From positions 1,867,092 to 1,931,091 of the forward strand of contig NZ_KB913031.1 in the NCBI RefSeq assembly GCF_000384155.1: DNA of 64,000 nucleotides, read 5' to 3'. The translations under genes were made by a program, and so were the position numbers. Under the pieces are notes generated by a model. That model was not told the DNA's origin. It ran no database searches and saw only the letters and a program-made list of their open reading frames with translations. Numbering within the stretch: the first letter of the stretch is position 1; each line of letters opens with the position of its first letter. The stretch comes from Methylophilus sp. 42. Its GTDB lineage: Bacteria; Pseudomonadota; Gammaproteobacteria; Burkholderiales; Methylophilaceae. This document shows, one piece after another, positions 1 through 64,000 of the stretch.

Positions 1-3000
1 TTGTGCAAACCTTTGGTAATGTCAGTCGTCGGCGTAAATGTCCACTTACCATCTTTATCAGCAACAGCAGTACCTACTTTGGTGGAACCATCGTAGATAG
101 TCACTGTACTACCCGCTTCCGCCTTACCGGTTAAGGTTGGCGTTGCATCATCAGCCACACCGCCATTTCCGACATTGCCTTTCACTGCACCAAAGTCATC
201 ATAGATGTTATCGATGGTTGGTTTGTTCGGCGCAATGACATCCACTACATAAGTCAGCTGCGTGGTGGCTACACCAATATTGCCAGCGGTATCTGTTGTA
301 GTCACTTTAGCATCAATAGTTTTGTCTGCGTCGGCAACCAATTCTGAACCAGGCACACTCACAGTAAAGCCTAATTTGCCGTCAGGACGGGTAATCACTG
401 TTGTGTTGTAATCTTTACCGTTGATGGTCACAACCACTGGGTCACCCAGTTTGGCCTCACCACCGACAGTACCAGTGACAGGCTGATTTACACCTGGTTG
501 AGACTCGGCAATATTGATAATGCCATCGCCACCAAAGTTAGCATCCAAAGCGATTGTCGCTACTGGCGGCGTCAGATCCAGGCTGTATGTCAATTGGGTA
601 GACTGGCTCGCTGTGTTACCAGCGTTGTCAGTCACAGTCACTTTCGCATCAATCGTCTTGTCAGCATCAGCAGCCAGCTCATTACCAGCCACATTGACAC
701 TGAAGCCCAGTTTGCCGTCAGGACGGGTAATCACTGTTGTGTTGTAGTCTTTACCGTTGATGGTCACAACTACAGGGTCACCCAGTTTGGCGTCGCCGCC
801 AACTGTACCCGTTACTGGCGTAATGGAAGTCGCTTTCGCTTCTTCAATGTTGATGATGCCATCACCACCGAAGTTGGCGTCAAGCGCGATCGTTGCAACT
901 GGCGGTGTCAGATCCACGGTATACGTCAGTTGTGTCGATTGACTCAGACTATTGCCAGCATTGTCACTTACTGTCACTTTCGCATCGATAGTCTTGTCTG
1001 GGTCAGCAGCCAGTTCATTACCAGCGACATTCACACTGAAACCCAATTTACCATCAGGACGGGTAATAGCAGTTGTGTTGTAATCTTTACCATTGATGGT
1101 GACGACTACCGGATCACCTGCTTTAGCATCCCCACCAACGGTACCAGTCACCGCAATAGTTGAGGTCGCTTTAGCTTCTTCGATATTAATAATACCGTCG
1201 CCAGCAAAGTTTGCATCCAAGGCAATTGTTGCAAACAAGTTTGGATTCACTGCCAGTTTATAGTCTTGTGTATCAGTTGCTGTCGCACTGTTACCAGCAG
1301 CATTCGTTGTTGTTACACTCGCAAATATTGTGCTGTCGGAATCCGCAGCCAAGTCTGCGCCAGGCACATTAATTGAGAACTTACCGCCAGCTTGCACTGT
1401 GCCGGTGAAGTCCTTGTTGTTGATCGTCACAGTCACAACATCACCGACTTTAAACTGGCCACTTACGGTACCAGTCACTGGAATCGCAGTGGCAGTAGAC
1501 TCAGCCACGTTCACAATGCCATCACCAGCTACGTTCGCATCCAGGCTGATCGCCAATGCTGGTGGTAACAGGTTTACTGTGTAGGTCTGAGTATCCGTTG
1601 CTGTCGCACTGTTACCTGCCGCATTGGTGGTTGTGACGCTGGCGAATACCGTTGCATCAGGATCTGCTGCCAAATCTGCACCAGGCACATTGATTGAGAA
1701 AGTACCGTCCGTCGCAACTGCACCAGTAAAGTCTTTACCGTTAATCGTAACCGTCACAATGTCGCCAGTTTTGAACTGGCCACTCACAGTACCAGTCACT
1801 GGGATTGCAGCCGCTGTAGATTCAGCTACATTCACAATGCCGTCACCTGCAACGTTCGCATCCAGACTGATTGCAACTGCTGGTGGCAATACGTTCACGG
1901 TGTATGTTTGTGTATCGGTCGCTGTCGCGCTGTTGCCTGCTGCGTTTGTCGTTGTCACGCTGGCAAATACGGTGCTGTCTGAGTCAGCAGCCAAGTCGGC
2001 ACCAGGCACATTGATTGAGAAGGTACCATTTGCAGCAACCGCACCAGTAAAGTCTTTACCGTTAATCGTCACCGTTACAATGTCGCCAGTTTTAAATTGG
2101 CCGCTCACTGTACCAGTTACTGGGATTGCAGCTGCTGTAGATTCAGCAACATTCACAATGCCATCGCCAGCAACGTTTGCATCCAGGCTGATTGCAACTG
2201 CTGGCGGCAATACGTTTACAGTATAGGTCTGTGTATCCGTTGCGGTCGCACTGTTACCTGCTGCGTTTGTCGTTGTCACGCTGGCAAATACGGTGCTATC
2301 TGAGTCAGCCGCCAAGTCGGCACCAGGCACATTGATTGAGAAAGTACCATCTGTCGCAACAGCACCGGTAAAGTCTTTACCGTTTATAGTGATTGTTACG
2401 ATATCGCCAGTTTTGAACTGGCCACTCACGGTACCAGTCACTGGAATCGCTGCCGCTGTAGATTCAGCTGCGTTCACAATGCCGTCACCTGCAACGTTCG
2501 CATCCAGACTGATTGCAACTGCTGGCGGCAATACGTTCACAGTATAGGTCTGTGTATCCGTTGCGGTCGCACTATTACCTGCTGCGTTTGTCGTTGTCAC
2601 GCTCGCAAAGATCGTACTATCTGAGTCAGCAGCCAAGTCTGCACCAGGGACATCAATTGAGAACTTACCACCAGCTTGCACTGTGCCAGTGAAGTCCTTG
2701 TTGTTGATCGTCACAGTCACGACATCACCGACTTTGAATTGACCACTCACTGTACCAGTCACTGGAATCGCTGCTGTTGTAGACTCCGCTGCATTCACAA
2801 TGCCGTCACCAGCAACGTTTGCATCCAGGCTGATCGCCAAAGCTGGTGGCAACAGGTTTACTGTGTAAGTCTGTGTATCCGTGGCGGTCGCACTGTTACC
2901 TGCCGTATTGGTGGTTGTGACGCTGGCAAATACCGTGCTGTCTGCATCAGCAGCCAAATCGGCACCAGGCACATTGATTGAGAAAGTACCATCTGTCGCA

Positions 3001-6000
3001 ACTGCGCCAGTAAAGTCTTTACCATTAATCGTAACCGTCACAATGTCGCCAGTTTTGAACTGGCCACTTACGGTACCAGTCACTGGAATCGCAGTGGCAG
3101 TAGACTCAGCCACGTTCACAATGCCATCACCAGCTACATTCGCATCCAGGCTGATCGCCAGCGCTGGTGGCAATACGTTCACAGTGTAGGTCTGTGTATC
3201 AGTCGCTGTCGCATTGTTACCAGCAGCATTAGTCGTTGTCACGCTGGCAAATACTGTACTGTCAGAGTCTGCAGCCAAATCTGCACCAGGAACATTAATT
3301 GAGAATTTACCGCCAGCTTGCACTGTACCAGTGAAGTCTTTGTTGTTGACTGTCACAGTGACTACATCACCCACTTTAAAATCACCACTGACTGTACCAG
3401 TCACTGGAATCGCTGCCGCTGTAGATTCAGCTGCGTTCACAATGCCGTCACCTGCAACGTTCGCATCCAGACTAATCGCCAATGCTGGTGGCAACAGATT
3501 AACTGTGTACGTCTGGGTATCGGTCGCCGTTGTTGTGTTACCGGCAATATCTGATGTAGTGACGCGCGCATCAATCGTTTTGTCCGCATCAGCGGCCAAA
3601 TCGGCACCTGGCACATTAATTGAGAATGTACCTGTAGCAGTCACAGCGCCAGTAAAGTCTTTACCGTTTACAGTGATTGTGACGATATCGCCAGTTTTAA
3701 ACTGACCACTCACGGTACCAGTCACTGGGATTGCAGCCGCTGTAGATTCAGCGACGTTCACAATGCCATCACCTGCCACGTTGGCATCCAGGCTAATAAA
3801 TAGAGCTGGTGGAACAGTATCTATCGTAAAGTTCAGTGGCGTAGATGGATCGCTGGTATTGCCAGCTGGATCGGTCGCTGTCACAGTGATACTGTGTGAG
3901 CCGTCAACCAATGGTGTTGTTGGTGTGAATGTCCAGGTACCGTCAGCCTGAACAAGCGCTGTACCGAGCTTGGTGCCATTATCGTAAATGGTGATCGTGT
4001 CGCCAGGATTACCATTTGAACCACGAATTTCAGGTTTGTTATCGTCAATTGAAGAGTTATTCGCGATCACCCCTTGAATCGTACCAACGTCATCATAGCC
4101 TTCAAATGCTGGTGTATTAGGCGCAACCGTATCAACAGTGAAATTCAGTGGTGTCGATGGATCACTGGTATTGCCTGCTGGATCGGTCGCTGTCACAGTA
4201 ATGCTGTGTGAGCCATCAACCAATGGTGTTGTTGGTGTGAATGTCCAAGTGCCGTCAGGCTGAACAAGGGCAGTACCGAGCTTGGTACCATTATCGTAGA
4301 TCGTGATGGTGTCGCCAGGGTTGCCATTGGAACCACGAATCTCAGGCTTGTTATCATCGATGGTTGAATTATTAACGATCACACCTTGGGTTGGGCCAAC
4401 ATCATCAACGCCTTCAAACGCTGGAGTATTTGGTGCAACCGTATCGATTGTGAAACCAAGTGGTGCAGATGGATCACTAGTGTTACCAGCCGGATCAGTT
4501 GCAGTCACTGTAATGCTGTGTAAACCATCAACCAACGGTGTTGTCGGTGTGAATGTCCATTTACCATCCGGCTGAACAAGCGCTGTACCAAGCTTGGTTC
4601 CATTGTCGTAAATGGTGATTGTGTCACCAGGATTGCCATTGGAACCACGAATCTCAGGCTTGTTATCATCGATGGTTGAATTATTAACGATCACACCTTG
4701 GGTTGGGCCAACATCGTCAACGCCTTCAAATGCTGGGGTGTTAGGTGCAACTGTATCAACAGTAAAGTTCAGTGGTGTTGATGGGTTGCTGGTATTGCCA
4801 GCCGGATCAGTCGCTGTCACTGTAATGCTATGCGAGCCATCTACCAATGGTGTTGTTGGTGTGAATGTCCATGTGCCGTCTGGCTGAACAACAGTTGTAC
4901 CAAGTTTAGTGCCGTTATCGTAAATGGTGATCGTGTCGCCAGGATTACCATTTGAACCACGAATTTCAGGTTTATTATCATCAATCGTTGAGTTGTTGAC
5001 GATCACACCCTGGGTCGGACCGACATCATCCACGCCCTCAAACGCTGGTGTATTTGGTGCAGTTAAATCAATTATTGCAGAATCACTACCAGGTTTTGAT
5101 TCGTTTTTGGCAGCATCCACAATGGTAGAAGTCACAGTTACAGTAGCGCCATCTGGCTGCGCCGGCACCGTTGTTGTAATAAAGCCATTGGCTTTGTCTG
5201 TTGCGGCAATCACAACTTGCTTAACAGTACCATCATTAGACTTAACGACAACGATATCACCTACATCCACCAAACTTGGTGTGAATGAAACCTTCACATC
5301 GATATCACCATTTAATTCTGCACGATTAATGAAGTGGTCATTATTCGCATCCTCTGTAATCTCAACGACAGGCGACTCACCACCATTGGGAGGAGTTGTA
5401 TCAATAATCGCAGAGTCTGAACTAGAAGGTGAGGTTTGGCCGGACTGATTGGTAATGCTTGCCGTCACCGTAAGCGTTGAGCCTTCAGCAGGAACTGGTA
5501 CTTGTAGTTCAACAAAGCCAGCTGCAATATTAGCTGCGGATAATGCAATGCTGATCGTGCCACCATTATGCACAACATTTAACGTATCACCTGGCTCAAG
5601 ACCAGCTGGCAAGGTTACCGTTGCTTTAGTCGTTGTCGCATTACCCAATTCGCCAGCATTCAAATAGCCGTCATTATCTGCATCATCTGACAATGTAATC
5701 ACAGGCGCACCACTTGCAGGGCTCAGATAAACATAATTAGGGGCAATACCACCAGCTGTAGCCACACCACCTGCACCAGTACCGCCATCATAGTTGGCGC
5801 CACCGGCATTTTGTGTCTGGATTCTGTCCAGGTTCACAAAGCTGGCATTACCATCACTACCGGCCTCACCTGCAGCCGGGCTGTCCAATACTTCGGTGAT
5901 ATCACGGCCTTCATTTAACGCGGTCAACACCGCATCAAAAACCGTTTGATTCACAGCATTCTCAGAGACATCAGAAACATCAACCTGGGCTAAATTGTCT

Positions 6001-6203
6001 GTAATCTTAACTGTTTGTGCTTCAGCAAAATTCACGGTTTCACCATTAGCCAATTTCACGGCAACTGCCGCACCAGAGGCAGTGATGACTTTGTCACCGG
6101 CATGAAGCACTTCGCCGACTTTCAACATATGGCGATTGCCACTGGCATCAACTACGATAGCCATACCCTGAATATTTGTAACAGTTCCGATTACTGTAGC
6201 CAT
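1..6203 (-). CDS. Giant LapA-like repeat adhesin, 5' part (C-terminus outside window)
   Basis: The frame is open for 2067 codons from the ATG at 6203 to the window edge, so the C-terminal part (expected RTX repeats and type I secretion signal) is not visible. The N-terminus (MATVIGTVTNIQG, residues 1-110) reads as the retention module of LapA/BapA-type adhesins, which is thought to fold in the periplasm and hold the protein in the outer-membrane pore. A di-alanine PAAG site (A110-A111) follows, then a Gly/Asn-rich linker and tandem Ig-like repeats of about 104, 107 and 112 residues. A GAGGAT Shine-Dalgarno precedes the ATG. The terminator at 6345-6378 separates it from the upstream lapE-like gene, so it probably has its own promoter. 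LapG- and LapD-like proteins, LapB/LapC-like transporter parts and a TolC protein are encoded upstream on the same strand. Confidence 0.93.
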   Translation of the reverse strand, partial: MATVIGTVTNIQGMAIVVDASGNRHMLKVGEVLHAGDKVITASGAAVAVKLANGETVNFAEAQTVKITDNLAQVDVSDVSENAVNQTVFDAVLTALNEGRDITEVLDSPAAGEAGSDGNASFVNLDRIQTQNAGGANYDGGTGAGGVATAGGIAPNYVYLSPASGAPVITLSDDADNDGYLNAGELGNATTTKATVTLPAGLEPGDTLNVVHNGGTISIALSAANIAAGFVELQVPVPAEGSTLTVTASITNQSGQTSPSSSDSAIIDTTPPNGGESPVVEITEDANNDHFINRAELNGDIDVKVSFTPSLVDVGDIVVVKSNDGTVKQVVIAATDKANGFITTTVPAQPDGATVTVTSTIVDAAKNESKPGSDSAIIDLTAPNTPAFEGVDDVGPTQGVIVNNSTIDDNKPEIRGSNGNPGDTITIYDNGTKLGTTVVQPDGTWTFTPTTPLVDGSHSITVTATDPAGNTSNPSTPLNFTVDTVAPNTPAFEGVDDVGPTQGVIVNNSTIDDNKPEIRGSNGNPGDTITIYDNGTKLGTALVQPDGKWTFTPTTPLVDGLHSITVTATDPAGNTSDPSAPLGFTIDTVAPNTPAFEGVDDVGPTQGVIVNNSTIDDNKPEIRGSNGNPGDTITIYDNGTKLGTALVQPDGTWTFTPTTPLVDGSHSITVTATDPAGNTSDPSTPLNFTVDTVAPNTPAFEGYDDVGTIQGVIANNSSIDDNKPEIRGSNGNPGDTITIYDNGTKLGTALVQADGTWTFTPTTPLVDGSHSITVTATDPAGNTSDPSTPLNFTIDTVPPALFISLDANVAGDGIVNVAESTAAAIPVTGTVSGQFKTGDIVTITVNGKDFTGAVTATGTFSINVPGADLAADADKTIDARVTTSDIAGNTTTATDTQTYTVNLLPPALAISLDANVAGDGIVNAAESTAAAIPVTGTVSGDFKVGDVVTVTVNNKDFTGTVQAGGKFSINVPGADLAADSDSTVFASVTTTNAAGNNATATDTQTYTVNVLPPALAISLDANVAGDGIVNVAESTATAIPVTGTVSGQFKTGDIVTVTINGKDFTGAVATDGTFSINVPGADLAADADSTVFASVTTTNTAGNSATATDTQTYTVNLLPPALAISLDANVAGDGIVNAAESTTAAIPVTGTVSGQFKVGDVVTVTINNKDFTGTVQAGGKFSIDVPGADLAADSDSTIFASVTTTNAAGNSATATDTQTYTVNVLPPAVAISLDANVAGDGIVNAAESTAAAIPVTGTVSGQFKTGDIVTITINGKDFTGAVATDGTFSINVPGADLAADSDSTVFASVTTTNAAGNSATATDTQTYTVNVLPPAVAISLDANVAGDGIVNVAESTAAAIPVTGTVSGQFKTGDIVTVTINGKDFTGAVAANGTFSINVPGADLAADSDSTVFASVTTTNAAGNSATATDTQTYTVNVLPPAVAISLDANVAGDGIVNVAESTAAAIPVTGTVSGQFKTGDIVTVTINGKDFTGAVATDGTFSINVPGADLAADPDATVFASVTTTNAAGNSATATDTQTYTVNLLPPALAISLDANVAGDGIVNVAESTATAIPVTGTVSGQFKVGDVVTVTINNKDFTGTVQAGGKFSINVPGADLAADSDSTIFASVTTTNAAGNSATATDTQDYKLAVNPNLFATIALDANFAGDGIINIEEAKATSTIAVTGTVGGDAKAGDPVVVTINGKDYNTTAITRPDGKLGFSVNVAGNELAADPDKTIDAKVTVSDNAGNSLSQSTQLTYTVDLTPPVATIALDANFGGDGIINIEEAKATSITPVTGTVGGDAKLGDPVVVTINGKDYNTTVITRPDGKLGFSVNVAGNELAADADKTIDAKVTVTDNAGNTASQSTQLTYSLDLTPPVATIALDANFGGDGIINIAESQPGVNQPVTGTVGGEAKLGDPVVVTINGKDYNTTVITRPDGKLGFTVSVPGSELVADADKTIDAKVTTTDTAGNIGVATTQLTYVVDVIAPNKPTIDNIYDDFGAVKGNVGNGGVADDATPTLTGKAEAGSTVTIYDGSTKVGTAVADKDGKWTFTPTTDITKGLH
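230..1240 (-). repeat. Three tandem 336-bp (112 aa) Ig-like repeats
   Basis: Units are in register at 541, 877 and 1213 (336-bp spacing). They encode LDANFGGDGIIN, a VTINGKDYNTT strand, ITRPDGKLGFSV and ELAADPDKTIDAKVT. They are related to the 107-residue family but five residues longer. Left of about 230 a different Ig unit begins (GSTVTIYDGSTKVG) and continues out of the window. Confidence 0.88.
1240..3800 (-). repeat. Eight tandem 321-bp (107 aa) Ig-like repeats
   Basis: The landmark (A/G)TTCACAATGCC recurs at 1509, 1830, 2151, 2472, 2793, 3114, 3435 and 3756, always 321 bp apart. Each unit encodes LDANVAGDGIVN, IPVTGTVSG, a VTVNGKDFTG-like strand and SINVPGADLAAD. Two subtypes alternate irregularly: one has TATGTFSI-like and one has QAGGKFSI-like text, a sign of shuffling or gene conversion among copies. 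Confidence 0.93.
3800..5060 (-). repeat. Four tandem 312-bp (104 aa) Ig-like repeats
   Basis: The landmark CCACGA occurs at 4021, 4333, 4645 and 4957, a spacing of exactly 312 bp. Each unit encodes a domain with the motifs NKPEIRG, GDTITIYDNGT, TWTFTPTTPLVDG and ATDPAGNTS, typical of bacterial Ig-like adhesin domains. The copies are highly similar at DNA level. These are the most N-terminal regular repeats. Confidence 0.92.
5868..5879 (-). other. Putative LapG cleavage site (PAAG) in adhesin N-terminus
   Basis: Codons for P109-A110-A111-G112 lie between the retention module and the repeat region. Characterised LapG proteases cut between two alanines at an equivalent position near residue 110 of LapA. 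Context and numbering agree, but cleavage itself is inferred. Confidence 0.7.
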
Positions 6204-6274
6204 TTTGATCCTCACTTAAGATTGAGACAATTCTGATAGTGTCGTATTAGACGCCAATCCAAAACAGAAATCTA

Positions 6275-6290
6275 TTGTACTAAAGTACAA
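6275..6290. promoter_or_regulatory. Palindrome upstream of adhesin gene
   Basis: TTGTACTAAAGTACAA has perfect 7-bp arms around a 2-bp centre, 72-87 bp upstream of the adhesin ATG and inside the only spacer available for its promoter. It could be a repressor or activator operator; the binding protein is unknown. The LuxR-type regulator at 8434-9111 is one candidate. Confidence 0.45.
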
Positions 6291-6344
6291 TGCCTGGACC
6301 AGCCTTAGAGGCCATTATGCTTGCCAACCAACGCTAGCAGATAT

Positions 6345-6378
6345 AAAAAAAGCGGTGCCTATTTGGCACCGCTTTTTT
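6345..6378 (-). terminator. Rho-independent terminator after lapE-like gene
   Basis: Stem AGCGGTGCC / GGCACCGCT with a 5-nt loop, flanked by A and T runs on the two sides. It lies 33 bp past the stop of the TolC-OmpA gene. It could work in both directions, but only the minus-strand gene needs it. It makes the adhesin a separate transcription unit. Confidence 0.88.
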
Positions 6379-6410
6379 ACACCCCCGACACGCGGGAGCT
6401 AAGCTCAATA

Positions 6411-8216
6411 TTACTGAGCGACAGACTGGAATCGAATGACCTCAACGCGACGGTTGGCATCATTACCACTCACAGGGTCATTTTCAGCGATCGGTTGCGA
6501 GAAACCGTAGCCTTTGACTGCAATGCGCTGCGCATCCATGCCTTTTTTCACTAAGTAATCAGCAACCGCCTTAGCACGCTTCTCTGACAACAGCAGGTTG
6601 TACTTCTCTTTCGAAGTATTACGCTTGTCGGTATGACCTGCAATTTCAACCTTGTCATTACCCCACTCTTTAACCACGTCATACACGATATCCAGATCCG
6701 CATAAGACTCTGGCAAGATGATGGCGCTATTTGCTTGGAACAAGATGCGAGGCGTGAACTTCATGGTCGCTTTTTCTTGTGCTTTAGGCTTAAAGGCTTC
6801 ACCTTCCCAAGGTTTGGCATTGGCTAACAATGCTGCCTTATCTGGTACAACCTGCGTAGGCGCAACAGCCTTACACACATTCTCGCGATCCATGTACTCT
6901 TCACGTGGATACTCACCCACGTCAGCACGCGTCACACCCAGCTTGCTCAACAACAAACCTTGACCAGCATAGGTTCTGGCGTAAGCAGTACTGAGGTCCA
7001 TTTCCGCATTGGTAAAGTTACGGCGTGACTGGAAGTATTCATTCTCCGTATCCAACAAGTCAAGCAAGGTACGTTGACCGATATCATATTGCTTACGATA
7101 GGCCAGGCGTGCATTCTCGATGGAGTCCTGATGTTGCTTGCGATACGCTACTTGCTCACTCAACTGCTTGATATTGTTGTAAGCGATAGCAACTAACTGA
7201 CGTGTATCAATACACGCTTTATCGCGCAAATCATGTGAGCGATTTAAAGTTTGTACGGCAGAATCCAGATTAGATTTATCTGTGAATCCATTAAAAATAT
7301 TCCAGCTGGCAGTGACTTCCAACGTATCTGCAGCTAACGTACTGTTTCTACTTGCGTCATTCACATCCAAAACTTTGCGGCCCTGCAAGTCCAGACGCGG
7401 CATGAATGGTGCTTTTTTGCCTGAAACGGATTTTTCTACTGCAATGATATTCTCAATGGCTGCAAGGATATTTGGGTTTTGCTTGTAAGCTGCATCCAAC
7501 ACCTGATCTGCGCTACCAGCCAAGCCATCACCTGTCAGCATGACTTCGTTTACGGTCTCTGGCGGCAACTCACCCACCAGACGCTGGAAACGGGCAGACA
7601 CATCATATAGGTTTGTGGTTTCAGTCAGCAGGTTTGCTTCAGCCAAGGCCAAACGACCAGTCGCCTGCTCCAAATCCACCTTCTTACCTACACCGGCATC
7701 CACGCGTGATTTGATTTTGTCAAAAACCTGCTTATGCACCACAAAGTTATCTTGTGCATAAGACACCAGACGGCGATAGCGCAACAAATCAAAATAAGCG
7801 GTTGCCGTATCCAGCGCCACGCCTTGCATTTGACCCTGCAGCTCATAGAAGCGAGATTTGGCCACATGATCCAGGCGGCCAACTTCAGACGGGGTTGCCA
7901 GACCATCAAAAATCATTTGACGCAAGGTCAAGGTGGATTGCTGATTGGGCGTAAAAGTGTTATTAACGTTTGGTGTCAGGCGCTCTTGGTTTCTGAACGT
8001 TTGATCCACCGTCAAATTTGGCAGGTATCGACCTTTGGCGGCAGATTCATCGAACTCTGCTGCTTTGAATGCATGAAAGGTGGCTTGAACTTCCGGGTTC
8101 TCGGAGACAGCCTTTTCAATTATTTTCTCTAAAGTCTCTGGGCTAGCAGCTAATACCAAAGACGAGTAAGAAAATACCCCCATCAATAGTGCCGAGGCGA
8201 TTTTTTTTAGTTTCAT
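6411..8216 (-). CDS. LapE-like TolC outer-membrane channel fused to OmpA C-terminal domain
   Basis: The protein has 601 residues. A signal peptide (residues 1-23, ending LVLA) leads into a TolC/OEP-family region of about 24-440, the trimeric outer-membrane exit duct of a type I secretion system. A linker follows, then an OmpA/MotB-like peptidoglycan-binding domain (about 485-601) with FTPRILFQ, GHTDKR and NRRVE motifs. TolC homologues are usually about 420-480 residues, so the extra 120 residues are a real domain addition. It would export the adhesin encoded next to it and anchor the pore to the cell wall. A strong hairpin lies in its leader at 8295-8322. Confidence 0.93.
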   Translation of the reverse strand: MKLKKIASALLMGVFSYSSLVLAASPETLEKIIEKAVSENPEVQATFHAFKAAEFDESAAKGRYLPNLTVDQTFRNQERLTPNVNNTFTPNQQSTLTLRQMIFDGLATPSEVGRLDHVAKSRFYELQGQMQGVALDTATAYFDLLRYRRLVSYAQDNFVVHKQVFDKIKSRVDAGVGKKVDLEQATGRLALAEANLLTETTNLYDVSARFQRLVGELPPETVNEVMLTGDGLAGSADQVLDAAYKQNPNILAAIENIIAVEKSVSGKKAPFMPRLDLQGRKVLDVNDASRNSTLAADTLEVTASWNIFNGFTDKSNLDSAVQTLNRSHDLRDKACIDTRQLVAIAYNNIKQLSEQVAYRKQHQDSIENARLAYRKQYDIGQRTLLDLLDTENEYFQSRRNFTNAEMDLSTAYARTYAGQGLLLSKLGVTRADVGEYPREEYMDRENVCKAVAPTQVVPDKAALLANAKPWEGEAFKPKAQEKATMKFTPRILFQANSAIILPESYADLDIVYDVVKEWGNDKVEIAGHTDKRNTSKEKYNLLLSEKRAKAVADYLVKKGMDAQRIAVKGYGFSQPIAENDPVSGNDANRRVEVIRFQSVAQ

Positions 8217-8294
8217 GTGCAGACTCTTAACAAGTTATAAAGATTCATCCAGAACCAGTATAACCACGGAATTGTGTCGGCACAAGGGCATATG

Positions 8295-8322
8295 GCCTAT
8301 CCAAGTACGCACTTAGATAGGC
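8295..8322. promoter_or_regulatory. Hairpin in the leader of the lapE-like gene
   Basis: GCCTATC pairs with GATAGGC, and inner AAGT pairs with ACTT around an ACGC loop, with one C-A mismatch. It is about 80-106 bp upstream of the lapE-like ATG. On the minus strand no T-run follows, so a terminator for the LuxR gene is unlikely. A DNA operator or an mRNA leader structure are both possible. The rest of 8323-8433 is strongly AT-rich and probably holds the promoter. Confidence 0.45.
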
Positions 8323-8433
8323 TTTTAGTGAAAAATGTCATATATTTCACAGGTAAGACAGCAAAAATTTTGAAAAAATCTGATTAAATTCATTAATTTA
8401 CAAAAATAAACATATATTAAAAATATTAATCAA

Positions 8434-9111
8434 TCATGAGTTTAAATGTAATTTATTCAAAGAATCTTTTTGCACATTATCATCATGGGAGAAGTGTCCC
8501 TGCGCTGATTTACCTTGCAACACCAATGCCAAGTGCAAACGATCACGCACTTTTAAGGTGTCGAATACCGACGTCAGGTGTGCTTTGACTGTACGCTCGG
8601 AAATAGACAGCGTACGTGCAATTTCTTTATTGCTATTACCTCTGGCCGCCTCAAGCGCAACTTCACGCTCGCGCTTGGTCAAGCCCTCTAAAATTTCTTC
8701 CGTGGCATCGGGCTGCGGATTACCCCGTGTCGTTAGCGTGATCAGATGCTTAAGTACATCCCTGCCTAACCAGACCCCGCCATGTGAAACAACACTGTAA
8801 ACTTCTTGCAGCACGTGCTGATGCGCATAAGCGTGCAAATAGCCTACGGCACCTAACTCTAGGGCCTGCATGGCTTCAGCCTGTTCCGGGTTATTTGATA
8901 ACACGATCACTTTGGCCGAGGGCAAGAAGGTTAATATCTGCTGTACGTGCTTACGCCACTGCTGACCTTGTTCAATTTGCGCATGTACCCAGATGATAGA
9001 AGCCCCCGCAACATCTGCTGACACAACATCAGCGATAGTCGTTAACTGCGGAAAAGCCTTGAGCCAGGATTCTACGGATTGTTTTAATGTAGTGATAAAT
9101 ATATGCTTCAT
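8434..9111 (-). CDS. LuxR/NarL-type regulator with degenerate receiver domain
   Basis: The protein has 225 residues. The C-terminal half (about 145-205) is a LuxR/GerE helix-turn-helix: LTKREREVALEAARGNSNKEI, then SISERTVKAHL. The N-terminal half has receiver-like spacing (VIVLSNN, LGAVGYLHAYA). Where the phospho-acceptor Asp is expected it reads IIWVHAQIE, so no Asp is present and the acidic pocket is missing. It is therefore probably not controlled by phosphorylation. The gene lies 5 bp downstream of lapC-like in the adhesin export operon, which makes the lap genes its likely targets. Confidence 0.85.
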   Translation of the reverse strand: MKHIFITTLKQSVESWLKAFPQLTTIADVVSADVAGASIIWVHAQIEQGQQWRKHVQQILTFLPSAKVIVLSNNPEQAEAMQALELGAVGYLHAYAHQHVLQEVYSVVSHGGVWLGRDVLKHLITLTTRGNPQPDATEEILEGLTKREREVALEAARGNSNKEIARTLSISERTVKAHLTSVFDTLKVRDRLHLALVLQGKSAQGHFSHDDNVQKDSLNKLHLNS

Positions 9112-9116
9112 AGTAA

Positions 9117-10529
9117 TTAGCGCTCGGTTAGTGCGTAAGATTTAGCTTTTAACACTGGTTTTAATAAGTAGGACAGCACTGTTTTCTTGCCGGTCAAAAT
9201 ATCAACCTGTGCCACCATGCCCGGAATAATCGGCAAGTGGTCGCCCAGAGTATTCTGGTCTGTTCTTACCTTAACGACATAATATGCATTACCTTTATCG
9301 TCTATGGTGGAATCTGCTGCAATATCTTGCACCGAGCCATCCAAACTGCCATAAATGGTGTAATCATAGGCCGTCAGCTTGATCACCGCAGGCTGTTGCG
9401 GGCGAATAAACGCAATATCTTTGGTTTGTACTTTAGCCTCAATCACCAGCGCATCATCTGAAGGTACCACCTCCATGACTTCTTTTCCTGGCTGAATCAC
9501 GCCACCGACGGTGTTGTAATAAAGCTTGCTGACTTTGCCGTTGACCGGTGAGGTCAATGTCGATTGTTTCACTTTATCGGAAAGCGCAAGGCTGGATTGC
9601 GTCAGGCTATTGATTTTTGCTGTGGTTTCGTTCAAGTCGGTACGCACCTTGCTCATGAAAGACTGCTGCGCTTCTGATACTTTACGACGCGCTTCTGAAA
9701 TAGCCGCCGTCAAGCGCCCCATCTGCGCCGATGCCTGGTCGATATCGCCTTTGGCACGGTTAGCATCACGTTCCAGCCTCAATATCTCGATTTCTGAAAC
9801 CGCACCACTATTTAATAATGGTCGATTGGCAGCCAGCTCTTTACTGGTCGAATCATAGGTCTTAATAGCAACCTCTTTTTTAAACTGCACTTCTGACAGT
9901 TCGCGTTCACGTTGCGACAACTGGTCCCTGGCGATATTAATCTGTGAGTTCAGTTCGTCCCTGCCTGCATTAAACAGTTGCAACTCTTGCAAGTAGGTAT
10001 CAGGCGTTTTTTGCTGTACTTCGCTAGGCGGGTTAAAACTGCCACCATTCGCCAGTGCCTTCAGGCGTGCCTCTTTGGCCTTGAGTGACAAATACTGGCT
10101 TTCGTTCTCTTTTAACGATGAAATGGCCCGCGTTTCATCAATTTTAATCAAGGGCTGACCACGCTTAACAGTATCGCCTAGCTGCACCATGATATCGACC
10201 ACAATACCGCCATCCAAAGACTGCACCACCTGAATCTGGCGGGATGGAATCACACGACCTTCACCACGCGTCACCTCGTCGACCTTGGCCACACTGGCCC
10301 AGATAAGTAACACCAGCAGAATCGCTAAAATGCCGTACATAATCAATTTGGCATGCAACATGGTATCTTCTATCATCACATCATGTGCTTGCTCGGACCA
10401 TGTGCGTGCTTCAGCAGTCTCGGTTTTAATGACCTTGTCTACCAGCGCATGCACAGGCTTGCCGAGGCGCACCCAGATACTGTCTGGCTTGGTGACTTCA
10501 CCTAATTGATCGAATATTTTTTTTGCCAT
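9117..10529 (-). CDS. LapC-like type I secretion membrane fusion protein (HlyD family)
   Basis: The protein has 470 residues from the ATG at 10529, only 4 bp after the lapB-like stop. An upstream in-frame start would overlap lapB and has no homology support. There is a cytoplasmic N-terminus, a single membrane span near residues 63-83 (IMYGILAILLVLLIW), a biotinyl-lipoyl half motif (GEGRVIPSRQIQVVQSLDGG), a long coiled-coil region (about 125-310), and the usual HlyD C-terminal beta domain. It bridges the inner-membrane ATPase to the TolC-like pore for adhesin export. Confidence 0.95.
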   Translation of the reverse strand: MAKKIFDQLGEVTKPDSIWVRLGKPVHALVDKVIKTETAEARTWSEQAHDVMIEDTMLHAKLIMYGILAILLVLLIWASVAKVDEVTRGEGRVIPSRQIQVVQSLDGGIVVDIMVQLGDTVKRGQPLIKIDETRAISSLKENESQYLSLKAKEARLKALANGGSFNPPSEVQQKTPDTYLQELQLFNAGRDELNSQINIARDQLSQRERELSEVQFKKEVAIKTYDSTSKELAANRPLLNSGAVSEIEILRLERDANRAKGDIDQASAQMGRLTAAISEARRKVSEAQQSFMSKVRTDLNETTAKINSLTQSSLALSDKVKQSTLTSPVNGKVSKLYYNTVGGVIQPGKEVMEVVPSDDALVIEAKVQTKDIAFIRPQQPAVIKLTAYDYTIYGSLDGSVQDIAADSTIDDKGNAYYVVKVRTDQNTLGDHLPIIPGMVAQVDILTGKKTVLSYLLKPVLKAKSYALTER

Positions 10530-10533
10530 ATTG

Positions 10534-12678
10534 TTATCTCGCCTTACCCACTTTGCCGGCGCGCAGCGCAGCAGTGACGTCCTCTTTATTACCATCTGCG
10601 ACCACTTGACCAGAATCAATCACAATCAAACGCTCTGCCAGCTCTAACATGGCGTTACGGTGACTGATCACAACCATGGTTTTATCGGCAGTGGCTTCGG
10701 CGATGTTACGTTTTACAGTTTCCTCACCGGAGTGATCCATGGCACTGGTCGGTTCATCCAGCAATACAATTTGCGGCTGCGTCACAAACGCACGCGCAAT
10801 GCCCACGCCCTGACGTTGCCCCCCAGACAAAGTATCCCCGCGCTCGCCAACTTCCAGATCAAAGCCCTTCGGATGCGCATTCACAAACTCGGCAATACCG
10901 CCCACTTGTGCCGCCTGTAACACAGAGCGATCGTCAGCATGCGGATGGCGCAAAGTAATATTTTCACGTAACGAGCCATAAAACAAATGGTTATCTTGTT
11001 GCACGTAGCCAATGCTGCGGCGCAATTCCGCCGGGTCAATTTGCCGCGCATCAATACCATCAATCAGAATCGCGCCCTCAGTCGGCTGATACAAACCAAG
11101 AATCAGTTTGTTAATCGTCGTTTTGCCTGAACCCATGCGACCAATCAGGCCAACGTGCTCACCAGGACGAATCCTGAAAGAAATCCGGTTCAGGGCCAGC
11201 TCATCAGAGCCAGGATATTTAAAGGAAACATTCTTAAACTCGATTTCGCCCTTGAATGCCGGGCGAGACAAGAAGTTAACCCCTTTATTACGTTCCACCG
11301 GTTTACCCATCACTTCATCCAGTGACTTCAGGGAGGTCGCCGCCGTGTGATACTGCGTAAACAGGCCTGCGATTTGCGAAATAGGCGCCAAGCCACGGCT
11401 GGTCAACTGTGAGCAGGCAATCAAGCCACCCATGGTTAAATCGCCATTCGAGATCAAATACACGCCTAAAATCACAATGGCAACGCTAATAATCTGTTGC
11501 AAGGCATAGGTGCCATTGGTAATAGAAGATGACAGCAGTTTGAGTTTGCTACCCACCTCAGACAGGAACAGCGCGCTTTTCTCCCACTTGCCCTGCATCT
11601 GGCCCTCAACCCCCATAGACTTGACGGTTTCCAGCCCAACCAGGCTTTCAATCAAGGTCGCATTGCGCTGGGCGCTGGCACGGTACATGGTTTCTGAAAG
11701 ATCATGCATCTTGGTTTGCACGCTCAGCGAGTAAATCAACACAATGGCGCCACCAATCAATGCGGGCAACACCATATATGGACTAATCCATGCAATCACG
11801 ATCAGGAAAATAATGCCGAATGGCAGGTCAATCAATGTCACTACCGTGGCCGAGGTAATAAAATCACGCACACTTTCAAACGAGCGTAGATTAGAAGCAA
11901 ATGAACCGACCGAAGTTGGCTTGGCTTCATAGCGTGTGCCCAATACCTTTTCCATAATCTGTGCACTGAGCTTGACGTCAATACGGGCGCTGGCCCAGTC
12001 CAGAAAATAGGCGCGCATAGAGCGTAGTAGCAAATCGCCCAGGACAATCAACGCGACACCGATACCCAAAACCCACAAGGTTTCTACCGCTTTGTTAGGT
12101 ACCACCCTGTCATACACGTTCATGGTAAACAGCGGCATGGCCAAGGCAAAAATATTGATCAGCAATGCAGCGACCATCACATCGCGATAAATCCCTTTGT
12201 TTTCGGCCAATGTACCCCAGAACCAGTGGCGGACTTGCACCCGGCCCACTTCTGGCGTACGTGCATCAAACATAAAGGTTTGCTTGGTAATTAAGGCATA
12301 GCCAGTATATTCGGCAGCCAGATCAGCCAGACTCATGGTCACGGCATCGGGCGACAAGTCTGGAAACACTACTTGCGCGAAATGCTGGCTTTCATCGATT
12401 TTGATCAGTTGGCAAGCGCGGTGATTATTCAGCAGCAAGGTGACATCGGCCTGCGGTTGCAGCAGTGTCGCAATCGCTCCCTGCTTCACCACCACCTCCA
12501 GCCGCAAACGTTCAGCCGAGCGTTTGAACAACTCCGGATTAAGCTTGCCCCCTTCCAGCGGCAAACCGGAAGTTAAAGCATCACGCGTTGTGGCTAGTCG
12601 ATTATGGCGACAAATATAAAGGAGACACTCCAGCAGAGCGTCTTTTGCGGTTTGATTAAAATATGGCGTCGTTTCCAT
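10534..12678 (-). CDS. LapB-like type I secretion ABC permease/ATPase
   Basis: The protein has 714 residues. It has an N-terminal C39-like domain (about 1-135) without the catalytic Cys of true C39 peptidases, a six-helix ABC exporter membrane domain (about 160-450), and an ATPase domain with Walker A GRMGSGKTT (near 515), signature LSGGQRQ (near 617), Walker B IVLLDEPTS (near 638) and the switch His in VVISHRN. The inactive C39-like domain is the usual substrate-docking domain of RTX and LapA exporters. It powers adhesin export with the adaptor gene that follows. A 15-bp inverted repeat (12747-12793) lies between it and lapD. Confidence 0.95.
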   Translation of the reverse strand: METTPYFNQTAKDALLECLLYICRHNRLATTRDALTSGLPLEGGKLNPELFKRSAERLRLEVVVKQGAIATLLQPQADVTLLLNNHRACQLIKIDESQHFAQVVFPDLSPDAVTMSLADLAAEYTGYALITKQTFMFDARTPEVGRVQVRHWFWGTLAENKGIYRDVMVAALLINIFALAMPLFTMNVYDRVVPNKAVETLWVLGIGVALIVLGDLLLRSMRAYFLDWASARIDVKLSAQIMEKVLGTRYEAKPTSVGSFASNLRSFESVRDFITSATVVTLIDLPFGIIFLIVIAWISPYMVLPALIGGAIVLIYSLSVQTKMHDLSETMYRASAQRNATLIESLVGLETVKSMGVEGQMQGKWEKSALFLSEVGSKLKLLSSSITNGTYALQQIISVAIVILGVYLISNGDLTMGGLIACSQLTSRGLAPISQIAGLFTQYHTAATSLKSLDEVMGKPVERNKGVNFLSRPAFKGEIEFKNVSFKYPGSDELALNRISFRIRPGEHVGLIGRMGSGKTTINKLILGLYQPTEGAILIDGIDARQIDPAELRRSIGYVQQDNHLFYGSLRENITLRHPHADDRSVLQAAQVGGIAEFVNAHPKGFDLEVGERGDTLSGGQRQGVGIARAFVTQPQIVLLDEPTSAMDHSGEETVKRNIAEATADKTMVVISHRNAMLELAERLIVIDSGQVVADGNKEDVTAALRAGKVGKAR

Positions 12679-12746
12679 GGCAGATGACTTATTATTATCC
12701 TTATCCGAGTTAAACCAGTGACTGATTTACCGACTGTTGATTGTAT

Positions 12747-12793
12747 GGGGTGTTAAGCCATGTCAAAACGATGAGTATATGGCATAACACCCC
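12747..12793. promoter_or_regulatory. Long inverted repeat between lapD- and lapB-like genes
   Basis: GGGGTGTTAAGCCAT (12747-12761) and ATGGCATAACACCCC (12779-12793) form a 15-bp stem with one mismatch and a 17-nt loop. There is no T-run on the minus strand, so a classical terminator is unlikely. It could give differential mRNA stability, attenuation, or be an operator for the export genes. Confidence 0.6.
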
Positions 12794-12815
12794 GAAATTA
12801 CAAAAATTGACACTT

Positions 12816-14744
12816 TCACAGCGCACCAAACTGTAAGTTTTCCTGTACGAAGGGGCCAGTCACCGCCTCAATACCAATGGAATTCAAACTATCCAGCTCT
12901 TCCTGGCCCTGCACACCCTCTGCAATTGGCACAATCCCCATCGTGCGCACCATCATGCATAAACCGCGCATGAGTGATTGCTGCTGTGGCCGCAAATGAA
13001 TGTCGCGAATCAGTGACGCATCAAACTTGATGTAATCCAAGCCAAGTTCATGCAAATCACCCAATTGCGCCAGGCGGGTTGATACATGCTCCATGCCGAC
13101 CATGCAACCCAGGGATTTCGCCAGGTGCACAAATTCCTTAAATTTCACAAAGTCGCTAAATGCAGCCTCTTCCGAGACTTCAAAGCTTAATCGTGCTGGC
13201 GTTGTGATGCTGAGCATCAGGGATTGCAATTTATCCTTATATTCGTCGCTGCGCATGGCAGCTGCTGAGACATTCACACTGAGGCTGGCATTATTTTTCG
13301 TCAGCATATCGACAGCGTATTCCAGCGCCAACCCATCCAGTGTTTTAATCATATCAAGCTGGCTAGCCCAATCAATAAATGCGCCTGCAGCCAGCCATTG
13401 ATCCCCTTCATCAATATGCAAACGCAGCGGGCACTCGTAGTGATACAGTTGCTGATCGCGCTGCATGACCGGGTAGCAGGCCAGTTTGATCTGTTTTTGC
13501 TCAATGGCTTGCAAGAATTGCTCTTTCCATTGATTGAGGTAATTTTTTCTCGACGTGACAATACTGTTGGCATTCATCACCCGCATCGGCGTTGCTGCCT
13601 GATCTTCAGCCAAGTCTAGAATAAACTGCATCACACGATGAATATCGACAAAGTCATCGCCTTTTTTAGTTTTGGTATGTGTGACCACAAACTGGAACTG
13701 CAATAGCTGTTGTGCCGCATTCAGTTTTTCCAGCACCAGTTTCAGCTCAGTCGTGACGGCAAAATCATCCAATGGCTGGCGACTGAAAATACCGAACACG
13801 CCACCAGCCAGGCGGCCACACACCACATCCTGGTAATGGTCCATCTGTTGCTGTATGGCATCCCCCACCTTTTTAATCAACTGGTTGGTCATGCTGTAAC
13901 CCAATTGCTTATCAATGTCAGGCAAGTTGCGTAGTTGCACCAGAATCAACACGCCTTCGACAAACCCTTCATGCTTGAGGGCGACCGAAGCCGTATTGGT
14001 AAAATGTGACTGATTCATCAAGCCAGTCACTTCATCGTAGTTAATTTGCTGATTAAAGGTATTCAGGCGTTCAGATTCTGCCGTGACCATGGATTTAACA
14101 CGGTCAGACAGCGTATTCATGGTGCGCACCAGCTTCTGGAACTCTTCTGTCGCTGGCTCTTCGATGGTGATGTACTTGCGTTCGCCCAAGGCCTCGGCTT
14201 GTGCAATCACTTCGTCCAGCGGCCTCAGGATTTTCTTCAAGGAGAAACCAGAAACCACATAGCTCAGCAGCGCAACGATCAATGTCCACAACACAGCATG
14301 ACGTGAGGTTTCCCATAGTTGGTCATAGGCCAGTGACGGTTCGCTCTCCAGCTCCAGGGTGCCATATTGTTGCCAGCCGGACTGGATATTGGCCACGCCA
14401 GGCTGGATATTGACAGAAAACACCGACTGGAACCAGGCAGGTGCGATGGAGTGCGGATGGCGGTTCACCCGCTCGATCATCAGCTTGTTGTCCGGCGAAA
14501 TAATGGCAATGCGGCGATAGTGCCCCATATCAAACTGGGCGCTGATAATCAGCTCTACCGTGACATTGTCTTTCTGGATATTGGAAAGCGTAATCGCCAG
14601 CCCGTTGGCGTTATCGTTATTTTTCTTTTGCAGTTGCTCAGCCATGTAACGGTGATCGTCATAGACACCCAAAAACAGGCATCCTGCCGCCACCATTAAA
14701 ATAATGACAGAAATCGCAATGCGTATTTGTTTTACCAAAGACAT
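12816..14744 (-). CDS. LapD-like c-di-GMP receptor (degenerate GGDEF-EAL)
   Basis: The protein has 642 residues. An N-terminal membrane span (about 8-28) is followed by a periplasmic domain (about 30-150) of LapD/MoxY type, a second span (AVLWTLIVALLSYVVSGF), a HAMP helix, GGDEF and EAL domains. The GGDEF signature reads RLAGGVFG and the EAL signature reads YECPL, so both catalytic sites are lost. That is the hallmark of LapD as a c-di-GMP receptor rather than an enzyme. By homology, c-di-GMP binding to the EAL domain makes the periplasmic domain capture LapG. The lapG-like gene is directly upstream on the same strand. Confidence 0.93.
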   Translation of the reverse strand: MSLVKQIRIAISVIILMVAAGCLFLGVYDDHRYMAEQLQKKNNDNANGLAITLSNIQKDNVTVELIISAQFDMGHYRRIAIISPDNKLMIERVNRHPHSIAPAWFQSVFSVNIQPGVANIQSGWQQYGTLELESEPSLAYDQLWETSRHAVLWTLIVALLSYVVSGFSLKKILRPLDEVIAQAEALGERKYITIEEPATEEFQKLVRTMNTLSDRVKSMVTAESERLNTFNQQINYDEVTGLMNQSHFTNTASVALKHEGFVEGVLILVQLRNLPDIDKQLGYSMTNQLIKKVGDAIQQQMDHYQDVVCGRLAGGVFGIFSRQPLDDFAVTTELKLVLEKLNAAQQLLQFQFVVTHTKTKKGDDFVDIHRVMQFILDLAEDQAATPMRVMNANSIVTSRKNYLNQWKEQFLQAIEQKQIKLACYPVMQRDQQLYHYECPLRLHIDEGDQWLAAGAFIDWASQLDMIKTLDGLALEYAVDMLTKNNASLSVNVSAAAMRSDEYKDKLQSLMLSITTPARLSFEVSEEAAFSDFVKFKEFVHLAKSLGCMVGMEHVSTRLAQLGDLHELGLDYIKFDASLIRDIHLRPQQQSLMRGLCMMVRTMGIVPIAEGVQGQEELDSLNSIGIEAVTGPFVQENLQFGAL

Positions 14745-14862
14745 TTGAAAGCCCTCTTACTTTCCTGGGGGAGACCAGATAATGGCCCGCCGCTTGTGCA
14801 GGCTTTGACCATCAGCCTAGCATTAAGCCCCCATAATAACCACACCCCTAACAGGTTTTTAA

Positions 14863-15537
14863 TCATTCCAATCCATCCTGTCGCATACGCGTCAATACAT
14901 CACGCCATTTGGAGATATTGGAAGGCGAACCTGCCCGCATATTCGGGTTATTTGCTACGAATAACCCTTTATCATTAAAGCTGAATACTGGAGACAAATC
15001 ACCGCGCTTGGAGGCGGGCAATAATTCAAAATTGAGGTTATCAAGTACCAATGGATCGCTATTCGGCGTCGCATAATAGGTCAATACCATATGTGGACGA
15101 ATGGAACCGCTAGGCATGCGCGCCCGAACATAAGTCAGCCGTAACTTGTCTTGCGACACGCCCAGCTTTTTCAGCAAGGTATATTTGGCAATACTGAAGT
15201 CTTCACAGTCACCCGCCCCTTTGCCAAAGGTCTCTAGGGGGCTAGCCCAGTAATCTTCCATGCCCCACAAGGTAATATCATCCACAAACAACACGTGCTG
15301 ATTGGTAAAATCATTCACCATATGTACCTTGGTCATCTCGCTGGCACCGGCCACCTGGGCGAACATCTCATTCATGCGCATGACATTCTGGTAAGCCTCT
15401 TCGCCGTAGCGTTGCCTGACTTTTTCCAGCATGGCCAGCACATAGTCATCCGCCTGTATCTGCGACCATAGCAGGCACAGCCCCAGGCACAAGCCTGTCA
15501 GCAAGCGGACAAAAGATGAGTTTACGTGGCGTCTCAT
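14863..15537 (-). CDS. LapG-like periplasmic transglutaminase-fold cysteine protease
   Basis: The protein has 224 residues with an N-terminal signal peptide (about 1-30). The catalytic triad of bacterial transglutaminase-like cysteine proteinases is visible: C111 in GAGDCEDF, H149 in IRPHMV and D166 in LVLDNLN. LapG cleaves the N-terminus of LapA-type adhesins at a di-alanine and so releases biofilm cells; the matching PAAG site is in the adhesin of this window. It is the first gene of the minus-strand lap cluster. The 190-bp spacer to purB is divergent and must hold promoters for both directions. Confidence 0.94.
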   Translation of the reverse strand: MRRHVNSSFVRLLTGLCLGLCLLWSQIQADDYVLAMLEKVRQRYGEEAYQNVMRMNEMFAQVAGASEMTKVHMVNDFTNQHVLFVDDITLWGMEDYWASPLETFGKGAGDCEDFSIAKYTLLKKLGVSQDKLRLTYVRARMPSGSIRPHMVLTYYATPNSDPLVLDNLNFELLPASKRGDLSPVFSFNDKGLFVANNPNMRAGSPSNISKWRDVLTRMRQDGLE

Positions 15538-15610
15538 GTGAAATTCATTCCCAGTGAGCGATTATGTCACGGCTAAATCAAGCACAATTTACCAAACAAA
15601 GCGGTTTTAA

Positions 15611-17101
<1,491 letters not shown>

Positions 17102-17184
17102 ACCATAGTCTTTACCAAGTCGATTTGATCCGGGATTTTCTTGCTCATCATGTAAAACATCCCGCTTATGAACAGGCAGCACAC

Positions 17185-19014
17185 ATGTTGTACCGCTGCC
17201 TGCTCTGGGCAAACGCCACGTGCAAGCAGTTAATGCACCTGGCACTGACTTTGACAGCACTAACCCTGATGTTGCTGACTACCACCTGTCAGGCTCAAGA
17301 TAGTCCTTGGTTTGACGTCAAACCAGGCAACAGCTACCAGACACGCTTCTCACTTGCTAACGACGCAAGCGCCGAAGACACTTCGGCCTTGCGTGAGCTG
17401 CTGCAAAAACACCTGACCATACACGAAGCCATGCAAAACCCGCGCATGAACGACAATGAATGGCGCCGGCTAGTACAAAAAACACCACAGGAAATCGCTG
17501 ACCTGCTGGCAACCGAAGGCTATTTCAAAACAAAAACCATTAGTGTGCAACCAACCGCCAATCTGGCCGAATTCCATATCAAGCTGCCACCACAAGCCAA
17601 AGTGAGTCAGGTCAACGTAGCCATCACTGGCGAAATCCAGCAAGCCAGCCATCAGTCGACATTGGAAGCCGCCCAGAAAAGCTGGCCACTGCCCGTCAAC
17701 AGCCCCTTTACCCAGCAAGCCTGGAGTACGGCCAAACGCGAATTACTGGCGACATTGCTGCGCGCAGAATTCCCCAATGCCAGAATCACCACGTCACAAG
17801 CCATGGTCAATCCGCAAACACAAGCGGTGTTGATTACGCTGGCAATGGATTCCGGTCCTGCAGTACGCATTGGTGAAGTCCGTATTCACGGATTGCAGCA
17901 CTACCAAGAGTCACTGGTGCGCCCGCTTAATACGCTAAAAACCGGCGCGCCCTATCGCCAGGCAGATTTACTCACGTTGCAAAACAGTTTTATGGCCACC
18001 GGCAAATTTCGCTCGGTAGATGTCGTTGCCAAAACCGAAGCACTCAATGCCGATCATAGTGCCGACATAGACGTGACCGTGCACGAAATGGAACAAAATA
18101 CCTTTCGCATTGGTACAGGCGCCAGCACCAACACTGGCGCCCGTATTGTATTTAACTACACCGACCGCAACCTGTTTGACCGTGGTTTGCTGTGGGATAG
18201 CAGCTTGCGGCTGGAACAGCGTCTACAAGCTGTCACCTCTAATATCACTTTCCTCACTGATGATAAAGGCTACCGGGACAGCATCCAGAATAGCGTCACA
18301 CGCACAGACCTCGAAGGCCAAATCACTACCGCCGTACAAAACGGTGTACGTCGTTACTGGGGTCAACCTAGTATTTTTGAACAATATATAGGGGCCAATT
18401 TACTATATGAATTCTTGACCGTGGATGGTGAATCTTCGCAATTCAACAAAGCCGCGACGCTGGCCTATGGCCTGAATATGCGCAAGCTGGATCATCCGCT
18501 GGCGCCCACTAAAGGCTGGATTTTAAATACCCAGTTCCAACTGGCCCCTTTGGACAAGTTGTCAGATGGTCGTTTTCTGCAATCGCAAGCCCGGTTACAG
18601 GCGTTTTATCCACTGACGCAATCCACACAATGGCTGGGCCGTATCGAAGTGGGCTCGGTCACCGGCGCGCGCAGTGTGCCAGCCACTTATTTATTCAGGG
18701 CTGGTGGCGACCAATCCGTGCGTGGCTATGCCTTCCAGTCACTGGGTGTCAAAGAAGCCGATGCCATTGTTGGTGGCCGTGTGCTACTCACCGGCAGCAG
18801 CGAAGTCGTGCAGTGGCTGACCTCATCCTGGGGCGCAGCCATATTTGTCGACTTCGGCAACGCCGCCAATAGCTGGAAAGATTATGACCCGGCCTTGGGC
18901 TATGGCCTGGGTGTGCGCTGGCGCAGCCCGATTGGCCCGGTAGGCGTCGATGTCGCCTATGGTGAAGAAACCAAAGAATATCGTTTGCACTTTAACCTGG
19001 GCGTGAATTTCTGA
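17185..19014 (+). CDS. tamA: TamA-like Omp85-family outer-membrane assembly factor
   Basis: About 609 residues from the ATG at 17185. A TTG at 17125 or the ATG at 17233 are alternative starts; the segment MHLALTLTALTLMLLTTTCQAQ looks like the secretion signal. POTRA-like repeats span roughly residues 60-310 and a C-terminal surface-antigen (Omp85) beta barrel spans 310-609, ending in aromatic Phe (LHFNLGVNF). With TamB it helps insert proteins and move phospholipid to the outer membrane. Its stop overlaps the tamB ATG (ATGTGA-type junction at 19014), so the two are translationally coupled. Confidence 0.9.
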   Translation: MLYRCLLWANATCKQLMHLALTLTALTLMLLTTTCQAQDSPWFDVKPGNSYQTRFSLANDASAEDTSALRELLQKHLTIHEAMQNPRMNDNEWRRLVQKTPQEIADLLATEGYFKTKTISVQPTANLAEFHIKLPPQAKVSQVNVAITGEIQQASHQSTLEAAQKSWPLPVNSPFTQQAWSTAKRELLATLLRAEFPNARITTSQAMVNPQTQAVLITLAMDSGPAVRIGEVRIHGLQHYQESLVRPLNTLKTGAPYRQADLLTLQNSFMATGKFRSVDVVAKTEALNADHSADIDVTVHEMEQNTFRIGTGASTNTGARIVFNYTDRNLFDRGLLWDSSLRLEQRLQAVTSNITFLTDDKGYRDSIQNSVTRTDLEGQITTAVQNGVRRYWGQPSIFEQYIGANLLYEFLTVDGESSQFNKAATLAYGLNMRKLDHPLAPTKGWILNTQFQLAPLDKLSDGRFLQSQARLQAFYPLTQSTQWLGRIEVGSVTGARSVPATYLFRAGGDQSVRGYAFQSLGVKEADAIVGGRVLLTGSSEVVQWLTSSWGAAIFVDFGNAANSWKDYDPALGYGLGVRWRSPIGPVGVDVAYGEETKEYRLHFNLGVNF

Positions 19015-22000
19015 TGTCACTCACTCACACTTTCAACCGACTGTTCAATATGCTACTCATCGGCATGCTGTGCCTGTCATTGATCATCACGCCGCAAATG
19101 GTGTGGGCGGCCAATGTACTGCTGATGACTAGCTTGAAGGCGTTTGAATCTGACCTGGGTAACGCCACCCTGAAGGTAGAAGGCATAGATTCCAATATGC
19201 GCCTGGGCGTCACACCCAAAGGCGAACTGACCGTATCGCACTTCCGTGCCAGGCAGATCACCCTGCGCTTTAAACCGGCCACGGAAGTCACGCCAACGCC
19301 TAAAGCCGGACAAGCACCGTTACCTGCGCATATCCATATTCCACTGCCGTTTCACTTGTTATCCGGCCAGATTGACAGGCTTACGATTATCCAGGGTGCA
19401 AGCACGTCGGATATCACACAGATTCAATTCGACCTGGATGCCGACAACCAGGCCATGCAGTTCCGTATTGCCGAAGCGCACAGCCCCTGGGGCAAAGTCA
19501 GCACGCATTTTCAAATGCAGAATGCCGCCCCCTTCTCGCTCAATGGCTGGATGGACGTTCAGCAAGCACAAGGCGACACTCCCTACCATCTGCGCACCGA
19601 GCTGCACGGCGACCTCACCCGGCTGGAGATTGCCGCCAATCATCATTACCAGCCACAAGCCAGGCCATTTGCCATCGTACCGGCCGCCGAGGCTACCAAT
19701 GCTCAGGCCGAAGATATGCTGCAAATCAGCGCCTCGATTGGCCTTGATGAAACACGCCAGAGCCACCTGCTAGTGCATCTGCAGCAATTACAAGCCAAGC
19801 ATATCCATCCGCAATTGGCTGGCCATATGGACTTAAAAATCGTCGCCGATGGCAGCCTGACCGAACAAGGCCAGATCCTGGCCTCCATAGATGCTGGCGA
19901 TAGCCGCTTGCAAGGCCAGCCATTGATCGTCCGTGGCACAGCCAGCCTGCAAGGATCACAACTGACAACAATGGATCTGCTCGCGCAACTGGATAAAAAC
20001 ACACTCACTGTGAAAGTAGACCCCGAACCTTCAGGTAACAATCGCAGTACATTGGTCTGGCAGGCAGACCTGGCCAATCTTGCACAATTGATGCCAGGCT
20101 TTGCTGGCCGGGTCAAAGGTGCAGGTAGGGTGCAACAATCACCAGACGGCTTTGCCGCGACGTATCAACTCGCTGGCCAGCAATTGCAGTTACCACAAGG
20201 CCTGTCACTGAGTGCCTTTGAGGCGCAAGGCCAGGCTGCCAGCCAGTCACAGTCGTCACTGGAAAACCATATCAAATTGCGTGGTTTGTCACAGCAGAAT
20301 GCACGTGGCATAGACAGCCCGCCGATTGATGCTGAACTCGATCTGAGCGGGTCGCTGGCAAAACATCACTTCGCGTTGAAAATCAATGATGCCGACCCTT
20401 TACTGCAACGCAACCTGCTGTTAGCGCTGGATGGTAGCTGGCAAGAAAATACCTGGCAGGCACAACTCACGCAGTTGCAAGACGCTAATGGCAAAGTATT
20501 TCAACTGGCGCACCCCGCCAGTCTGAAATGGCAAAACGAACAAGGCTTCCAGTTACAAAATCTGGTTGTTAATGTCCTGGCAGGACAATTGCAACTGGAC
20601 CAACTGCACTATCGCCCGGCCAAAACAGCCGACCCGCTCACACAACAATCAGCCGAAAAAGTGCAGTTCAGCAGCCAAGGCGCACTCAAGGCATTTCCAT
20701 TGCAAGCCGTGATGGCATGGCTGGCACCCGCGCAGCCTGAAGCCTTGCCTGCAGACCACTTGCGTGTTTCAGCACAATGGCAACTGGCGCTGGACGAACA
20801 GCTCAACGGGACATTACACCTTGAGCGCGCATCAGGTGACTGGCAAGTCTACGACAGCAGCCAGGCGCAGTGGCAAGGGCTGGGCATACAGTCATTATTG
20901 GCAGATATCCAGGCGCAGAACAATCGCGTCAGCGTGCAAAGCAGCGTACGTGCAGACACTGCGATAGATCTGCAATTGACAGGCAACACAGTGGTGACCC
21001 CAACACAAAGTGGAATAGTGATTCAACGCTCAGCGCCAATCTCGGCACAACTCAAAGCCAATCTCTCAAAACTGGGCTGGCTGGCCAAACTCATGCCAGA
21101 GTTGCAGCCAGCAGGCCAATTGCTAATAGATGCCCGGGCCAGCGGTGTGATTGCCCAGCCACAGCTGCAAGGCAGCATTCAAGGCCAGGCCCTTGCCATA
21201 CAAATACCGTCACAAGGCTTGTGGCTAGAGCAAGGCAGTTTGAATGCCCAACTCGCAGGAGACCAGGTCAATATTGAACACATCCACTTTGCTGGCAAAA
21301 GTGGCGAGCTCAATGGCAACGGCCTGCTGACCTTTAGAGAAGACCGCTGGCAACTGGATGCCGCGATGCAACTTAACAAATTACAGGCGCTGTCCAGGGT
21401 AGATCGCTGGGTGCAACTCAGCGGTAATACCCAGCTCAGCATGAACAGCGAGCAAACCACGCTCAGCGGCAAGCTCAAGATACATAAAGGCCTGTTTGAG
21501 CTGCCTAAAGCCGACAAACCCAAGCTGGACGAAGATGTCGTCATTGAATCGCCGCAAGCCAGCCAGGCTGAGCCAACGTCAAAACTGGTCTTTAACGACT
21601 TTGCGCTCGATTTTGGCGACAAACCACTGGTATTACCTTTCAAGGAATCCGAGCAATTCATGTTGCGTGGCCAAGGGCTCAATGGCGCCCTCAGTGGCAA
21701 TATGCAGCTTAACGGTATGCTGGACGAGCTCACTGCGGCCGGTACACTGGAAATCACCGGCACCTATATCGCTTACGGACAGTCATTGAATATCGAAACA
21801 GGCCGCCTGATATTTAGCGGCAAACTACCCAATATCGGCCTGGATGTGCTGGCGACAAGGCAAGTAGAAAGTACCAAAGTGGGTATTCAAATCAATGGCA
21901 GCCTGCAAACCCCGCAACTAAAACTGGTCTCAACACCTGATACCAGCAACGAGAATAAAATCTCACTGCTGGTACTGGGGCAGCCCATGTCGCAAGTCGG

Positions 22001-22316
22001 CAGCAGTGATATGGCCTTGTTATCGGTGGCAGCAGGCGCGCTGTTATCACAAGGCGACTCCGTCTCGCTGCAAACCAAGATTGCGCAAGCGGTTGGCCTG
22101 GATAGCATAGATGTACGTGGCACTGGCCCCACCAATTACGCTGTCAGCGTCGGCAAGCGAATCAATCGCAACCTGGTAGTTGGCTACGAAAAAAGCATTG
22201 TCGGCCTGTTAAATGTTGGTAAACTCACCTACCAACTGACCAAACGCATTTCCATCGAAACCAGAACCGGCTCTGATAATGCGCTGGATATATTTTATGG
22301 TTTTAGCTTTGACTAA
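19014..22316 (+). CDS. tamB: TamB, AsmA-like envelope bridge protein
   Basis: The protein has 1100 residues: a signal anchor near the N-terminus (MLLIGMLCLSLIITPQMVWA), a long beta-rich AsmA/TamB middle, and the conserved TamB C-terminal domain (about 800-1100) with NKISLLVLGQP, VSVGKRI and LVVGYEKSI motifs and a final aromatic. E. coli TamB has 1259 residues, so this one is somewhat short but complete. TamB spans the periplasm and works with TamA in outer-membrane biogenesis. It overlaps tamA by one base. Confidence 0.93.
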   Translation: MSLTHTFNRLFNMLLIGMLCLSLIITPQMVWAANVLLMTSLKAFESDLGNATLKVEGIDSNMRLGVTPKGELTVSHFRARQITLRFKPATEVTPTPKAGQAPLPAHIHIPLPFHLLSGQIDRLTIIQGASTSDITQIQFDLDADNQAMQFRIAEAHSPWGKVSTHFQMQNAAPFSLNGWMDVQQAQGDTPYHLRTELHGDLTRLEIAANHHYQPQARPFAIVPAAEATNAQAEDMLQISASIGLDETRQSHLLVHLQQLQAKHIHPQLAGHMDLKIVADGSLTEQGQILASIDAGDSRLQGQPLIVRGTASLQGSQLTTMDLLAQLDKNTLTVKVDPEPSGNNRSTLVWQADLANLAQLMPGFAGRVKGAGRVQQSPDGFAATYQLAGQQLQLPQGLSLSAFEAQGQAASQSQSSLENHIKLRGLSQQNARGIDSPPIDAELDLSGSLAKHHFALKINDADPLLQRNLLLALDGSWQENTWQAQLTQLQDANGKVFQLAHPASLKWQNEQGFQLQNLVVNVLAGQLQLDQLHYRPAKTADPLTQQSAEKVQFSSQGALKAFPLQAVMAWLAPAQPEALPADHLRVSAQWQLALDEQLNGTLHLERASGDWQVYDSSQAQWQGLGIQSLLADIQAQNNRVSVQSSVRADTAIDLQLTGNTVVTPTQSGIVIQRSAPISAQLKANLSKLGWLAKLMPELQPAGQLLIDARASGVIAQPQLQGSIQGQALAIQIPSQGLWLEQGSLNAQLAGDQVNIEHIHFAGKSGELNGNGLLTFREDRWQLDAAMQLNKLQALSRVDRWVQLSGNTQLSMNSEQTTLSGKLKIHKGLFELPKADKPKLDEDVVIESPQASQAEPTSKLVFNDFALDFGDKPLVLPFKESEQFMLRGQGLNGALSGNMQLNGMLDELTAAGTLEITGTYIAYGQSLNIETGRLIFSGKLPNIGLDVLATRQVESTKVGIQINGSLQTPQLKLVSTPDTSNENKISLLVLGQPMSQVGSSDMALLSVAAGALLSQGDSVSLQTKIAQAVGLDSIDVRGTGPTNYAVSVGKRINRNLVVGYEKSIVGLLNVGKLTYQLTKRISIETRTGSDNALDIFYGFSFD

Positions 22317-22332
22317 CTGAGCCTTTAAACAC

Positions 22333-23744
<1,412 letters not shown>

Positions 23745-23767
23745 CCGTTTTTCAGGAAAAGTACGCT

Positions 23768-24493
23768 ATGTCTGCTGCCCTCGCCCATGAAGCTCGCCAG
23801 TTTCTGTTTTCAACCCGCCATGCCATTTTGTCGACACATTCGATGAAATACCCTGGCTTTCCATTTGGCTCGGTAGCGCCGTTTGTCTGCAACCAGCAGG
23901 CTGAGCCGATCATATTAATCAGCACGATTGCCGAGCACACTAAAAACATCCTCGAAAATCCGAAAGTCTCCTTGCTGGTATTTTCAGGCGCAGATGATTT
24001 GCAGGCCAATGCACGGTTGACCCTGATGGGTGAAGCCGTTCATTGCGACAAACAGGACGAAGATTTGCGTGCCCGTTATCTGCGCTACTTGCCACAGGCC
24101 GCTAGTTACTTTGATATGCATGATTTCCATTTTTACCGTATCCAGGTTAAACAGGTGCGCTATATCGCCGGTTTTGGCCGCATGGGCTGGTTTGAAGGCC
24201 ATGCGCTGAATGATGGCCTGGCAGAGAGTATGTTGTCGGCGCAAGAAGGCGGCATCGTCGCGCATATGAACGAAGACCACAAAGACAGCTTGCTGCAATA
24301 TTGCCAACATGTGCATGGGGTGGCAGCTGATCACGCAGAAATGGTTGGCCTGGATGCCGACGGCTTTGATGTGCAATATCATCAAGGCGAAGAAATACAT
24401 GGCCAGTTACGTTTTCAATTTGAACAACCCGTATTAAACGCGATGGATGCACGCAAAGCACTGGTCGCCTTATCACAAGCCTGCCGATCATGA
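23768..24493 (+). CDS. HugZ-like FMN-binding split-barrel protein (pyridoxamine oxidase-like)
   Basis: The protein has 241 residues from the ATG at 23768, preceded by AGGAAA; an upstream in-frame ATG lies inside wrbA. The N-terminal split beta-barrel (about 10-140; PFGSVAPFVCN, ARLTLMGEA) resembles pyridoxamine 5'-phosphate oxidase-like proteins. The C-terminal part (about 155-241; VAHMNEDHKDSLLQYC) is the DUF2470 region seen in HugZ heme-degrading enzymes. A role in heme iron release is possible. No heme receptor is nearby, so the substrate is open. Confidence 0.85.
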   Translation: MSAALAHEARQFLFSTRHAILSTHSMKYPGFPFGSVAPFVCNQQAEPIILISTIAEHTKNILENPKVSLLVFSGADDLQANARLTLMGEAVHCDKQDEDLRARYLRYLPQAASYFDMHDFHFYRIQVKQVRYIAGFGRMGWFEGHALNDGLAESMLSAQEGGIVAHMNEDHKDSLLQYCQHVHGVAADHAEMVGLDADGFDVQYHQGEEIHGQLRFQFEQPVLNAMDARKALVALSQACRS

Positions 24494-24852
24494 TTCCACG
24501 TATTTTATCCATCAGCCGCATCGCGGCAAGTATCAGCCTGCTTGGCCTCATTGTGTTGTGCCTGGGTTGGGAAATTTTCTGGGCGCCACTGCGGGCCGGT
24601 GGCAGCCTATTATTTCTCAAAACCTTGCCATTACTGCTACCGCTATTTGGCATTTTGCGCGGAAAACGCTATACCTACCAATGGTCTGGCATGCTGATCC
24701 TGTTCTACTTTACCGAAGGTGCGGTCAGAACCTGGTCAGAAGCAGGTTTATCGCGCTGGCTGGCAGCCAGCGAAGTCATGCTTAGCCTGATTTTCTTTGC
24801 CAGCGTCATTGCCTATGCCAAATATACAGGCCGCCGTTACCAGCTTGCCTAA
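24490..24852 (+). CDS. DUF2069 small membrane protein
   Basis: The protein has 120 residues with four predicted membrane spans (ISLLGLIVLCLGWEIFW, LFLKTLPLLLPLFGI, MLILFYFTEGAV, VMLSLIFFASVIAYA). The GRRYQLA tail is cytoplasmic by the positive-inside rule. It resembles the DUF2069 family, often found near wrbA in proteobacteria, function unknown. It overlaps the HugZ-like gene by 4 bp (ATGA). Confidence 0.82.
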   Translation: MIPRILSISRIAASISLLGLIVLCLGWEIFWAPLRAGGSLLFLKTLPLLLPLFGILRGKRYTYQWSGMLILFYFTEGAVRTWSEAGLSRWLAASEVMLSLIFFASVIAYAKYTGRRYQLA

Positions 24853-24913
24853 GAGCGTTTTTGTAACGCCCATCAACAGTCTATTTTGCAATAAATTCTT
24901 TCATGCGCAGGCG

Positions 24914-24948
24914 CTGACAAGCCTGGTAAACCTTATATAATATCGGGC
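24914..24948 (+). promoter_or_regulatory. Candidate sigma-70 promoter of surE, possibly leaderless
   Basis: CTGACA (24914-24919), a 16-bp spacer and a perfect TATAAT (24936-24941) end 7 bp before the surE ATG at 24949. Transcription would start at or next to the A of the ATG. There is no Shine-Dalgarno at the usual distance. Confidence 0.6.
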
Positions 24949-25698
24949 ATGAGAATTCTGTTATCCAATGATGATGGCTACCTGGCACCGGGCCTAAACG
25001 CGCTAGCCACCCACTTAAGCAAAATTGCCGATATCACGGTGGTGGCGCCGGAACGTAACCGCAGCGGCGCCAGCAACTCCTTAACACTGGATCGCCCCTT
25101 AAGTGTCAAGCAAGCGGCCAATGGCTTCTATTACGTGAATGGCACGCCGACAGATTGCGTCCACATTGCCCTCACTGGCCTCATGCAGGAAATGCCGGAT
25201 ATGGTCATCAGCGGTATTAATGATGGCGCCAACATGGGCGACGACACCATTTACTCAGGCACCGTCGCCGCTGCGACTGAGGGCTACCTGCTGGGTATCC
25301 CTTCGTTTGCCGTCTCCATGGCGCAACACCAGCCCGCGCACTTTGAAACTGCCGCAAAAATTGTGGTTGAGCTGGTCAAACAATATAACCATAGTGAGTT
25401 TACTGAGCCCACGCTACTGAATATCAACGTGCCGGATGTACCATTGCAAGATATCAAAGGGCGCCAAATTACCCGTCTGGGTAAACGCCACAAAGCCGAA
25501 CCGGTCATTCAATTGCAAACCCCGCGTGGCGAAACGGTCTACTGGGTAGGCGCAGCCGGACAACCGAACGACGGCGGCGAAGGCACGGACTTTCATGCGG
25601 TGGCGCAAGGCTATGTTTCCATCTCCCCTATCCAGGTAGACCTGACCCGGCACTCTCAAATTGCAACCATGCAACAATGGCTGCAAGCCAAGAATTAA
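24949..25698 (+). CDS. surE: 5'/3'-nucleotidase SurE
   Basis: The protein has 249 residues. The metal-binding NDDG (D8, D9), the [10 protein letters not shown] loop and [23 protein letters not shown] are diagnostic. SurE removes phosphate from nucleoside monophosphates and is classically grouped with pcm, nlpD and rpoS. Here it heads surE-pcm-nlpD. A perfect TATAAT just before the ATG suggests a leaderless transcript. Confidence 0.97.
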
Positions 25699-25703
25699 GT
25701 ATT

Positions 25704-26378
25704 ATGGCGATTCCAAGAACATCAAGTAAAACCGGCATAGGCATGACCTCGTCACGCACGCGTGAACGCATGCTGACACGCCTGCGCGAGCAAGGCATTC
25801 AGGATGAGGTGGTGATTGCAGCCATGGCCGATATTCCGCGCCACATCTTTGTCGATGAAGCATTGTCTATTCGCGCCTATGAAGATGTTTCATTGCCGAT
25901 TGGTTATGGCCAGACCATTTCACAGCCCTATATTGTGGCAAAAATGACGCAAATTCTGCGTAATGGCAAACCGTTAAACAAGGTGCTTGAAATCGGTACT
26001 GGCTGCGGCTATCAAACGGCCGTCTTATCACGTGTCAGTGCAGAGGTTTACTCATTAGAGCGCATTCGACCCCTGGTGATGAAGGCCAGAAACCATTTGC
26101 GTACCCTCAAATGCACCAACGTCAAACTCGACCACGCCGATGGCAGCCTGGGGTTGAAGAGTTATGGTCCATTTGATGCCATTATGGTAACGGCCGCGGC
26201 CAGTCATGTGCCACAAGAACTGGTTGAACAACTGGCCGTTGGCGGCCGCATGGTGATCCCGGTCGGGACCAACGAGCAAGTATTACATCTGATCGAACGC
26301 ACCGCACAAGGTGTACAACAAATCGCGCTGGAACCAGTGAAGTTTGTTCCATTGTTGGGAGGCACGGCTTTATCATGA
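25704..26378 (+). CDS. pcm: Protein-L-isoaspartate O-methyltransferase
   Basis: The protein has 224 residues from the ATG at 25704, 5 bp after the surE stop; an in-frame start at 25677 would overlap surE. SAM-binding motif I reads VLEIGTGCGYQTAVLS, preceded by GYGQTISQPYIVA; the C-terminal LLGG motif is present. It methylates isoaspartyl residues so that damaged proteins can be repaired. It overlaps the nlpD-like gene by 4 bp. Confidence 0.96.
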   Translation: MAIPRTSSKTGIGMTSSRTRERMLTRLREQGIQDEVVIAAMADIPRHIFVDEALSIRAYEDVSLPIGYGQTISQPYIVAKMTQILRNGKPLNKVLEIGTGCGYQTAVLSRVSAEVYSLERIRPLVMKARNHLRTLKCTNVKLDHADGSLGLKSYGPFDAIMVTAAASHVPQELVEQLAVGGRMVIPVGTNEQVLHLIERTAQGVQQIALEPVKFVPLLGGTALS

Positions 26379-27268
26379 ATTTACGCACTTTGCTAACGGT
26401 ATGGGGTGCAGCCTGCACACTGGCAGCTTGCGCGCTGAACTCACCCATGCCGCGTGCGCCAGTCAGCAGCAGCCCGGCCACAAGCGGCGAAAGCAAAGCA
26501 GCCGCGCCAGCAGTGTCGACGATAGGCGCCAGCCAGTATCTGGTGCAAAAAGGCGATACGCTGTACAGCATAGGCCGTAAATTTGGCATTCCATTCATGA
26601 AGCTGGCCGACATTAACCAGTTGCAGGCGCCCTATGAGATCCACGTCGGCCAAGTGTTGAACCTCAATGCCAAGGCCACCACGGTCAGCAACAAAGCCAA
26701 TGAAGCAGCCAGTACCGCTGATGATGCAGAAGTTGTGACCTCCGCCATTAGCCGCCCGGATATGAACGCCGCTGGTGACACCGCAGCAACGTCAGCCGCA
26801 AACAATCCAGCGTCCACTTCAGCGGATGCTGGCAAAAATGCCACAAGCAGCGATATAGAAGCGATTGCGGATGGTGATATTCAATGGCAATGGCCTTTGG
26901 CAGGCAAAGTCAGCACCAGCTTTGACGCACAAACCAACAAGGGCCTCAATATTACCGGTAATGCAGGCCAGGTAATTAATGCAGCCGGTGCAGGCAAAGT
27001 GATCTACAGTGGTATGGATGTGCGTGGGTATGGCAAGCTGATTATTATCAAACATAACAGCAACCTGCTGTCAGTCTATGCACATCAAGGTAACTCTTTG
27101 GTCAAAGAAGGTGCTTTTGTGGCATCAGGTGAAAAACTTGCGAACTTACCCGCCGCAGCCAATAACAAGTCACCCATGCTACATTTTGAAATCAGGCAAA
27201 AAGGCAAACCAGTTGATCCTATCAGCTATTTGCCAGCGAATCCGGCTACAATAAGCAGCAATAGTTAA
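26375..27268 (+). CDS. nlpD: NlpD-like lipoprotein, LysM plus M23 domain
   Basis: The protein has 297 residues. A lipobox LAAC (Cys at about 15) marks an outer-membrane lipoprotein. LysM (about 50-95; YLVQKGDTLYSIGRKFG) binds peptidoglycan, then an Ala/Ser/Thr-rich linker, then an M23/LytM domain (about 170-290; GKVIYSGMDVRGYGKLIIIKH, SVYAHQ, MLHFEIRQKGKPVDP). As in E. coli NlpD the zinc ligands are incomplete (GLNITGN instead of GIDI), so it is likely an amidase activator in cell separation. In many proteobacteria rpoS follows nlpD; here it does not. Confidence 0.92.
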   Translation: MNLRTLLTVWGAACTLAACALNSPMPRAPVSSSPATSGESKAAAPAVSTIGASQYLVQKGDTLYSIGRKFGIPFMKLADINQLQAPYEIHVGQVLNLNAKATTVSNKANEAASTADDAEVVTSAISRPDMNAAGDTAATSAANNPASTSADAGKNATSSDIEAIADGDIQWQWPLAGKVSTSFDAQTNKGLNITGNAGQVINAAGAGKVIYSGMDVRGYGKLIIIKHNSNLLSVYAHQGNSLVKEGAFVASGEKLANLPAAANNKSPMLHFEIRQKGKPVDPISYLPANPATISSNS

Positions 27269-27351
27269 GCCCGCACTGCCTGACGGGCTCACAAAACCAG
27301 CCTTGCGCCTCCGACCTCTTGCGCATGGTTGCTGTTTGAAAGGAGTGCCGT

Positions 27352-27699
27352 ATGGATCCAAACCGTTACAGCAAAAACCGTACGATTCGCCCCGATAGTG
27401 CCTGGCAAGTCGTACAGGCACTCGTCACCCTGGGGCTGATGCTCTGCGGCTTTATCGGCATCGCCGTGCACGTGTTTGGCAGTGACCAAGGCCCGGCAGA
27501 CTGGTTACAATGGGTCACGGCGACACCCATCAACGGTGTGATCACGTTTATCCTGCTGATAGTCGTCGTCGCTTTTCACCGTTACATCACCCATATTAGC
27601 AACCAGCAACGCCGCTCTGCCAGCGAGCTGCCTGTCTACGCCATGATGCTGATTGGCGTTTATTTCATTTATACACTGATCACCACAGGTCATTGGTAA
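27352..27699 (+). CDS. Small membrane protein, unknown function
   Basis: The protein has 115 residues, preceded by a strong AAGGAG 6 bp before the ATG. It has three predicted spans (ALVTLGLMLCGFIGIAVHVF, GVITFILLIVVVAFHRYI, YAMMLIGVYFIYTLITT) and a basic N-terminus. I do not recognise the family. It sits where rpoS is found after nlpD in many relatives and is followed by the convergent leuA gene. Confidence 0.8.
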   Translation: MDPNRYSKNRTIRPDSAWQVVQALVTLGLMLCGFIGIAVHVFGSDQGPADWLQWVTATPINGVITFILLIVVVAFHRYITHISNQQRRSASELPVYAMMLIGVYFIYTLITTGHW

Positions 27700-27743
27700 G
27701 CACACCCCACCAACAGCGTTGATGGCAGGGCGTTACGCATCAA

Positions 27744-29429
27744 TCAAGCGGTTTTAACCAGCGCTGCAGGTTGCACAGCACATCTGTTCATGCCGCTGAA
27801 GATTGCCTTGATCGAAGCCGTCACAATATTGGTATCCATGCCCACGCCATAGCAGACCTTGCCCTGGCAGACGACCTCGACAAATGCACAAGCCATCGCC
27901 TCCCCGGCTGAACTGCTTGCCCCCAGCGAGCGCTCTTCAAAACTGCGCACCTGCACTTGAATACCGATATTTTGCAGCGCATGAATCGCAGCATCGACCG
28001 GCCCATTACCATGCCCACTGGCAATGGTTGGCACACCATCTACCGCAATATGCATGCGGATTGCCTGCCCTTGTGCGTGTGTTTCCAGTTGGTAGTCCTG
28101 AAAGTGCATAGGCACTACCGCAGCCACATAATGCGCATTAAACAGTTGCCACAGCTCGGCAGGCCCAACTTCGCTGCCATGCTGATCCGTATATTGCTGC
28201 ACCACGCCAGAAAACTCCACCTGCATGCGTCTGGGCATCACCACCCCATAATGGCTTTCCATCAGGTAAGCCACCCCGCCCTTGCCTGACTGGCTGTTGA
28301 CACGAATAATAGAGTCATAATTACGGCCCAGGTCTTTGGGGTCTATCGGCAGGTAAGGCACATTCCAGCGTGCATCTGCTTGCTGACTGGCAAAGCCCTT
28401 TTTGATCGCATCCTGGTGTGAGCCAGAAAACGCCGTGAATACCAGATCACCCGCATAAGGATGGCGCGGATGAATCTCGATCTGCGTGCACTCTTCTACC
28501 GTACGCCCAATCGCATCAATATCAGAAAAATCCAGGCCAGGATGCACGCCTTGCGTATACATATTCAGTGCCACAGTTACCAGGTCAACATTACCCGTAC
28601 GCTCACCATGCCCAAACAGGCAACCTTCGACACGGTCAGCGCCCGCCATGATGCCAAGCTCAGTCGCTGCCACGGCTGTGCCGCGGTCATTATGCGGATG
28701 CAGGCTCAGAATGACGCTATCGCGGCGCGCCAGATTACGATGCATCCACTCAATCTGGTCCGCATACACATTTGGGCTGGCGACCTCTACCGTCGCCGGA
28801 CAATTGATAATCACTTTGCGCGCCGGTGTTGCCTCCCAAGCCTCGGTGACCGCATCGCAGACTTCTTTGGAAAATACAAGTTCAGTGGCAGTAAACGTTT
28901 CCGGACTATATTGCATGATGATTTCCGTTTCAGGCATGTCAGCTGCCAGCGCCTTCACCAGCTTCACTGAATCGACCGCCATCGCCTTCACTTCCGCCTG
29001 GCTCATATTGAATACGACCTCCCTAAACGTAGGTGAAATCGCATTGTAAATATGCACAATCACACGACGTGCGCCACGCACTGACTCCATGGTGCGACGT
29101 ATCAGGTGCTCACGCGCCTGTGTCAGCACTTCTATCGTCACATCGTCGGGAATGCGTTTTTCCTCAATCAGGCTGCGCACAAAATTAAAGTCAGTTTGCG
29201 AAGCCGAAGGAAACGCCACTTCAATCTCTTTAAACCCCATTTGGCATAGCATATTAAACATGCGCAGTTTTTTATCTGCATCCATCGGCTCAAACAATGA
29301 CTGATTGCCGTCACGCAGATCGGTGCTCATCCAGATCGGCGGCTGGGTAATCACGGCATTCGGCCATTGACGGTCTTTGAGGCTCACGGGGGGGAAAGCC
29401 TGATATTTTTGTGCGGATTGTGTCTGCAT
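27744..29429 (-). CDS. leuA: 2-isopropylmalate synthase, type 2
   Basis: The protein has 561 residues from the ATG at 29429, chosen because GGAG lies 6 bp upstream; the in-frame ATG at 29441 has no ribosome site. It has an HMGL-like catalytic domain (about 30-310; WMSTDLRDGNQ, metal motif HPHNDRG) and a C-terminal LeuA regulatory domain (about 430-561) for leucine feedback inhibition. It condenses acetyl-CoA and 2-oxoisovalerate, the first step of leucine synthesis. Divergent lrp-like gene and phased repeats in the shared spacer suggest Lrp control. Confidence 0.95.
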   Translation of the reverse strand: MQTQSAQKYQAFPPVSLKDRQWPNAVITQPPIWMSTDLRDGNQSLFEPMDADKKLRMFNMLCQMGFKEIEVAFPSASQTDFNFVRSLIEEKRIPDDVTIEVLTQAREHLIRRTMESVRGARRVIVHIYNAISPTFREVVFNMSQAEVKAMAVDSVKLVKALAADMPETEIIMQYSPETFTATELVFSKEVCDAVTEAWEATPARKVIINCPATVEVASPNVYADQIEWMHRNLARRDSVILSLHPHNDRGTAVAATELGIMAGADRVEGCLFGHGERTGNVDLVTVALNMYTQGVHPGLDFSDIDAIGRTVEECTQIEIHPRHPYAGDLVFTAFSGSHQDAIKKGFASQQADARWNVPYLPIDPKDLGRNYDSIIRVNSQSGKGGVAYLMESHYGVVMPRRMQVEFSGVVQQYTDQHGSEVGPAELWQLFNAHYVAAVVPMHFQDYQLETHAQGQAIRMHIAVDGVPTIASGHGNGPVDAAIHALQNIGIQVQVRSFEERSLGASSSAGEAMACAFVEVVCQGKVCYGVGMDTNIVTASIKAIFSGMNRCAVQPAALVKTA

Positions 29430-29524
29430 GCTGTGCTCCATCTGTTTTGTTTTTGACAGAAGACATGATAGAGCTTTGGCAAAAAATTAAATTGCTAATT
29501 TAACTAAAATAAGCCAATTTAAAA

Positions 29525-29571
29525 AATATTATTTCAATATATTAATTATTTTTGTAATATTATTTCAATAT
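29525..29571. promoter_or_regulatory. Phased direct repeats in leuA-lrp spacer (probable Lrp operator)
   Basis: The 16-mer AATATTATTTCAATAT occurs at 29525-29540 and again at 29556-29571, 31 bp apart, about three helical turns. The whole spacer 29442-29592 is extremely AT-rich and has further TTGAA half sites up to the lrp ATG. This fits wrapping by an Lrp/AsnC octamer, with autoregulation and control of leuA. Binding is inferred. Confidence 0.65.
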
Positions 29572-29592
29572 TAAATTGAAGTTGAAATTTAA

Positions 29593-30057
29593 ATGAAATT
29601 AGACCGATTCGACAAAGCCATTCTCAGCATCCTGCAAACGGACGGACATATCAGCAACCAGGAACTCGCTGACCGGATTGGCCTCTCTCCTGCGCCATGC
29701 CTGAGAAGAGTTAAAGCACTAGAACAAGCAGGCCTGATTCTAGGTTATCAAGCATTGGTCGATGCCAAAAAGCTTGGATTGAGCCTGATGGCACTCATCG
29801 GTATTTCGATGGATCAACACACCCCCGAACGTTTTGCCAACTTTGAAAGCAGCATCGTTAATATTCCTGAGGTGCTGGAATGCTTGCTGATTACCGGCCA
29901 GCAATCGGACTATTTGCTTAAGGTTGTTGTGAAGGACATGGATGATTACCAGCATCTGTTACTGCATAAAATTACCAAAATTGCAGGGGTTACGGGTGTG
30001 CATACCAGTTTTGTATTGAGAAATGTGGTGGCACGGGCGAAAGTACCAGTGGATTAG
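29593..30057 (+). CDS. Lrp/AsnC-family transcriptional regulator
   Basis: The protein has 154 residues. The N-terminal AsnC-type helix-turn-helix (about 3-60; LDRFDKAILSILQTDGHISNQ) and C-terminal RAM/ligand domain (about 70-150; MALIGISMDQ, YLLKVVVKDMDDY) are complete. The family senses amino acids. Its position divergent from leuA points to leucine or another branched-chain signal, by context only. Confidence 0.93.
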   Translation: MKLDRFDKAILSILQTDGHISNQELADRIGLSPAPCLRRVKALEQAGLILGYQALVDAKKLGLSLMALIGISMDQHTPERFANFESSIVNIPEVLECLLITGQQSDYLLKVVVKDMDDYQHLLLHKITKIAGVTGVHTSFVLRNVVARAKVPVD

Positions 30058-30112
30058 GAGTGAACAAGAAACATGAATTTAGCCAATGTTTACATAGGAA
30101 TGTAGCGTTTTA

Positions 30113-30565
30113 TTTCGCCTCTAGGCGAGTCACTTTCTGGTGCTTGTCCCCCAGAAAGTAACCAAAGAGGAAGACACCCAGCCATCACGGCCTCCGGCTC
30201 CCTTGCGTTGCTCAACAAAGTGGGCGTCCATCGAAACTCGCCCTAGCGGCTTGCACAACCCGCAAGCCACCGCGGAACTCGAACAGCCGATGGCCGAAAG
30301 CCCCCACTTCGCCTGCGCTACTCAGCGTGATGGAATGGGATTTATCTCATCTAACCTGCATCACTTCAGTTTGGACGGTTCAAAAACCGGATTCTTTTGT
30401 TAAGTCGGTCAAACGATAGCGCTCGTAGGTTTTCGGGGCCCCCATCTGCCGCGCCGAGTAGCGCAGGAAACAAGCGGAAGTTGGGGTGTCTTGTTCTTTG
30501 CCTTCTTTCTTATGGACAAGCATAAGAAAGAACGGTCGCCGAAAAGGCGAAAAAAAACTCTCATC
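30113..30565. repeat. Large inverted-repeat element, copy 1 (right arm internally deleted)
   Basis: The left part 30113-30351 matches 35162-35400 without gaps and with about 14 mismatches counted by eye. The right part (about 30430-30565) matches the outer parts of the right arm of copy 2 in inverted relation to the left arm but lacks about 120 bp between two GCCGAGYARCGCA-like stretches. Left-end subhairpins ACTTTCTGG/CCAGAAAGT and CGCCTCTAGGCG are seen. It fills most of the gene-free gap 30058-30638 after lrp. Short ORFs inside it are not real genes. Confidence 0.85.
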
Positions 30566-30593
30566 ACATCACTAATCGACACCCTCAAAAAGC

Positions 30594-30620
30594 AAAAAGC
30601 CATGCAATGCATGGCTTTTT
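30594..30620 (-). terminator. Terminator of thioredoxin-like gene
   Basis: AAAAAGCCATGC / GCATGGCTTTTT hairpin starting 19 bp after the stop of the minus-strand thioredoxin-like gene. The T-run lies on either side, so it may stop transcription from both strands. Confidence 0.85.
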
Positions 30621-30638
30621 AAATACAACAATCAGCGA

Positions 30639-31007
30639 TTATTGCTTGGCATCTTCCGCCTTGTAATACTCCCGCACAGCTGTCATATCAAACTCACGTG
30701 CCCATTTGATAATCTCATCCAATGCCGGCGCACCAATCTCACCCACTTGCGCATGAATACCTGCGCGCTCGCGAATCACCAGCAAGCCTGGAATTTGCTT
30801 CACTTCGAAATACTCAGAAATTTCCGGGTCAGTTTCAGTATTCACCATCCCAAACACAATGTCTGGATTTTTGGCCGCAGCAGCCTCAAACGTCGGCGTG
30901 AATGCCACACAAGGATCACACCAAGGCGCCCAGAAATCGACAACCACGAACGCATTGCTTTCGATGGTTTCTTTAAAATTATCTTTGGTCAGTGTTACAA
31001 CCGCCAT
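30639..31007 (-). CDS. Thioredoxin-family protein with CDPC active site
   Basis: The protein has 122 residues. The thioredoxin fold is complete: VVVDFWAPWCDPCVAF (C30, C33) and cis-Pro in KQIPGLLVIRE. The active site is CDPC rather than the CGPC of thioredoxin 1, which would change the redox potential. It has no signal peptide, so cytoplasmic. GGAGAT precedes the ATG. It is monocistronic, with a terminator at 30594-30620. Confidence 0.9.
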   Translation of the reverse strand: MAVVTLTKDNFKETIESNAFVVVDFWAPWCDPCVAFTPTFEAAAAKNPDIVFGMVNTETDPEISEYFEVKQIPGLLVIRERAGIHAQVGEIGAPALDEIIKWAREFDMTAVREYYKAEDAKQ

Positions 31008-31113
31008 ACTATCTCCAGTCCAAAAAATTGTTTTTTTATAGGTCTTATTTTAACAGACGAAACTGCTACCAGAGAAATTTTCATTGGATGTTGAGACACA
31101 AACTCACAAAAAC

Positions 31114-31141
31114 AAAAAAGCCGGCAATCGCCGACTTTTTT
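31114..31141 (-). terminator. Terminator of PEP-CTERM gene
   Basis: AAAAAAGCCGGC and GCCGACTTTTTT form a stem with one C-A mismatch and a 4-nt loop, 16 bp after the stop of the PEP-CTERM gene. Confidence 0.82.
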
Positions 31142-31157
31142 GTTTTACACGCTTGAG

Positions 31158-31691
31158 TTAAGCGTTGTATTTTCTTCTACGTACCAACACAATGGCACCC
31201 AGACCTGCCATCAACAAGCCATAAGTTTCTGGCTCTGGTACAGCAGTAACTCTGAATGCATAGTTGAGACTGGTGACATTGTTGTCTCTAACAAAGGCAG
31301 AAGCTGCTGAATTAATGTTAGATGCCTCAAATGAATCTACCGGGCCATAGTACAAACCATTGTATTTGTTGCTGTAATCTTGTGCGAACTGTGCGCCACC
31401 ATAACCAATCACGTCATACCAACCCTGAAAGTTGATGTTTAATGGATTGTTATCAATGGTGCTGATGACATAATCGGAAGCTGAGCCGCCGAATAACAGT
31501 GCAGCCGCTTCTTGCGCAGTGTAGGCTAATGGGCCATTAGTGGCATCATAAGCACTATCGCTCCATACTGGTGCTGCATCGTTATAAACAGACCAGCTGC
31601 CAACGAAACTATAACTAGCTGCATTCGCCAGTGATACGCCAGCGAACAAGGCGGTAGCTACCAGTGCTTTAAACAAACGTGATATCGACAT
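31158..31691 (-). CDS. PEP-CTERM exported protein, orphan
   Basis: The protein has 177 residues from the ATG at 31691, which has GAGGAGA 5-6 bp upstream; a longer in-frame start at 31706 would place the ATG inside that ribosome site. Signal peptide about 1-25 (ALFAGVSLANA). The C-terminus has VPEPE near residue 150, a hydrophobic stretch (TYGLLMAGLGAIVLV) and RRRK, the sorting tail recognised by exosortase. The mature part is Tyr/Asn/Ala-rich with no recognised domain. No exosortase or exopolysaccharide gene is in the window. Confidence 0.9.
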   Translation of the reverse strand: MSISRLFKALVATALFAGVSLANAASYSFVGSWSVYNDAAPVWSDSAYDATNGPLAYTAQEAAALLFGGSASDYVISTIDNNPLNINFQGWYDVIGYGGAQFAQDYSNKYNGLYYGPVDSFEASNINSAASAFVRDNNVTSLNYAFRVTAVPEPETYGLLMAGLGAIVLVRRRKYNA

Positions 31692-31857
31692 CTTCTCTCT
31701 CCTCAAAGAATAGGCCTGTATTAGCAGGCATTTTTTTAATTAAACCTTTAGTGATGAGCAATCCTAAATCATCAAATAAAATAACTCAACAACAATCTTA
31801 TTGATTAGCGGCTTATCTACCCAAACGGGCCAATGCCGCATGGGCAAATGTGACGAA

Positions 31858-32451
31858 TTACTGACCTTGCCATACGCCATTAAAAAACAACTCATCTAGT
31901 GGTTTGCGGCTACGGGCAGCTACCTCACGGGCTTTGTCCTCTTCCGACAATCCCTCTATGGCAGCCTGATAGCCAACCGTCACCATGGCTAAAATCTGGT
32001 AACGTTCAGGCACTTTAAAGGTGGTGCGCGCCTTATCGGCATCAAAGCCCCCCATCTGGTGAGCCATCAAACCCAAAGCAGTGGCTTGCAAGCACAAGTT
32101 CTCAGTGGCTGCACCGGTATCATATGCCGCCCATTTATTGGGTTTGTCATTATGGCCAAACAAGGTATCCGCACAAATCAACAACAACACAGGCGCGTTG
32201 ACTGCCCAGCCTTGATTGCCGGGAACCAGGCAATCAAATGCCGCCTGCCAGGCTTGCATGTTATCTGCCTTGTTACAGAATACATAACGCCACGGTTGAT
32301 CGCCAAAGCATGAAGGCGCCCAGCGGGCAGCTTCAAGCAGGCTGACCACTTGCTCCTGACTGACAGCTTTGCCCGCATCATAGGCGCGACCGCTCCAGCG
32401 GTTGGCAAGCAACTCATGGATGGCTTGTTGGGTAATAGCAGGTTTTTGCAT
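31858..32451 (-). CDS. Nitroreductase-family FMN oxidoreductase
   Basis: The protein has 197 residues from the ATG at 32451, with GAGG 8 bp upstream; the longer TTG start at 32457 has none. The NTR signatures RWSGRAYD (about 18-25) and ARWAPSCFGDQPWRYV are FMN-contacting segments. The physiological electron acceptor cannot be told from sequence. It lies about 10 bp downstream of mutS on the same strand and may be co-transcribed. Confidence 0.9.
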   Translation of the reverse strand: MQKPAITQQAIHELLANRWSGRAYDAGKAVSQEQVVSLLEAARWAPSCFGDQPWRYVFCNKADNMQAWQAAFDCLVPGNQGWAVNAPVLLLICADTLFGHNDKPNKWAAYDTGAATENLCLQATALGLMAHQMGGFDADKARTTFKVPERYQILAMVTVGYQAAIEGLSEEDKAREVAARSRKPLDELFFNGVWQGQ

Positions 32452-32461
32452 GGTCAAATCC

Positions 32462-35008
32462 TCACAGTTGTTTTTTCAAAAGATACAGTAACTCTAACGC
32501 CTGCTTAGGGGTTAAGTCATCTGGCTGAATACGTTCCAATTCTGCAACCAGCGGGTGCAAAGGCGGCTCCTCTGGCACATGGCTTGCTGCAAACAGGTCA
32601 TTTTGCGGCGTGGCGGCAATGGTCTGGTTTTCGAGTTGCTGCAATTTGCGCTTGGCCAATTGCACGACTGACTTGGGGATTCCAGCCAGTTGCGCGACCT
32701 GGATACCATAGCTCATGGTGGCCGCGCCCTCTTCTACCTTGTGCAAAAAGACAATGCCTTGGCCATGCTCAACCGCATCCAGATGTACATTGGCGGCGTG
32801 TTTGGCCTCATCGACAATGCGCGTCAGCTCAAAGTAGTGCGTGGCAAACAAAGTCAGAGATTTGTTTTTCTCCAGTAATTGTTTAGCCACCGCCCACGCC
32901 AGGCTCAAACCATCAAAAGTACTGGTGCCGCGGCCGATCTCATCAAGCAATACCAGGCTGTTCGCGCTAGCATTATTCAGGATATTGGCGGTTTCCGTCA
33001 TCTCTACCATAAAGGTTGAGCGGCCACCTGCCAGGTCATCAGAAGCACCAATGCGGGTGAAAATACGGTCAATATCTCCAATCACCGCAACTTGTGCTGG
33101 CACAAAACTGCCGCAATAGGCCAACAACACAATCAGCGCTGTTTGGCGCATAAATGTCGACTTACCACCCATGTTGGGGCCGGTAATCAATAGCAACTGG
33201 CGATACGGATTGAGCATCACATCGTTGGCCACATAAGGCTGGGCGATACTTTCCACCACCGGATGGCGCCCATGCTGGATATCCAGGCCAATATCTGGCC
33301 GGAATTCCGGCTGTATATAATGAAGCGCACGGGCACGCTCGGCAAAACAGGCCAATACATCTAACGTCGCCACAGCCGTAGCAATCCGTTGCAAGTTTGC
33401 AATATGCGGTAACAACGCCTCCAGCACTTGCTCATATAGCATTTTTTCACGTGCCAGCGCCCGCTCGTTGGCACTCAACACTTTGTCTTCAAATGCTTTT
33501 AATTCAGGCGTAATAAAGCGTTCTACATTTTTCAAGGTCTGGCGACGACGATACTCGGGCGGTGCACTTTCAGCTTGCAAGCGGCTGATTTCGATATAAA
33601 AGCCATGTACGCTGTTGTATTCCACCTTGAGGTTAGCGATGCCGGTACGCGCCTTTTCAGCGGCTTCAAATTGCAGCAAAAAGTCACCATGATCGGTCTG
33701 GATCGCACGCAGTTCATCTAACTCAGCATCATAGCCAGTCGCAATCACCCCTCCTTCGCGCAGCACTGCCGAAGGCTCGGCCTGGATTGCCTGCACCAAT
33801 ACCTGCAAGGCATCAGCAGGTACTTGCAACTCTGCCAGCAAGCCTTTTAACAAGCTGGACTCAGGTGGTGGCAGCGTGGTGACAATCGTGGGTAGTTGTA
33901 ACAAGCTATCGCGCAGACCCGACAAATCACGCGGCCTGGCAGATTTAAGCGCCACGCGCGCAGTCATGCGCTCAATATCACCAATCGGATGCAGCACCTG
34001 CTGCAACGTGCTTTCAAGGAATTGATCCAGCAACTCAGCCACAGCCAAATGCCGCTGCTGTATGGTATGTTGATTGCGCAGAGGATGATGCAACCAATGG
34101 CGCAACAAACGTGCGCCCATGGCTGTTTGGGTCGAATTCAGCAACGAGTATAAGGTCGGCGTCGTTTCACCGCGTATCGTTGTATCTATTTCCAGATTGC
34201 GGCGGGTCGCGGCATCCAGTTGCAGATAGTGATCGCCCTGCTCCACGCGCAAACCCACAATATGCGGCAATGCGGTGCGTTGAGTATGTTTCACATACTC
34301 AAGCAAAGCACCCGCAGCAGTCACGGCCGCAGGCATTTCACCACAGCCAAAACCGCCCAGATCATGGGTATTAAACTGCTGCGTCAGGCTGCGATTAGCA
34401 GTATCCAGATCAAACTGCCATGGTGCCAGGCGTTTTTTGGCACAGCGGCATTGCTGCAGCACGTCTGAACTATGGTCTTCCGCAATCACCAATTCCGCCG
34501 GATGAATACGCTCCAGCTCCTGCGACAAATGCCCCGGCGCAATTTCACTCAACACAAACTCACCCGAGGCCAGGTTGAGCCGTGCCAAACCCAGCACACC
34601 CTCACCTTTAGCCACACACAGCAAAGTGTTATCGCGTGTTTCGTCCAGCAGCGCGGCATCCGTCAAGGTACCAGGCGTGAGGATACGCGTCACCTCACGC
34701 GCCACCGGTCCTTTAGAGGTCGCCGGATCGCCAACCTGCTCGCAAATCGCCACCGCCTCGCCCATCTTTGCCAGTTTGGCCAGATACCCCTCGGCCGCGT
34801 GATAAGGCAAGCCAGCCATTTTGATCGGCTCACCATTACTGGCACCACGACGGGTCAGCGTAATCCCAAGCAAACGCGACGCTTTTTCAGCATCCTCAAA
34901 AAATAATTCGTAAAAATCGCCCATGCGGTAAAACAGCAGCATATCGGGATACTGTGCTTTCAACGTCAGGTATTGACGCATCATGGGGGTATGGTTTTCG
35001 AAGGACAT
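32462..35008 (-). CDS. mutS: DNA mismatch repair ATPase MutS
   Basis: The protein has 848 residues from the ATG at 35008 ([17 protein letters not shown]); a GTG at 35050 would add 14 unconserved residues. The mismatch-binding [11 protein letters not shown] wedge (Phe-X-Glu motif near residue 38) is intact, as are Walker [10 protein letters not shown] (near 612), Walker [17 protein letters not shown] and the C-terminal helix-turn-helix. Length matches E. coli MutS (853). It recognises base mismatches and recruits MutL. The region 35009-35161 upstream is AT-rich and includes an AAAAGCAC/GTGCTTTT inverted repeat (35064-35094). Confidence 0.97.
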
Positions 35009-35161
35009 GCAGGGATACTTTGATTTAGAGATGTTGGAATAAATAGCCACTGCATCTTACAACAAAAGCACGGTTTTTTGCTTAGAGTGCTTTTAGAAAG
35101 ACAATGATGCAAGAAAGTTATTCTTAACATTTAGAGATGTGAGTTTTTAAGCTGCACTCTC

Positions 35162-35725
35162 TTTCGCCTCTAGGCGAGTCACTTTCTGGTGCTTGTCCCC
35201 CAGAAAGTAACCAAAGAGGAAGACACCCAGCCATCATGGCCTTCGGCTACCTTGCGTTGCTCAACAAAGTGGGCGTCCATCGAAACTCGCCCTGGCGGCT
35301 TGCACAAAACGCAAGCCACTGCGGAACTCGGACAGCCGATGGCCGAAAGCCCCCACTTTGTCTCCGCTACTCAGCGTGATGGGATGGGATTTGTCTCGTC
35401 AAACTGACATCGTAGCAATTTGGAAAGTTAGAAAACCAAATTCATTTCTTACAATCACTTACCGTTGCACTCATTAGGTTTCCGGGGTCCCCATCTGCCG
35501 CGCCGAGCAACGCAGGGTTGACGGGAGTCTTCGGCCATCGACTGTCCGAGTTCCGCAACAAGCCACGTCTTATGTGGCTTGTCAGGGCGAGTTTCGATGG
35601 ACGCCCGGCAAGCCGAGTAGCGCAAGGAAGAAGCGGAAGTTGGGGTGCACTTTCTTTTGGTTACTTGTTCTTTGTGCAAGCAAAGAAAAGTAACTCGCCG
35701 AAAAGGCGAAAAGAAATCTCTCGTA
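35162..35725. repeat. Large inverted-repeat element, copy 2 (both arms complete)
   Basis: The left arm 35162-35400 and right arm about 35480-35725 are imperfect inverted copies: each read inward from its outer end gives the same order of landmarks (AGGCGA, GTAACCAAA, CTTCCG-type, CGTCCATCGAAACTCGCC, GGCCGA). The left arm is about 94 percent identical to copy 1. The element fills the gap between mutS and suhB; together with 35009-35161 and the suhB terminator it explains the whole 815-bp gene-free stretch. ORFs in it are mirror images of each other and not coding. Confidence 0.87.
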
Positions 35726-35767
35726 CACGCACAAACCTAAAGAATGACCTTCCCAACCAATCAGCCA

Positions 35768-35801
35768 CAAAAAAATAAACCCGGATATCTCTATCCGGGT
35801 T
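35768..35801 (-). terminator. Terminator of suhB
   Basis: AACCCGGATA / TATCCGGGTT perfect 10-bp stem with a TCTC loop, followed on the minus strand by TATTTTTTT, 23 bp past the suhB stop. Confidence 0.92.
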
Positions 35802-35823
35802 CATCATTCAACATCAGAAAAAA

Positions 35824-36639
35824 CTACATGCCCAATGTCGGCGTCTTGATCCGCTCAGTCAGATGTGGCGCAATCACCTGCAGCATTTGCCCAAACACTT
35901 TCGGGTTAGCTGCCACAATATTACCCGTACGCAACCAGCTTTCATTGCCTTCAAAATCACCAACAATCCCGCCAGCCTCCTGTACTAACAAGGCGCCCGC
36001 TGCAATATCCCACGGTGACAGGTTGATCTCGAAGAAACCGTCAGTGAACCCAGCGGCAACATAGGCCAGATCCAGCGCGGCAGATCCAGGACGGCGTAAA
36101 CCAGCGGTTTTCTTGGCCATGTCGCGGAAAATGTTGATATAGGTATCCAGATAGCTGAAATCCTTGAATGGGAACCCAGTGGAAAGCAATGCTTCTTGCA
36201 ATTTGGTACGCTGGGTGACGCGAATACGGCGGTTGTTCAAAAACGCGCCGCTGCCTCTGGTAGCGGTAAACAAGTCGTTGCGCACCGGGTCGTAAATCAC
36301 GGCCTGGGTCAGCACGCCTTTTTCTTGCAGGGCAATTGAAATACAGTAAGCCGGGAAGTTATGCAAAAAGTTAGTGGTGCCATCTAGCGGGTCGATAATC
36401 CAGATATTGTCGGATTCGCTATTGGTTTTACCCGTTTCTTCGCCATAAAAACCGTGGTTTGGATAAGCTTCTTTTAAGATATTGATAATGGCTTGCTCGG
36501 CATTGCGGTCGATTTCGCTGACAAAATCGTTAGTGTCTTTTTGCTCGACTTTTAAGGCGCCGATGTCCATGGCGCCACGGTTGATGATTTTGCCTGCTTC
36601 ACGCGCGGCGCGAATGGCGACATTCAGGATTGGATGCAT
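35824..36639 (-). CDS. suhB: Inositol monophosphatase family protein SuhB
   Basis: The protein has 271 residues. Metal and substrate motifs are complete: GEETG (about 70), WIIDPLDGTTNFLH (about 83-96) and SPWDIAAGALLVQEAGG (about 213-229). It hydrolyses inositol-1-phosphate; in enterobacteria SuhB also joins the ribosomal RNA antitermination complex. It is divergent from trmJ with 82 bp between the starts. Confidence 0.94.
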   Translation of the reverse strand: MHPILNVAIRAAREAGKIINRGAMDIGALKVEQKDTNDFVSEIDRNAEQAIINILKEAYPNHGFYGEETGKTNSESDNIWIIDPLDGTTNFLHNFPAYCISIALQEKGVLTQAVIYDPVRNDLFTATRGSGAFLNNRRIRVTQRTKLQEALLSTGFPFKDFSYLDTYINIFRDMAKKTAGLRRPGSAALDLAYVAAGFTDGFFEINLSPWDIAAGALLVQEAGGIVGDFEGNESWLRTGNIVAANPKVFGQMLQVIAPHLTERIKTPTLGM

Positions 36640-36721
36640 GCTGTGGGATCTTGATTCACTGATAAAATGCTATTTTAGCTTTTTACACGCTTAGCCACAA
36701 ACACAACGGCAAAATTTACCC

Positions 36722-37474
36722 ATGTCACTCAATACTGAATCCGCCATTTTTTCAAATATCCGCGTCGTTTTATGCCAAACCAGCCATCCTGGCAACATTG
36801 GCTCCACGGCGCGCGCCATGAAAACCATGGGCTTAAGCCGTCTTTACCTGGTGCGCCCAAAACACTTTCCAGATAGCGAAGCCACCTCATTGGCAGTCAA
36901 TGCCGCCGACCTGCTGGAAACAGCCGTCGTGACAGAAACCCTGGAGGAAGCGCTCGCCGACTGCCAGTTTGTGATTGGTGTCAGCGGCAAGGAGCGATCA
37001 CTGTCACAACAGGTGATGACGGTGCGTGAGGCGGCGCAAGAGGTAAAGTCAGTTGCCAGCCATAGTCAGGTCGCACTGGTGTTTGGTACCGAGATGAGCG
37101 GTCTGAGTAATGCCGAGGCTGACCTTTGCCATGTGCTGGCAACGATTCCGGCCAATCCTGAGTACACCTCACTCAACCTGGCGCAGGCGGTACAAATCAT
37201 GAGCTACGAAACGCGCATGGCGATCACTACCGGCGAATTACATTACGCCGAGAAGCCGATCGAGCTCGCAACACAGGATGATCTGGAGCGCTTTTACGAG
37301 CATATGCGCGAGGTACTGGAACATATCGGCTATATCAATCCACGTGCGCCGAAAAAGCTGTTTGAACGTCTGCGCCGCCTCTATGGCCGTAGCCGGTTGG
37401 AAAAAGAAGAGGTCAATTTGTTACGTGGCATTTTGACGCTGACCGTCAACCCGAAAAAACATGACAAATACTAA
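36722..37474 (+). CDS. trmJ: tRNA (Cm32/Um32) 2'-O-methyltransferase TrmJ
   Basis: The protein has 250 residues. The SPOUT methyltransferase domain (about 8-165) has the motifs LCQTSHPGNIGSTARAMKTMG, VFGTEMSGLSN and SLNLAQAVQIM that build the trefoil knot and SAM site. The C-terminal extension (about 175-250) is typical of TrmJ. It methylates position 32 of tRNA. suhB-trmJ-cysE-iscR is a common gene order near isc loci. Confidence 0.95.
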   Translation: MSLNTESAIFSNIRVVLCQTSHPGNIGSTARAMKTMGLSRLYLVRPKHFPDSEATSLAVNAADLLETAVVTETLEEALADCQFVIGVSGKERSLSQQVMTVREAAQEVKSVASHSQVALVFGTEMSGLSNAEADLCHVLATIPANPEYTSLNLAQAVQIMSYETRMAITTGELHYAEKPIELATQDDLERFYEHMREVLEHIGYINPRAPKKLFERLRRLYGRSRLEKEEVNLLRGILTLTVNPKKHDKY

Positions 37475-37501
37475 AATGGACCATAGTCGCGCATGCTGGC
37501 T

Positions 37502-37537
37502 TTAGACGTGGGCTTAACTTAATGGCATAATGCGCGC
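37502..37537 (+). promoter_or_regulatory. Candidate cysE promoter, possibly leaderless
   Basis: TTAGAC (37502-37507), an 18-bp spacer and CATAAT (37526-37531) place the transcription start at about the A of the cysE ATG (37538). No Shine-Dalgarno is seen between them. Confidence 0.45.
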
Positions 37538-38272
37538 ATGTTTAAGCACCTCAAAGAAGATATTTCGATTGTGTTTGACCGCGATCCGGCGGCCCGCACG
37601 CACTTTGAAATTCTGACCACCTACCCTGGTGTGCATGCCTTGATTCTGCATCGTTTCAGCCATTGGTTGTGGAGTCACCGCCTGTATTGGCTAGGGCGCG
37701 CGCTCTCCCACTTCGGGCGCTGGATCACCGGCATCGAAATCCACCCTGGTGCTACCATTGGCCGCCGTGTGTTTATTGATCATGGCATGGGGGTCGTGGT
37801 GGGTGAAACCGCCATTATTGGCGATGATTGCACGCTCTACCATGGTGTCACCCTCGGCGGCACCAGCTGGAACAAAGGCAAACGCCACCCTACACTGGAA
37901 TCTGGCGTGGTGATTGGCGCAGGTGCCAAGGTGCTAGGGCCGATTACGATTGGTAAAAACGCCAAGATTGGCTCCAATGCCGTGGTGGTCAAGGATGTGC
38001 CGGACGGCGCCACCGCAGTTGGCATTCCGGCCCGCATCCTCGAAGAAGAAAAAGCCAAACAGCGTCAGGATGCCGCGCAAAAAATGGGCTTCAGCGCCTA
38101 CGCGGTTGGCAATGATGAAAACGACCCCATGATCAAAGCGATTAACAGCCTGCTGGATCATGCGCACAAGCAAGAGGCGGAAATCGCCGAGCTTAAAGTG
38201 CAATTAGCCAAACTCAATGATGTTGAAACAGATAGCAACGTCGGTGAAGCCTTTGCCAAAAAGCCAGAGTAA
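37538..38272 (+). CDS. cysE: Serine O-acetyltransferase
   Basis: The protein has 244 residues. The left-handed beta-helix hexapeptide domain (about 65-170) holds [24 protein letters not shown] (catalytic His-Asp region) and [12 protein letters not shown]. The C-terminal tail (about 175-244) is charged and variable. It makes O-acetylserine from serine and acetyl-CoA. Placed right before iscR it supplies cysteine, the sulfur source of the isc operon. O-acetylserine also links to the sulfate uptake operon at 59067-63943. Confidence 0.95.
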
Positions 38273-38340
38273 TTGCCCGCAAAGGCAAGTAGCACCTACC
38301 TCAAACCATCGTCCAGCATGACTTGAACTTTTCAAGCATA

Positions 38341-38373
38341 ATAATTGACTAAAACAGTAGGTTATTATACAAT
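38341..38373 (+). promoter_or_regulatory. iscR promoter overlapped by IscR type 1 box
   Basis: The 25-bp box at 38341-38365 (starts ATAATTGACT, ends AGTAGGTTAT) matches the published type 1 IscR consensus at 22 of 25 positions by eye. It overlaps a promoter with TTGACT (38345-38350), 17 bp and TACAAT (38368-38373), 30 bp before the iscR ATG. Repression by [2Fe-2S]-IscR is the expected effect. Confidence 0.85.
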
Positions 38374-38403
38374 TCAACTCTGTTTTAAAAGGTCATCTCA
38401 AGA

Positions 38404-38873
38404 TGCGATTAACCACCAAAGGACGTTTTGCTGTTACTGCGATGCTGGACATTGCGCTCTACGAAGCAGACAAGCCAGTCACCTTGGCTGGCATTAGCGA
38501 ACGCCAAAGCATTTCCCTATCATATCTTGAACAACTATTTAGCCGCTTGCGTAAGCAAGGGCTGGTTTCCAGCGTACGCGGGCCCGGTGGCGGCTACCGC
38601 ATCGCCAGAGCACACCAAGAGATTTCAGTCTCCGACATTATCACGGCTGTGGACGAACAAATTGATGCGACCCAATGTGGCGGTAATGAAAACTGTCACG
38701 ACGAAGGCCGTTGCATGACGCATGAGCTCTGGGCATCATTAAATAGCAAGATTCTGGATTATTTGTCCGGCGTCAGCCTGGCGGATATGGTCGAGATGCA
38801 ACGCAAAAAAGGCGCGGGCACAGTGGTCTTTGCACCGAGAAAATGTGGCTCTGAAGCAACCATTGCCGCCTAA
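38404..38873 (+). CDS. iscR: Iron-sulfur cluster regulator IscR
   Basis: The protein has 156 residues of the Rrf2 family; the ATG is at 38404 (the neighbouring base 38403 belongs to the same start region). The winged helix-turn-helix is about 1-65 ([19 protein letters not shown]). The cluster ligands C92, C98, C104 and H107 are at the same numbers as in E. coli IscR. It represses the isc operon when holding [2Fe-2S]. The promoter carries a good IscR box, so autorepression is expected. Confidence 0.96.
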
Positions 38874-38882
38874 CATTTGGCT

Positions 38883-40034
38883 ATGACAACGAAAACCGTT
38901 TTCCTGGATCACAACAGCACCACGGCGTTAAAACCGCAGGTACTGGAAGCGATGCTACCCTGGTTGACCCAGGCGACTGGCAATCCGACCAGTCGCCATG
39001 TGTATGGCCGCAATGCACGTGAGGCGATGGAGCTGGCCAGGAAGCAGATTGCCGAGTGCGTCGGTGTTCAGGCGTCACAAGTCGTGTTTACCTCTGGCGG
39101 CACTGAAGCGAATAACTTTGCGATTAAAGGCATCACGGCCAACCTGAGCCCGTCACAGCTACTGATCAGTGCCATTGAGCATCCATGCGTGACCCGCCCG
39201 GCACAATCGCTGGCCTGGCATGACTGGAAAGTCGCCCAGCTTGCCGTCAACAGTCAGGGCGTGATTGACCTGGCGCAGGCCGAACAAGCACTGAGCACTC
39301 GCACAGGCTTGGTTTCGGCCATGTTGGCAAACAATGAAACCGGCGCCATACAGCCAATAGCCGAGTTGGCGCAATTGGCAAAAGCACATGGTGCGTTATT
39401 GCATACCGATGCCGTACAGGCTTTCGGCAAAATCGCCGTCGACATGATCGCGCTTGGCGTACATGCAATGACGATCTCAAGTCACAAGATTGGTGGCCCG
39501 ATTGGAGTCGGCGCCTTGATTCTGGATAAACGTGTAGACATTGCACCTTTATTGCATGGCGGTGGTCAGGAACGTGGCCTGCGTAGTGGCACTGAAAATG
39601 TCGCCGGTATTGTCGGTTTTGCCCGGGCTTGCCAATTGGCGATGGAAACGCTGGACGCGCGTCACACCGTCGTACAAAAATTGCGTGACCAGTTGGAAAC
39701 CGGGTTAAACAAGTTAGGCGCTACAATTTTTGCGTCACAAGCCGAGCACCTGCCAAACACCAGTTTCTTTGCCATTACGAATATTGAAGGCGAAACCTTG
39801 GTGACAGCACTCGATAAAGCTGGCTTTGCAGTTGCCAGCGGCTCGGCCTGCTCCAGTGATAGTACAGAGCCCAGTCATGTACTACTGGCAATGGGCATCA
39901 CGCCAGACCTGGCACGCGGTGCAGTGCGCGTCAGCCTGAGCGATAGCAATACCAGTGAAGAAATCACACAGTTTTTAGCAGCGTTGCAGCAACAAATGCA
40001 GCGTCTGAAAGGATTAAATGCCGTTGCGGCATGA
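38883..40034 (+). CDS. Second cysteine desulfurase (NifS/IscS-like)
   Basis: The protein has 383 residues from the ATG at 38883 (a TTG at 38877 is in frame). It is a fold-type I PLP enzyme: FLDHNSTT N-terminus, THTDAVQ-type Asp (LLHTDAVQAFG), Schiff-base Lys in SSHKIGG (near 201) and active Cys in SGSACSSD (near 323). It is clearly diverged from the iscS copy that starts 25 bp downstream. Substrate and need for a second desulfurase in the isc operon are unclear; a specialised acceptor or selenium role is possible. Confidence 0.92.
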   Translation: MTTKTVFLDHNSTTALKPQVLEAMLPWLTQATGNPTSRHVYGRNAREAMELARKQIAECVGVQASQVVFTSGGTEANNFAIKGITANLSPSQLLISAIEHPCVTRPAQSLAWHDWKVAQLAVNSQGVIDLAQAEQALSTRTGLVSAMLANNETGAIQPIAELAQLAKAHGALLHTDAVQAFGKIAVDMIALGVHAMTISSHKIGGPIGVGALILDKRVDIAPLLHGGGQERGLRSGTENVAGIVGFARACQLAMETLDARHTVVQKLRDQLETGLNKLGATIFASQAEHLPNTSFFAITNIEGETLVTALDKAGFAVASGSACSSDSTEPSHVLLAMGITPDLARGAVRVSLSDSNTSEEITQFLAALQQQMQRLKGLNAVAA

Positions 40035-40059
40035 GACTTTAATTGAAAGAGCATGAGAC

Positions 40060-41277
40060 ATGTCTGAAAGAAAGCCGATTTATCTGGATTACTCTGCGAC
40101 CACACCGGTAGACCCACGTGTGGCGCAAAAAATGATTCCTTACCTGACCGAAGACTTTGGCAACCCGGCTTCGCGTAGCCACCCGTATGGCTGGACCGCG
40201 GAGCACGCCGTGGAAAATGCGCGTGAAGAAGTAGCCAAGCTGGTCAATGCCGATCCACGTGAGATCGTGTGGACATCAGGCGCGACGGAGTCGAATAACC
40301 TGGCGATTAAAGGTGCCGCGCACTTTTATGCAGGCAGCAAAGGCAAGCACATCATCACCGCAGCCACCGAGCACAAAGCGGTGCTGGATACAGTGCGTGA
40401 ACTCGAGCGTGAAGGCTACGAAGCGACTTACCTGCAACCAGAAGCCGACGGCCTGATTTCGCTTGAGAAATTCAAAGCCGCGATTCGTCCGGATACTGTG
40501 CTGGCGTCTATCATGCTGGTCAATAACGAAATCGGCGTGATCCAGGACATTACGGCGCTGGGTAATGTCTGCCGCGCCAACAATGTGATTTTCCATGTCG
40601 ATGCTGCGCAAGCCACCGGTAAAGTCGCGATTGACCTGGAAACGCTGCCCGTGGATTTGATGAGCTTTTCTGCGCATAAAACCTACGGCCCTAAAGGCAT
40701 AGGCGCATTATATGTGCGTCGTAAACCGCGTATTCGTATTGAAGCGCAAATGCATGGCGGTGGCCATGAGCGCGGCATGCGTTCCGGCACCCTGGCCACG
40801 CACCAGATTGCAGGCATGGGCGAAGCTTTCCGCATTGCACGCGAAGAAATGGCAAGCGAAAACGAGCGTATCCGCGCACTGCGTGACCGCTTACTGAACG
40901 GCCTGCTACAAATCGAAGAGACTTACGTCAATGGTGACCTGGATCATCGTGTGCCGCACAACCTCAACGTCAGTTTTAACTACGTTGAAGGCGAGTCACT
41001 GATCATGGCGATCAAGGATATTGCTGTCTCCTCTGGTTCTGCATGTACCTCTGCCAGCCTGGAGCCTAGCTATGTGTTGCGTGCCTTGGGCCGCTCAGAC
41101 GAACTTGCACACAGCTCGATCCGTTTCAGTATTGGCCGCTTCACTACCGAAGCCGATGTGGATTACACCATTGACCTGTTAAAGAGCAAAATTGGAAAAT
41201 TGCGTGAACTGTCCCCATTATGGGAGATGTTCAAGGATGGAATTGATCTGTCCAAAGTAGAATGGGCGGAACATTAA
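40060..41277 (+). CDS. iscS: Cysteine desulfurase IscS
   Basis: The protein has 405 residues, E. coli IscS 404. PLP Lys206 ([10 protein letters not shown]) and catalytic Cys328 ([13 protein letters not shown]) fall on the E. coli numbers, and the [10 protein letters not shown] Asp is present. It removes sulfur from cysteine for IscU and for tRNA thiolation. A 181-bp structured spacer separates it from iscU, much longer than other gaps in the operon. Confidence 0.97.
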
Positions 41278-41318
41278 AAATTGATCTTTGACCGCCTGGC
41301 GGCGTTTTCGGACTGCTT

Positions 41319-41434
41319 GTTTAGATAAGCTAAACGGCGCAATCCTCCGCCTTGCCAGACAGTCAAATCTGCAATTTTTACGAATTAAGGAATATTTTTT
41401 AAGAATTAAAAAGCGACACAATCCTGTTGGTCGC
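41319..41434 (+). promoter_or_regulatory. Hairpin-rich iscS-iscU spacer
   Basis: GTTTAG-ATAAG-CTAAAC (41319-41335) and GCGAC...GTCGC (41413-41434) form two short stem-loops; CTGGCGG near 41296 may also pair with CCGCC-rich sequence near 41350. No clear T-run follows. Possible roles are mRNA processing, a secondary promoter or sRNA control. Confidence 0.4.
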
Positions 41435-41458
41435 GATTTAATTGATAGGAGCAACAAC

Positions 41459-41839
41459 ATGGCTTATTCAGATAAAGTATTGGACCACTACGAAAACCCA
41501 CGTAACGTGGGTTCTCTGGACAAAAATGACCCGAATGTGGGCACCGGCATGGTCGGCGCGCCTGCGTGTGGTGACGTGATGAAATTGCAAATCAAGGTGA
41601 ATGATGCAGGCGTGATTGAAGATGCCAAATTCAAGACCTATGGTTGCGGTTCTGCGATTGCTTCCAGCTCGCTGGTGACCGAATGGTTAAAAGGCAAAAC
41701 GCTGGATCAGGCGCAAGAAATCAAAAACTCTGCGATTGCTGAAGAACTGGCATTGCCACCAGTGAAAATTCACTGCTCAGTACTGGCAGAAGATGCTATC
41801 AAATCTGCGATCGCTGATTTGAAATCCAAGCAAGGCTAA
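41459..41839 (+). CDS. iscU: Iron-sulfur scaffold protein IscU
   Basis: The protein has 126 residues from the ATG at 41459, with AGGAG 8 bp upstream; the open frame extends further upstream but without homology. Cluster ligands C37, D39, C63, H105 and C106 are all present ([28 protein letters not shown]). The chaperone-binding LPPVK motif recognised by HscA is at 99-103. It assembles [2Fe-2S] clusters with IscS. Confidence 0.97.
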
Positions 41840-41843
41840 GCGT

Positions 41844-42167
41844 ATGGCAATTACCCTGACTGAAACAGCAGCTAACCGTGTCGAGAAGTTCCTGGCCAAC
41901 CGTGGCAAGGGCCTTGGTTTACGCCTGGGCGTCAAAACCACTGGCTGTTCAGGCATGGCCTACACGCTGGAATTTGTGGACGAAATGCAAGCGGAAGATG
42001 TGTCATTTGAAAGCCACGGCGTCAAGGTAATTGTCGACCCGAAAAGCCTGGTCTATATCGATGGCACTGAGCTCGACTTTACCAAGGAAGGCTTGAACGA
42101 AGGCTTCAAGTTCAACAATCCAAATGTCAAAGACGAGTGCGGCTGCGGCGAGTCATTTACCGTTTAA
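41844..42167 (+). CDS. iscA: Iron-sulfur assembly protein IscA
   Basis: The protein has 107 residues, exactly the E. coli length. A-type ligands C35 (TTGCSGMAY), C99 and C101 (ECGCGESF) are conserved. It passes clusters, especially [4Fe-4S], to target proteins. It begins 4 bp after iscU. Confidence 0.97.
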
Positions 42168-42218
42168 TTGTTGCTGCAAATACACGCAGCGTTCGCCTGA
42201 CGCTGCGGCCAAAAGACT

Positions 42219-42731
42219 ATGCAAAACTACTTCGCCCTCTTTCAGCTGCCGCAACAGTTTGAGCTGGACTTGACCGTACTGGATGGCCAGTACCGCAAGT
42301 TACAAGCGGAAGTCCATCCGGATAAATTTGTGAATGCTTCGCCTGCCGACCGCATGCAATCCATGCAAATGGCCACACTGGTGAATGAAGCTTACCAGGC
42401 ACTCAAACAGCCGACATCTCGCGCCCGCTACTTGCTGCAACTGCAGGGCATTGCCACTGATGAAGAAAATAACACCGCCATGCCTGGTGATTTTTTAATG
42501 GCGCAAATGGAGTGGCGTGAGGCCATGGATGACGCCAGGGTTGGTAAAGATATTCCAGCGCTGGATGCATTACTCAAAGAAATGCGAATACAGGCAAAAA
42601 CCTTGCAGCAGCGAGTGGCCAACGAGATTGTGGCCGCCCCGACGCAAGCAGCACTGACCGTCCGCAAGCTGCGGTTTATTGATAAAGTGAGTGAAGATGT
42701 GAATCAGCTGATCGCTCAGTTGGAAGATTAG
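42219..42731 (+). CDS. hscB: Co-chaperone HscB (J protein)
   Basis: The protein has 170 residues. The J domain (about 1-75) keeps H33-P34-D35 (VHPDKF), which stimulates HscA ATPase. The C-terminal three-helix bundle binds IscU. It is followed 6 bp later by hscA. Confidence 0.96.
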   Translation: MQNYFALFQLPQQFELDLTVLDGQYRKLQAEVHPDKFVNASPADRMQSMQMATLVNEAYQALKQPTSRARYLLQLQGIATDEENNTAMPGDFLMAQMEWREAMDDARVGKDIPALDALLKEMRIQAKTLQQRVANEIVAAPTQAALTVRKLRFIDKVSEDVNQLIAQLED

Positions 42732-42737
42732 AGTTTC

Positions 42738-44627
42738 ATGGCCTTATTACAGATTTCAGAACCTGGATTGTCCCCTGCCCCACATCAGCACAAATTGGCA
42801 GTAGGCATTGATCTGGGTACCACCAACTCCCTGGTTGCCACTGTACGCAGCGGCATGAGTACTGTGTTGCATGACGAGCATGGGCACGCCTTGTTGCCTT
42901 CTGTAGTACGTTACCTGCAGGATGCCGTCATTGTCGGCCATGAAGCACAGGCAGCACAAAGCCAGGACCCAGTGAATACCATTATCTCGGTTAAACGCTT
43001 TATGGGCCGCGCTTTGCACGACATTACCGACAGAGCGCATATCCCCTATCATTTTGTTGAAAATGATAGTTCGCAAGGCATCCTCGAAATCAAAACGCGT
43101 GCTGGTTTAAAAAGCCCGGTCGAGATTTCTGCCGATATATTAAAAACCCTGAAAGCACGTGCTGAAAAAGCATTGGGCGGCGAACTGACTGGCGCGGTGA
43201 TCACCGTACCCGCCTATTTTGATGACGCACAACGCCAGGCGACCAAAGACGCTGCACGCCTCGCTGGCTTGCATGTGTTGCGCTTGCTCAATGAACCCAC
43301 CGCCGCAGCTGTGGCTTACGGCCTGGATAACGCGGCCGAAGGTGTCTATGTCATTTATGACCTGGGTGGCGGCACCTTTGATATTTCAATTTTGCGCCTG
43401 AGTAAAGGCGTGTTTGAAGTCTTGGCCACCAATGGTGACTCGGCATTAGGCGGTGACGACTTTGACCACCGCATTTTTTGCTGGGTGCTGGACCAGGTGC
43501 GCAGTAAAAGCAAAGACTTTAAACCACTCAACGAAGAAGATACCCGCCTGCTACTCACCAAATCGCGCCAGGCCAAAGAATGGCTGACCGATAATCATGA
43601 AGCCAACATCGTCTGTAAATTAAGCAACGGCGCCCTGGTCGATGAAACCTTGTCGGTGGCCCAGTTTGTGGCGCTCACTGAACATCTGGTAATTAAAACC
43701 TTAAGTCCCACGCGCAAAGCCATGCGCGATGCCCGATTAAGCATAGACGAGATCAAAGGCGTGGTACTGGTCGGCGGTGCAACACGCATGCCACATATCC
43801 GCCATGCGGTGCAGGCATTCTTCGAGCAGGAACCGTTGACTAACCTCGACCCGGACAAAGTCGTCGCCCTGGGCGCAGCCATACAAGCCAACGTATTGGC
43901 AGGCAACCGCAGTGGTGATGAGTTACTGTTACTGGACATCACTCCGCTCTCACTCGGCCTGGAAACCATGGGCGGATTGGTAGAAAAAGTGATTCCTCGC
44001 AATTCGACTTTGCCGATTGCACGTGCACAGGACTTTACCACCTATAAAGACGGCCAAACCGCCATGGCGATTCATGTCGTGCAAGGTGAGCGTGAACTGG
44101 TCAGTGACTGTCGTTCATTGGCACGGTTTGAACTGCGCGGCATTCCGCCCATGGCAGCTGGGGCCGCCCGCATTCGCGTCACCTTTCAAGTCGACGCCGA
44201 TGGCCTGTTATCTGTGAGTGCGCGCGAACAGACCAATGGCGTGGAAGCCAATATCACGGTGAAACCCTCTTACGGCCTGAACGAAGACCAGATCACCAAC
44301 ATGCTGAAGGATTCATTTGGTGCAGCCGAAAGCGACAAAGCCGCCCGCATGTTGCGTGAGGCCGTGGTCGACGCACAACGCCTGATTGAAGCAATCCAGG
44401 CTGCTTTGGCCGAAGATGGCGACACCCTGCTGAGTGCAGATGAGCGTCAGCAGATACAAACCCATATCGATGCGCTGCTGGCCTTATGCCAGGGCACGGA
44501 TAGCCATGCGGTTAAACAGGCGAGCGATGCACTTAACCATGCCACAGAAGACTTTGCCGCCAAGCGCATGGATGCCTCGGTACAAAAAGCCCTTGCAGGC
44601 AAAAACCTGGATTCACTGGAACTCTAA
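42738..44627 (+). CDS. hscA: Hsp70-type chaperone HscA
   Basis: The protein has 629 residues. The actin-like ATPase domain (about 20-385) has [33 protein letters not shown] and [12 protein letters not shown]-like [12 protein letters not shown]; the substrate domain and lid follow. Length and motifs fit HscA, not DnaK (no long acidic C-terminal tail). It uses ATP to release clusters from IscU by binding the LPPVK motif. Confidence 0.97.
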
Positions 44628-44630
44628 AAT

Positions 44631-44972
44631 ATGCCAAAAATTAATGTATTACCGCATCCTGAAATCTGCCCGCAAGGCGCCGTGATCGAAGCCGAAAAAG
44701 GCACTTCCATCTGCGATGCGCTGTTAAAGCACGATATTGATATTGATAATGCCTGTGGCGGTGTCTGTGCCTGTACCACCTGCCACGTGGTGGTACGTGA
44801 GGGCTTTAACAGCCTGAATGAGATTGAAGAAGACGAAGACGATATGCTGGATCGCGCCTGGGGCCTGACTCCGCAGTCCCGTTTGTCGTGCCAGGCCATT
44901 TTGCAGGAAACCGATGTCACGGTAGAGATTCCCAAATACAGCATTAACCTGGCCAAAGAAGGCCATCATTAA
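44631..44972 (+). CDS. fdx: ISC-type [2Fe-2S] ferredoxin
   Basis: The protein has 113 residues. Ligands C42, C48, C51 and C87 are at E. coli Fdx positions (ACGGVCACTTCHVV, RLSCQA). It delivers electrons for cluster assembly. It closes the operon; a terminator follows and no iscX gene is seen. Confidence 0.97.
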   Translation: MPKINVLPHPEICPQGAVIEAEKGTSICDALLKHDIDIDNACGGVCACTTCHVVVREGFNSLNEIEEDEDDMLDRAWGLTPQSRLSCQAILQETDVTVEIPKYSINLAKEGHH

Positions 44973-44989
44973 TCACCTTCAAGCCAAAT

Positions 44990-45018
44990 AAAAAGCCGAT
45001 GCATGCATCGGCTTTTTT
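44990..45018. terminator. Bidirectional terminator between fdx and carbonic anhydrase genes
   Basis: AAAAAGCCGATGC / GCATCGGCTTTTT hairpin with T-runs on both strands, placed between two convergent genes (stops at 44972 and 45037). Confidence 0.92.
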
Positions 45019-45036
45019 GTTTCACCTAGTCAGCGC

Positions 45037-45681
45037 TTAGCCAATAAAAGTATCTTCCAGGAAATCCACTTTACCGGTAGAGATATCATAGACCGCACCG
45101 ACAATGCCGATCTGCTTGCTTTGCAACATATCATCAATAATGTCACTGCAACGAATGATGGTATCGATCTGATATTTTACATTCAAGGCGCAAATCTTCT
45201 CCACAAAATCACTGTTTTTTGAATTGCGCTGGGCCGGATCGGTAATGGTCTTTTCGTGACGGATAGACGGTTTGATCAGGTTGATAATCTCGCCGATATG
45301 ACCATCTTTAAAATCGTCACAAGCCGCTTTCACCGCGCCGCAGGACGAATGGCCCATGACCACAATCAGTTTGCTGCCCAGGTACTTGCTGCCGAACTCA
45401 AGGCTGCCGATCGCTTTGTCTGAAGCAATATTACCTGCCAGGCGCACGCTGAACACGTCGCCCAATGCCTGGTCAAATAACAACTCCACTGGCGCACGTG
45501 AGTCACTGCAGCTCAAAAATGACGAGAACGGATGTTGTTTATCCTTGGTGATTTGGATCAGGCTTTTAAAATCCTTGTCTTGCTCACGATCGGTAATAAA
45601 ACGGTGATTACCTTCAACCAAGATATCCAGTGCCTCACGCGCGGTCATTTTGTCGCGGTCCAGTAATGGGTGCTTGTACAT
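45037..45681 (-). CDS. Beta-class carbonic anhydrase
   Basis: The protein has 214 residues. Zinc ligands and the catalytic dyad are visible: CSDSR (Cys near 58, Asp-Arg pair) and GHSSCG (His and Cys near 108-111). It interconverts CO2 and bicarbonate in the cytoplasm. It lies 57 bp after the SulP transporter gene on the same strand, an arrangement also seen as fused or paired genes in other bacteria for inorganic carbon uptake. Confidence 0.95.
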   Translation of the reverse strand: MYKHPLLDRDKMTAREALDILVEGNHRFITDREQDKDFKSLIQITKDKQHPFSSFLSCSDSRAPVELLFDQALGDVFSVRLAGNIASDKAIGSLEFGSKYLGSKLIVVMGHSSCGAVKAACDDFKDGHIGEIINLIKPSIRHEKTITDPAQRNSKNSDFVEKICALNVKYQIDTIIRCSDIIDDMLQSKQIGIVGAVYDISTGKVDFLEDTFIG

Positions 45682-45738
45682 AGTGTCTATCCTCTACTAA
45701 TTAATTGTTTTGCATGGCTTGTACGCCATGCTTTTTGG

Positions 45739-47325
45739 TTAATGCCCCAGCATATGCTTGGGTGGTTTGAAATCAATGGTTTCTACATCAATATTTTTCA
45801 ATTTGGCATGCTGCTGGTAGCCATAGATGAATTCCACGACATCATAGGCGATCGATTTACTATTGGTACAATCGATCACGACTTTGCTATTCGGTGGAAT
45901 GGCTTCCAACACTTCCAGGATACTTGCCTTGTTAAAAAACGAGACTTCTTCCGCCAGCACGAGCTCATACACTTCCTTGCCCTCTTTGGTAGAGCGCGTT
46001 TGTTTGATGTAGTGCGAATTGCGGTAGCTGTGATGCAAGGTGAAGAACACGGCGACCACCAGGCCCAGGCCAATCCCCGTCAGCAAATCGGTAAATACGA
46101 TCGCGACAATGGTCACAATAAACGGGATAAACTGCTCCCAGCCTAGCTGATACATTTGCTTGAACAGTTTAGGTTTCGCCAGTTTGTAACCCACCATAAT
46201 CAGGATGGTAGCCAGGCTGGCCAAAGGAATCAGGTTGAGGAAGCTGGCAATGGTGATGGCACTGAGCAACAACCAGAAGCCATGCAAGATCGCAGACAAC
46301 TTGGTTTGCGCACCAAAGGTCACGTTGGCACTGCTACGCACAATCACTTGTGTAATGGGCAAGCCACCAATCAGGCCTGAGACAATATTGCCTAAGCCCT
46401 GTGCCTTGAGCTCTTTGTTGGTTGGCGTCACGCGTTTATGCACATCCAGTTTGTCAGTGGCTTCAACACAAAGCAGGGTTTCCAAGCTGGCGACAATAGC
46501 CATCACCAAGGCGGTTTTAATCACCAGCGGCTGCGTCACCTGACTAAAATCAGGATGCGTAAAGAAGCTGGCAAACTCACCCAAGCTACTCGCTACTGGC
46601 AAACGTACGATCTGGTCGTCACTTAATGTGAAATTCAACCAGCCGCGCATAAATGCCACATTGAGCAGGATACCAACCAGCACCACCACAATCGGCCCTT
46701 GCAGCAATTGGAAAATCCGGTGTTTCTTGGTAAGCACCGTATCCCACAGGATCAAAATCGCAAAAGACACAGCAGCAATCAATACCGCGCCCGGCGTTAA
46801 CAGGTCCCATGCCTGCAAAATATCGCTGAACGTATCATGGCCGGCAAACGCGTCAAAAGATTCATCGCCCTCATAGTCCGCATCGTAACCAAATGCATGG
46901 GGAATCTGCTTCAGGATAATCAACAATCCTATGCCTGTCAGCATGCCGGTAATCACTGAGGAAGGCACGAAGTAAGCAATAAAGCCTGCTTTAAACTGCC
47001 CGAGCAAAAACTGGAACACACCAGCGAGGACTACCGCGGCCAGAAAAACTTCATAAGAGCCCAAATTGCCAATCGCTGCCATCACAATCACGGCCAGGCC
47101 AGCGGCGGGGCCACTCACACCGAGTTGCGAGCCGCTGGCCAGGCCAACGACAATGCCACCGATAATCCCGGCAATCACGCCCGAAAATAGTGGCGCACCA
47201 GAAGCCAGGGCAATACCCAAACAAAGTGGCAATGCCACAAAAAACACGACAATGGAGGCCGGTAAGTCTCGATTGATGTGCTTGAACAAGTCTAGCGGAC
47301 TAGACCCCTGCACAGAGGTTGACAT
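45739..47325 (-). CDS. SulP-family anion transporter, probable bicarbonate transporter
   Basis: The protein has 528 residues: an N-terminal 12-14-span SulP domain (about 15-420; PASIVVFFVALPLCLGIALASG, GGIVVGLASGSQLGVSGPAAG) and a C-terminal STAS domain (about 440-528; NSKVVIDCTNSKSI). SulP proteins move sulfate, bicarbonate or other anions. Bicarbonate is favoured here because the next gene encodes carbonic anhydrase and a dedicated sulfate ABC system is at 59067-63943. Confidence 0.9.
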   Translation of the reverse strand: MSTSVQGSSPLDLFKHINRDLPASIVVFFVALPLCLGIALASGAPLFSGVIAGIIGGIVVGLASGSQLGVSGPAAGLAVIVMAAIGNLGSYEVFLAAVVLAGVFQFLLGQFKAGFIAYFVPSSVITGMLTGIGLLIILKQIPHAFGYDADYEGDESFDAFAGHDTFSDILQAWDLLTPGAVLIAAVSFAILILWDTVLTKKHRIFQLLQGPIVVVLVGILLNVAFMRGWLNFTLSDDQIVRLPVASSLGEFASFFTHPDFSQVTQPLVIKTALVMAIVASLETLLCVEATDKLDVHKRVTPTNKELKAQGLGNIVSGLIGGLPITQVIVRSSANVTFGAQTKLSAILHGFWLLLSAITIASFLNLIPLASLATILIMVGYKLAKPKLFKQMYQLGWEQFIPFIVTIVAIVFTDLLTGIGLGLVVAVFFTLHHSYRNSHYIKQTRSTKEGKEVYELVLAEEVSFFNKASILEVLEAIPPNSKVVIDCTNSKSIAYDVVEFIYGYQQHAKLKNIDVETIDFKPPKHMLGH

Positions 47326-47394
47326 GGTGTATATCCTTCACAAACAAAATTATTGTTATATTGTTAATTTTTATAATTGACGTTATGACACACA

Positions 47395-47417
47395 AAACCC
47401 CGCAATCATGCGGGGTT
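47395..47417 (-). terminator. Terminator after small secreted protein gene
   Basis: AACCCCGCA / TGCGGGGTT stem with a 4-nt loop and a short TTTT tail on the minus strand, 29 bp after the stop at 47446. Confidence 0.85.
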
Positions 47418-47445
47418 ATTGTTCAGAGCAGTGGTCAGCTTATTG

Positions 47446-47733
47446 TTAATCAGCTGAAGTGTCTGCATTAAAAGGGCGTCTACCGATAAAGTTTAAACGC
47501 ATTTGCTGGTGCTTATCGAAGCCTTTTTCAGGCTTGTCGGTGACGATGCCAGCACCTACCCATTTTTCATCCGGATTTTGCTTGGCAACCGGGGTTTTGG
47601 CATAAGGGCGCTTACCTAAAAAATTGTGCTGATGCATCTGGTTAACCGTGGCGTCCTGATCAATCGACTCTTCCGCCAATGCATTAGCCATTAAACCAAA
47701 TGTCACCAAGAGTGCCAATAATAATTTACTCAT
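47446..47733 (-). CDS. Small secreted protein with two (L/I)G(K/R)R motifs, paralogue B
   Basis: The protein has 95 residues with a clear signal peptide (cut after MANALA, near residue 20), leaving about 75 residues without Cys. It carries HNFLGKRPY near 35-43 and NFIGRRPF near 82-89, with PVAK and KWVGAG between. The same order of motifs is found in the next gene upstream (47818-48075), so the two are paralogues. A strong TAGGAG precedes the ATG. I do not recognise the family. It may be a precursor of exported peptides or a small periplasmic binding protein; neither is shown. Confidence 0.85.
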   Translation of the reverse strand: MSKLLLALLVTFGLMANALAEESIDQDATVNQMHQHNFLGKRPYAKTPVAKQNPDEKWVGAGIVTDKPEKGFDKHQQMRLNFIGRRPFNADTSAD

Positions 47734-47762
47734 TTTTCGCTCCTACATAATTTGTTTGTGTA

Positions 47763-47781
47763 TACACCTGTGGCAGGTGTA
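47763..47781. promoter_or_regulatory. Inverted repeat between the two small secreted protein genes
   Basis: TACACCTG-TGG-CAGGTGTA, 8-bp arms, lies 37 bp after the upstream gene's stop and about 30 bp before the downstream gene's start. There is no T-run. It could be an mRNA processing or attenuation hairpin that sets a ratio between the two products, or an operator. Confidence 0.5.
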
Positions 47782-47817
47782 AGGCCATTATGTTCCAACA
47801 ACCTTACGCAACACTGA

Positions 47818-48075
47818 CTAGTAAGCGCGCTTGCCCAGGGAGTGCATTTTCAAGACTTGCTGCTGGTTTGTCTGGTCCACTCTCAGTGTGGCGCCCACCC
47901 AGGCTTGATCAGCATCTGCCTTGGCTACCACTGGTTGCTGGTATGCACGTTTGCCCAAAAACTGTACATGATGTGTATTATGAACAGTTTCACCGGCATT
48001 GGTTTCAACGGCTTGTGCTGGCAAAGCCAGACTTAAACCCAGAATCATTGCTGCTACGGTTGTGAATGTACGCAT
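47818..48075 (-). CDS. Small secreted protein with two LGKRAY motifs, paralogue A
   Basis: The protein has 85 residues with a signal peptide (cut after ALPAQA, near residue 22). The mature part of about 63 residues has HHVQFLGKRAY near 36-46, VVAK, AWVGA, and ends exactly with LGKRAY. The C-terminal repeat and the central WVGA align with paralogue B without strain. AAAGGAGA lies 6 bp before the ATG, so strong translation is expected. It is the first gene of the pair and is divergent from the LuxR regulator gene at 48219. Function unknown. Confidence 0.85.
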   Translation of the reverse strand: MRTFTTVAAMILGLSLALPAQAVETNAGETVHNTHHVQFLGKRAYQQPVVAKADADQAWVGATLRVDQTNQQQVLKMHSLGKRAY

Positions 48076-48180
48076 GGTGTATCTCCTTTAAATTGTCATT
48101 CAGACAAGTTGTTCTGTTGGTGTGAATCTTGATGCATTCACGATGGATTGCATTTTGCCCGTCTATTATCATCAAAAAAT

Positions 48181-48224
48181 CTACCGATATAGGTAGTTCG
48201 GTATATACTAAACGGCATATGCCG
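48181..48224 (+). promoter_or_regulatory. Inverted repeats and -10-like box over the LuxR gene start
   Basis: CTACCGATATAGGTAG (48181-48196, 5-bp arms) is followed by TATACT (48204-48209) and a perfect palindrome CGGCATATGCCG (48213-48224) that includes the ATG at 48219. TTCGGTATA and TATGCCGAA are also inverted. A -10 so close to the ATG would give a very short leader. An operator for the LuxR protein itself is a plausible reading. Confidence 0.45.
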
Positions 48225-48986
48225 AATGACAGCCCCCCACCGACAGAAAGTGCATTTGCCTTACGCAACTCGCTGAAACAAACACAAGTGCAAATGGCAC
48301 ATGACCGACTGTTTGAGCGACTTGGTCAGAAACTGTTCAACAGTGGCTGGTCAGAAGAACTGATGCAATGGTTGCTGGATGAAGTCTGCATGCAGTTTGG
48401 CGCACCACATGGCCTGATCAGCCAGCAACATGCCGGGGCATTAAAGATATTGGCACAGCGCGGCAAAACCTTCCCTATCGGTGCGCGCGTGCCCATGCTG
48501 GGCGCACTGGGGCAATGGCTCAAAGAGCCGCTACACTTTGAAGTGCATAACCAGTTTGTACCCAGCTTGTGGACGCTGCAAACCAATAATGAGCCGACGC
48601 CATTACATTGTTATCACTTGCCGATCGCCTGCCAGCAACGCGCCGTTGGTTTACTCGGCCTTATCACCGGCAACCCCTTAAGTCCGGCCAGCTTGCAAGT
48701 GCTGCATAGCGTATGCGGCTTGCTGGGGTTTGCTCTGCAAGGACAGGCGCAGTCCAATAGCACCATTGATGACAGTTATCTGCAAAAACTTACGCCGCGT
48801 GAACGTGAGGTATTCGCCCTGTTACCTTCCGGCCCCAGCAACGCCGCGCTGGCACAAAAACTGGGGATTTCCCCAGGCACGGTCAAAATCCATATTGAAC
48901 GGATTTTAAGCAAGCTGGACCTGAATGACCGCACGCAAGCCGCAGTCAAAGCAGTTGAAGCCGGTTTTAAGAGTGACGGTTTATGA
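48219..48986 (+). CDS. LuxR-family transcriptional regulator
   Basis: The protein has 255 residues from the ATG at 48219; an ATG at 48129 would add 30 residues with no homology look. The N-terminal 180 residues resemble a GAF-like sensory fold without a receiver Asp motif. The C-terminal GerE helix-turn-helix (about 190-250) reads LTPREREVFALLPSG, LAQKLGISPGTVKIHIERIL. It overlaps the hybrid kinase gene by 4 bp (ATGA) and is divergent from the small secreted protein pair, which it may control. Confidence 0.88.
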   Translation: MPNDSPPPTESAFALRNSLKQTQVQMAHDRLFERLGQKLFNSGWSEELMQWLLDEVCMQFGAPHGLISQQHAGALKILAQRGKTFPIGARVPMLGALGQWLKEPLHFEVHNQFVPSLWTLQTNNEPTPLHCYHLPIACQQRAVGLLGLITGNPLSPASLQVLHSVCGLLGFALQGQAQSNSTIDDSYLQKLTPREREVFALLPSGPSNAALAQKLGISPGTVKIHIERILSKLDLNDRTQAAVKAVEAGFKSDGL

Positions 48987-50962
48987 TGCAGTCGCTATTT
49001 AATACCATGACCCAGCTCACCAGCCGCCTGAATCACTTGTGGCAGGATTTATCGCTGACCACCAAAGGCATCGTCCTCAATGCTTTGCCGCTCACGGTGT
49101 TACTCGGCTCGCTGGCCCTGATTTTTGAAAGCGAACAGCAGGCTGCCCTGCTGGAAAGACGCGTGCAAAACGCCCTGCAAATCCAGCAGGACATTCAAAC
49201 CCTGCAAACCCTGTTACTCGAAGCCTCAACCGGTGTGCGCGACTTCCTGCTCACAGGTAACCGCCAGTTTCTGGGTGGTTATGAAAGTGCCAGGCAAAGT
49301 ATGCCGCACCTGCTGAGCTCGTTGGAGCACAACCTGGATGATCGCTCGCAACAACACTTATTGCAGGTCATTCACCCGCTGGTGGCAAAAAACCTGGACG
49401 ACCTGGCGATTCTCGCCAGCCATAGCGAAGACGAAGCGGATGAAGCCCTGATTGGTAAATTCAGCTCGCAGGGCAATGCCTTAAATCAATTGCGTGCCCA
49501 CCTTGATCGCATGAGCTTACGCGAGTCCACCATCGTCAACCAGGATAAAAAAGAAGTCATTTACGAACGCAAACGCAATTTACGCATCACGTTGATGGCC
49601 GTAATTGCAGGCGTGGTTGGCTCGCTGATTGGCGTCTGGCTGTTTACCCAAACCATTGTTGCCCGCGTCAAAACCATACGCGACAGCGCCATTCACTTGG
49701 TCAAGGGCGAACCTCTAGCCCTGCCCAGCATTAGCCGGGATGAATTGGGTGAGCTCACCAGCGAACTGGAGCACGCCTCGCAATTGCTGACCCAAAGCGC
49801 CCAGGAAGCGCACCTGGCGCGCGTAGAAGCGGAAGAAGCCAGTGCCGCCAAGAGTAACTTTTTATCACGTACCAGCCATGAGCTGCGCACGCCATTAAAC
49901 GCGATTTTGGGCTTTGCGCAGATCCTAGAAAACGACTTGCCGGAAGGTCGGCAAAAAGACAGCGCCACGCTGATTCATAATGCCGGCCAACACTTGCTGA
50001 AGCTGATTAACGAAGTACTGGATATTTCGCGCATTGAAAGTGGCGATATCAGCATGTCTATGGAAGTCATCGCCCTGAATTTACTACTAGAAGAAGCCTA
50101 TCACTACCTCAAACCGCTGGAAAAAGTACGCGATATCACTATAGAAACGCATTTTGAGCCTGATTTGAAAGTGCGCGCTGACCGTCAGCGCTTGCTGCAG
50201 GTGATTTTAAACCTGCTGGCCAATGCCTTGAAATACGGCCCGGAAAATACCAGTGTCAGCTTCAGCGCTTATCGGCAGCAAGGCCAAATCCGGGTGGATG
50301 TGCAGGATCAGGGCCAGGGGATTCCCGCCGCCCTGCGTTCGCGGCTATTCACACCATTTGACCGGCTGGGCGCAGAACGTACAGTGACGGAAGGGACTGG
50401 TTTGGGCCTAGTACTCAGCAAACAGCTGATGGATGCCATGGGCGGCCAGATTGGTGTTGCCGAAGCGCAAAGCCTGTTCTGGATCAGCCTGCCGGAAACC
50501 GGGCAGGCAATTCACAATCCCCTGCCGCAAGCTGAAGCAAGCACAGCACTGAACGCGCGCCCTGCTGCAACAACCAGTCAGGCCAAGCGCCATATCCTGT
50601 ATGTGGAAGATAACCACAGTAATCAGGCCTTGATAGAAGCCATTATGAGCAAGCATCGCCACCTCAAGCTGCACCTGGCGGCCAGCTTGCAGGAAAGCAT
50701 GGTCTGGCTACGCGATATGCAGCCAGACTTGCTATTGCTGGACCTGAACTTGCCTGATGGCTCAGGGGAGTCACTGATTCAGCATATCCAGTCCAGCCGT
50801 CAGGACTTGCAAGCCACTCCCATCGTCGTGTTAAGTGCAGACGCCCTGCCGGACACCATACAGCGGCTTAACGCGCTGGGCATCACACATTACTTTACCA
50901 AGCCGTTGAATGTCGCGGCCTTTAACCAGTTACTGCTAAAACTCCTGCCCGAGACTCCATGA
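48983..50962 (+). CDS. Hybrid sensor histidine kinase with CHASE3-like sensor
   Basis: The protein has 659 residues. Two membrane spans (about 30-50 and 203-222) enclose a helical CHASE3-like periplasmic domain; HAMP follows, then HisKA with H299 (SHELRTPLNAILGF), HATPase (NLLANALKYG, DQGQGIP, GTGLGLVLS) and a C-terminal receiver (about 535-655) with phospho-Asp in LLLLDLNLPDG. It overlaps both neighbours by 4 bp, so LuxR, kinase and the stand-alone receiver are translationally coupled. The signal is unknown. Confidence 0.93.
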   Translation: MMQSLFNTMTQLTSRLNHLWQDLSLTTKGIVLNALPLTVLLGSLALIFESEQQAALLERRVQNALQIQQDIQTLQTLLLEASTGVRDFLLTGNRQFLGGYESARQSMPHLLSSLEHNLDDRSQQHLLQVIHPLVAKNLDDLAILASHSEDEADEALIGKFSSQGNALNQLRAHLDRMSLRESTIVNQDKKEVIYERKRNLRITLMAVIAGVVGSLIGVWLFTQTIVARVKTIRDSAIHLVKGEPLALPSISRDELGELTSELEHASQLLTQSAQEAHLARVEAEEASAAKSNFLSRTSHELRTPLNAILGFAQILENDLPEGRQKDSATLIHNAGQHLLKLINEVLDISRIESGDISMSMEVIALNLLLEEAYHYLKPLEKVRDITIETHFEPDLKVRADRQRLLQVILNLLANALKYGPENTSVSFSAYRQQGQIRVDVQDQGQGIPAALRSRLFTPFDRLGAERTVTEGTGLGLVLSKQLMDAMGGQIGVAEAQSLFWISLPETGQAIHNPLPQAEASTALNARPAATTSQAKRHILYVEDNHSNQALIEAIMSKHRHLKLHLAASLQESMVWLRDMQPDLLLLDLNLPDGSGESLIQHIQSSRQDLQATPIVVLSADALPDTIQRLNALGITHYFTKPLNVAAFNQLLLKLLPETP

Positions 50963-51417
50963 ATATTGAACAATTACGTGCCTCTAAAATCCTGATTATT
51001 GACGATGCTGAAGCCAATCTACGCCTGCTTGAAGAGCTGCTGACCAAAGAAGGCTTTGAGCAGGTGATCAGCACCACGGATTCCACCAAAACCATGGACC
51101 TGGTGAATGCTTTCCAGCCCGACCTGATTTTGCTGGATTTAATGATGCCAGTGCTGGATGGTTTTGCCGTGCTCGACCAGCTCTCTCACCATGTCGGACC
51201 ACATGACTTCTTGCCGGTGCTGGTACTGACCGCGGATGCGACCATTGCCACGCGGCGCAAAGCGCTGGCATTGGGTGCCAAAGACTTTTTAACCAAGCCG
51301 TTTGATCATATGGAAGCCATGCTCAGGGTATGGAACCTGCTGGAAACACGCTGGTTATTTAATCAACTCAAAACGCACCAACCCAACTTACACTTGCCTA
51401 GCATGCATGAAAATTAA
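50959..51417 (+). CDS. Single-domain response regulator
   Basis: The protein has 152 residues. Receiver residues are complete: D15-D16 (LIIDDAEAN), phospho-acceptor D60 (LILLDLMMP), Thr in VLTAD and Lys in FLTKPFD. A short helical tail (about 125-152) has no DNA-binding or enzyme domain. It likely shuttles phosphate from the preceding hybrid kinase to an unknown target. Start codon overlaps the kinase stop. Confidence 0.93.
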   Translation: MNIEQLRASKILIIDDAEANLRLLEELLTKEGFEQVISTTDSTKTMDLVNAFQPDLILLDLMMPVLDGFAVLDQLSHHVGPHDFLPVLVLTADATIATRRKALALGAKDFLTKPFDHMEAMLRVWNLLETRWLFNQLKTHQPNLHLPSMHEN

Positions 51418-51472
51418 GCGTGGATTAATCCGCGCCATGTATCGTGAATACTCAACACACAAGGAGAACACG

Positions 51473-51811
51473 ATGCGTAAAGCCTCAAACAAATCCCTTA
51501 GCCTGCTCATGATTGCCTTGTTTTTAGGCGCGATGGCCTGCCAGCCTGCACTGGCAGACGATGACGATGATGATGTACAAAAGATGTCTGAAAAAGCCAA
51601 AGCGTTTGGCCTGATTTCACATGAGGAGGCGCAAAGCAAAGCGCTGGCAGCCAAACCCGGCGTGGTGAAAGAAGTAGAGCTGGAACGCAGGAAATTTCGC
51701 GCTGGCTGGGACTACGAAGTTGAAATCGTCGATAGCAATGGTGCCGAATGGGAAGTCACTATTGATGCCAAAACCGGCAAGGTCAACAGTATCAACCGCG
51801 ACTGGTTTTAA
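51473..51811 (+). CDS. Secreted PepSY-domain protein
   Basis: The protein has 112 residues from the ATG at 51473 with AAGGAG 6-7 bp upstream. The signal peptide ends at ALA near residue 28 and is followed by six Asp residues. The PepSY-like domain (about 45-112) has the pattern KEVELERRK, YEVEIVDSNGAEWEVTIDA and GKVNSI. It is homologous to the protein encoded at 53864-54190. The stop is 3 bp from the convergent kinase gene. Such small PepSY proteins often partner sensor kinases; the target is unknown. Confidence 0.88.
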   Translation: MRKASNKSLSLLMIALFLGAMACQPALADDDDDDVQKMSEKAKAFGLISHEEAQSKALAAKPGVVKEVELERRKFRAGWDYEVEIVDSNGAEWEVTIDAKTGKVNSINRDWF

Positions 51812-51814
51812 GCC

Positions 51815-53188
51815 TTAAACGCTGGAGCCTGCCAAGGTAGGTGCCAGCGTCATCTTGATGCGCAAACCACCCAATCGCTCAGAATGCGTGAGCGAAATCT
51901 GGCCGTGGTAATGGTGCACGATATCCTGCACGATTGCCAAGCCCAAGCCACTGCCTGGTTTGGATTCATCCATACGCATGCCACGCTGTAACAAAGTGTC
52001 CAAGGTCGGCGCACTGCTGCCGGGACCGTCATCTTCAACCACAATCTCAATAGTATCTTGTATGCTGTTTTGTACAGAAATATGCAGTTGTACCTGGCCG
52101 TGACACCATTTAAAAGCGTTATCAAGCACATTACCCAATAATTCCAGCATATCTTCACGGTCAACCATTAAACGTGCCTGACCATCATGTTGCCAGGCGA
52201 ATGCCACGGTTTTATCACTGTAAATCTTCTGCAAAGTCGTCACCAGTTTGGGTAACTCCAGTTCTAGGTCCGTCTGCTGGCTGGTGTAGGCATCGCCCAT
52301 CAGCCGCGCGCGTTTTAACTCACGCTCCACATCGTGGTGTATGTCCTCGCTACAGTGCTGTATCATCTGCCGCAACTGCATATCCCCTGCCTCTGATCCA
52401 TTACCGGCCAGCAATTGCAGCTGCGCCAGGCGCGTTTTGAGCCCATGTGCCAGGTTACCTATCGCCAGGCGCGAGCGCCGAGTTTTCTGGCTGGTTGTTT
52501 TCAGGATACGGTTAAACTCGTTGACCAGCGGCATCACCTCCGCCGGGCCACTGGCATTAATCTGTTGCAACTCGCCACTGGCGACTTTTGCCAAGCTCTC
52601 CTTAATCTGTTGCAAAGGCTGCAGCGTATTGACGACAATCCAGCGCTGTAACGCCAACAATGCCAGTAAACCCAGCAGGGAAAACACCCCATACAGCCAA
52701 TGAAACAGGCGCAGACTTTGCTGTAAGTCAACCAGACTCTCTGCAATATAAATAGTGATGGTGTGTTGCTGCTTACGGTAAGCATGCCCTAATAGCAGCA
52801 AGGGTTGCGACTCCGGGCCAGTGACATGGGTGACGCGTTCATCACCAACCTTGAGCGCGCTCACCGGCATATCGACATCCCACCAGGAGCGAGACTGTAT
52901 CTTGTGGATGGCCTCCTTGCGCTCATGATCTAGCAGCACAATAAAATAGCGGCCTGAAAACGGTCGCTGATAACTGCTTGTGATGAGTCGTGGCTCCAGC
53001 GCCAATTCGCCGCGCGCATTCACTGACACGCCTGCCAGTAGGCCTTCAGCTTCCTGTTGCATACGTGCCGTCATTTGTGACTGGACTAAATGGTCTATGG
53101 TAAAGGTGACCACCGCCCATTGCAGCGTCAGCAGGCCAACCAGGCTCAGCGTCAAGCCCAGCGACAACTGTCTGCGCAGTGATTTCAT
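51815..53188 (-). CDS. Sensor histidine kinase (PhoQ/QseC-like)
   Basis: The protein has 457 residues. Two spans (about 8-28 and 165-185; WLYGVFSLLGLLALLAL) flank a periplasmic sensor; a HAMP region follows. The His box is NLAHGLKTRLAQLQ, a variant of the usual SHELRTP as seen in PhoQ-like kinases. HATPase motifs NVLDNAFKW, VEDDGPG and GSGLGLAIV are intact. It overlaps its regulator gene by 4 bp (ATGA) and is convergent with the PepSY gene. Confidence 0.93.
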   Translation of the reverse strand: MKSLRRQLSLGLTLSLVGLLTLQWAVVTFTIDHLVQSQMTARMQQEAEGLLAGVSVNARGELALEPRLITSSYQRPFSGRYFIVLLDHERKEAIHKIQSRSWWDVDMPVSALKVGDERVTHVTGPESQPLLLLGHAYRKQQHTITIYIAESLVDLQQSLRLFHWLYGVFSLLGLLALLALQRWIVVNTLQPLQQIKESLAKVASGELQQINASGPAEVMPLVNEFNRILKTTSQKTRRSRLAIGNLAHGLKTRLAQLQLLAGNGSEAGDMQLRQMIQHCSEDIHHDVERELKRARLMGDAYTSQQTDLELELPKLVTTLQKIYSDKTVAFAWQHDGQARLMVDREDMLELLGNVLDNAFKWCHGQVQLHISVQNSIQDTIEIVVEDDGPGSSAPTLDTLLQRGMRMDESKPGSGLGLAIVQDIVHHYHGQISLTHSERLGGLRIKMTLAPTLAGSSV

Positions 53189-53862
53189 GTCTCCGCCCCG
53201 GACATCAGACTGGTAAACGCATAGCCCTGGCCGCGCTTGGTCTGGATACGGTCGGCGCCGACTTTCTGCCGCAGGCGGTTGATATAGACCTCAATCACAT
53301 TGCTGTCTTTGTCTGCATCATAGGCGTAAACATGCTCGGTCAACTCGGTTTTAGAAAAAATCCGTCCGGGATGTAACATCAGGTAGCGCAGTAACCTGAA
53401 CTCGGTACCCGTCAATGCATGTGCAGTTTCGCCCTGCCAGACCGTCTGTGTCTGCTCGTCCAGACTTAAATCTGCCACCACCAGTGCGCTATTCACCACG
53501 CCCACGCTGCGCTTATGCACCGCACCGATACGCGCCAGCAACTCCTCCATGTGAAAAGGTTTGGTCACATAATCATCGGCTCCGAGGTTAAATGCCTCGA
53601 CTTTCTCTTGCCAGCTGCTGCGCGCGGTTAATACAATCACCGGCATACTGTCTGCTTGTGCACGCCAAATGGCCAGCACCTCCAGGCCAGGCTTGCCAGG
53701 CAAGCCTAAATCCAGGATCGCCAGGTCATATGGCTCAAGCACCCCTTGTATACTGGCTTCGCCGCCTTCTTGCAGCCAGTCACAGGCATAACCCGCAGCC
53801 TTGAGTGCTTGCTGCGTCTGTGCGCCAAGCACAGCATCGTCTTCTACCAGCAGCAACCGCAT
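53185..53862 (-). CDS. OmpR/PhoP-type response regulator
   Basis: The protein has 225 residues. The receiver (about 1-115) has phospho-Asp D51 (LAILDLGLPG) and the DDYVTKPF Lys; the winged-helix DNA-binding domain (about 130-220) has TGTEFRLLRYLMLHPGR and VIEVYINRLRQKVG. It is encoded between the PepSY protein (1 bp before) and the kinase (4-bp overlap): one operon. Confidence 0.95.
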   Translation of the reverse strand: MRLLLVEDDAVLGAQTQQALKAAGYACDWLQEGGEASIQGVLEPYDLAILDLGLPGKPGLEVLAIWRAQADSMPVIVLTARSSWQEKVEAFNLGADDYVTKPFHMEELLARIGAVHKRSVGVVNSALVVADLSLDEQTQTVWQGETAHALTGTEFRLLRYLMLHPGRIFSKTELTEHVYAYDADKDSNVIEVYINRLRQKVGADRIQTKRGQGYAFTSLMSGAET

Positions 53863-53863
53863 A

Positions 53864-54190
53864 TTAGTCGTCTTGTTCCATTTTCAGTAACTGCCCACTC
53901 TTGGCATCCAGTTTCAACTCCCACACCTGGCTTCCAGCATCCAGTATCTCAACCTCATAAATATAACGCCCGTGCTTTTTCTCCAGTTCGACCTCCAGAA
54001 TTTCGCCAGGTTTATAACTCTTGGCTTTTTGGGAGATTTTTTCCAGGCTCAAAATGTCGCCTTTCGCCGATAAACGCCCGGCGTTGGCGGGGCTTTCACC
54101 CGAATCTGCGCGCGGCAGGTAAACCAGCGCAAGCAATACAAGCACTAGCGCGAAAAGCGCCATCCATATACGGCGTTGCATCCAAAACAT
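53864..54190 (-). CDS. Membrane-anchored PepSY-like protein
   Basis: The protein has 108 residues from the ATG at 54190, which has AGGAG 9 bp upstream; the longer start at 54244 lacks one. An uncleaved N-terminal anchor (IWMALFALVLVLLALVYLP) is followed by a PepSY-like domain (about 55-108; EILEVELEKKHGRYIYEVEIL, GQLLKM). It is a paralogue of the PepSY protein at 51473-51811. As first gene of the PepSY-regulator-kinase operon it probably modulates that kinase from the periplasm. Confidence 0.87.
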   Translation of the reverse strand: MFWMQRRIWMALFALVLVLLALVYLPRADSGESPANAGRLSAKGDILSLEKISQKAKSYKPGEILEVELEKKHGRYIYEVEILDAGSQVWELKLDAKSGQLLKMEQDD

Positions 54191-54391
54191 AGGCTCAACA
54201 CTCCTGAAAACCACCGAAATCGACCAAAGTTTAACAGTATTCATCTTAAACCAAGCTGAATTCCAGCCATCTGGCAGTCATGCAAATGCATGACCGCATG
54301 TAAAGTACAGATTAATTGATGAGAGACACTTTAAAAAACGCATAACCGCTACAATATGAGATTGAGCCTTTAACACCGAATACGCACGCCC

Positions 54392-54994
54392 ATGCTTTTT
54401 TTATCCCATACTTCCAGCGCCAGATTACCTACCCAGTTTGGTGCGTTTGATATCCATGTATTTACGGATAACCGCAATGGCGTGGAACATATTGCCTTGG
54501 CCTGCGGTGAACTGCAGCGTGCCAGCACGCCACTGGTAAGAGTGCATTCTGAGTGTTTGACCGGCGATGTGTTTGGCTCCACGCGTTGCGACTGCGGCGA
54601 ACAACTGCATCACGCACAACGCCTGATCCAGGAAACCGGCCAGGGCTTGATCTTGTATTTAAAAAATCATGAAGGGCGCGGCATCGGCCTGACCAACAAA
54701 ATGCGTGCCTATGCCTTGCAAGACCAGGGCATGGATACGGTAGAAGCCAATGTGGCACTGGGTTTACCGATTGACGCACGTACCTATGAAGCCGCTGCTG
54801 ACATGCTGGGCTACTTTGAAATCAATCGCATCCGTTTGCTTTCTAATAACCAGGAAAAGCGATCCGCCTTGCAATCGTTAGGGATCAGTATTCATCAGCA
54901 AGTGCCGCTGCTGACCACACCGACCGCAGAAAATCTCAAGTACCTGCAAACCAAGTCCAGCAAACTGGGCCATATGATCCCAGACCTGGGATAA
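54392..54994 (+). CDS. ribA: GTP cyclohydrolase II
   Basis: The protein has 200 residues. Zinc ligands C55, C66 and C68 (SECLTGDVFGSTRCDCGEQL) and the GRGIGL and RTYEAAADML motifs match stand-alone RibA. It opens GTP for riboflavin synthesis. No FMN riboswitch is evident in the 147-bp upstream spacer. Confidence 0.97.
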   Translation: MLFLSHTSSARLPTQFGAFDIHVFTDNRNGVEHIALACGELQRASTPLVRVHSECLTGDVFGSTRCDCGEQLHHAQRLIQETGQGLILYLKNHEGRGIGLTNKMRAYALQDQGMDTVEANVALGLPIDARTYEAAADMLGYFEINRIRLLSNNQEKRSALQSLGISIHQQVPLLTTPTAENLKYLQTKSSKLGHMIPDLG

Positions 54995-55015
54995 CCGCTG
55001 CCAGCCTCATAAATA

Positions 55016-55051
55016 CTGGTTATAAGCCGCAAAGCAAATGTTATAAACCAG
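55016..55051 (+). promoter_or_regulatory. Inverted repeat upstream of metY
   Basis: CTGGTTATAA (55016-55025) and TTATAAACCAG (55041-55051) are inverted with one extra A, around a 15-nt loop, 61 bp upstream of the metY ATG. It might be an operator or an mRNA leader hairpin. No known SAM riboswitch core was recognised. Confidence 0.45.
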
Positions 55052-55111
55052 CCCTCATGGCGGGGCTATACTCCTTGTTCGTCACAATAAAACCACAAGG
55101 AGAGACAGGCG

Positions 55112-56383
55112 ATGCAGCAAGAGACGATATCCATCCATGGCGGCTATAGCCCCGACCCGACCACCAAGGCGGTGGCGGTGCCCGTGTATCAAACGACCTC
55201 TTACGCCTTTGACAACACCCAGCATGGCGCAGACCTGTTTGACCTCAAGGTACAGGGCAATATCTACACGCGCATCATGAACCCGACCACCGCCGTATTG
55301 GAAGAGCGCCTGGCGCAACTCGAAGGTGGTATAGGCGCATTGGCACTGGCCTCAGGCATGGCTGCAATCACTTATGCCATTCAAACCATTGCCGAGGCTG
55401 GCGACAATATTGTCTCGGTCTCCACGCTCTATGGCGGCACTTATAATTTATTTGCCCATACTCTGCCCAAGCAAGGGATAGAAGTCAGGTTTTTTGATTA
55501 TCGCGACCCAGCCTCGCTGGAAAAGCTCATAGACAGCCGCACCAAACTGATATTCGCCGAAACCATAGGTAACCCCTTGGGCAATGTGATAGACCTGGCT
55601 GCCATTAGCGCTGCTGCGCATAAACATGGCGTGCCGGTGATTGTGGACAATACCGTTGCTACGCCTATTCTGGCAAAACCATTCGCGCATGGTGTCGATA
55701 TTGTCGTACATTCGCTCACCAAATATATCGGCGGTCATGGCAACTCGATAGGCGGCATCATCGTCGATAGCGGCAAATTTCCGTGGGGTGAACATGCGGA
55801 CAGATTTCCTAGCCTCAATACACCGGACCCGAGTTACCACGGCGTTAACTATGTAGAAGCGCTAGGCCCTGCTGCCTACATCGCCCGTGCACGCGTGGTG
55901 CCATTGCGTAACACCGGGGCCGCCATCAGCCCATTCAACAGTTTCCTGATCCTGCAAGGGCTGGAAACACTGGCGCTGCGTATTGAGCGGCATAGTAGCA
56001 ATGCCTTGGCGGTGGCCAATTACTTGCAGCAACACCCCAAGGTCAAATGGGTTAAATATGCCGGGCTGACAGACCATCCAGACCATGCCCTGGTGCAAAA
56101 ATACCTGAAGGGGCAAGCTTCGGGGATATTGTCTTTTGGCGTGCAAGATGGGCTACAAGGCGGCACACGTTTTATTGATGCACTGCAACTATTCACCCGC
56201 CTGGTGAATATCGGCGATGCCAAAAGCCTGGCCTGCCACCCGGCAACGACCACCCACCGTCAACTTAACGCTGAAGAACTCGCCCGCGCGGGGGTGAGTG
56301 AAGACATGGTCAGACTGTCGGTAGGCATTGAGCATATTGACGACCTGATTGCTGACCTGGAGCAGGCGCTGGCTCAGGTCTAA
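55112..56383 (+). CDS. metY: O-acetylhomoserine sulfhydrylase
   Basis: The protein has 423 residues, Cys/Met-metabolism PLP family. The Schiff-base Lys is in HSLTKYIGGHGNSIGG (near 204), with YTRIMNPTTAVLEERLA and CHPATTTHRQL motifs. It makes homocysteine directly from O-acetylhomoserine and sulfide. Together with cysE and the sulfate uptake operon it adds to the sulfur-assimilation theme of this half of the window. AAGGAGA lies 9 bp upstream. Confidence 0.94.
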   Translation: MQQETISIHGGYSPDPTTKAVAVPVYQTTSYAFDNTQHGADLFDLKVQGNIYTRIMNPTTAVLEERLAQLEGGIGALALASGMAAITYAIQTIAEAGDNIVSVSTLYGGTYNLFAHTLPKQGIEVRFFDYRDPASLEKLIDSRTKLIFAETIGNPLGNVIDLAAISAAAHKHGVPVIVDNTVATPILAKPFAHGVDIVVHSLTKYIGGHGNSIGGIIVDSGKFPWGEHADRFPSLNTPDPSYHGVNYVEALGPAAYIARARVVPLRNTGAAISPFNSFLILQGLETLALRIERHSSNALAVANYLQQHPKVKWVKYAGLTDHPDHALVQKYLKGQASGILSFGVQDGLQGGTRFIDALQLFTRLVNIGDAKSLACHPATTTHRQLNAEELARAGVSEDMVRLSVGIEHIDDLIADLEQALAQV

Positions 56384-56456
56384 ACCATCAGCAGCATCAC
56401 CTTGGTGATTGCAGGCGGCTTGTGTCTGCCTGCAATCATCGCTAAAGTGCTACGCC

Positions 56457-57005
56457 ATGCAGCATACTTTCGTCGCAGATATTCTCACCAATCCGAACAA
56501 CGCCCAGATCCTGGCACGCTGGCATCACTTATCTCTGCCGGATAGCTGGCTGGTGGCAGGATGCCTGTTCCAAACGGTCTGGAACCGTTTATCTGCCAAA
56601 TCGCCGGAAGCTGACATCAAGGATTACGATATCTTCTACTTTGACGCCACGGATGTCTCTGCAGAAGCTGAACAGGCACGCCAGGAAGAAGCCAACGCCC
56701 TCTTCCATGACCTCAATATCACGGTGGAGGTGTGCAACCAGGCCAGGGTACACTTGTGGTATGAAAGCCACTTTGGCTATCCCTACACCCAGTTACACAA
56801 CAGCCAGCAAGGCATAGACCGCTTCCTGATTCCATCGACTTGTGTTGGCATCAATTCTGATGCGGTATATGCACCGCATGGTTTTGAGCCGCTCTATCAA
56901 GGCATTCTGTCCATCAATCCGCTGACACCGCATCGTGACCTTTACGAAAGCAAAGCCAACTCCTACCAGCAAAGATGGCCCTGGTTACGCCGTCTTGAAT
57001 CATGA
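56457..57005 (+). CDS. Nucleotidyltransferase-like protein (DUF925 type)
   Basis: The protein has 182 residues from the ATG at 56457. It resembles the NTP_transf_6 (DUF925) family: VAGCLFQTVWN, an acidic DIKDYDIFYFD stretch and TCVGINSD. The family is of nucleotidyltransferase fold with unknown substrate. It follows metY by 73 bp; no other clue to function. Confidence 0.85.
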   Translation: MQHTFVADILTNPNNAQILARWHHLSLPDSWLVAGCLFQTVWNRLSAKSPEADIKDYDIFYFDATDVSAEAEQARQEEANALFHDLNITVEVCNQARVHLWYESHFGYPYTQLHNSQQGIDRFLIPSTCVGINSDAVYAPHGFEPLYQGILSINPLTPHRDLYESKANSYQQRWPWLRRLES

Positions 57006-57045
57006 CTTTAAACGCCCTATTGACTGCCCCTTCAGGAAACCACCT

Positions 57046-57414
57046 ATGAAATCGCTGCCATTACTGATCACCACGATACTGCTCTCAAGCTTGGTCACCA
57101 CAGCACATGCTGCCGAAGCCTACCTCGGCCAGTTTCTTTACCAATATGACGGCGGCAACGTTTACCGGGTCACGGTCAAGGAAGCTAAATCCATGTCGTG
57201 GCTATGTATCAAGGGCGATGAAAAAGGCGCGCATGGTGTAGAAACACCTGAACGTTTTACCGTGGCCGACAAGGTTTACTTTGCAACCTGGGTAGAAAAA
57301 ACAGGCATCAATGTCACCCAGGTCATCAACCTGAACACCATGAAGGTATATTCAACCATTATTGACGGCAAACAACGCTATGTGATTTCAGGCAACATCG
57401 TGCGTGAAAAATAA
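57046..57414 (+). CDS. Secreted MoaF-like small protein
   Basis: The protein has 122 residues from the ATG at 57046, with AGGAAA upstream. Signal peptide ends after TAHA (near 22). The mature part has the strand pattern YQYDGGNVYRVTVKEAKSMSW, KVYFATWVEKTG and VTQVINLNTMKVY of MoaF-like lipocalin-type domains. A small-ligand role is possible but not shown. It is convergent with the diguanylate cyclase gene, no gap between stops. Confidence 0.75.
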   Translation: MKSLPLLITTILLSSLVTTAHAAEAYLGQFLYQYDGGNVYRVTVKEAKSMSWLCIKGDEKGAHGVETPERFTVADKVYFATWVEKTGINVTQVINLNTMKVYSTIIDGKQRYVISGNIVREK

Positions 57415-58824
57415 TCACGCACTCATCATCACCCGGTTGCGGCCTGCGTGTTTGGCCTGGTAGAGCGCTTTATCTGCCTCGGCGATCACAGACTCATAAT
57501 CAATTTTGCCCTTGGCCAGCGCGCCACCAATACTGACGGTCAGCGCAATACTGCCGCCGCCCGGCGCCTGAATACGTGTTTGTGCGACCTTACTGCGGAT
57601 ATTCTCTGCCACATGCATGGCCGTGTTCGCATCAGCTTCAACCAGAATCAATAGCATTTCTTCACCGCCATACCGGAATACAAAGTCTGACGGCCGCACA
57701 GACTCGGTCATTAAGGTCGCCACCTTCTGCAAAGCAATGTCCCCGGCAGCATGGCCATAGCTATCATTCACGGTTTTGAAGTGATCCAGATCCAAAATCA
57801 GGATGGCAAAACCGATGGCGCCTGCACGTTTTTGCAAGGCAATTTCGCGCGATAACACGGTATGGATAAACCGTCGGTTCAACAACCGGGTCAGGCTGTC
57901 ACGCGCATTATCCAGCTCAATATGAGAATCAAAAATCTCATTAATGACAAATTTTATTTTGACCAGGTCCTGCTGAATCAACTGAAACTGGCTGCCAATC
58001 GCCGCGCGGTCATCGTACTGCGTGGTTTCAAGGTTTGGCAAAATCTGCTGATCAATTTTGGCGATACATTCGGCAATGTTTTGCAACTTGGGGGTGCGTT
58101 CAAACATCAAGCTGGCTTTATGCAAAAACCACATGCCAAATTCAGATTTGGCCAGTCGTGGCAAACCGATGTCGGAGGGGCTATAAAACCAGGCCAGGAT
58201 ATTTCTTTCCCATTCGGTGAGAAATGCGCGTTGACGCTCTCTTTCCATGGCGATATTGCTACCTATCACCGCCAGCCGATAGGACTCATCAAGCCGTGTT
58301 TGATCAGAAATCGACTGCATATAGCCATGGTTGCGAATCTCGTACGACAGGCCGATCAGATGATTCACATACATCACCGACTGCATTTTTTCCTGGTCTG
58401 TCCACGCTTGCATGAGGATATGCCGCAAAATACAGGCATTGATCATGCGCAAGCTTTTCGACACCGAATGCGCCGGGTAGCCAACGCGCGACAATTTCAT
58501 GCCTAGCGCATGCTGCTCCTGCACGAAGTGATCTACATCTGAAAACTGCATGCTAAACAGCTGATACACCCACTCTTCAAACACGGCCGTCCATTTGGCG
58601 CGCATCTCATCCGTATTAAGCACCTTGCTCAATATCGGGTCGGTACTCAGATAATGCCGGTAACCGGTGAGTAACTCCTGCATATTGTCGCGGATCAAGC
58701 CATAGACTTGCTTAATCACCGCAGGCGGAGTGCCCGTGATAATAGCCTGCCACTCTTCAGTGACCAGCATTTGAGCATATTCTGGAAGATTACCAGTATC
58801 AGGGGTGTGTTCGTCGTACGTCAT
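57415..58824 (-). CDS. Diguanylate cyclase with N-terminal sensor-globin-like domain
   Basis: The protein has 469 residues. The C-terminal GGDEF domain (about 300-469) has active-site GGEEM (near 386) and the product-inhibition I-site RPSD five residues before it, so it should make c-di-GMP. The all-helical N-terminus (about 20-180) resembles globin-coupled sensors such as DosC: GMKLSRVGYP aligns with the proximal helix but Leu stands at the heme-His position. A linker region (about 180-300) is helical. No membrane span: cytoplasmic. It may feed the LapD receptor of this window. Confidence 0.85.
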   Translation of the reverse strand: MTYDEHTPDTGNLPEYAQMLVTEEWQAIITGTPPAVIKQVYGLIRDNMQELLTGYRHYLSTDPILSKVLNTDEMRAKWTAVFEEWVYQLFSMQFSDVDHFVQEQHALGMKLSRVGYPAHSVSKSLRMINACILRHILMQAWTDQEKMQSVMYVNHLIGLSYEIRNHGYMQSISDQTRLDESYRLAVIGSNIAMERERQRAFLTEWERNILAWFYSPSDIGLPRLAKSEFGMWFLHKASLMFERTPKLQNIAECIAKIDQQILPNLETTQYDDRAAIGSQFQLIQQDLVKIKFVINEIFDSHIELDNARDSLTRLLNRRFIHTVLSREIALQKRAGAIGFAILILDLDHFKTVNDSYGHAAGDIALQKVATLMTESVRPSDFVFRYGGEEMLLILVEADANTAMHVAENIRSKVAQTRIQAPGGGSIALTVSIGGALAKGKIDYESVIAEADKALYQAKHAGRNRVMMSA

Positions 58825-59006
58825 CGCTTTACCATTGATTTCTCATATGCACCACCATGGCTAACATAATGTTAGCAAGTATCATGGAGTGACAAGACAT
58901 GATAACGTTATTCTATTTATGTCATTAAACATTGATTTAATTTAATATTTAATAACAAAAAGTCAATCATTATCATTTAAATCTGAATAAGGATAGACTA
59001 GAGTAG

Positions 59007-59036
59007 ATAAAAAAAGGCGAGCCCTGTGGCTCGCCT
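59007..59036 (-). terminator. Terminator of the sulfate transport operon
   Basis: AGGCGAGCC / GGCTCGCCT perfect stem with a CTGT loop, followed on the minus strand by a T-run, 31 bp past the cysA stop. The remaining spacer to the cyclase start (58825-59006) is AT-rich without other visible features. Confidence 0.93.
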
Positions 59037-59066
59037 GGATTAATCTCAATCGTGCTGAATAATTGT

Positions 59067-60044
59067 TTAAAACACGCGCAATTGTGTCGGCTTCAGATAC
59101 ACCGTTTCACCTTGCTGGAAATTCAACTGGTTAAACTGTTCGCGTCCAAGCTCAACATCCACATATTGCTCATTGTCTGTGCGCTTGATTTCGAGGCGCA
59201 CCAGAGAGCCGACAGAATGCACATAGGTTAAGGCACCAGGGATGCTGTTGGCTTCTGCCACGCGGCTCACGGCAATTTCATACGGGCGCACAAAGCCTTT
59301 GCCTTGTGGTGTTTCGAACGCATTCACATTGCCCAAAAACTCATACACAAAAGGCGTGGCTGGCTGGTCGTAAACACCTTGCGGTGAACCTACCTGCTCT
59401 ACCTGGCCGTGATTCATGACCACAATGGTATCCGCCACTTCCAGCGCTTCTTCCTGATCGTGCGTCACAAACACACTGGTGACATGCAATTCGTCGTGCA
59501 GGCGACGCAACCAGCGGCGCAGGTCTTTACGTACTTTGGCATCCAGCGCGCCAAACGGCTCGTCCAGCAACAAGACTTTAGGCTCGACTGCCAGGGCGCG
59601 TGCCAGGGCAATACGCTGACGCTGGCCACCGGATAATTGCGGTGGATAGCGATCTGCCAGCCAGTCGAGTTGTACTAACTTGAGCAAATCATGCACACGT
59701 TTCTTGATTTCAGCATCTGACGGGCGGGTCTCTTTTGGACGCACACGCAGGCCAAAAGCGACATTCTCGAACACTGTCATATGGCGGAACAGTGCATAGT
59801 GCTGGAATACAAACCCTACCTGGCGCTCACGCACATCACGATGCGTGGTATCCACGCCATCAAACAGCACTTGGCCGCTATCAGGGGATTCCAGGCCAGC
59901 AATAATGCGCAACAAGGTGGTTTTACCGCAACCGGAAGGGCCTAGCAATGCAACCAGCTCGCCAGACGGTACTTGCAGGTTGATGTCACGCAGCGCGCTA
60001 AACTGGCCAAAGCCTTTGTTAATGTGTTGAATGGTAATGCTCAT
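59067..60044 (-). CDS. cysA: Sulfate/thiosulfate ABC transporter ATPase
   Basis: The protein has 325 residues. Walker [10 protein letters not shown] (about 33-41), signature [15 protein letters not shown] (about 134), Walker [13 protein letters not shown] and switch His in VTHDQEEAL are intact. A TOBE-like C-terminal part (about 240-325) fits CysA. It starts 1 bp after cysW. Confidence 0.95.
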
Positions 60045-60045
60045 T

Positions 60046-60936
60046 TTAAGCCGTCACTTCCTTTTCAATATTGGCGGCATCACGCGAAGCCTGCCATTCG
60101 ACATATGTTTTTAAAACCAGGGTCACCAGCGCCAGTAGCGTCAGCAATGAAGCAACAGCAAACGCAGCGGCATAGTTATATTCGTTGTACAAAATCTCGA
60201 CATGCAGCGGCATGGTGTTAGTCAGGCCACGGATATGCCCAGACACCACAGACACAGCACCAAACTCACCCATCGCCCGCGCATTGGTCAGAATCACACC
60301 GTAAATCAGGCCCCACTTCACATTAGGCAAGGTCACGTGCCACAGCATTTTCCAGCCGGAAGCACCTAATACTAAGGCCGCCTCTTCCTCTTCTTTGCCT
60401 TGCGCCTGCATCAACGGAATCAACTCACGTGCCACGAACGGGAAAGTCACAAAAATAGTCGCCAGCACAATGCCAGGCACCGCAAAGACCACTTTCAGGT
60501 CATGATCAATTAACCACTCGCCAAACCAGCCTTGCAGGCCAAAAATCAGCACAAAGATCAAACCGGCAATCACCGGTGACACGGCAAACGGCAAGTCAAT
60601 CAAGGTGATCAGAAAGCTCTTGCCTTTAAAGTCGAATTTGGTAATTGCCCAGGCCGCGGCAACACCAAACACCAGATTAAGCGGTACCGATATCAGGGAA
60701 GCAATCAGTGTTAGCTTCATGGCTGACAAGGCATCTGCCTCGGTAATCGCCGCCAGATAGACGCCCCAACCTTTGCGCAAGGCCTCAGAAAACACAGCGG
60801 CCAGCGGAATCAGCAAAAACAGCCCCAAAAAAGCAAGGGCCAGCCCGATCAGGCCCCAGCGTACCCAGGCAGGCTCAGAGGTCGCGCGTTTAAAAGCCAC
60901 CTTGCCCTGATATTGTTGAAATTGTGTGTTATGCAT
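60046..60936 (-). CDS. cysW: Sulfate ABC transporter permease CysW
   Basis: The protein has 296 residues with six membrane spans and the permease EAA loop ([29 protein letters not shown], about 165-193). [11 protein letters not shown] is typical of CysW. It pairs with CysT to form the channel. A 149-bp repeat-like spacer separates it from cysT. Confidence 0.95.
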
Positions 60937-60954
60937 AAGTTTTCTATTATTTAA

Positions 60955-61083
60955 CTAAATATTGAGCGAGCGGATAAAGCACAAGGCGCACGGCACGCAG
61001 AAACCGGAATGTACAATGAGTACATGAGGATTTCGAGTACCCATAAATAACAACTTGCAACGCCGTGATTTGCCCGCGCAGCC
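60955..61083. repeat. Intergenic repeat-like element between cysT and cysW
   Basis: The spacer begins GAGCGAGCGGATAAAGCACAAGGCG and ends CGCCGTGATTTGCCCGCGCA, an imperfect inverted pair, with an inner TGTAC-AATGA-GTACA hairpin and GAGGATTTCGAGTACC. The text resembles short dispersed repeats that I recall from other betaproteobacterial genomes; no second copy is in the window. It interrupts the operon and could modulate cysW expression. Confidence 0.45.
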
Positions 61084-61085
61084 AA

Positions 61086-61934
61086 TTATTTATTGCCATG
61101 GCGATGATTGCTCCACCACTGCAATAGATTGATCAGCAGCAGCAAAACGAAAGAAATCACCAGCATTACTACCGCAATCGCAGTCGCCCCGGCGTAATCG
61201 TATTGTTCCAGTTTGGTAATAATCATCAGTGGCGTAATCTCGGAGATCATCGGCATATTGCCTGCAATAAAGATCACCGAACCGTACTCACCCACGGCGC
61301 GGGCAAATGCCAGCGAAAAACCGGTGAGCAAGGCAGGCCAGATAGCTGGCAGGATAATTTTGTAAAAGGTTTGCCAGCGGTTGGCACCCAGGCTGGCAGC
61401 GGCTTCTTCAGCTTCTGCACTGAAATCCTCCAGCACAGGCTGCACCGTACGCACCACAAATGGCAGACCGATAAAGGTGAGCGCCACCACGACGCCCAGT
61501 GGCGTAAAGGCCACTTTAATACCATGTGGTTCCAGCCATTGACCTAACCAGCCATTCGGCGCATAAATCGCAGTCAACGCGATACCGGCAACGGCAGTGG
61601 GTAAGGCAAAGGGCAAGTCAACCAGGGCATCGAGCACTTTTTTGCCAAAGAACTGGTAACGCACCAGCACCCAGGCGGTAAGTAAGCCAAACACCAGGTT
61701 AATCACGGCAGCCAGTAATGAGGCACCAAAAGTCAGTTTATAGGTAGCGACTACCCGTGGCGTGGTCACTACAGCACAAAATTCATGCCAACTCAGCTCA
61801 GTGGTGCGTAGAAAAACAGCAGCTAGCGGAATCAATACAATCAGGCTTAAATAAACCAGCGTGTACCCCAATGACAGCCCGAAGCCGGGAAGTAGATGTT
61901 TCTTTTTTTGTGATGCCATGTTGTGTAGTGACAA
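61086..61934 (-). CDS. cysT: Sulfate ABC transporter permease CysT (CysU)
   Basis: The protein has 282 residues, six spans. The EAA loop reads AEAEEAAASLGANRWQTFYKIILPAIWPAL (about 170-199) and the GEYGSVIFIAGN motif marks CysT. It is 112 bp downstream of the EAL gene in the operon sbp-EAL-cysT-cysW-cysA. Confidence 0.95.
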   Translation of the reverse strand: MSLHNMASQKKKHLLPGFGLSLGYTLVYLSLIVLIPLAAVFLRTTELSWHEFCAVVTTPRVVATYKLTFGASLLAAVINLVFGLLTAWVLVRYQFFGKKVLDALVDLPFALPTAVAGIALTAIYAPNGWLGQWLEPHGIKVAFTPLGVVVALTFIGLPFVVRTVQPVLEDFSAEAEEAAASLGANRWQTFYKIILPAIWPALLTGFSLAFARAVGEYGSVIFIAGNMPMISEITPLMIITKLEQYDYAGATAIAVVMLVISFVLLLLINLLQWWSNHRHGNK

Positions 61935-62046
61935 GGTTGTGTGGTGACAAGTGTAAACAGGCGCTAATGTAGCTGGATTCTTTTAAATCTCAAAAGAATA
62001 GATAATCATTAATTTATAAGCGCCTGTTATATTGAAGAAGGGATGA

Positions 62047-62916
62047 TTACGCTACTTTAGGTGAACGGTGCTGGTACTGGTCATTAATGACCTTGGCCAC
62101 TACCGGCGCCGCCAATAAATTACCTTGCAGCACGGTCGCGCCAGAAGCAATTGCAATATCCAGTTGCTGTTGTGTTTCTATGCCAAGAATCACCGGGATG
62201 CTGCCTAAGTCCTGCACAGTTGCCACCAGGCCCTTAAGGGCTTTGGCCAGCGCTGGTTGTTGTGCTGCCTGATGAATGACCGACACATCAAACTTGATGT
62301 AGTCATGATGGGCATTCCATAAGCGGTACAACTTACTCTGATGGCCACCCACATGGTCAAACGCAATCTGATAGCCCAGCGCACGGTAGTTCTCGATGGC
62401 AGAAATCAGGTGCTTGTCCTGCTCAATCAGGGACTCGTTAATCTCAAGCACGACACGATGCGTAGGCACTGAGTATTTATGCAGGATCTGCTCAAACACC
62501 TTGCCGTGTGCGCTGACTTCAAGCAGCAACTTGGGGTGCACGTTCAAAAACAGCAAACCATTTTCCTGATGAATCGCACGATAGTTCAACACGTGCTGCG
62601 AGCGGCAGACGCGGTCAAACTGTACCAGCTTGCCCGATTGCTCGGCGTAGGTGAATGCGAATTCCGGCGTACTGCCCAGCGTGCCAAACAAAGATGGGCG
62701 GATCAAGGCTTCGTAGCCGTAGATATCGCCTTGTTTGGCATCATAAATAGGCTGAAAAGCCGTTTTGAGATGCACCCCGATAAAGGTACTCTCATATTCA
62801 CCCGAACTGGCTTCTAACAGCCCCAACTCTTCCAGATCCAGCGACAGCGCCTGCTTTAACTCGGCGCGTAACTGTACGACATGTTCTGGTTCCTGATTTG
62901 ATTGACGTTGCGTCAT
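62047..62916 (-). CDS. Stand-alone EAL-domain protein, probably catalytically degenerate
   Basis: The protein has 289 residues from the ATG at 62916, with AAGGAG 7-8 bp upstream; a longer frame start at 63036 would overlap sbp. The EAL signature is kept (GYEALIR, near 68) but the DDFG metal loop reads FDHVGG (near 185) and the EGVE loop reads LGIE, so hydrolysis of c-di-GMP is doubtful. It may bind c-di-GMP or a protein partner instead. It sits 46 bp after sbp and before cysT in the sulfate uptake operon, an odd place for such a gene. No membrane span. Confidence 0.88.
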   Translation of the reverse strand: MTQRQSNQEPEHVVQLRAELKQALSLDLEELGLLEASSGEYESTFIGVHLKTAFQPIYDAKQGDIYGYEALIRPSLFGTLGSTPEFAFTYAEQSGKLVQFDRVCRSQHVLNYRAIHQENGLLFLNVHPKLLLEVSAHGKVFEQILHKYSVPTHRVVLEINESLIEQDKHLISAIENYRALGYQIAFDHVGGHQSKLYRLWNAHHDYIKFDVSVIHQAAQQPALAKALKGLVATVQDLGSIPVILGIETQQQLDIAIASGATVLQGNLLAAPVVAKVINDQYQHRSPKVA

Positions 62917-62962
62917 CGTGACTCCTTCCTGCGAGACTACTTTGTACTTCTGAAAAATCTGC

Positions 62963-63943
62963 TTACTTCTGGTAAATCTGGTCGAAAATACCGCCATCGC
63001 TAAAATGCGTATTTTCAGCCTCGTTCCAACTACCAAACACCTGCTTGACGGTGAACGTATGTAACTTCTTGAATGCCGGTTGCGCCACTTCGCTTACTTG
63101 CGGACGCAAATAATGCTTGGCGGCCAGCGCTTGCCCTTGTGGTGAGAAATGGAACTCGAGATAAGCCTGTGCCACTTTGCGTGTGCCTTTTTTATCGACC
63201 ACTTTATCCACCAATGACACCGGATTCTCGGCCAATACGGTCACAGACGGATACACCACTTCATATTTGTCCTCACCCAGTTCCTTTTGCAACAGGTAGA
63301 CTTCATTTTCAAACGTCACCAGCACATCGCCGATTTCACGCTGGGCAAAAGTGGTGGTTGCACCGCGGCCGCCGGTATCCAGTACGGGCACATGCTTGAA
63401 CAACTCTGTCACAAACTGGCGCGCTTTCACTGCATCGCCGCCTTTTTGTGTGATATAGCCCCAGGCCGCCAGATAACTATATTTACCGTTACCGGACGTC
63501 TTAGGGTTAGGAATCACGGAAGTCACGCCTGGGCGCACCAGGTCATCCCAGTCTTTGACTTGTTTAGGGTTGCCTTTACGCACCAGAAATACCGTTGGTG
63601 AAGCACTAGGCACGCTGTTATTGGGTAAACGTGTTTGCCAGTTGGCCGGGATCAGTTTGCCTTTTTGTGCCAGGATATCAATGTCGGCACTGCGGTTCAT
63701 GGTAATCACATCTGCCGGCAAGCCGTCGACCACGGAGCGCGCCTGTTTGGTTGAGCCGCCGTGTGACTGGTTGATGGTCACCGTTTCGCCAGTTTTCTCT
63801 TTCCAGTACTGCACAAACGCCGGATTGAAATCCTTATAAAACTCCCTGGTCACATCATAAGACGCATTCAACAACTCGGCGGCTTGCAGTGACACACTGC
63901 TAAACAACACGGCCAATAAGGCACTGCGCAACACAAACGGCAT
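62963..63943 (-). CDS. sbp: Periplasmic sulfate-binding protein
   Basis: The protein has 326 residues with a signal peptide (cut after LQAAE, near 22). Family motifs LLNASYDVTREFYKDFN, SHGGSTKQARSVVDGLPADVITM and NPKTSGNGKYSYLAAWG bind sulfate. AAGGGAG precedes the ATG. It captures sulfate for CysTWA and is the first gene of the operon. Confidence 0.96.
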   Translation of the reverse strand: MPFVLRSALLAVLFSSVSLQAAELLNASYDVTREFYKDFNPAFVQYWKEKTGETVTINQSHGGSTKQARSVVDGLPADVITMNRSADIDILAQKGKLIPANWQTRLPNNSVPSASPTVFLVRKGNPKQVKDWDDLVRPGVTSVIPNPKTSGNGKYSYLAAWGYITQKGGDAVKARQFVTELFKHVPVLDTGGRGATTTFAQREIGDVLVTFENEVYLLQKELGEDKYEVVYPSVTVLAENPVSLVDKVVDKKGTRKVAQAYLEFHFSPQGQALAAKHYLRPQVSEVAQPAFKKLHTFTVKQVFGSWNEAENTHFSDGGIFDQIYQK

Positions 63944-64000
63944 ACATAACTCCCTTATTATTTTGAAACTGGCCTGAACTATACCGACAATCTCATATTT

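Follow-up and report, generated by a model that had tools for sequence, protein, structure and literature searches.

Tiny two-motif exported proteins as the probable output of a LuxR/CHASE3 signaling module in Methylophilaceae

A regulatory operon that faces two genes for tiny exported proteins raises the question of whether those proteins are what the operon controls and, if so, what they might do. Such an arrangement lies in the window analyzed here, a stretch of 64,000 nucleotides (G000:C1:1867092-1931091) from a 2.97 Mb genome of the Methylophilaceae, which are important freshwater methanol users. We give the name FAM to the protein family of the 85-aa and 95-aa pair, whose genes and nearest signals are as follows:

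47818..48075, (-) strand: FAM alpha-type gene, first of the pair, 85 aa; exported, its C-terminal end being the second motif, LGKRAY
47446..47733, (-) strand: FAM beta-type gene, second of the pair, 95 aa; exported, with a short acidic-ended tail after the second motif
48083..48087, (-) strand: AGGAG ribosome site of the 85-aa gene
47740..47744, (-) strand: AGGAG ribosome site of the 95-aa gene
47396..47417, (-) strand: intrinsic-terminator-like hairpin (z -3.5), 3' of the two-gene unit and 5' of a SulP gene

The original prediction described a pair of paralogous genes for small secreted proteins without cysteine, and this description holds in each particular. Both open reading frames occupy these positions, the two genes are paralogues, neither protein contains Cys, and both carry what was judged by eye to be a Sec-type signal peptide. 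The elements FLGKRxY, VAK, WVGA and second motif follow one another in this order in both chains, and LGKRAY is the exact end of the 85-aa protein. Stated more generally, each protein has two (L/I)(G/S)(K/Q/R)R(P/A)(Y/F) motifs flanking a W-x-G-A core. With signal-peptide cut sites placed by eye, the mature chains are hydrophilic and about 63-75 residues long, with a GRAVY of -0.65 and a pI of 9.3 for the 85-aa precursor and values of -1.13 and 7.1 for the 95-aa precursor.

The accompanying guess that the products are abundant agrees with the AGGAG sites and with codon adaptation. Measured against the S10/spc region as reference, the 85-aa gene scores 0.71, exceeding all 46 scored window genes, and the 95-aa gene scores 0.61, exceeding 83% of them. 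For both genes, comparison with five relatives each gave a dN/dS of about 0.05-0.15 (one P2 comparison was discarded because dS was saturated), which denotes purifying selection and, together with conservation, rules out spurious open reading frames. An antisense frame at 47790-48065 (+) was set aside as the mirror of the 85-aa gene. The region holds 2 terminator-like sites vs 1.1 expected by shuffling, which is no great excess. The spacer between the two genes, 47734-47817 (-), has the potential to form two hairpins (z -1.5, with 17 of 200 shuffles equally good) that could perhaps set the ratio of the two products.

Forty-one main loci, picked for containing FAM matches, show how constant this layout is. 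Two motifs were found by pattern in 66 of 78 FAM members, one in 11 and none in 1, with duplicate small loci excluded from motif and array counts; residue-shuffled copies of the members, which served as the control, carried two motifs in 0.013% of cases. The distance between the motifs is 39-52 residues in the 66 two-motif members. In alignment A1 (48 known FAM members, hand-picked as were the 50 of alignment A2), the Arg of the first motif is invariant, and G60 and the Arg of the second motif are each present in at least 90% of rows.

It had also been predicted that no described family shares this layout, and this is borne out in the libraries searched. No Pfam-A cut-off was reached by the 10 FAM members scanned and no NCBIfam cut-off by the 8 scanned, the sub-cut-off matches being DUF5930 (16.1 vs 27 bits), WGxxGxxG_fam (14.6 vs 35) and, for the single member L085:10018-10287, penta_MxKDx (TIGR02953; 19.4 bits, cut-off 41). 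A PDB sequence search returned nothing better than an E value of about 0.6 (0.61). PHROGs, which has no curated cut-off, yielded two weak families among 48 FAM members and no consistent strong match: phrog_24782, for which no function is given, matched 3 of 48 with a best E of 3.5e-4, and the second matched 1 of 48 at 0.0098. A plasmid search with the 95-aa protein as query gave no match, PADLOC gave none for the two small proteins, and Rfam produced two sub-threshold matches in window positions 47300-48400, none above its gathering score. Neither the family nor its motif is described in the literature searched (including PMC5723320, PMC3728764, PMC6650549 and PMC4109929), a body of text in which supplementary tables and most subscription papers were out of reach.

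Within Methylophilaceae, the family is conserved among relatives, as protein and hidden Markov model searches revealed. In the protein searches at E<=0.1, 41 of 187 family genomes were matched with the 85-aa query and 39 of 187 with the 95-aa query, and an iterated model run over the open reading frames of the fetched loci collected 95 matches comprising 90 different sequences. A 48-row FAM profile at E<=0.01 placed the family in 43 of 187 genomes and 7 of 24 genera. Of 399 genomes sampled from the order four were matched, all inside Methylophilaceae, and in a class sample of 369 the matches were that of the genome analyzed here and a chance-like one in G584, although many genomes of both samples had only part of their first-look candidates scored. 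The G584 match (E 0.0045) was rejected because it contains LLGRSRAL without the family layout.

The operon from which the pair diverges, as originally predicted, consists of three genes:

48219..48986, (+) strand: LuxR-type HTH regulator, 255 aa, with a GAF-like domain; proposed activator
48983..50962, (+) strand: CHASE3 - HisKA - HATPase - receiver hybrid sensor kinase, 659 aa
50959..51417, (+) strand: stand-alone receiver protein, 152 aa

The LuxR protein shares its C-terminal HTH with LuxR/NarL-type regulators, and its proposed operator, described below, likewise contains a TACC-type inverted repeat, but the protein has a GAF-like domain in place of a receiver domain, and its scores for the nearest NCBIfam models fall far under the cut-offs (EpsA, TIGR03020, 50.9 of 170 bits over the C-terminal part only; NarL, 49.8 of 250). 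The GAF-like domain itself is narrowly under its Pfam cut-off (22.1 vs 22.4 bits). In relatives from other genera, the HTH is 67-82% identical to that of the window's LuxR, compared with 32-38% for the GAF part. PADLOC gave only weak HTH-region matches for this protein.

LuxR (E<=1e-30) occurs in 42 of 187 family genomes, and all 42 are among the 43 FAM-positive ones, counts that are inflated by the relatedness of the genomes; the 43rd, G076, which gave no LuxR match, is 80% complete. A divergent FAM gene lies at most 1 kb from LuxR in 36 of the 42. In G108 and G110, the place beside LuxR is taken by a 68-aa exported one-motif protein ending in FLGSRPY, accompanied by a similar operator sequence, and the weak FAM profile matches are elsewhere in the genome. 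A contig ends inside the FAM gene beside LuxR in G079, FAM and LuxR are on separate contigs in G041 and G170, and in G075 FAM is present elsewhere in the genome and not beside LuxR. From another family, G191 has a LuxR-kinase pair without FAM (36% and 39% identity), and hence this type of regulator is wider than FAM.

A further connection is provided by a sequence between the divergent genes, whose window coordinates were, for the core, converted by hand:

48189..48219, (-) strand: operator core TATGCCGTTTAGTATATACCGAACTACCTAT, overlapping the LuxR start codon with its first bases
48181..48196, (-) strand: operator palindrome CTACCTATATCGGTAG; centre about -43.5 from the inferred transcription start (hand calculation)
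48152..48157, (-) strand: inferred -10 box CAAAAT, 51 bp from the GTATATACC element

Upstream regions share the consensus TATGCC-N5-GTATATACC-N4-TACCTAT or close variants of it. The spacing is nearly fixed, with a -10-like box at 51 bp from the operator in 35 of 39 distinct sites (36 of 41 in the raw listing, where L099 stood twice and a reverse-strand match in L071 was the same site backwards). The others are L072(-) and L100, which have a differing box in the same place, L094 at 50 bp, and L101 with no box. A sigma-70 scan found no promoter on the (-) strand at the inferred -10 site, and we infer from the location of the palindrome centre that it is the position of a class II activator. The palindrome was also flagged as terminator-like, having a stem and a T run.

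The distribution of the operator follows that of FAM closely. The window's own genome has one copy at up to 3 mismatches, and a scan of 22 genomes of the genus found 30 copies in 18 of them. A FAM gene follows 28 of these copies after 97-186 bp, another copy lies where a contig stops within a FAM gene, and the remaining one precedes a SulP transporter. When the reversed pattern was run as a control, it gave 0 sites in the same 22 genomes. G070, G071 and G077 have no operator copy, no FAM and no LuxR match; G066 likewise has no copy in the scan, yet FAM and LuxR are present, and its operator is more diverged (L078). A degenerate pattern matched 33 stretches in an 84,980-species collection that may omit records near the window's genome and overlaps in part with the 22 genus genomes. 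All 33 are labelled Methylophilus, Methylotenera, Methylophilaceae or Betaproteobacteria, and 30 have a FAM open reading frame; L175 breaks off within a FAM gene, and L176 and L182 lead into SulP. The operator also precedes dispersed arrays (L064, L066, L067, L071, L080 and L089), which are either distant from LuxR or located on a different contig. Its left half, CGGCAT, is at LuxR start codons and is lost at most dispersed sites. Because the operator overlaps the start region of LuxR, we propose that the regulator also controls itself. By eye, the operator contains or adjoins both a TATACT box and the start codon of LuxR (window 48203-48221), and judging from these positions the transcript of LuxR may have almost no leader and may be self-controlled.

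Conserved adjacency, a common phyletic pattern and a common operator, which are the sequence hallmarks of a two-component output module, were thus all found, and the neighborhood analysis supports the original suggestion that pair and operon form one system, the operator linking dispersed copies to it as well. Because of the co-occurrence with LuxR, the divergent adjacency, the operator counts and spacing and the empty reversed-pattern control, FAM appears to be the main conserved output of a dedicated signaling module, as far as can be judged from sequence. We put at roughly 60% the probability that the pair is the dedicated output of the LuxR/CHASE3/receiver operon in the form of abundant proteins that work whole, as two-headed binding proteins of the periplasm or cell surface. 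In this scheme, an extracytoplasmic cue would be sensed by the CHASE3 kinase and passed on through the receiver domains by phosphate transfer; LuxR, acting as a class II activator at a weak promoter, would bind the adjacent operator and turn on large amounts of both small exported proteins. LuxR could instead be a repressor. For the repeated Arg-Pro/Ala-aromatic motif, the best reading is a binding element that each chain uses twice and that, together with the W-G-A element, would make each uncut chain a ligand with two heads; abundant two-motif envelope effectors are our best guess at what these proteins are. Some observations speak against a dedicated output: the distal copies in L068, L070, L072, L074 and L076 and the orphans in L062 and L075 are all outside operator control, and two operators precede SulP without FAM.

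A different use of the motif had been offered in the original prediction, which considered that its dibasic residues might mark sites of processing into short peptides. FAM proteins could then be precursors of signaling peptides cut at (K/R)R and read by the CHASE3 kinase in a quorum-type loop. Like secreted peptide pheromone precursors, they have a signal peptide, a short repeated motif and a sensor kinase nearby; they are small and exported, their sensor operon is dedicated, and in most arrays the motif is the exact end of the first genes. However, in 105 of 143 motifs the residue after the Arg is Pro, before which trypsin- and kexin-like proteases cut inefficiently, and 13 of 143 motifs have QR and no dibasic pair at all, so that cutting at these sites is unlikely. 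Purifying selection extends over the whole chain, in which respect FAM also differs from such precursors, and the annotated genes, which are part of the conserved neighbors, include no protease or peptide exporter. We therefore find the peptide-precursor reading very improbable. A loop that uses the whole proteins, with the pair as a secreted two-headed ligand read by the CHASE3 kinase of its own operon for self- or neighbor-sensing within Methylophilaceae, strikes us as equally far from probable; if true, intact small proteins would take the place of peptides or acyl-homoserine lactones in such sensing. Somewhat less remote, though still unlikely, is that the pair are envelope-stress helpers akin to Spy or CpxP, chaperone-like or sensor-feedback proteins that are induced by the kinase and feed back on its system. 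Codon use that points to abundant exported products, a kinase with a CHASE3 sensor domain and a paralogue pair within one unit all suit such helpers, and Spy and CpxP are likewise small, exported and controlled by a two-component system. Against this, FAM has no Pfam or NCBIfam match above cut-off and has other motifs, its short mature chains lack the LTxxQ motifs (by eye), and its genes are paired under a dedicated LuxR-side operator.

The neighboring genes suggest one more function:

45739..47325, (-) strand: SulP-family anion transporter; a frequent neighbor, not an obligatory part
45037..45681, (-) strand: carbonic anhydrase-like protein adjoining SulP; under the NCBIfam cut-off, 191.8 vs 221 bits

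These two genes flank the FAM pair in most LuxR loci, and the operator is directly before SulP, with no FAM gene between, at L176:1554 (-) and L182:3878 (+), as would suit accessory proteins of a transporter and carbonic anhydrase pair for bicarbonate or sulfate uptake. On the other hand, the terminator-like hairpin stands between the pair and SulP, FAM and LuxR remain linked without an adjacent SulP in L087, L088, L091 and L099, and the operator-controlled dispersed arrays in L064, L066, L067, L071 and L080 have other neighbors, and we consider an accessory role quite improbable. The dedicated-output reading would make FAM, to the extent that sequence can tell, a new protein family at the output end of a regulatory chain of a known kind. 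A three-protein operon with FAM, a family of tiny exported proteins that is undescribed, as its main conserved output suggests that these proteins matter to the cell. To our knowledge, what CHASE3 domains sense is mostly an open question, and FAM is a candidate readout for it, with regulator, operator and output inside 4 kb as a ready test bed.

FAM genes also form arrays with a recurrent order. By hand count, at least one motif-ended gene precedes a short-tailed last gene in 24 of 27 multi-gene arrays, the last-gene tails being mostly 6-7 residues and mostly D- or E-terminated. The exceptions are L064, whose last copy is truncated, L099, with two-residue tails on both copies, and L100, whose first copy is truncated. 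An ancient alpha/beta split was considered and rejected, given that a midpoint-rooted tree of 76 rows (excluding those under 80 aa or without the first motif, and having few columns and many unresolved forks) separates most Methylophilus rows before it separates alpha from beta. Because of this tree, we regard the order as a pattern and not as evidence of one old duplication. Truncated or one-motif copies (L042:1543-1770, L064:9907-10107, L083:9211-9471, L092:9999-10331 and L100:10152-10352) suggest that arrays both acquire new copies and lose old ones.

The third, orphan FAM member is at L062:9712-10020 (G000:C1:35712-35972), with a counterpart at L075:9903-10211. Both adjoin a dimethylamine-monooxygenase-like operon that encodes a haem N-demethylase, a DmmA-like protein and ETF (Pfam scan in L062 only), a pathway that would yield formaldehyde. 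In the window, the regulator operon is followed at 51464-53862 by a PepSY protein and then a PmrA/QseB-like two-component pair, with a second PepSY-like open reading frame, recognized by eye, at 53864-54244. The diverged extra copies (L068:13464-13814, L070:3893-4150, L072:15721-16050, L074:5243-5524 and L076:13766-14026) stand where the regulator operon ends, flanked by the receiver gene on one side and the PepSY/PmrA-like two-component cluster on the other, and several of them have another upstream sequence in common.
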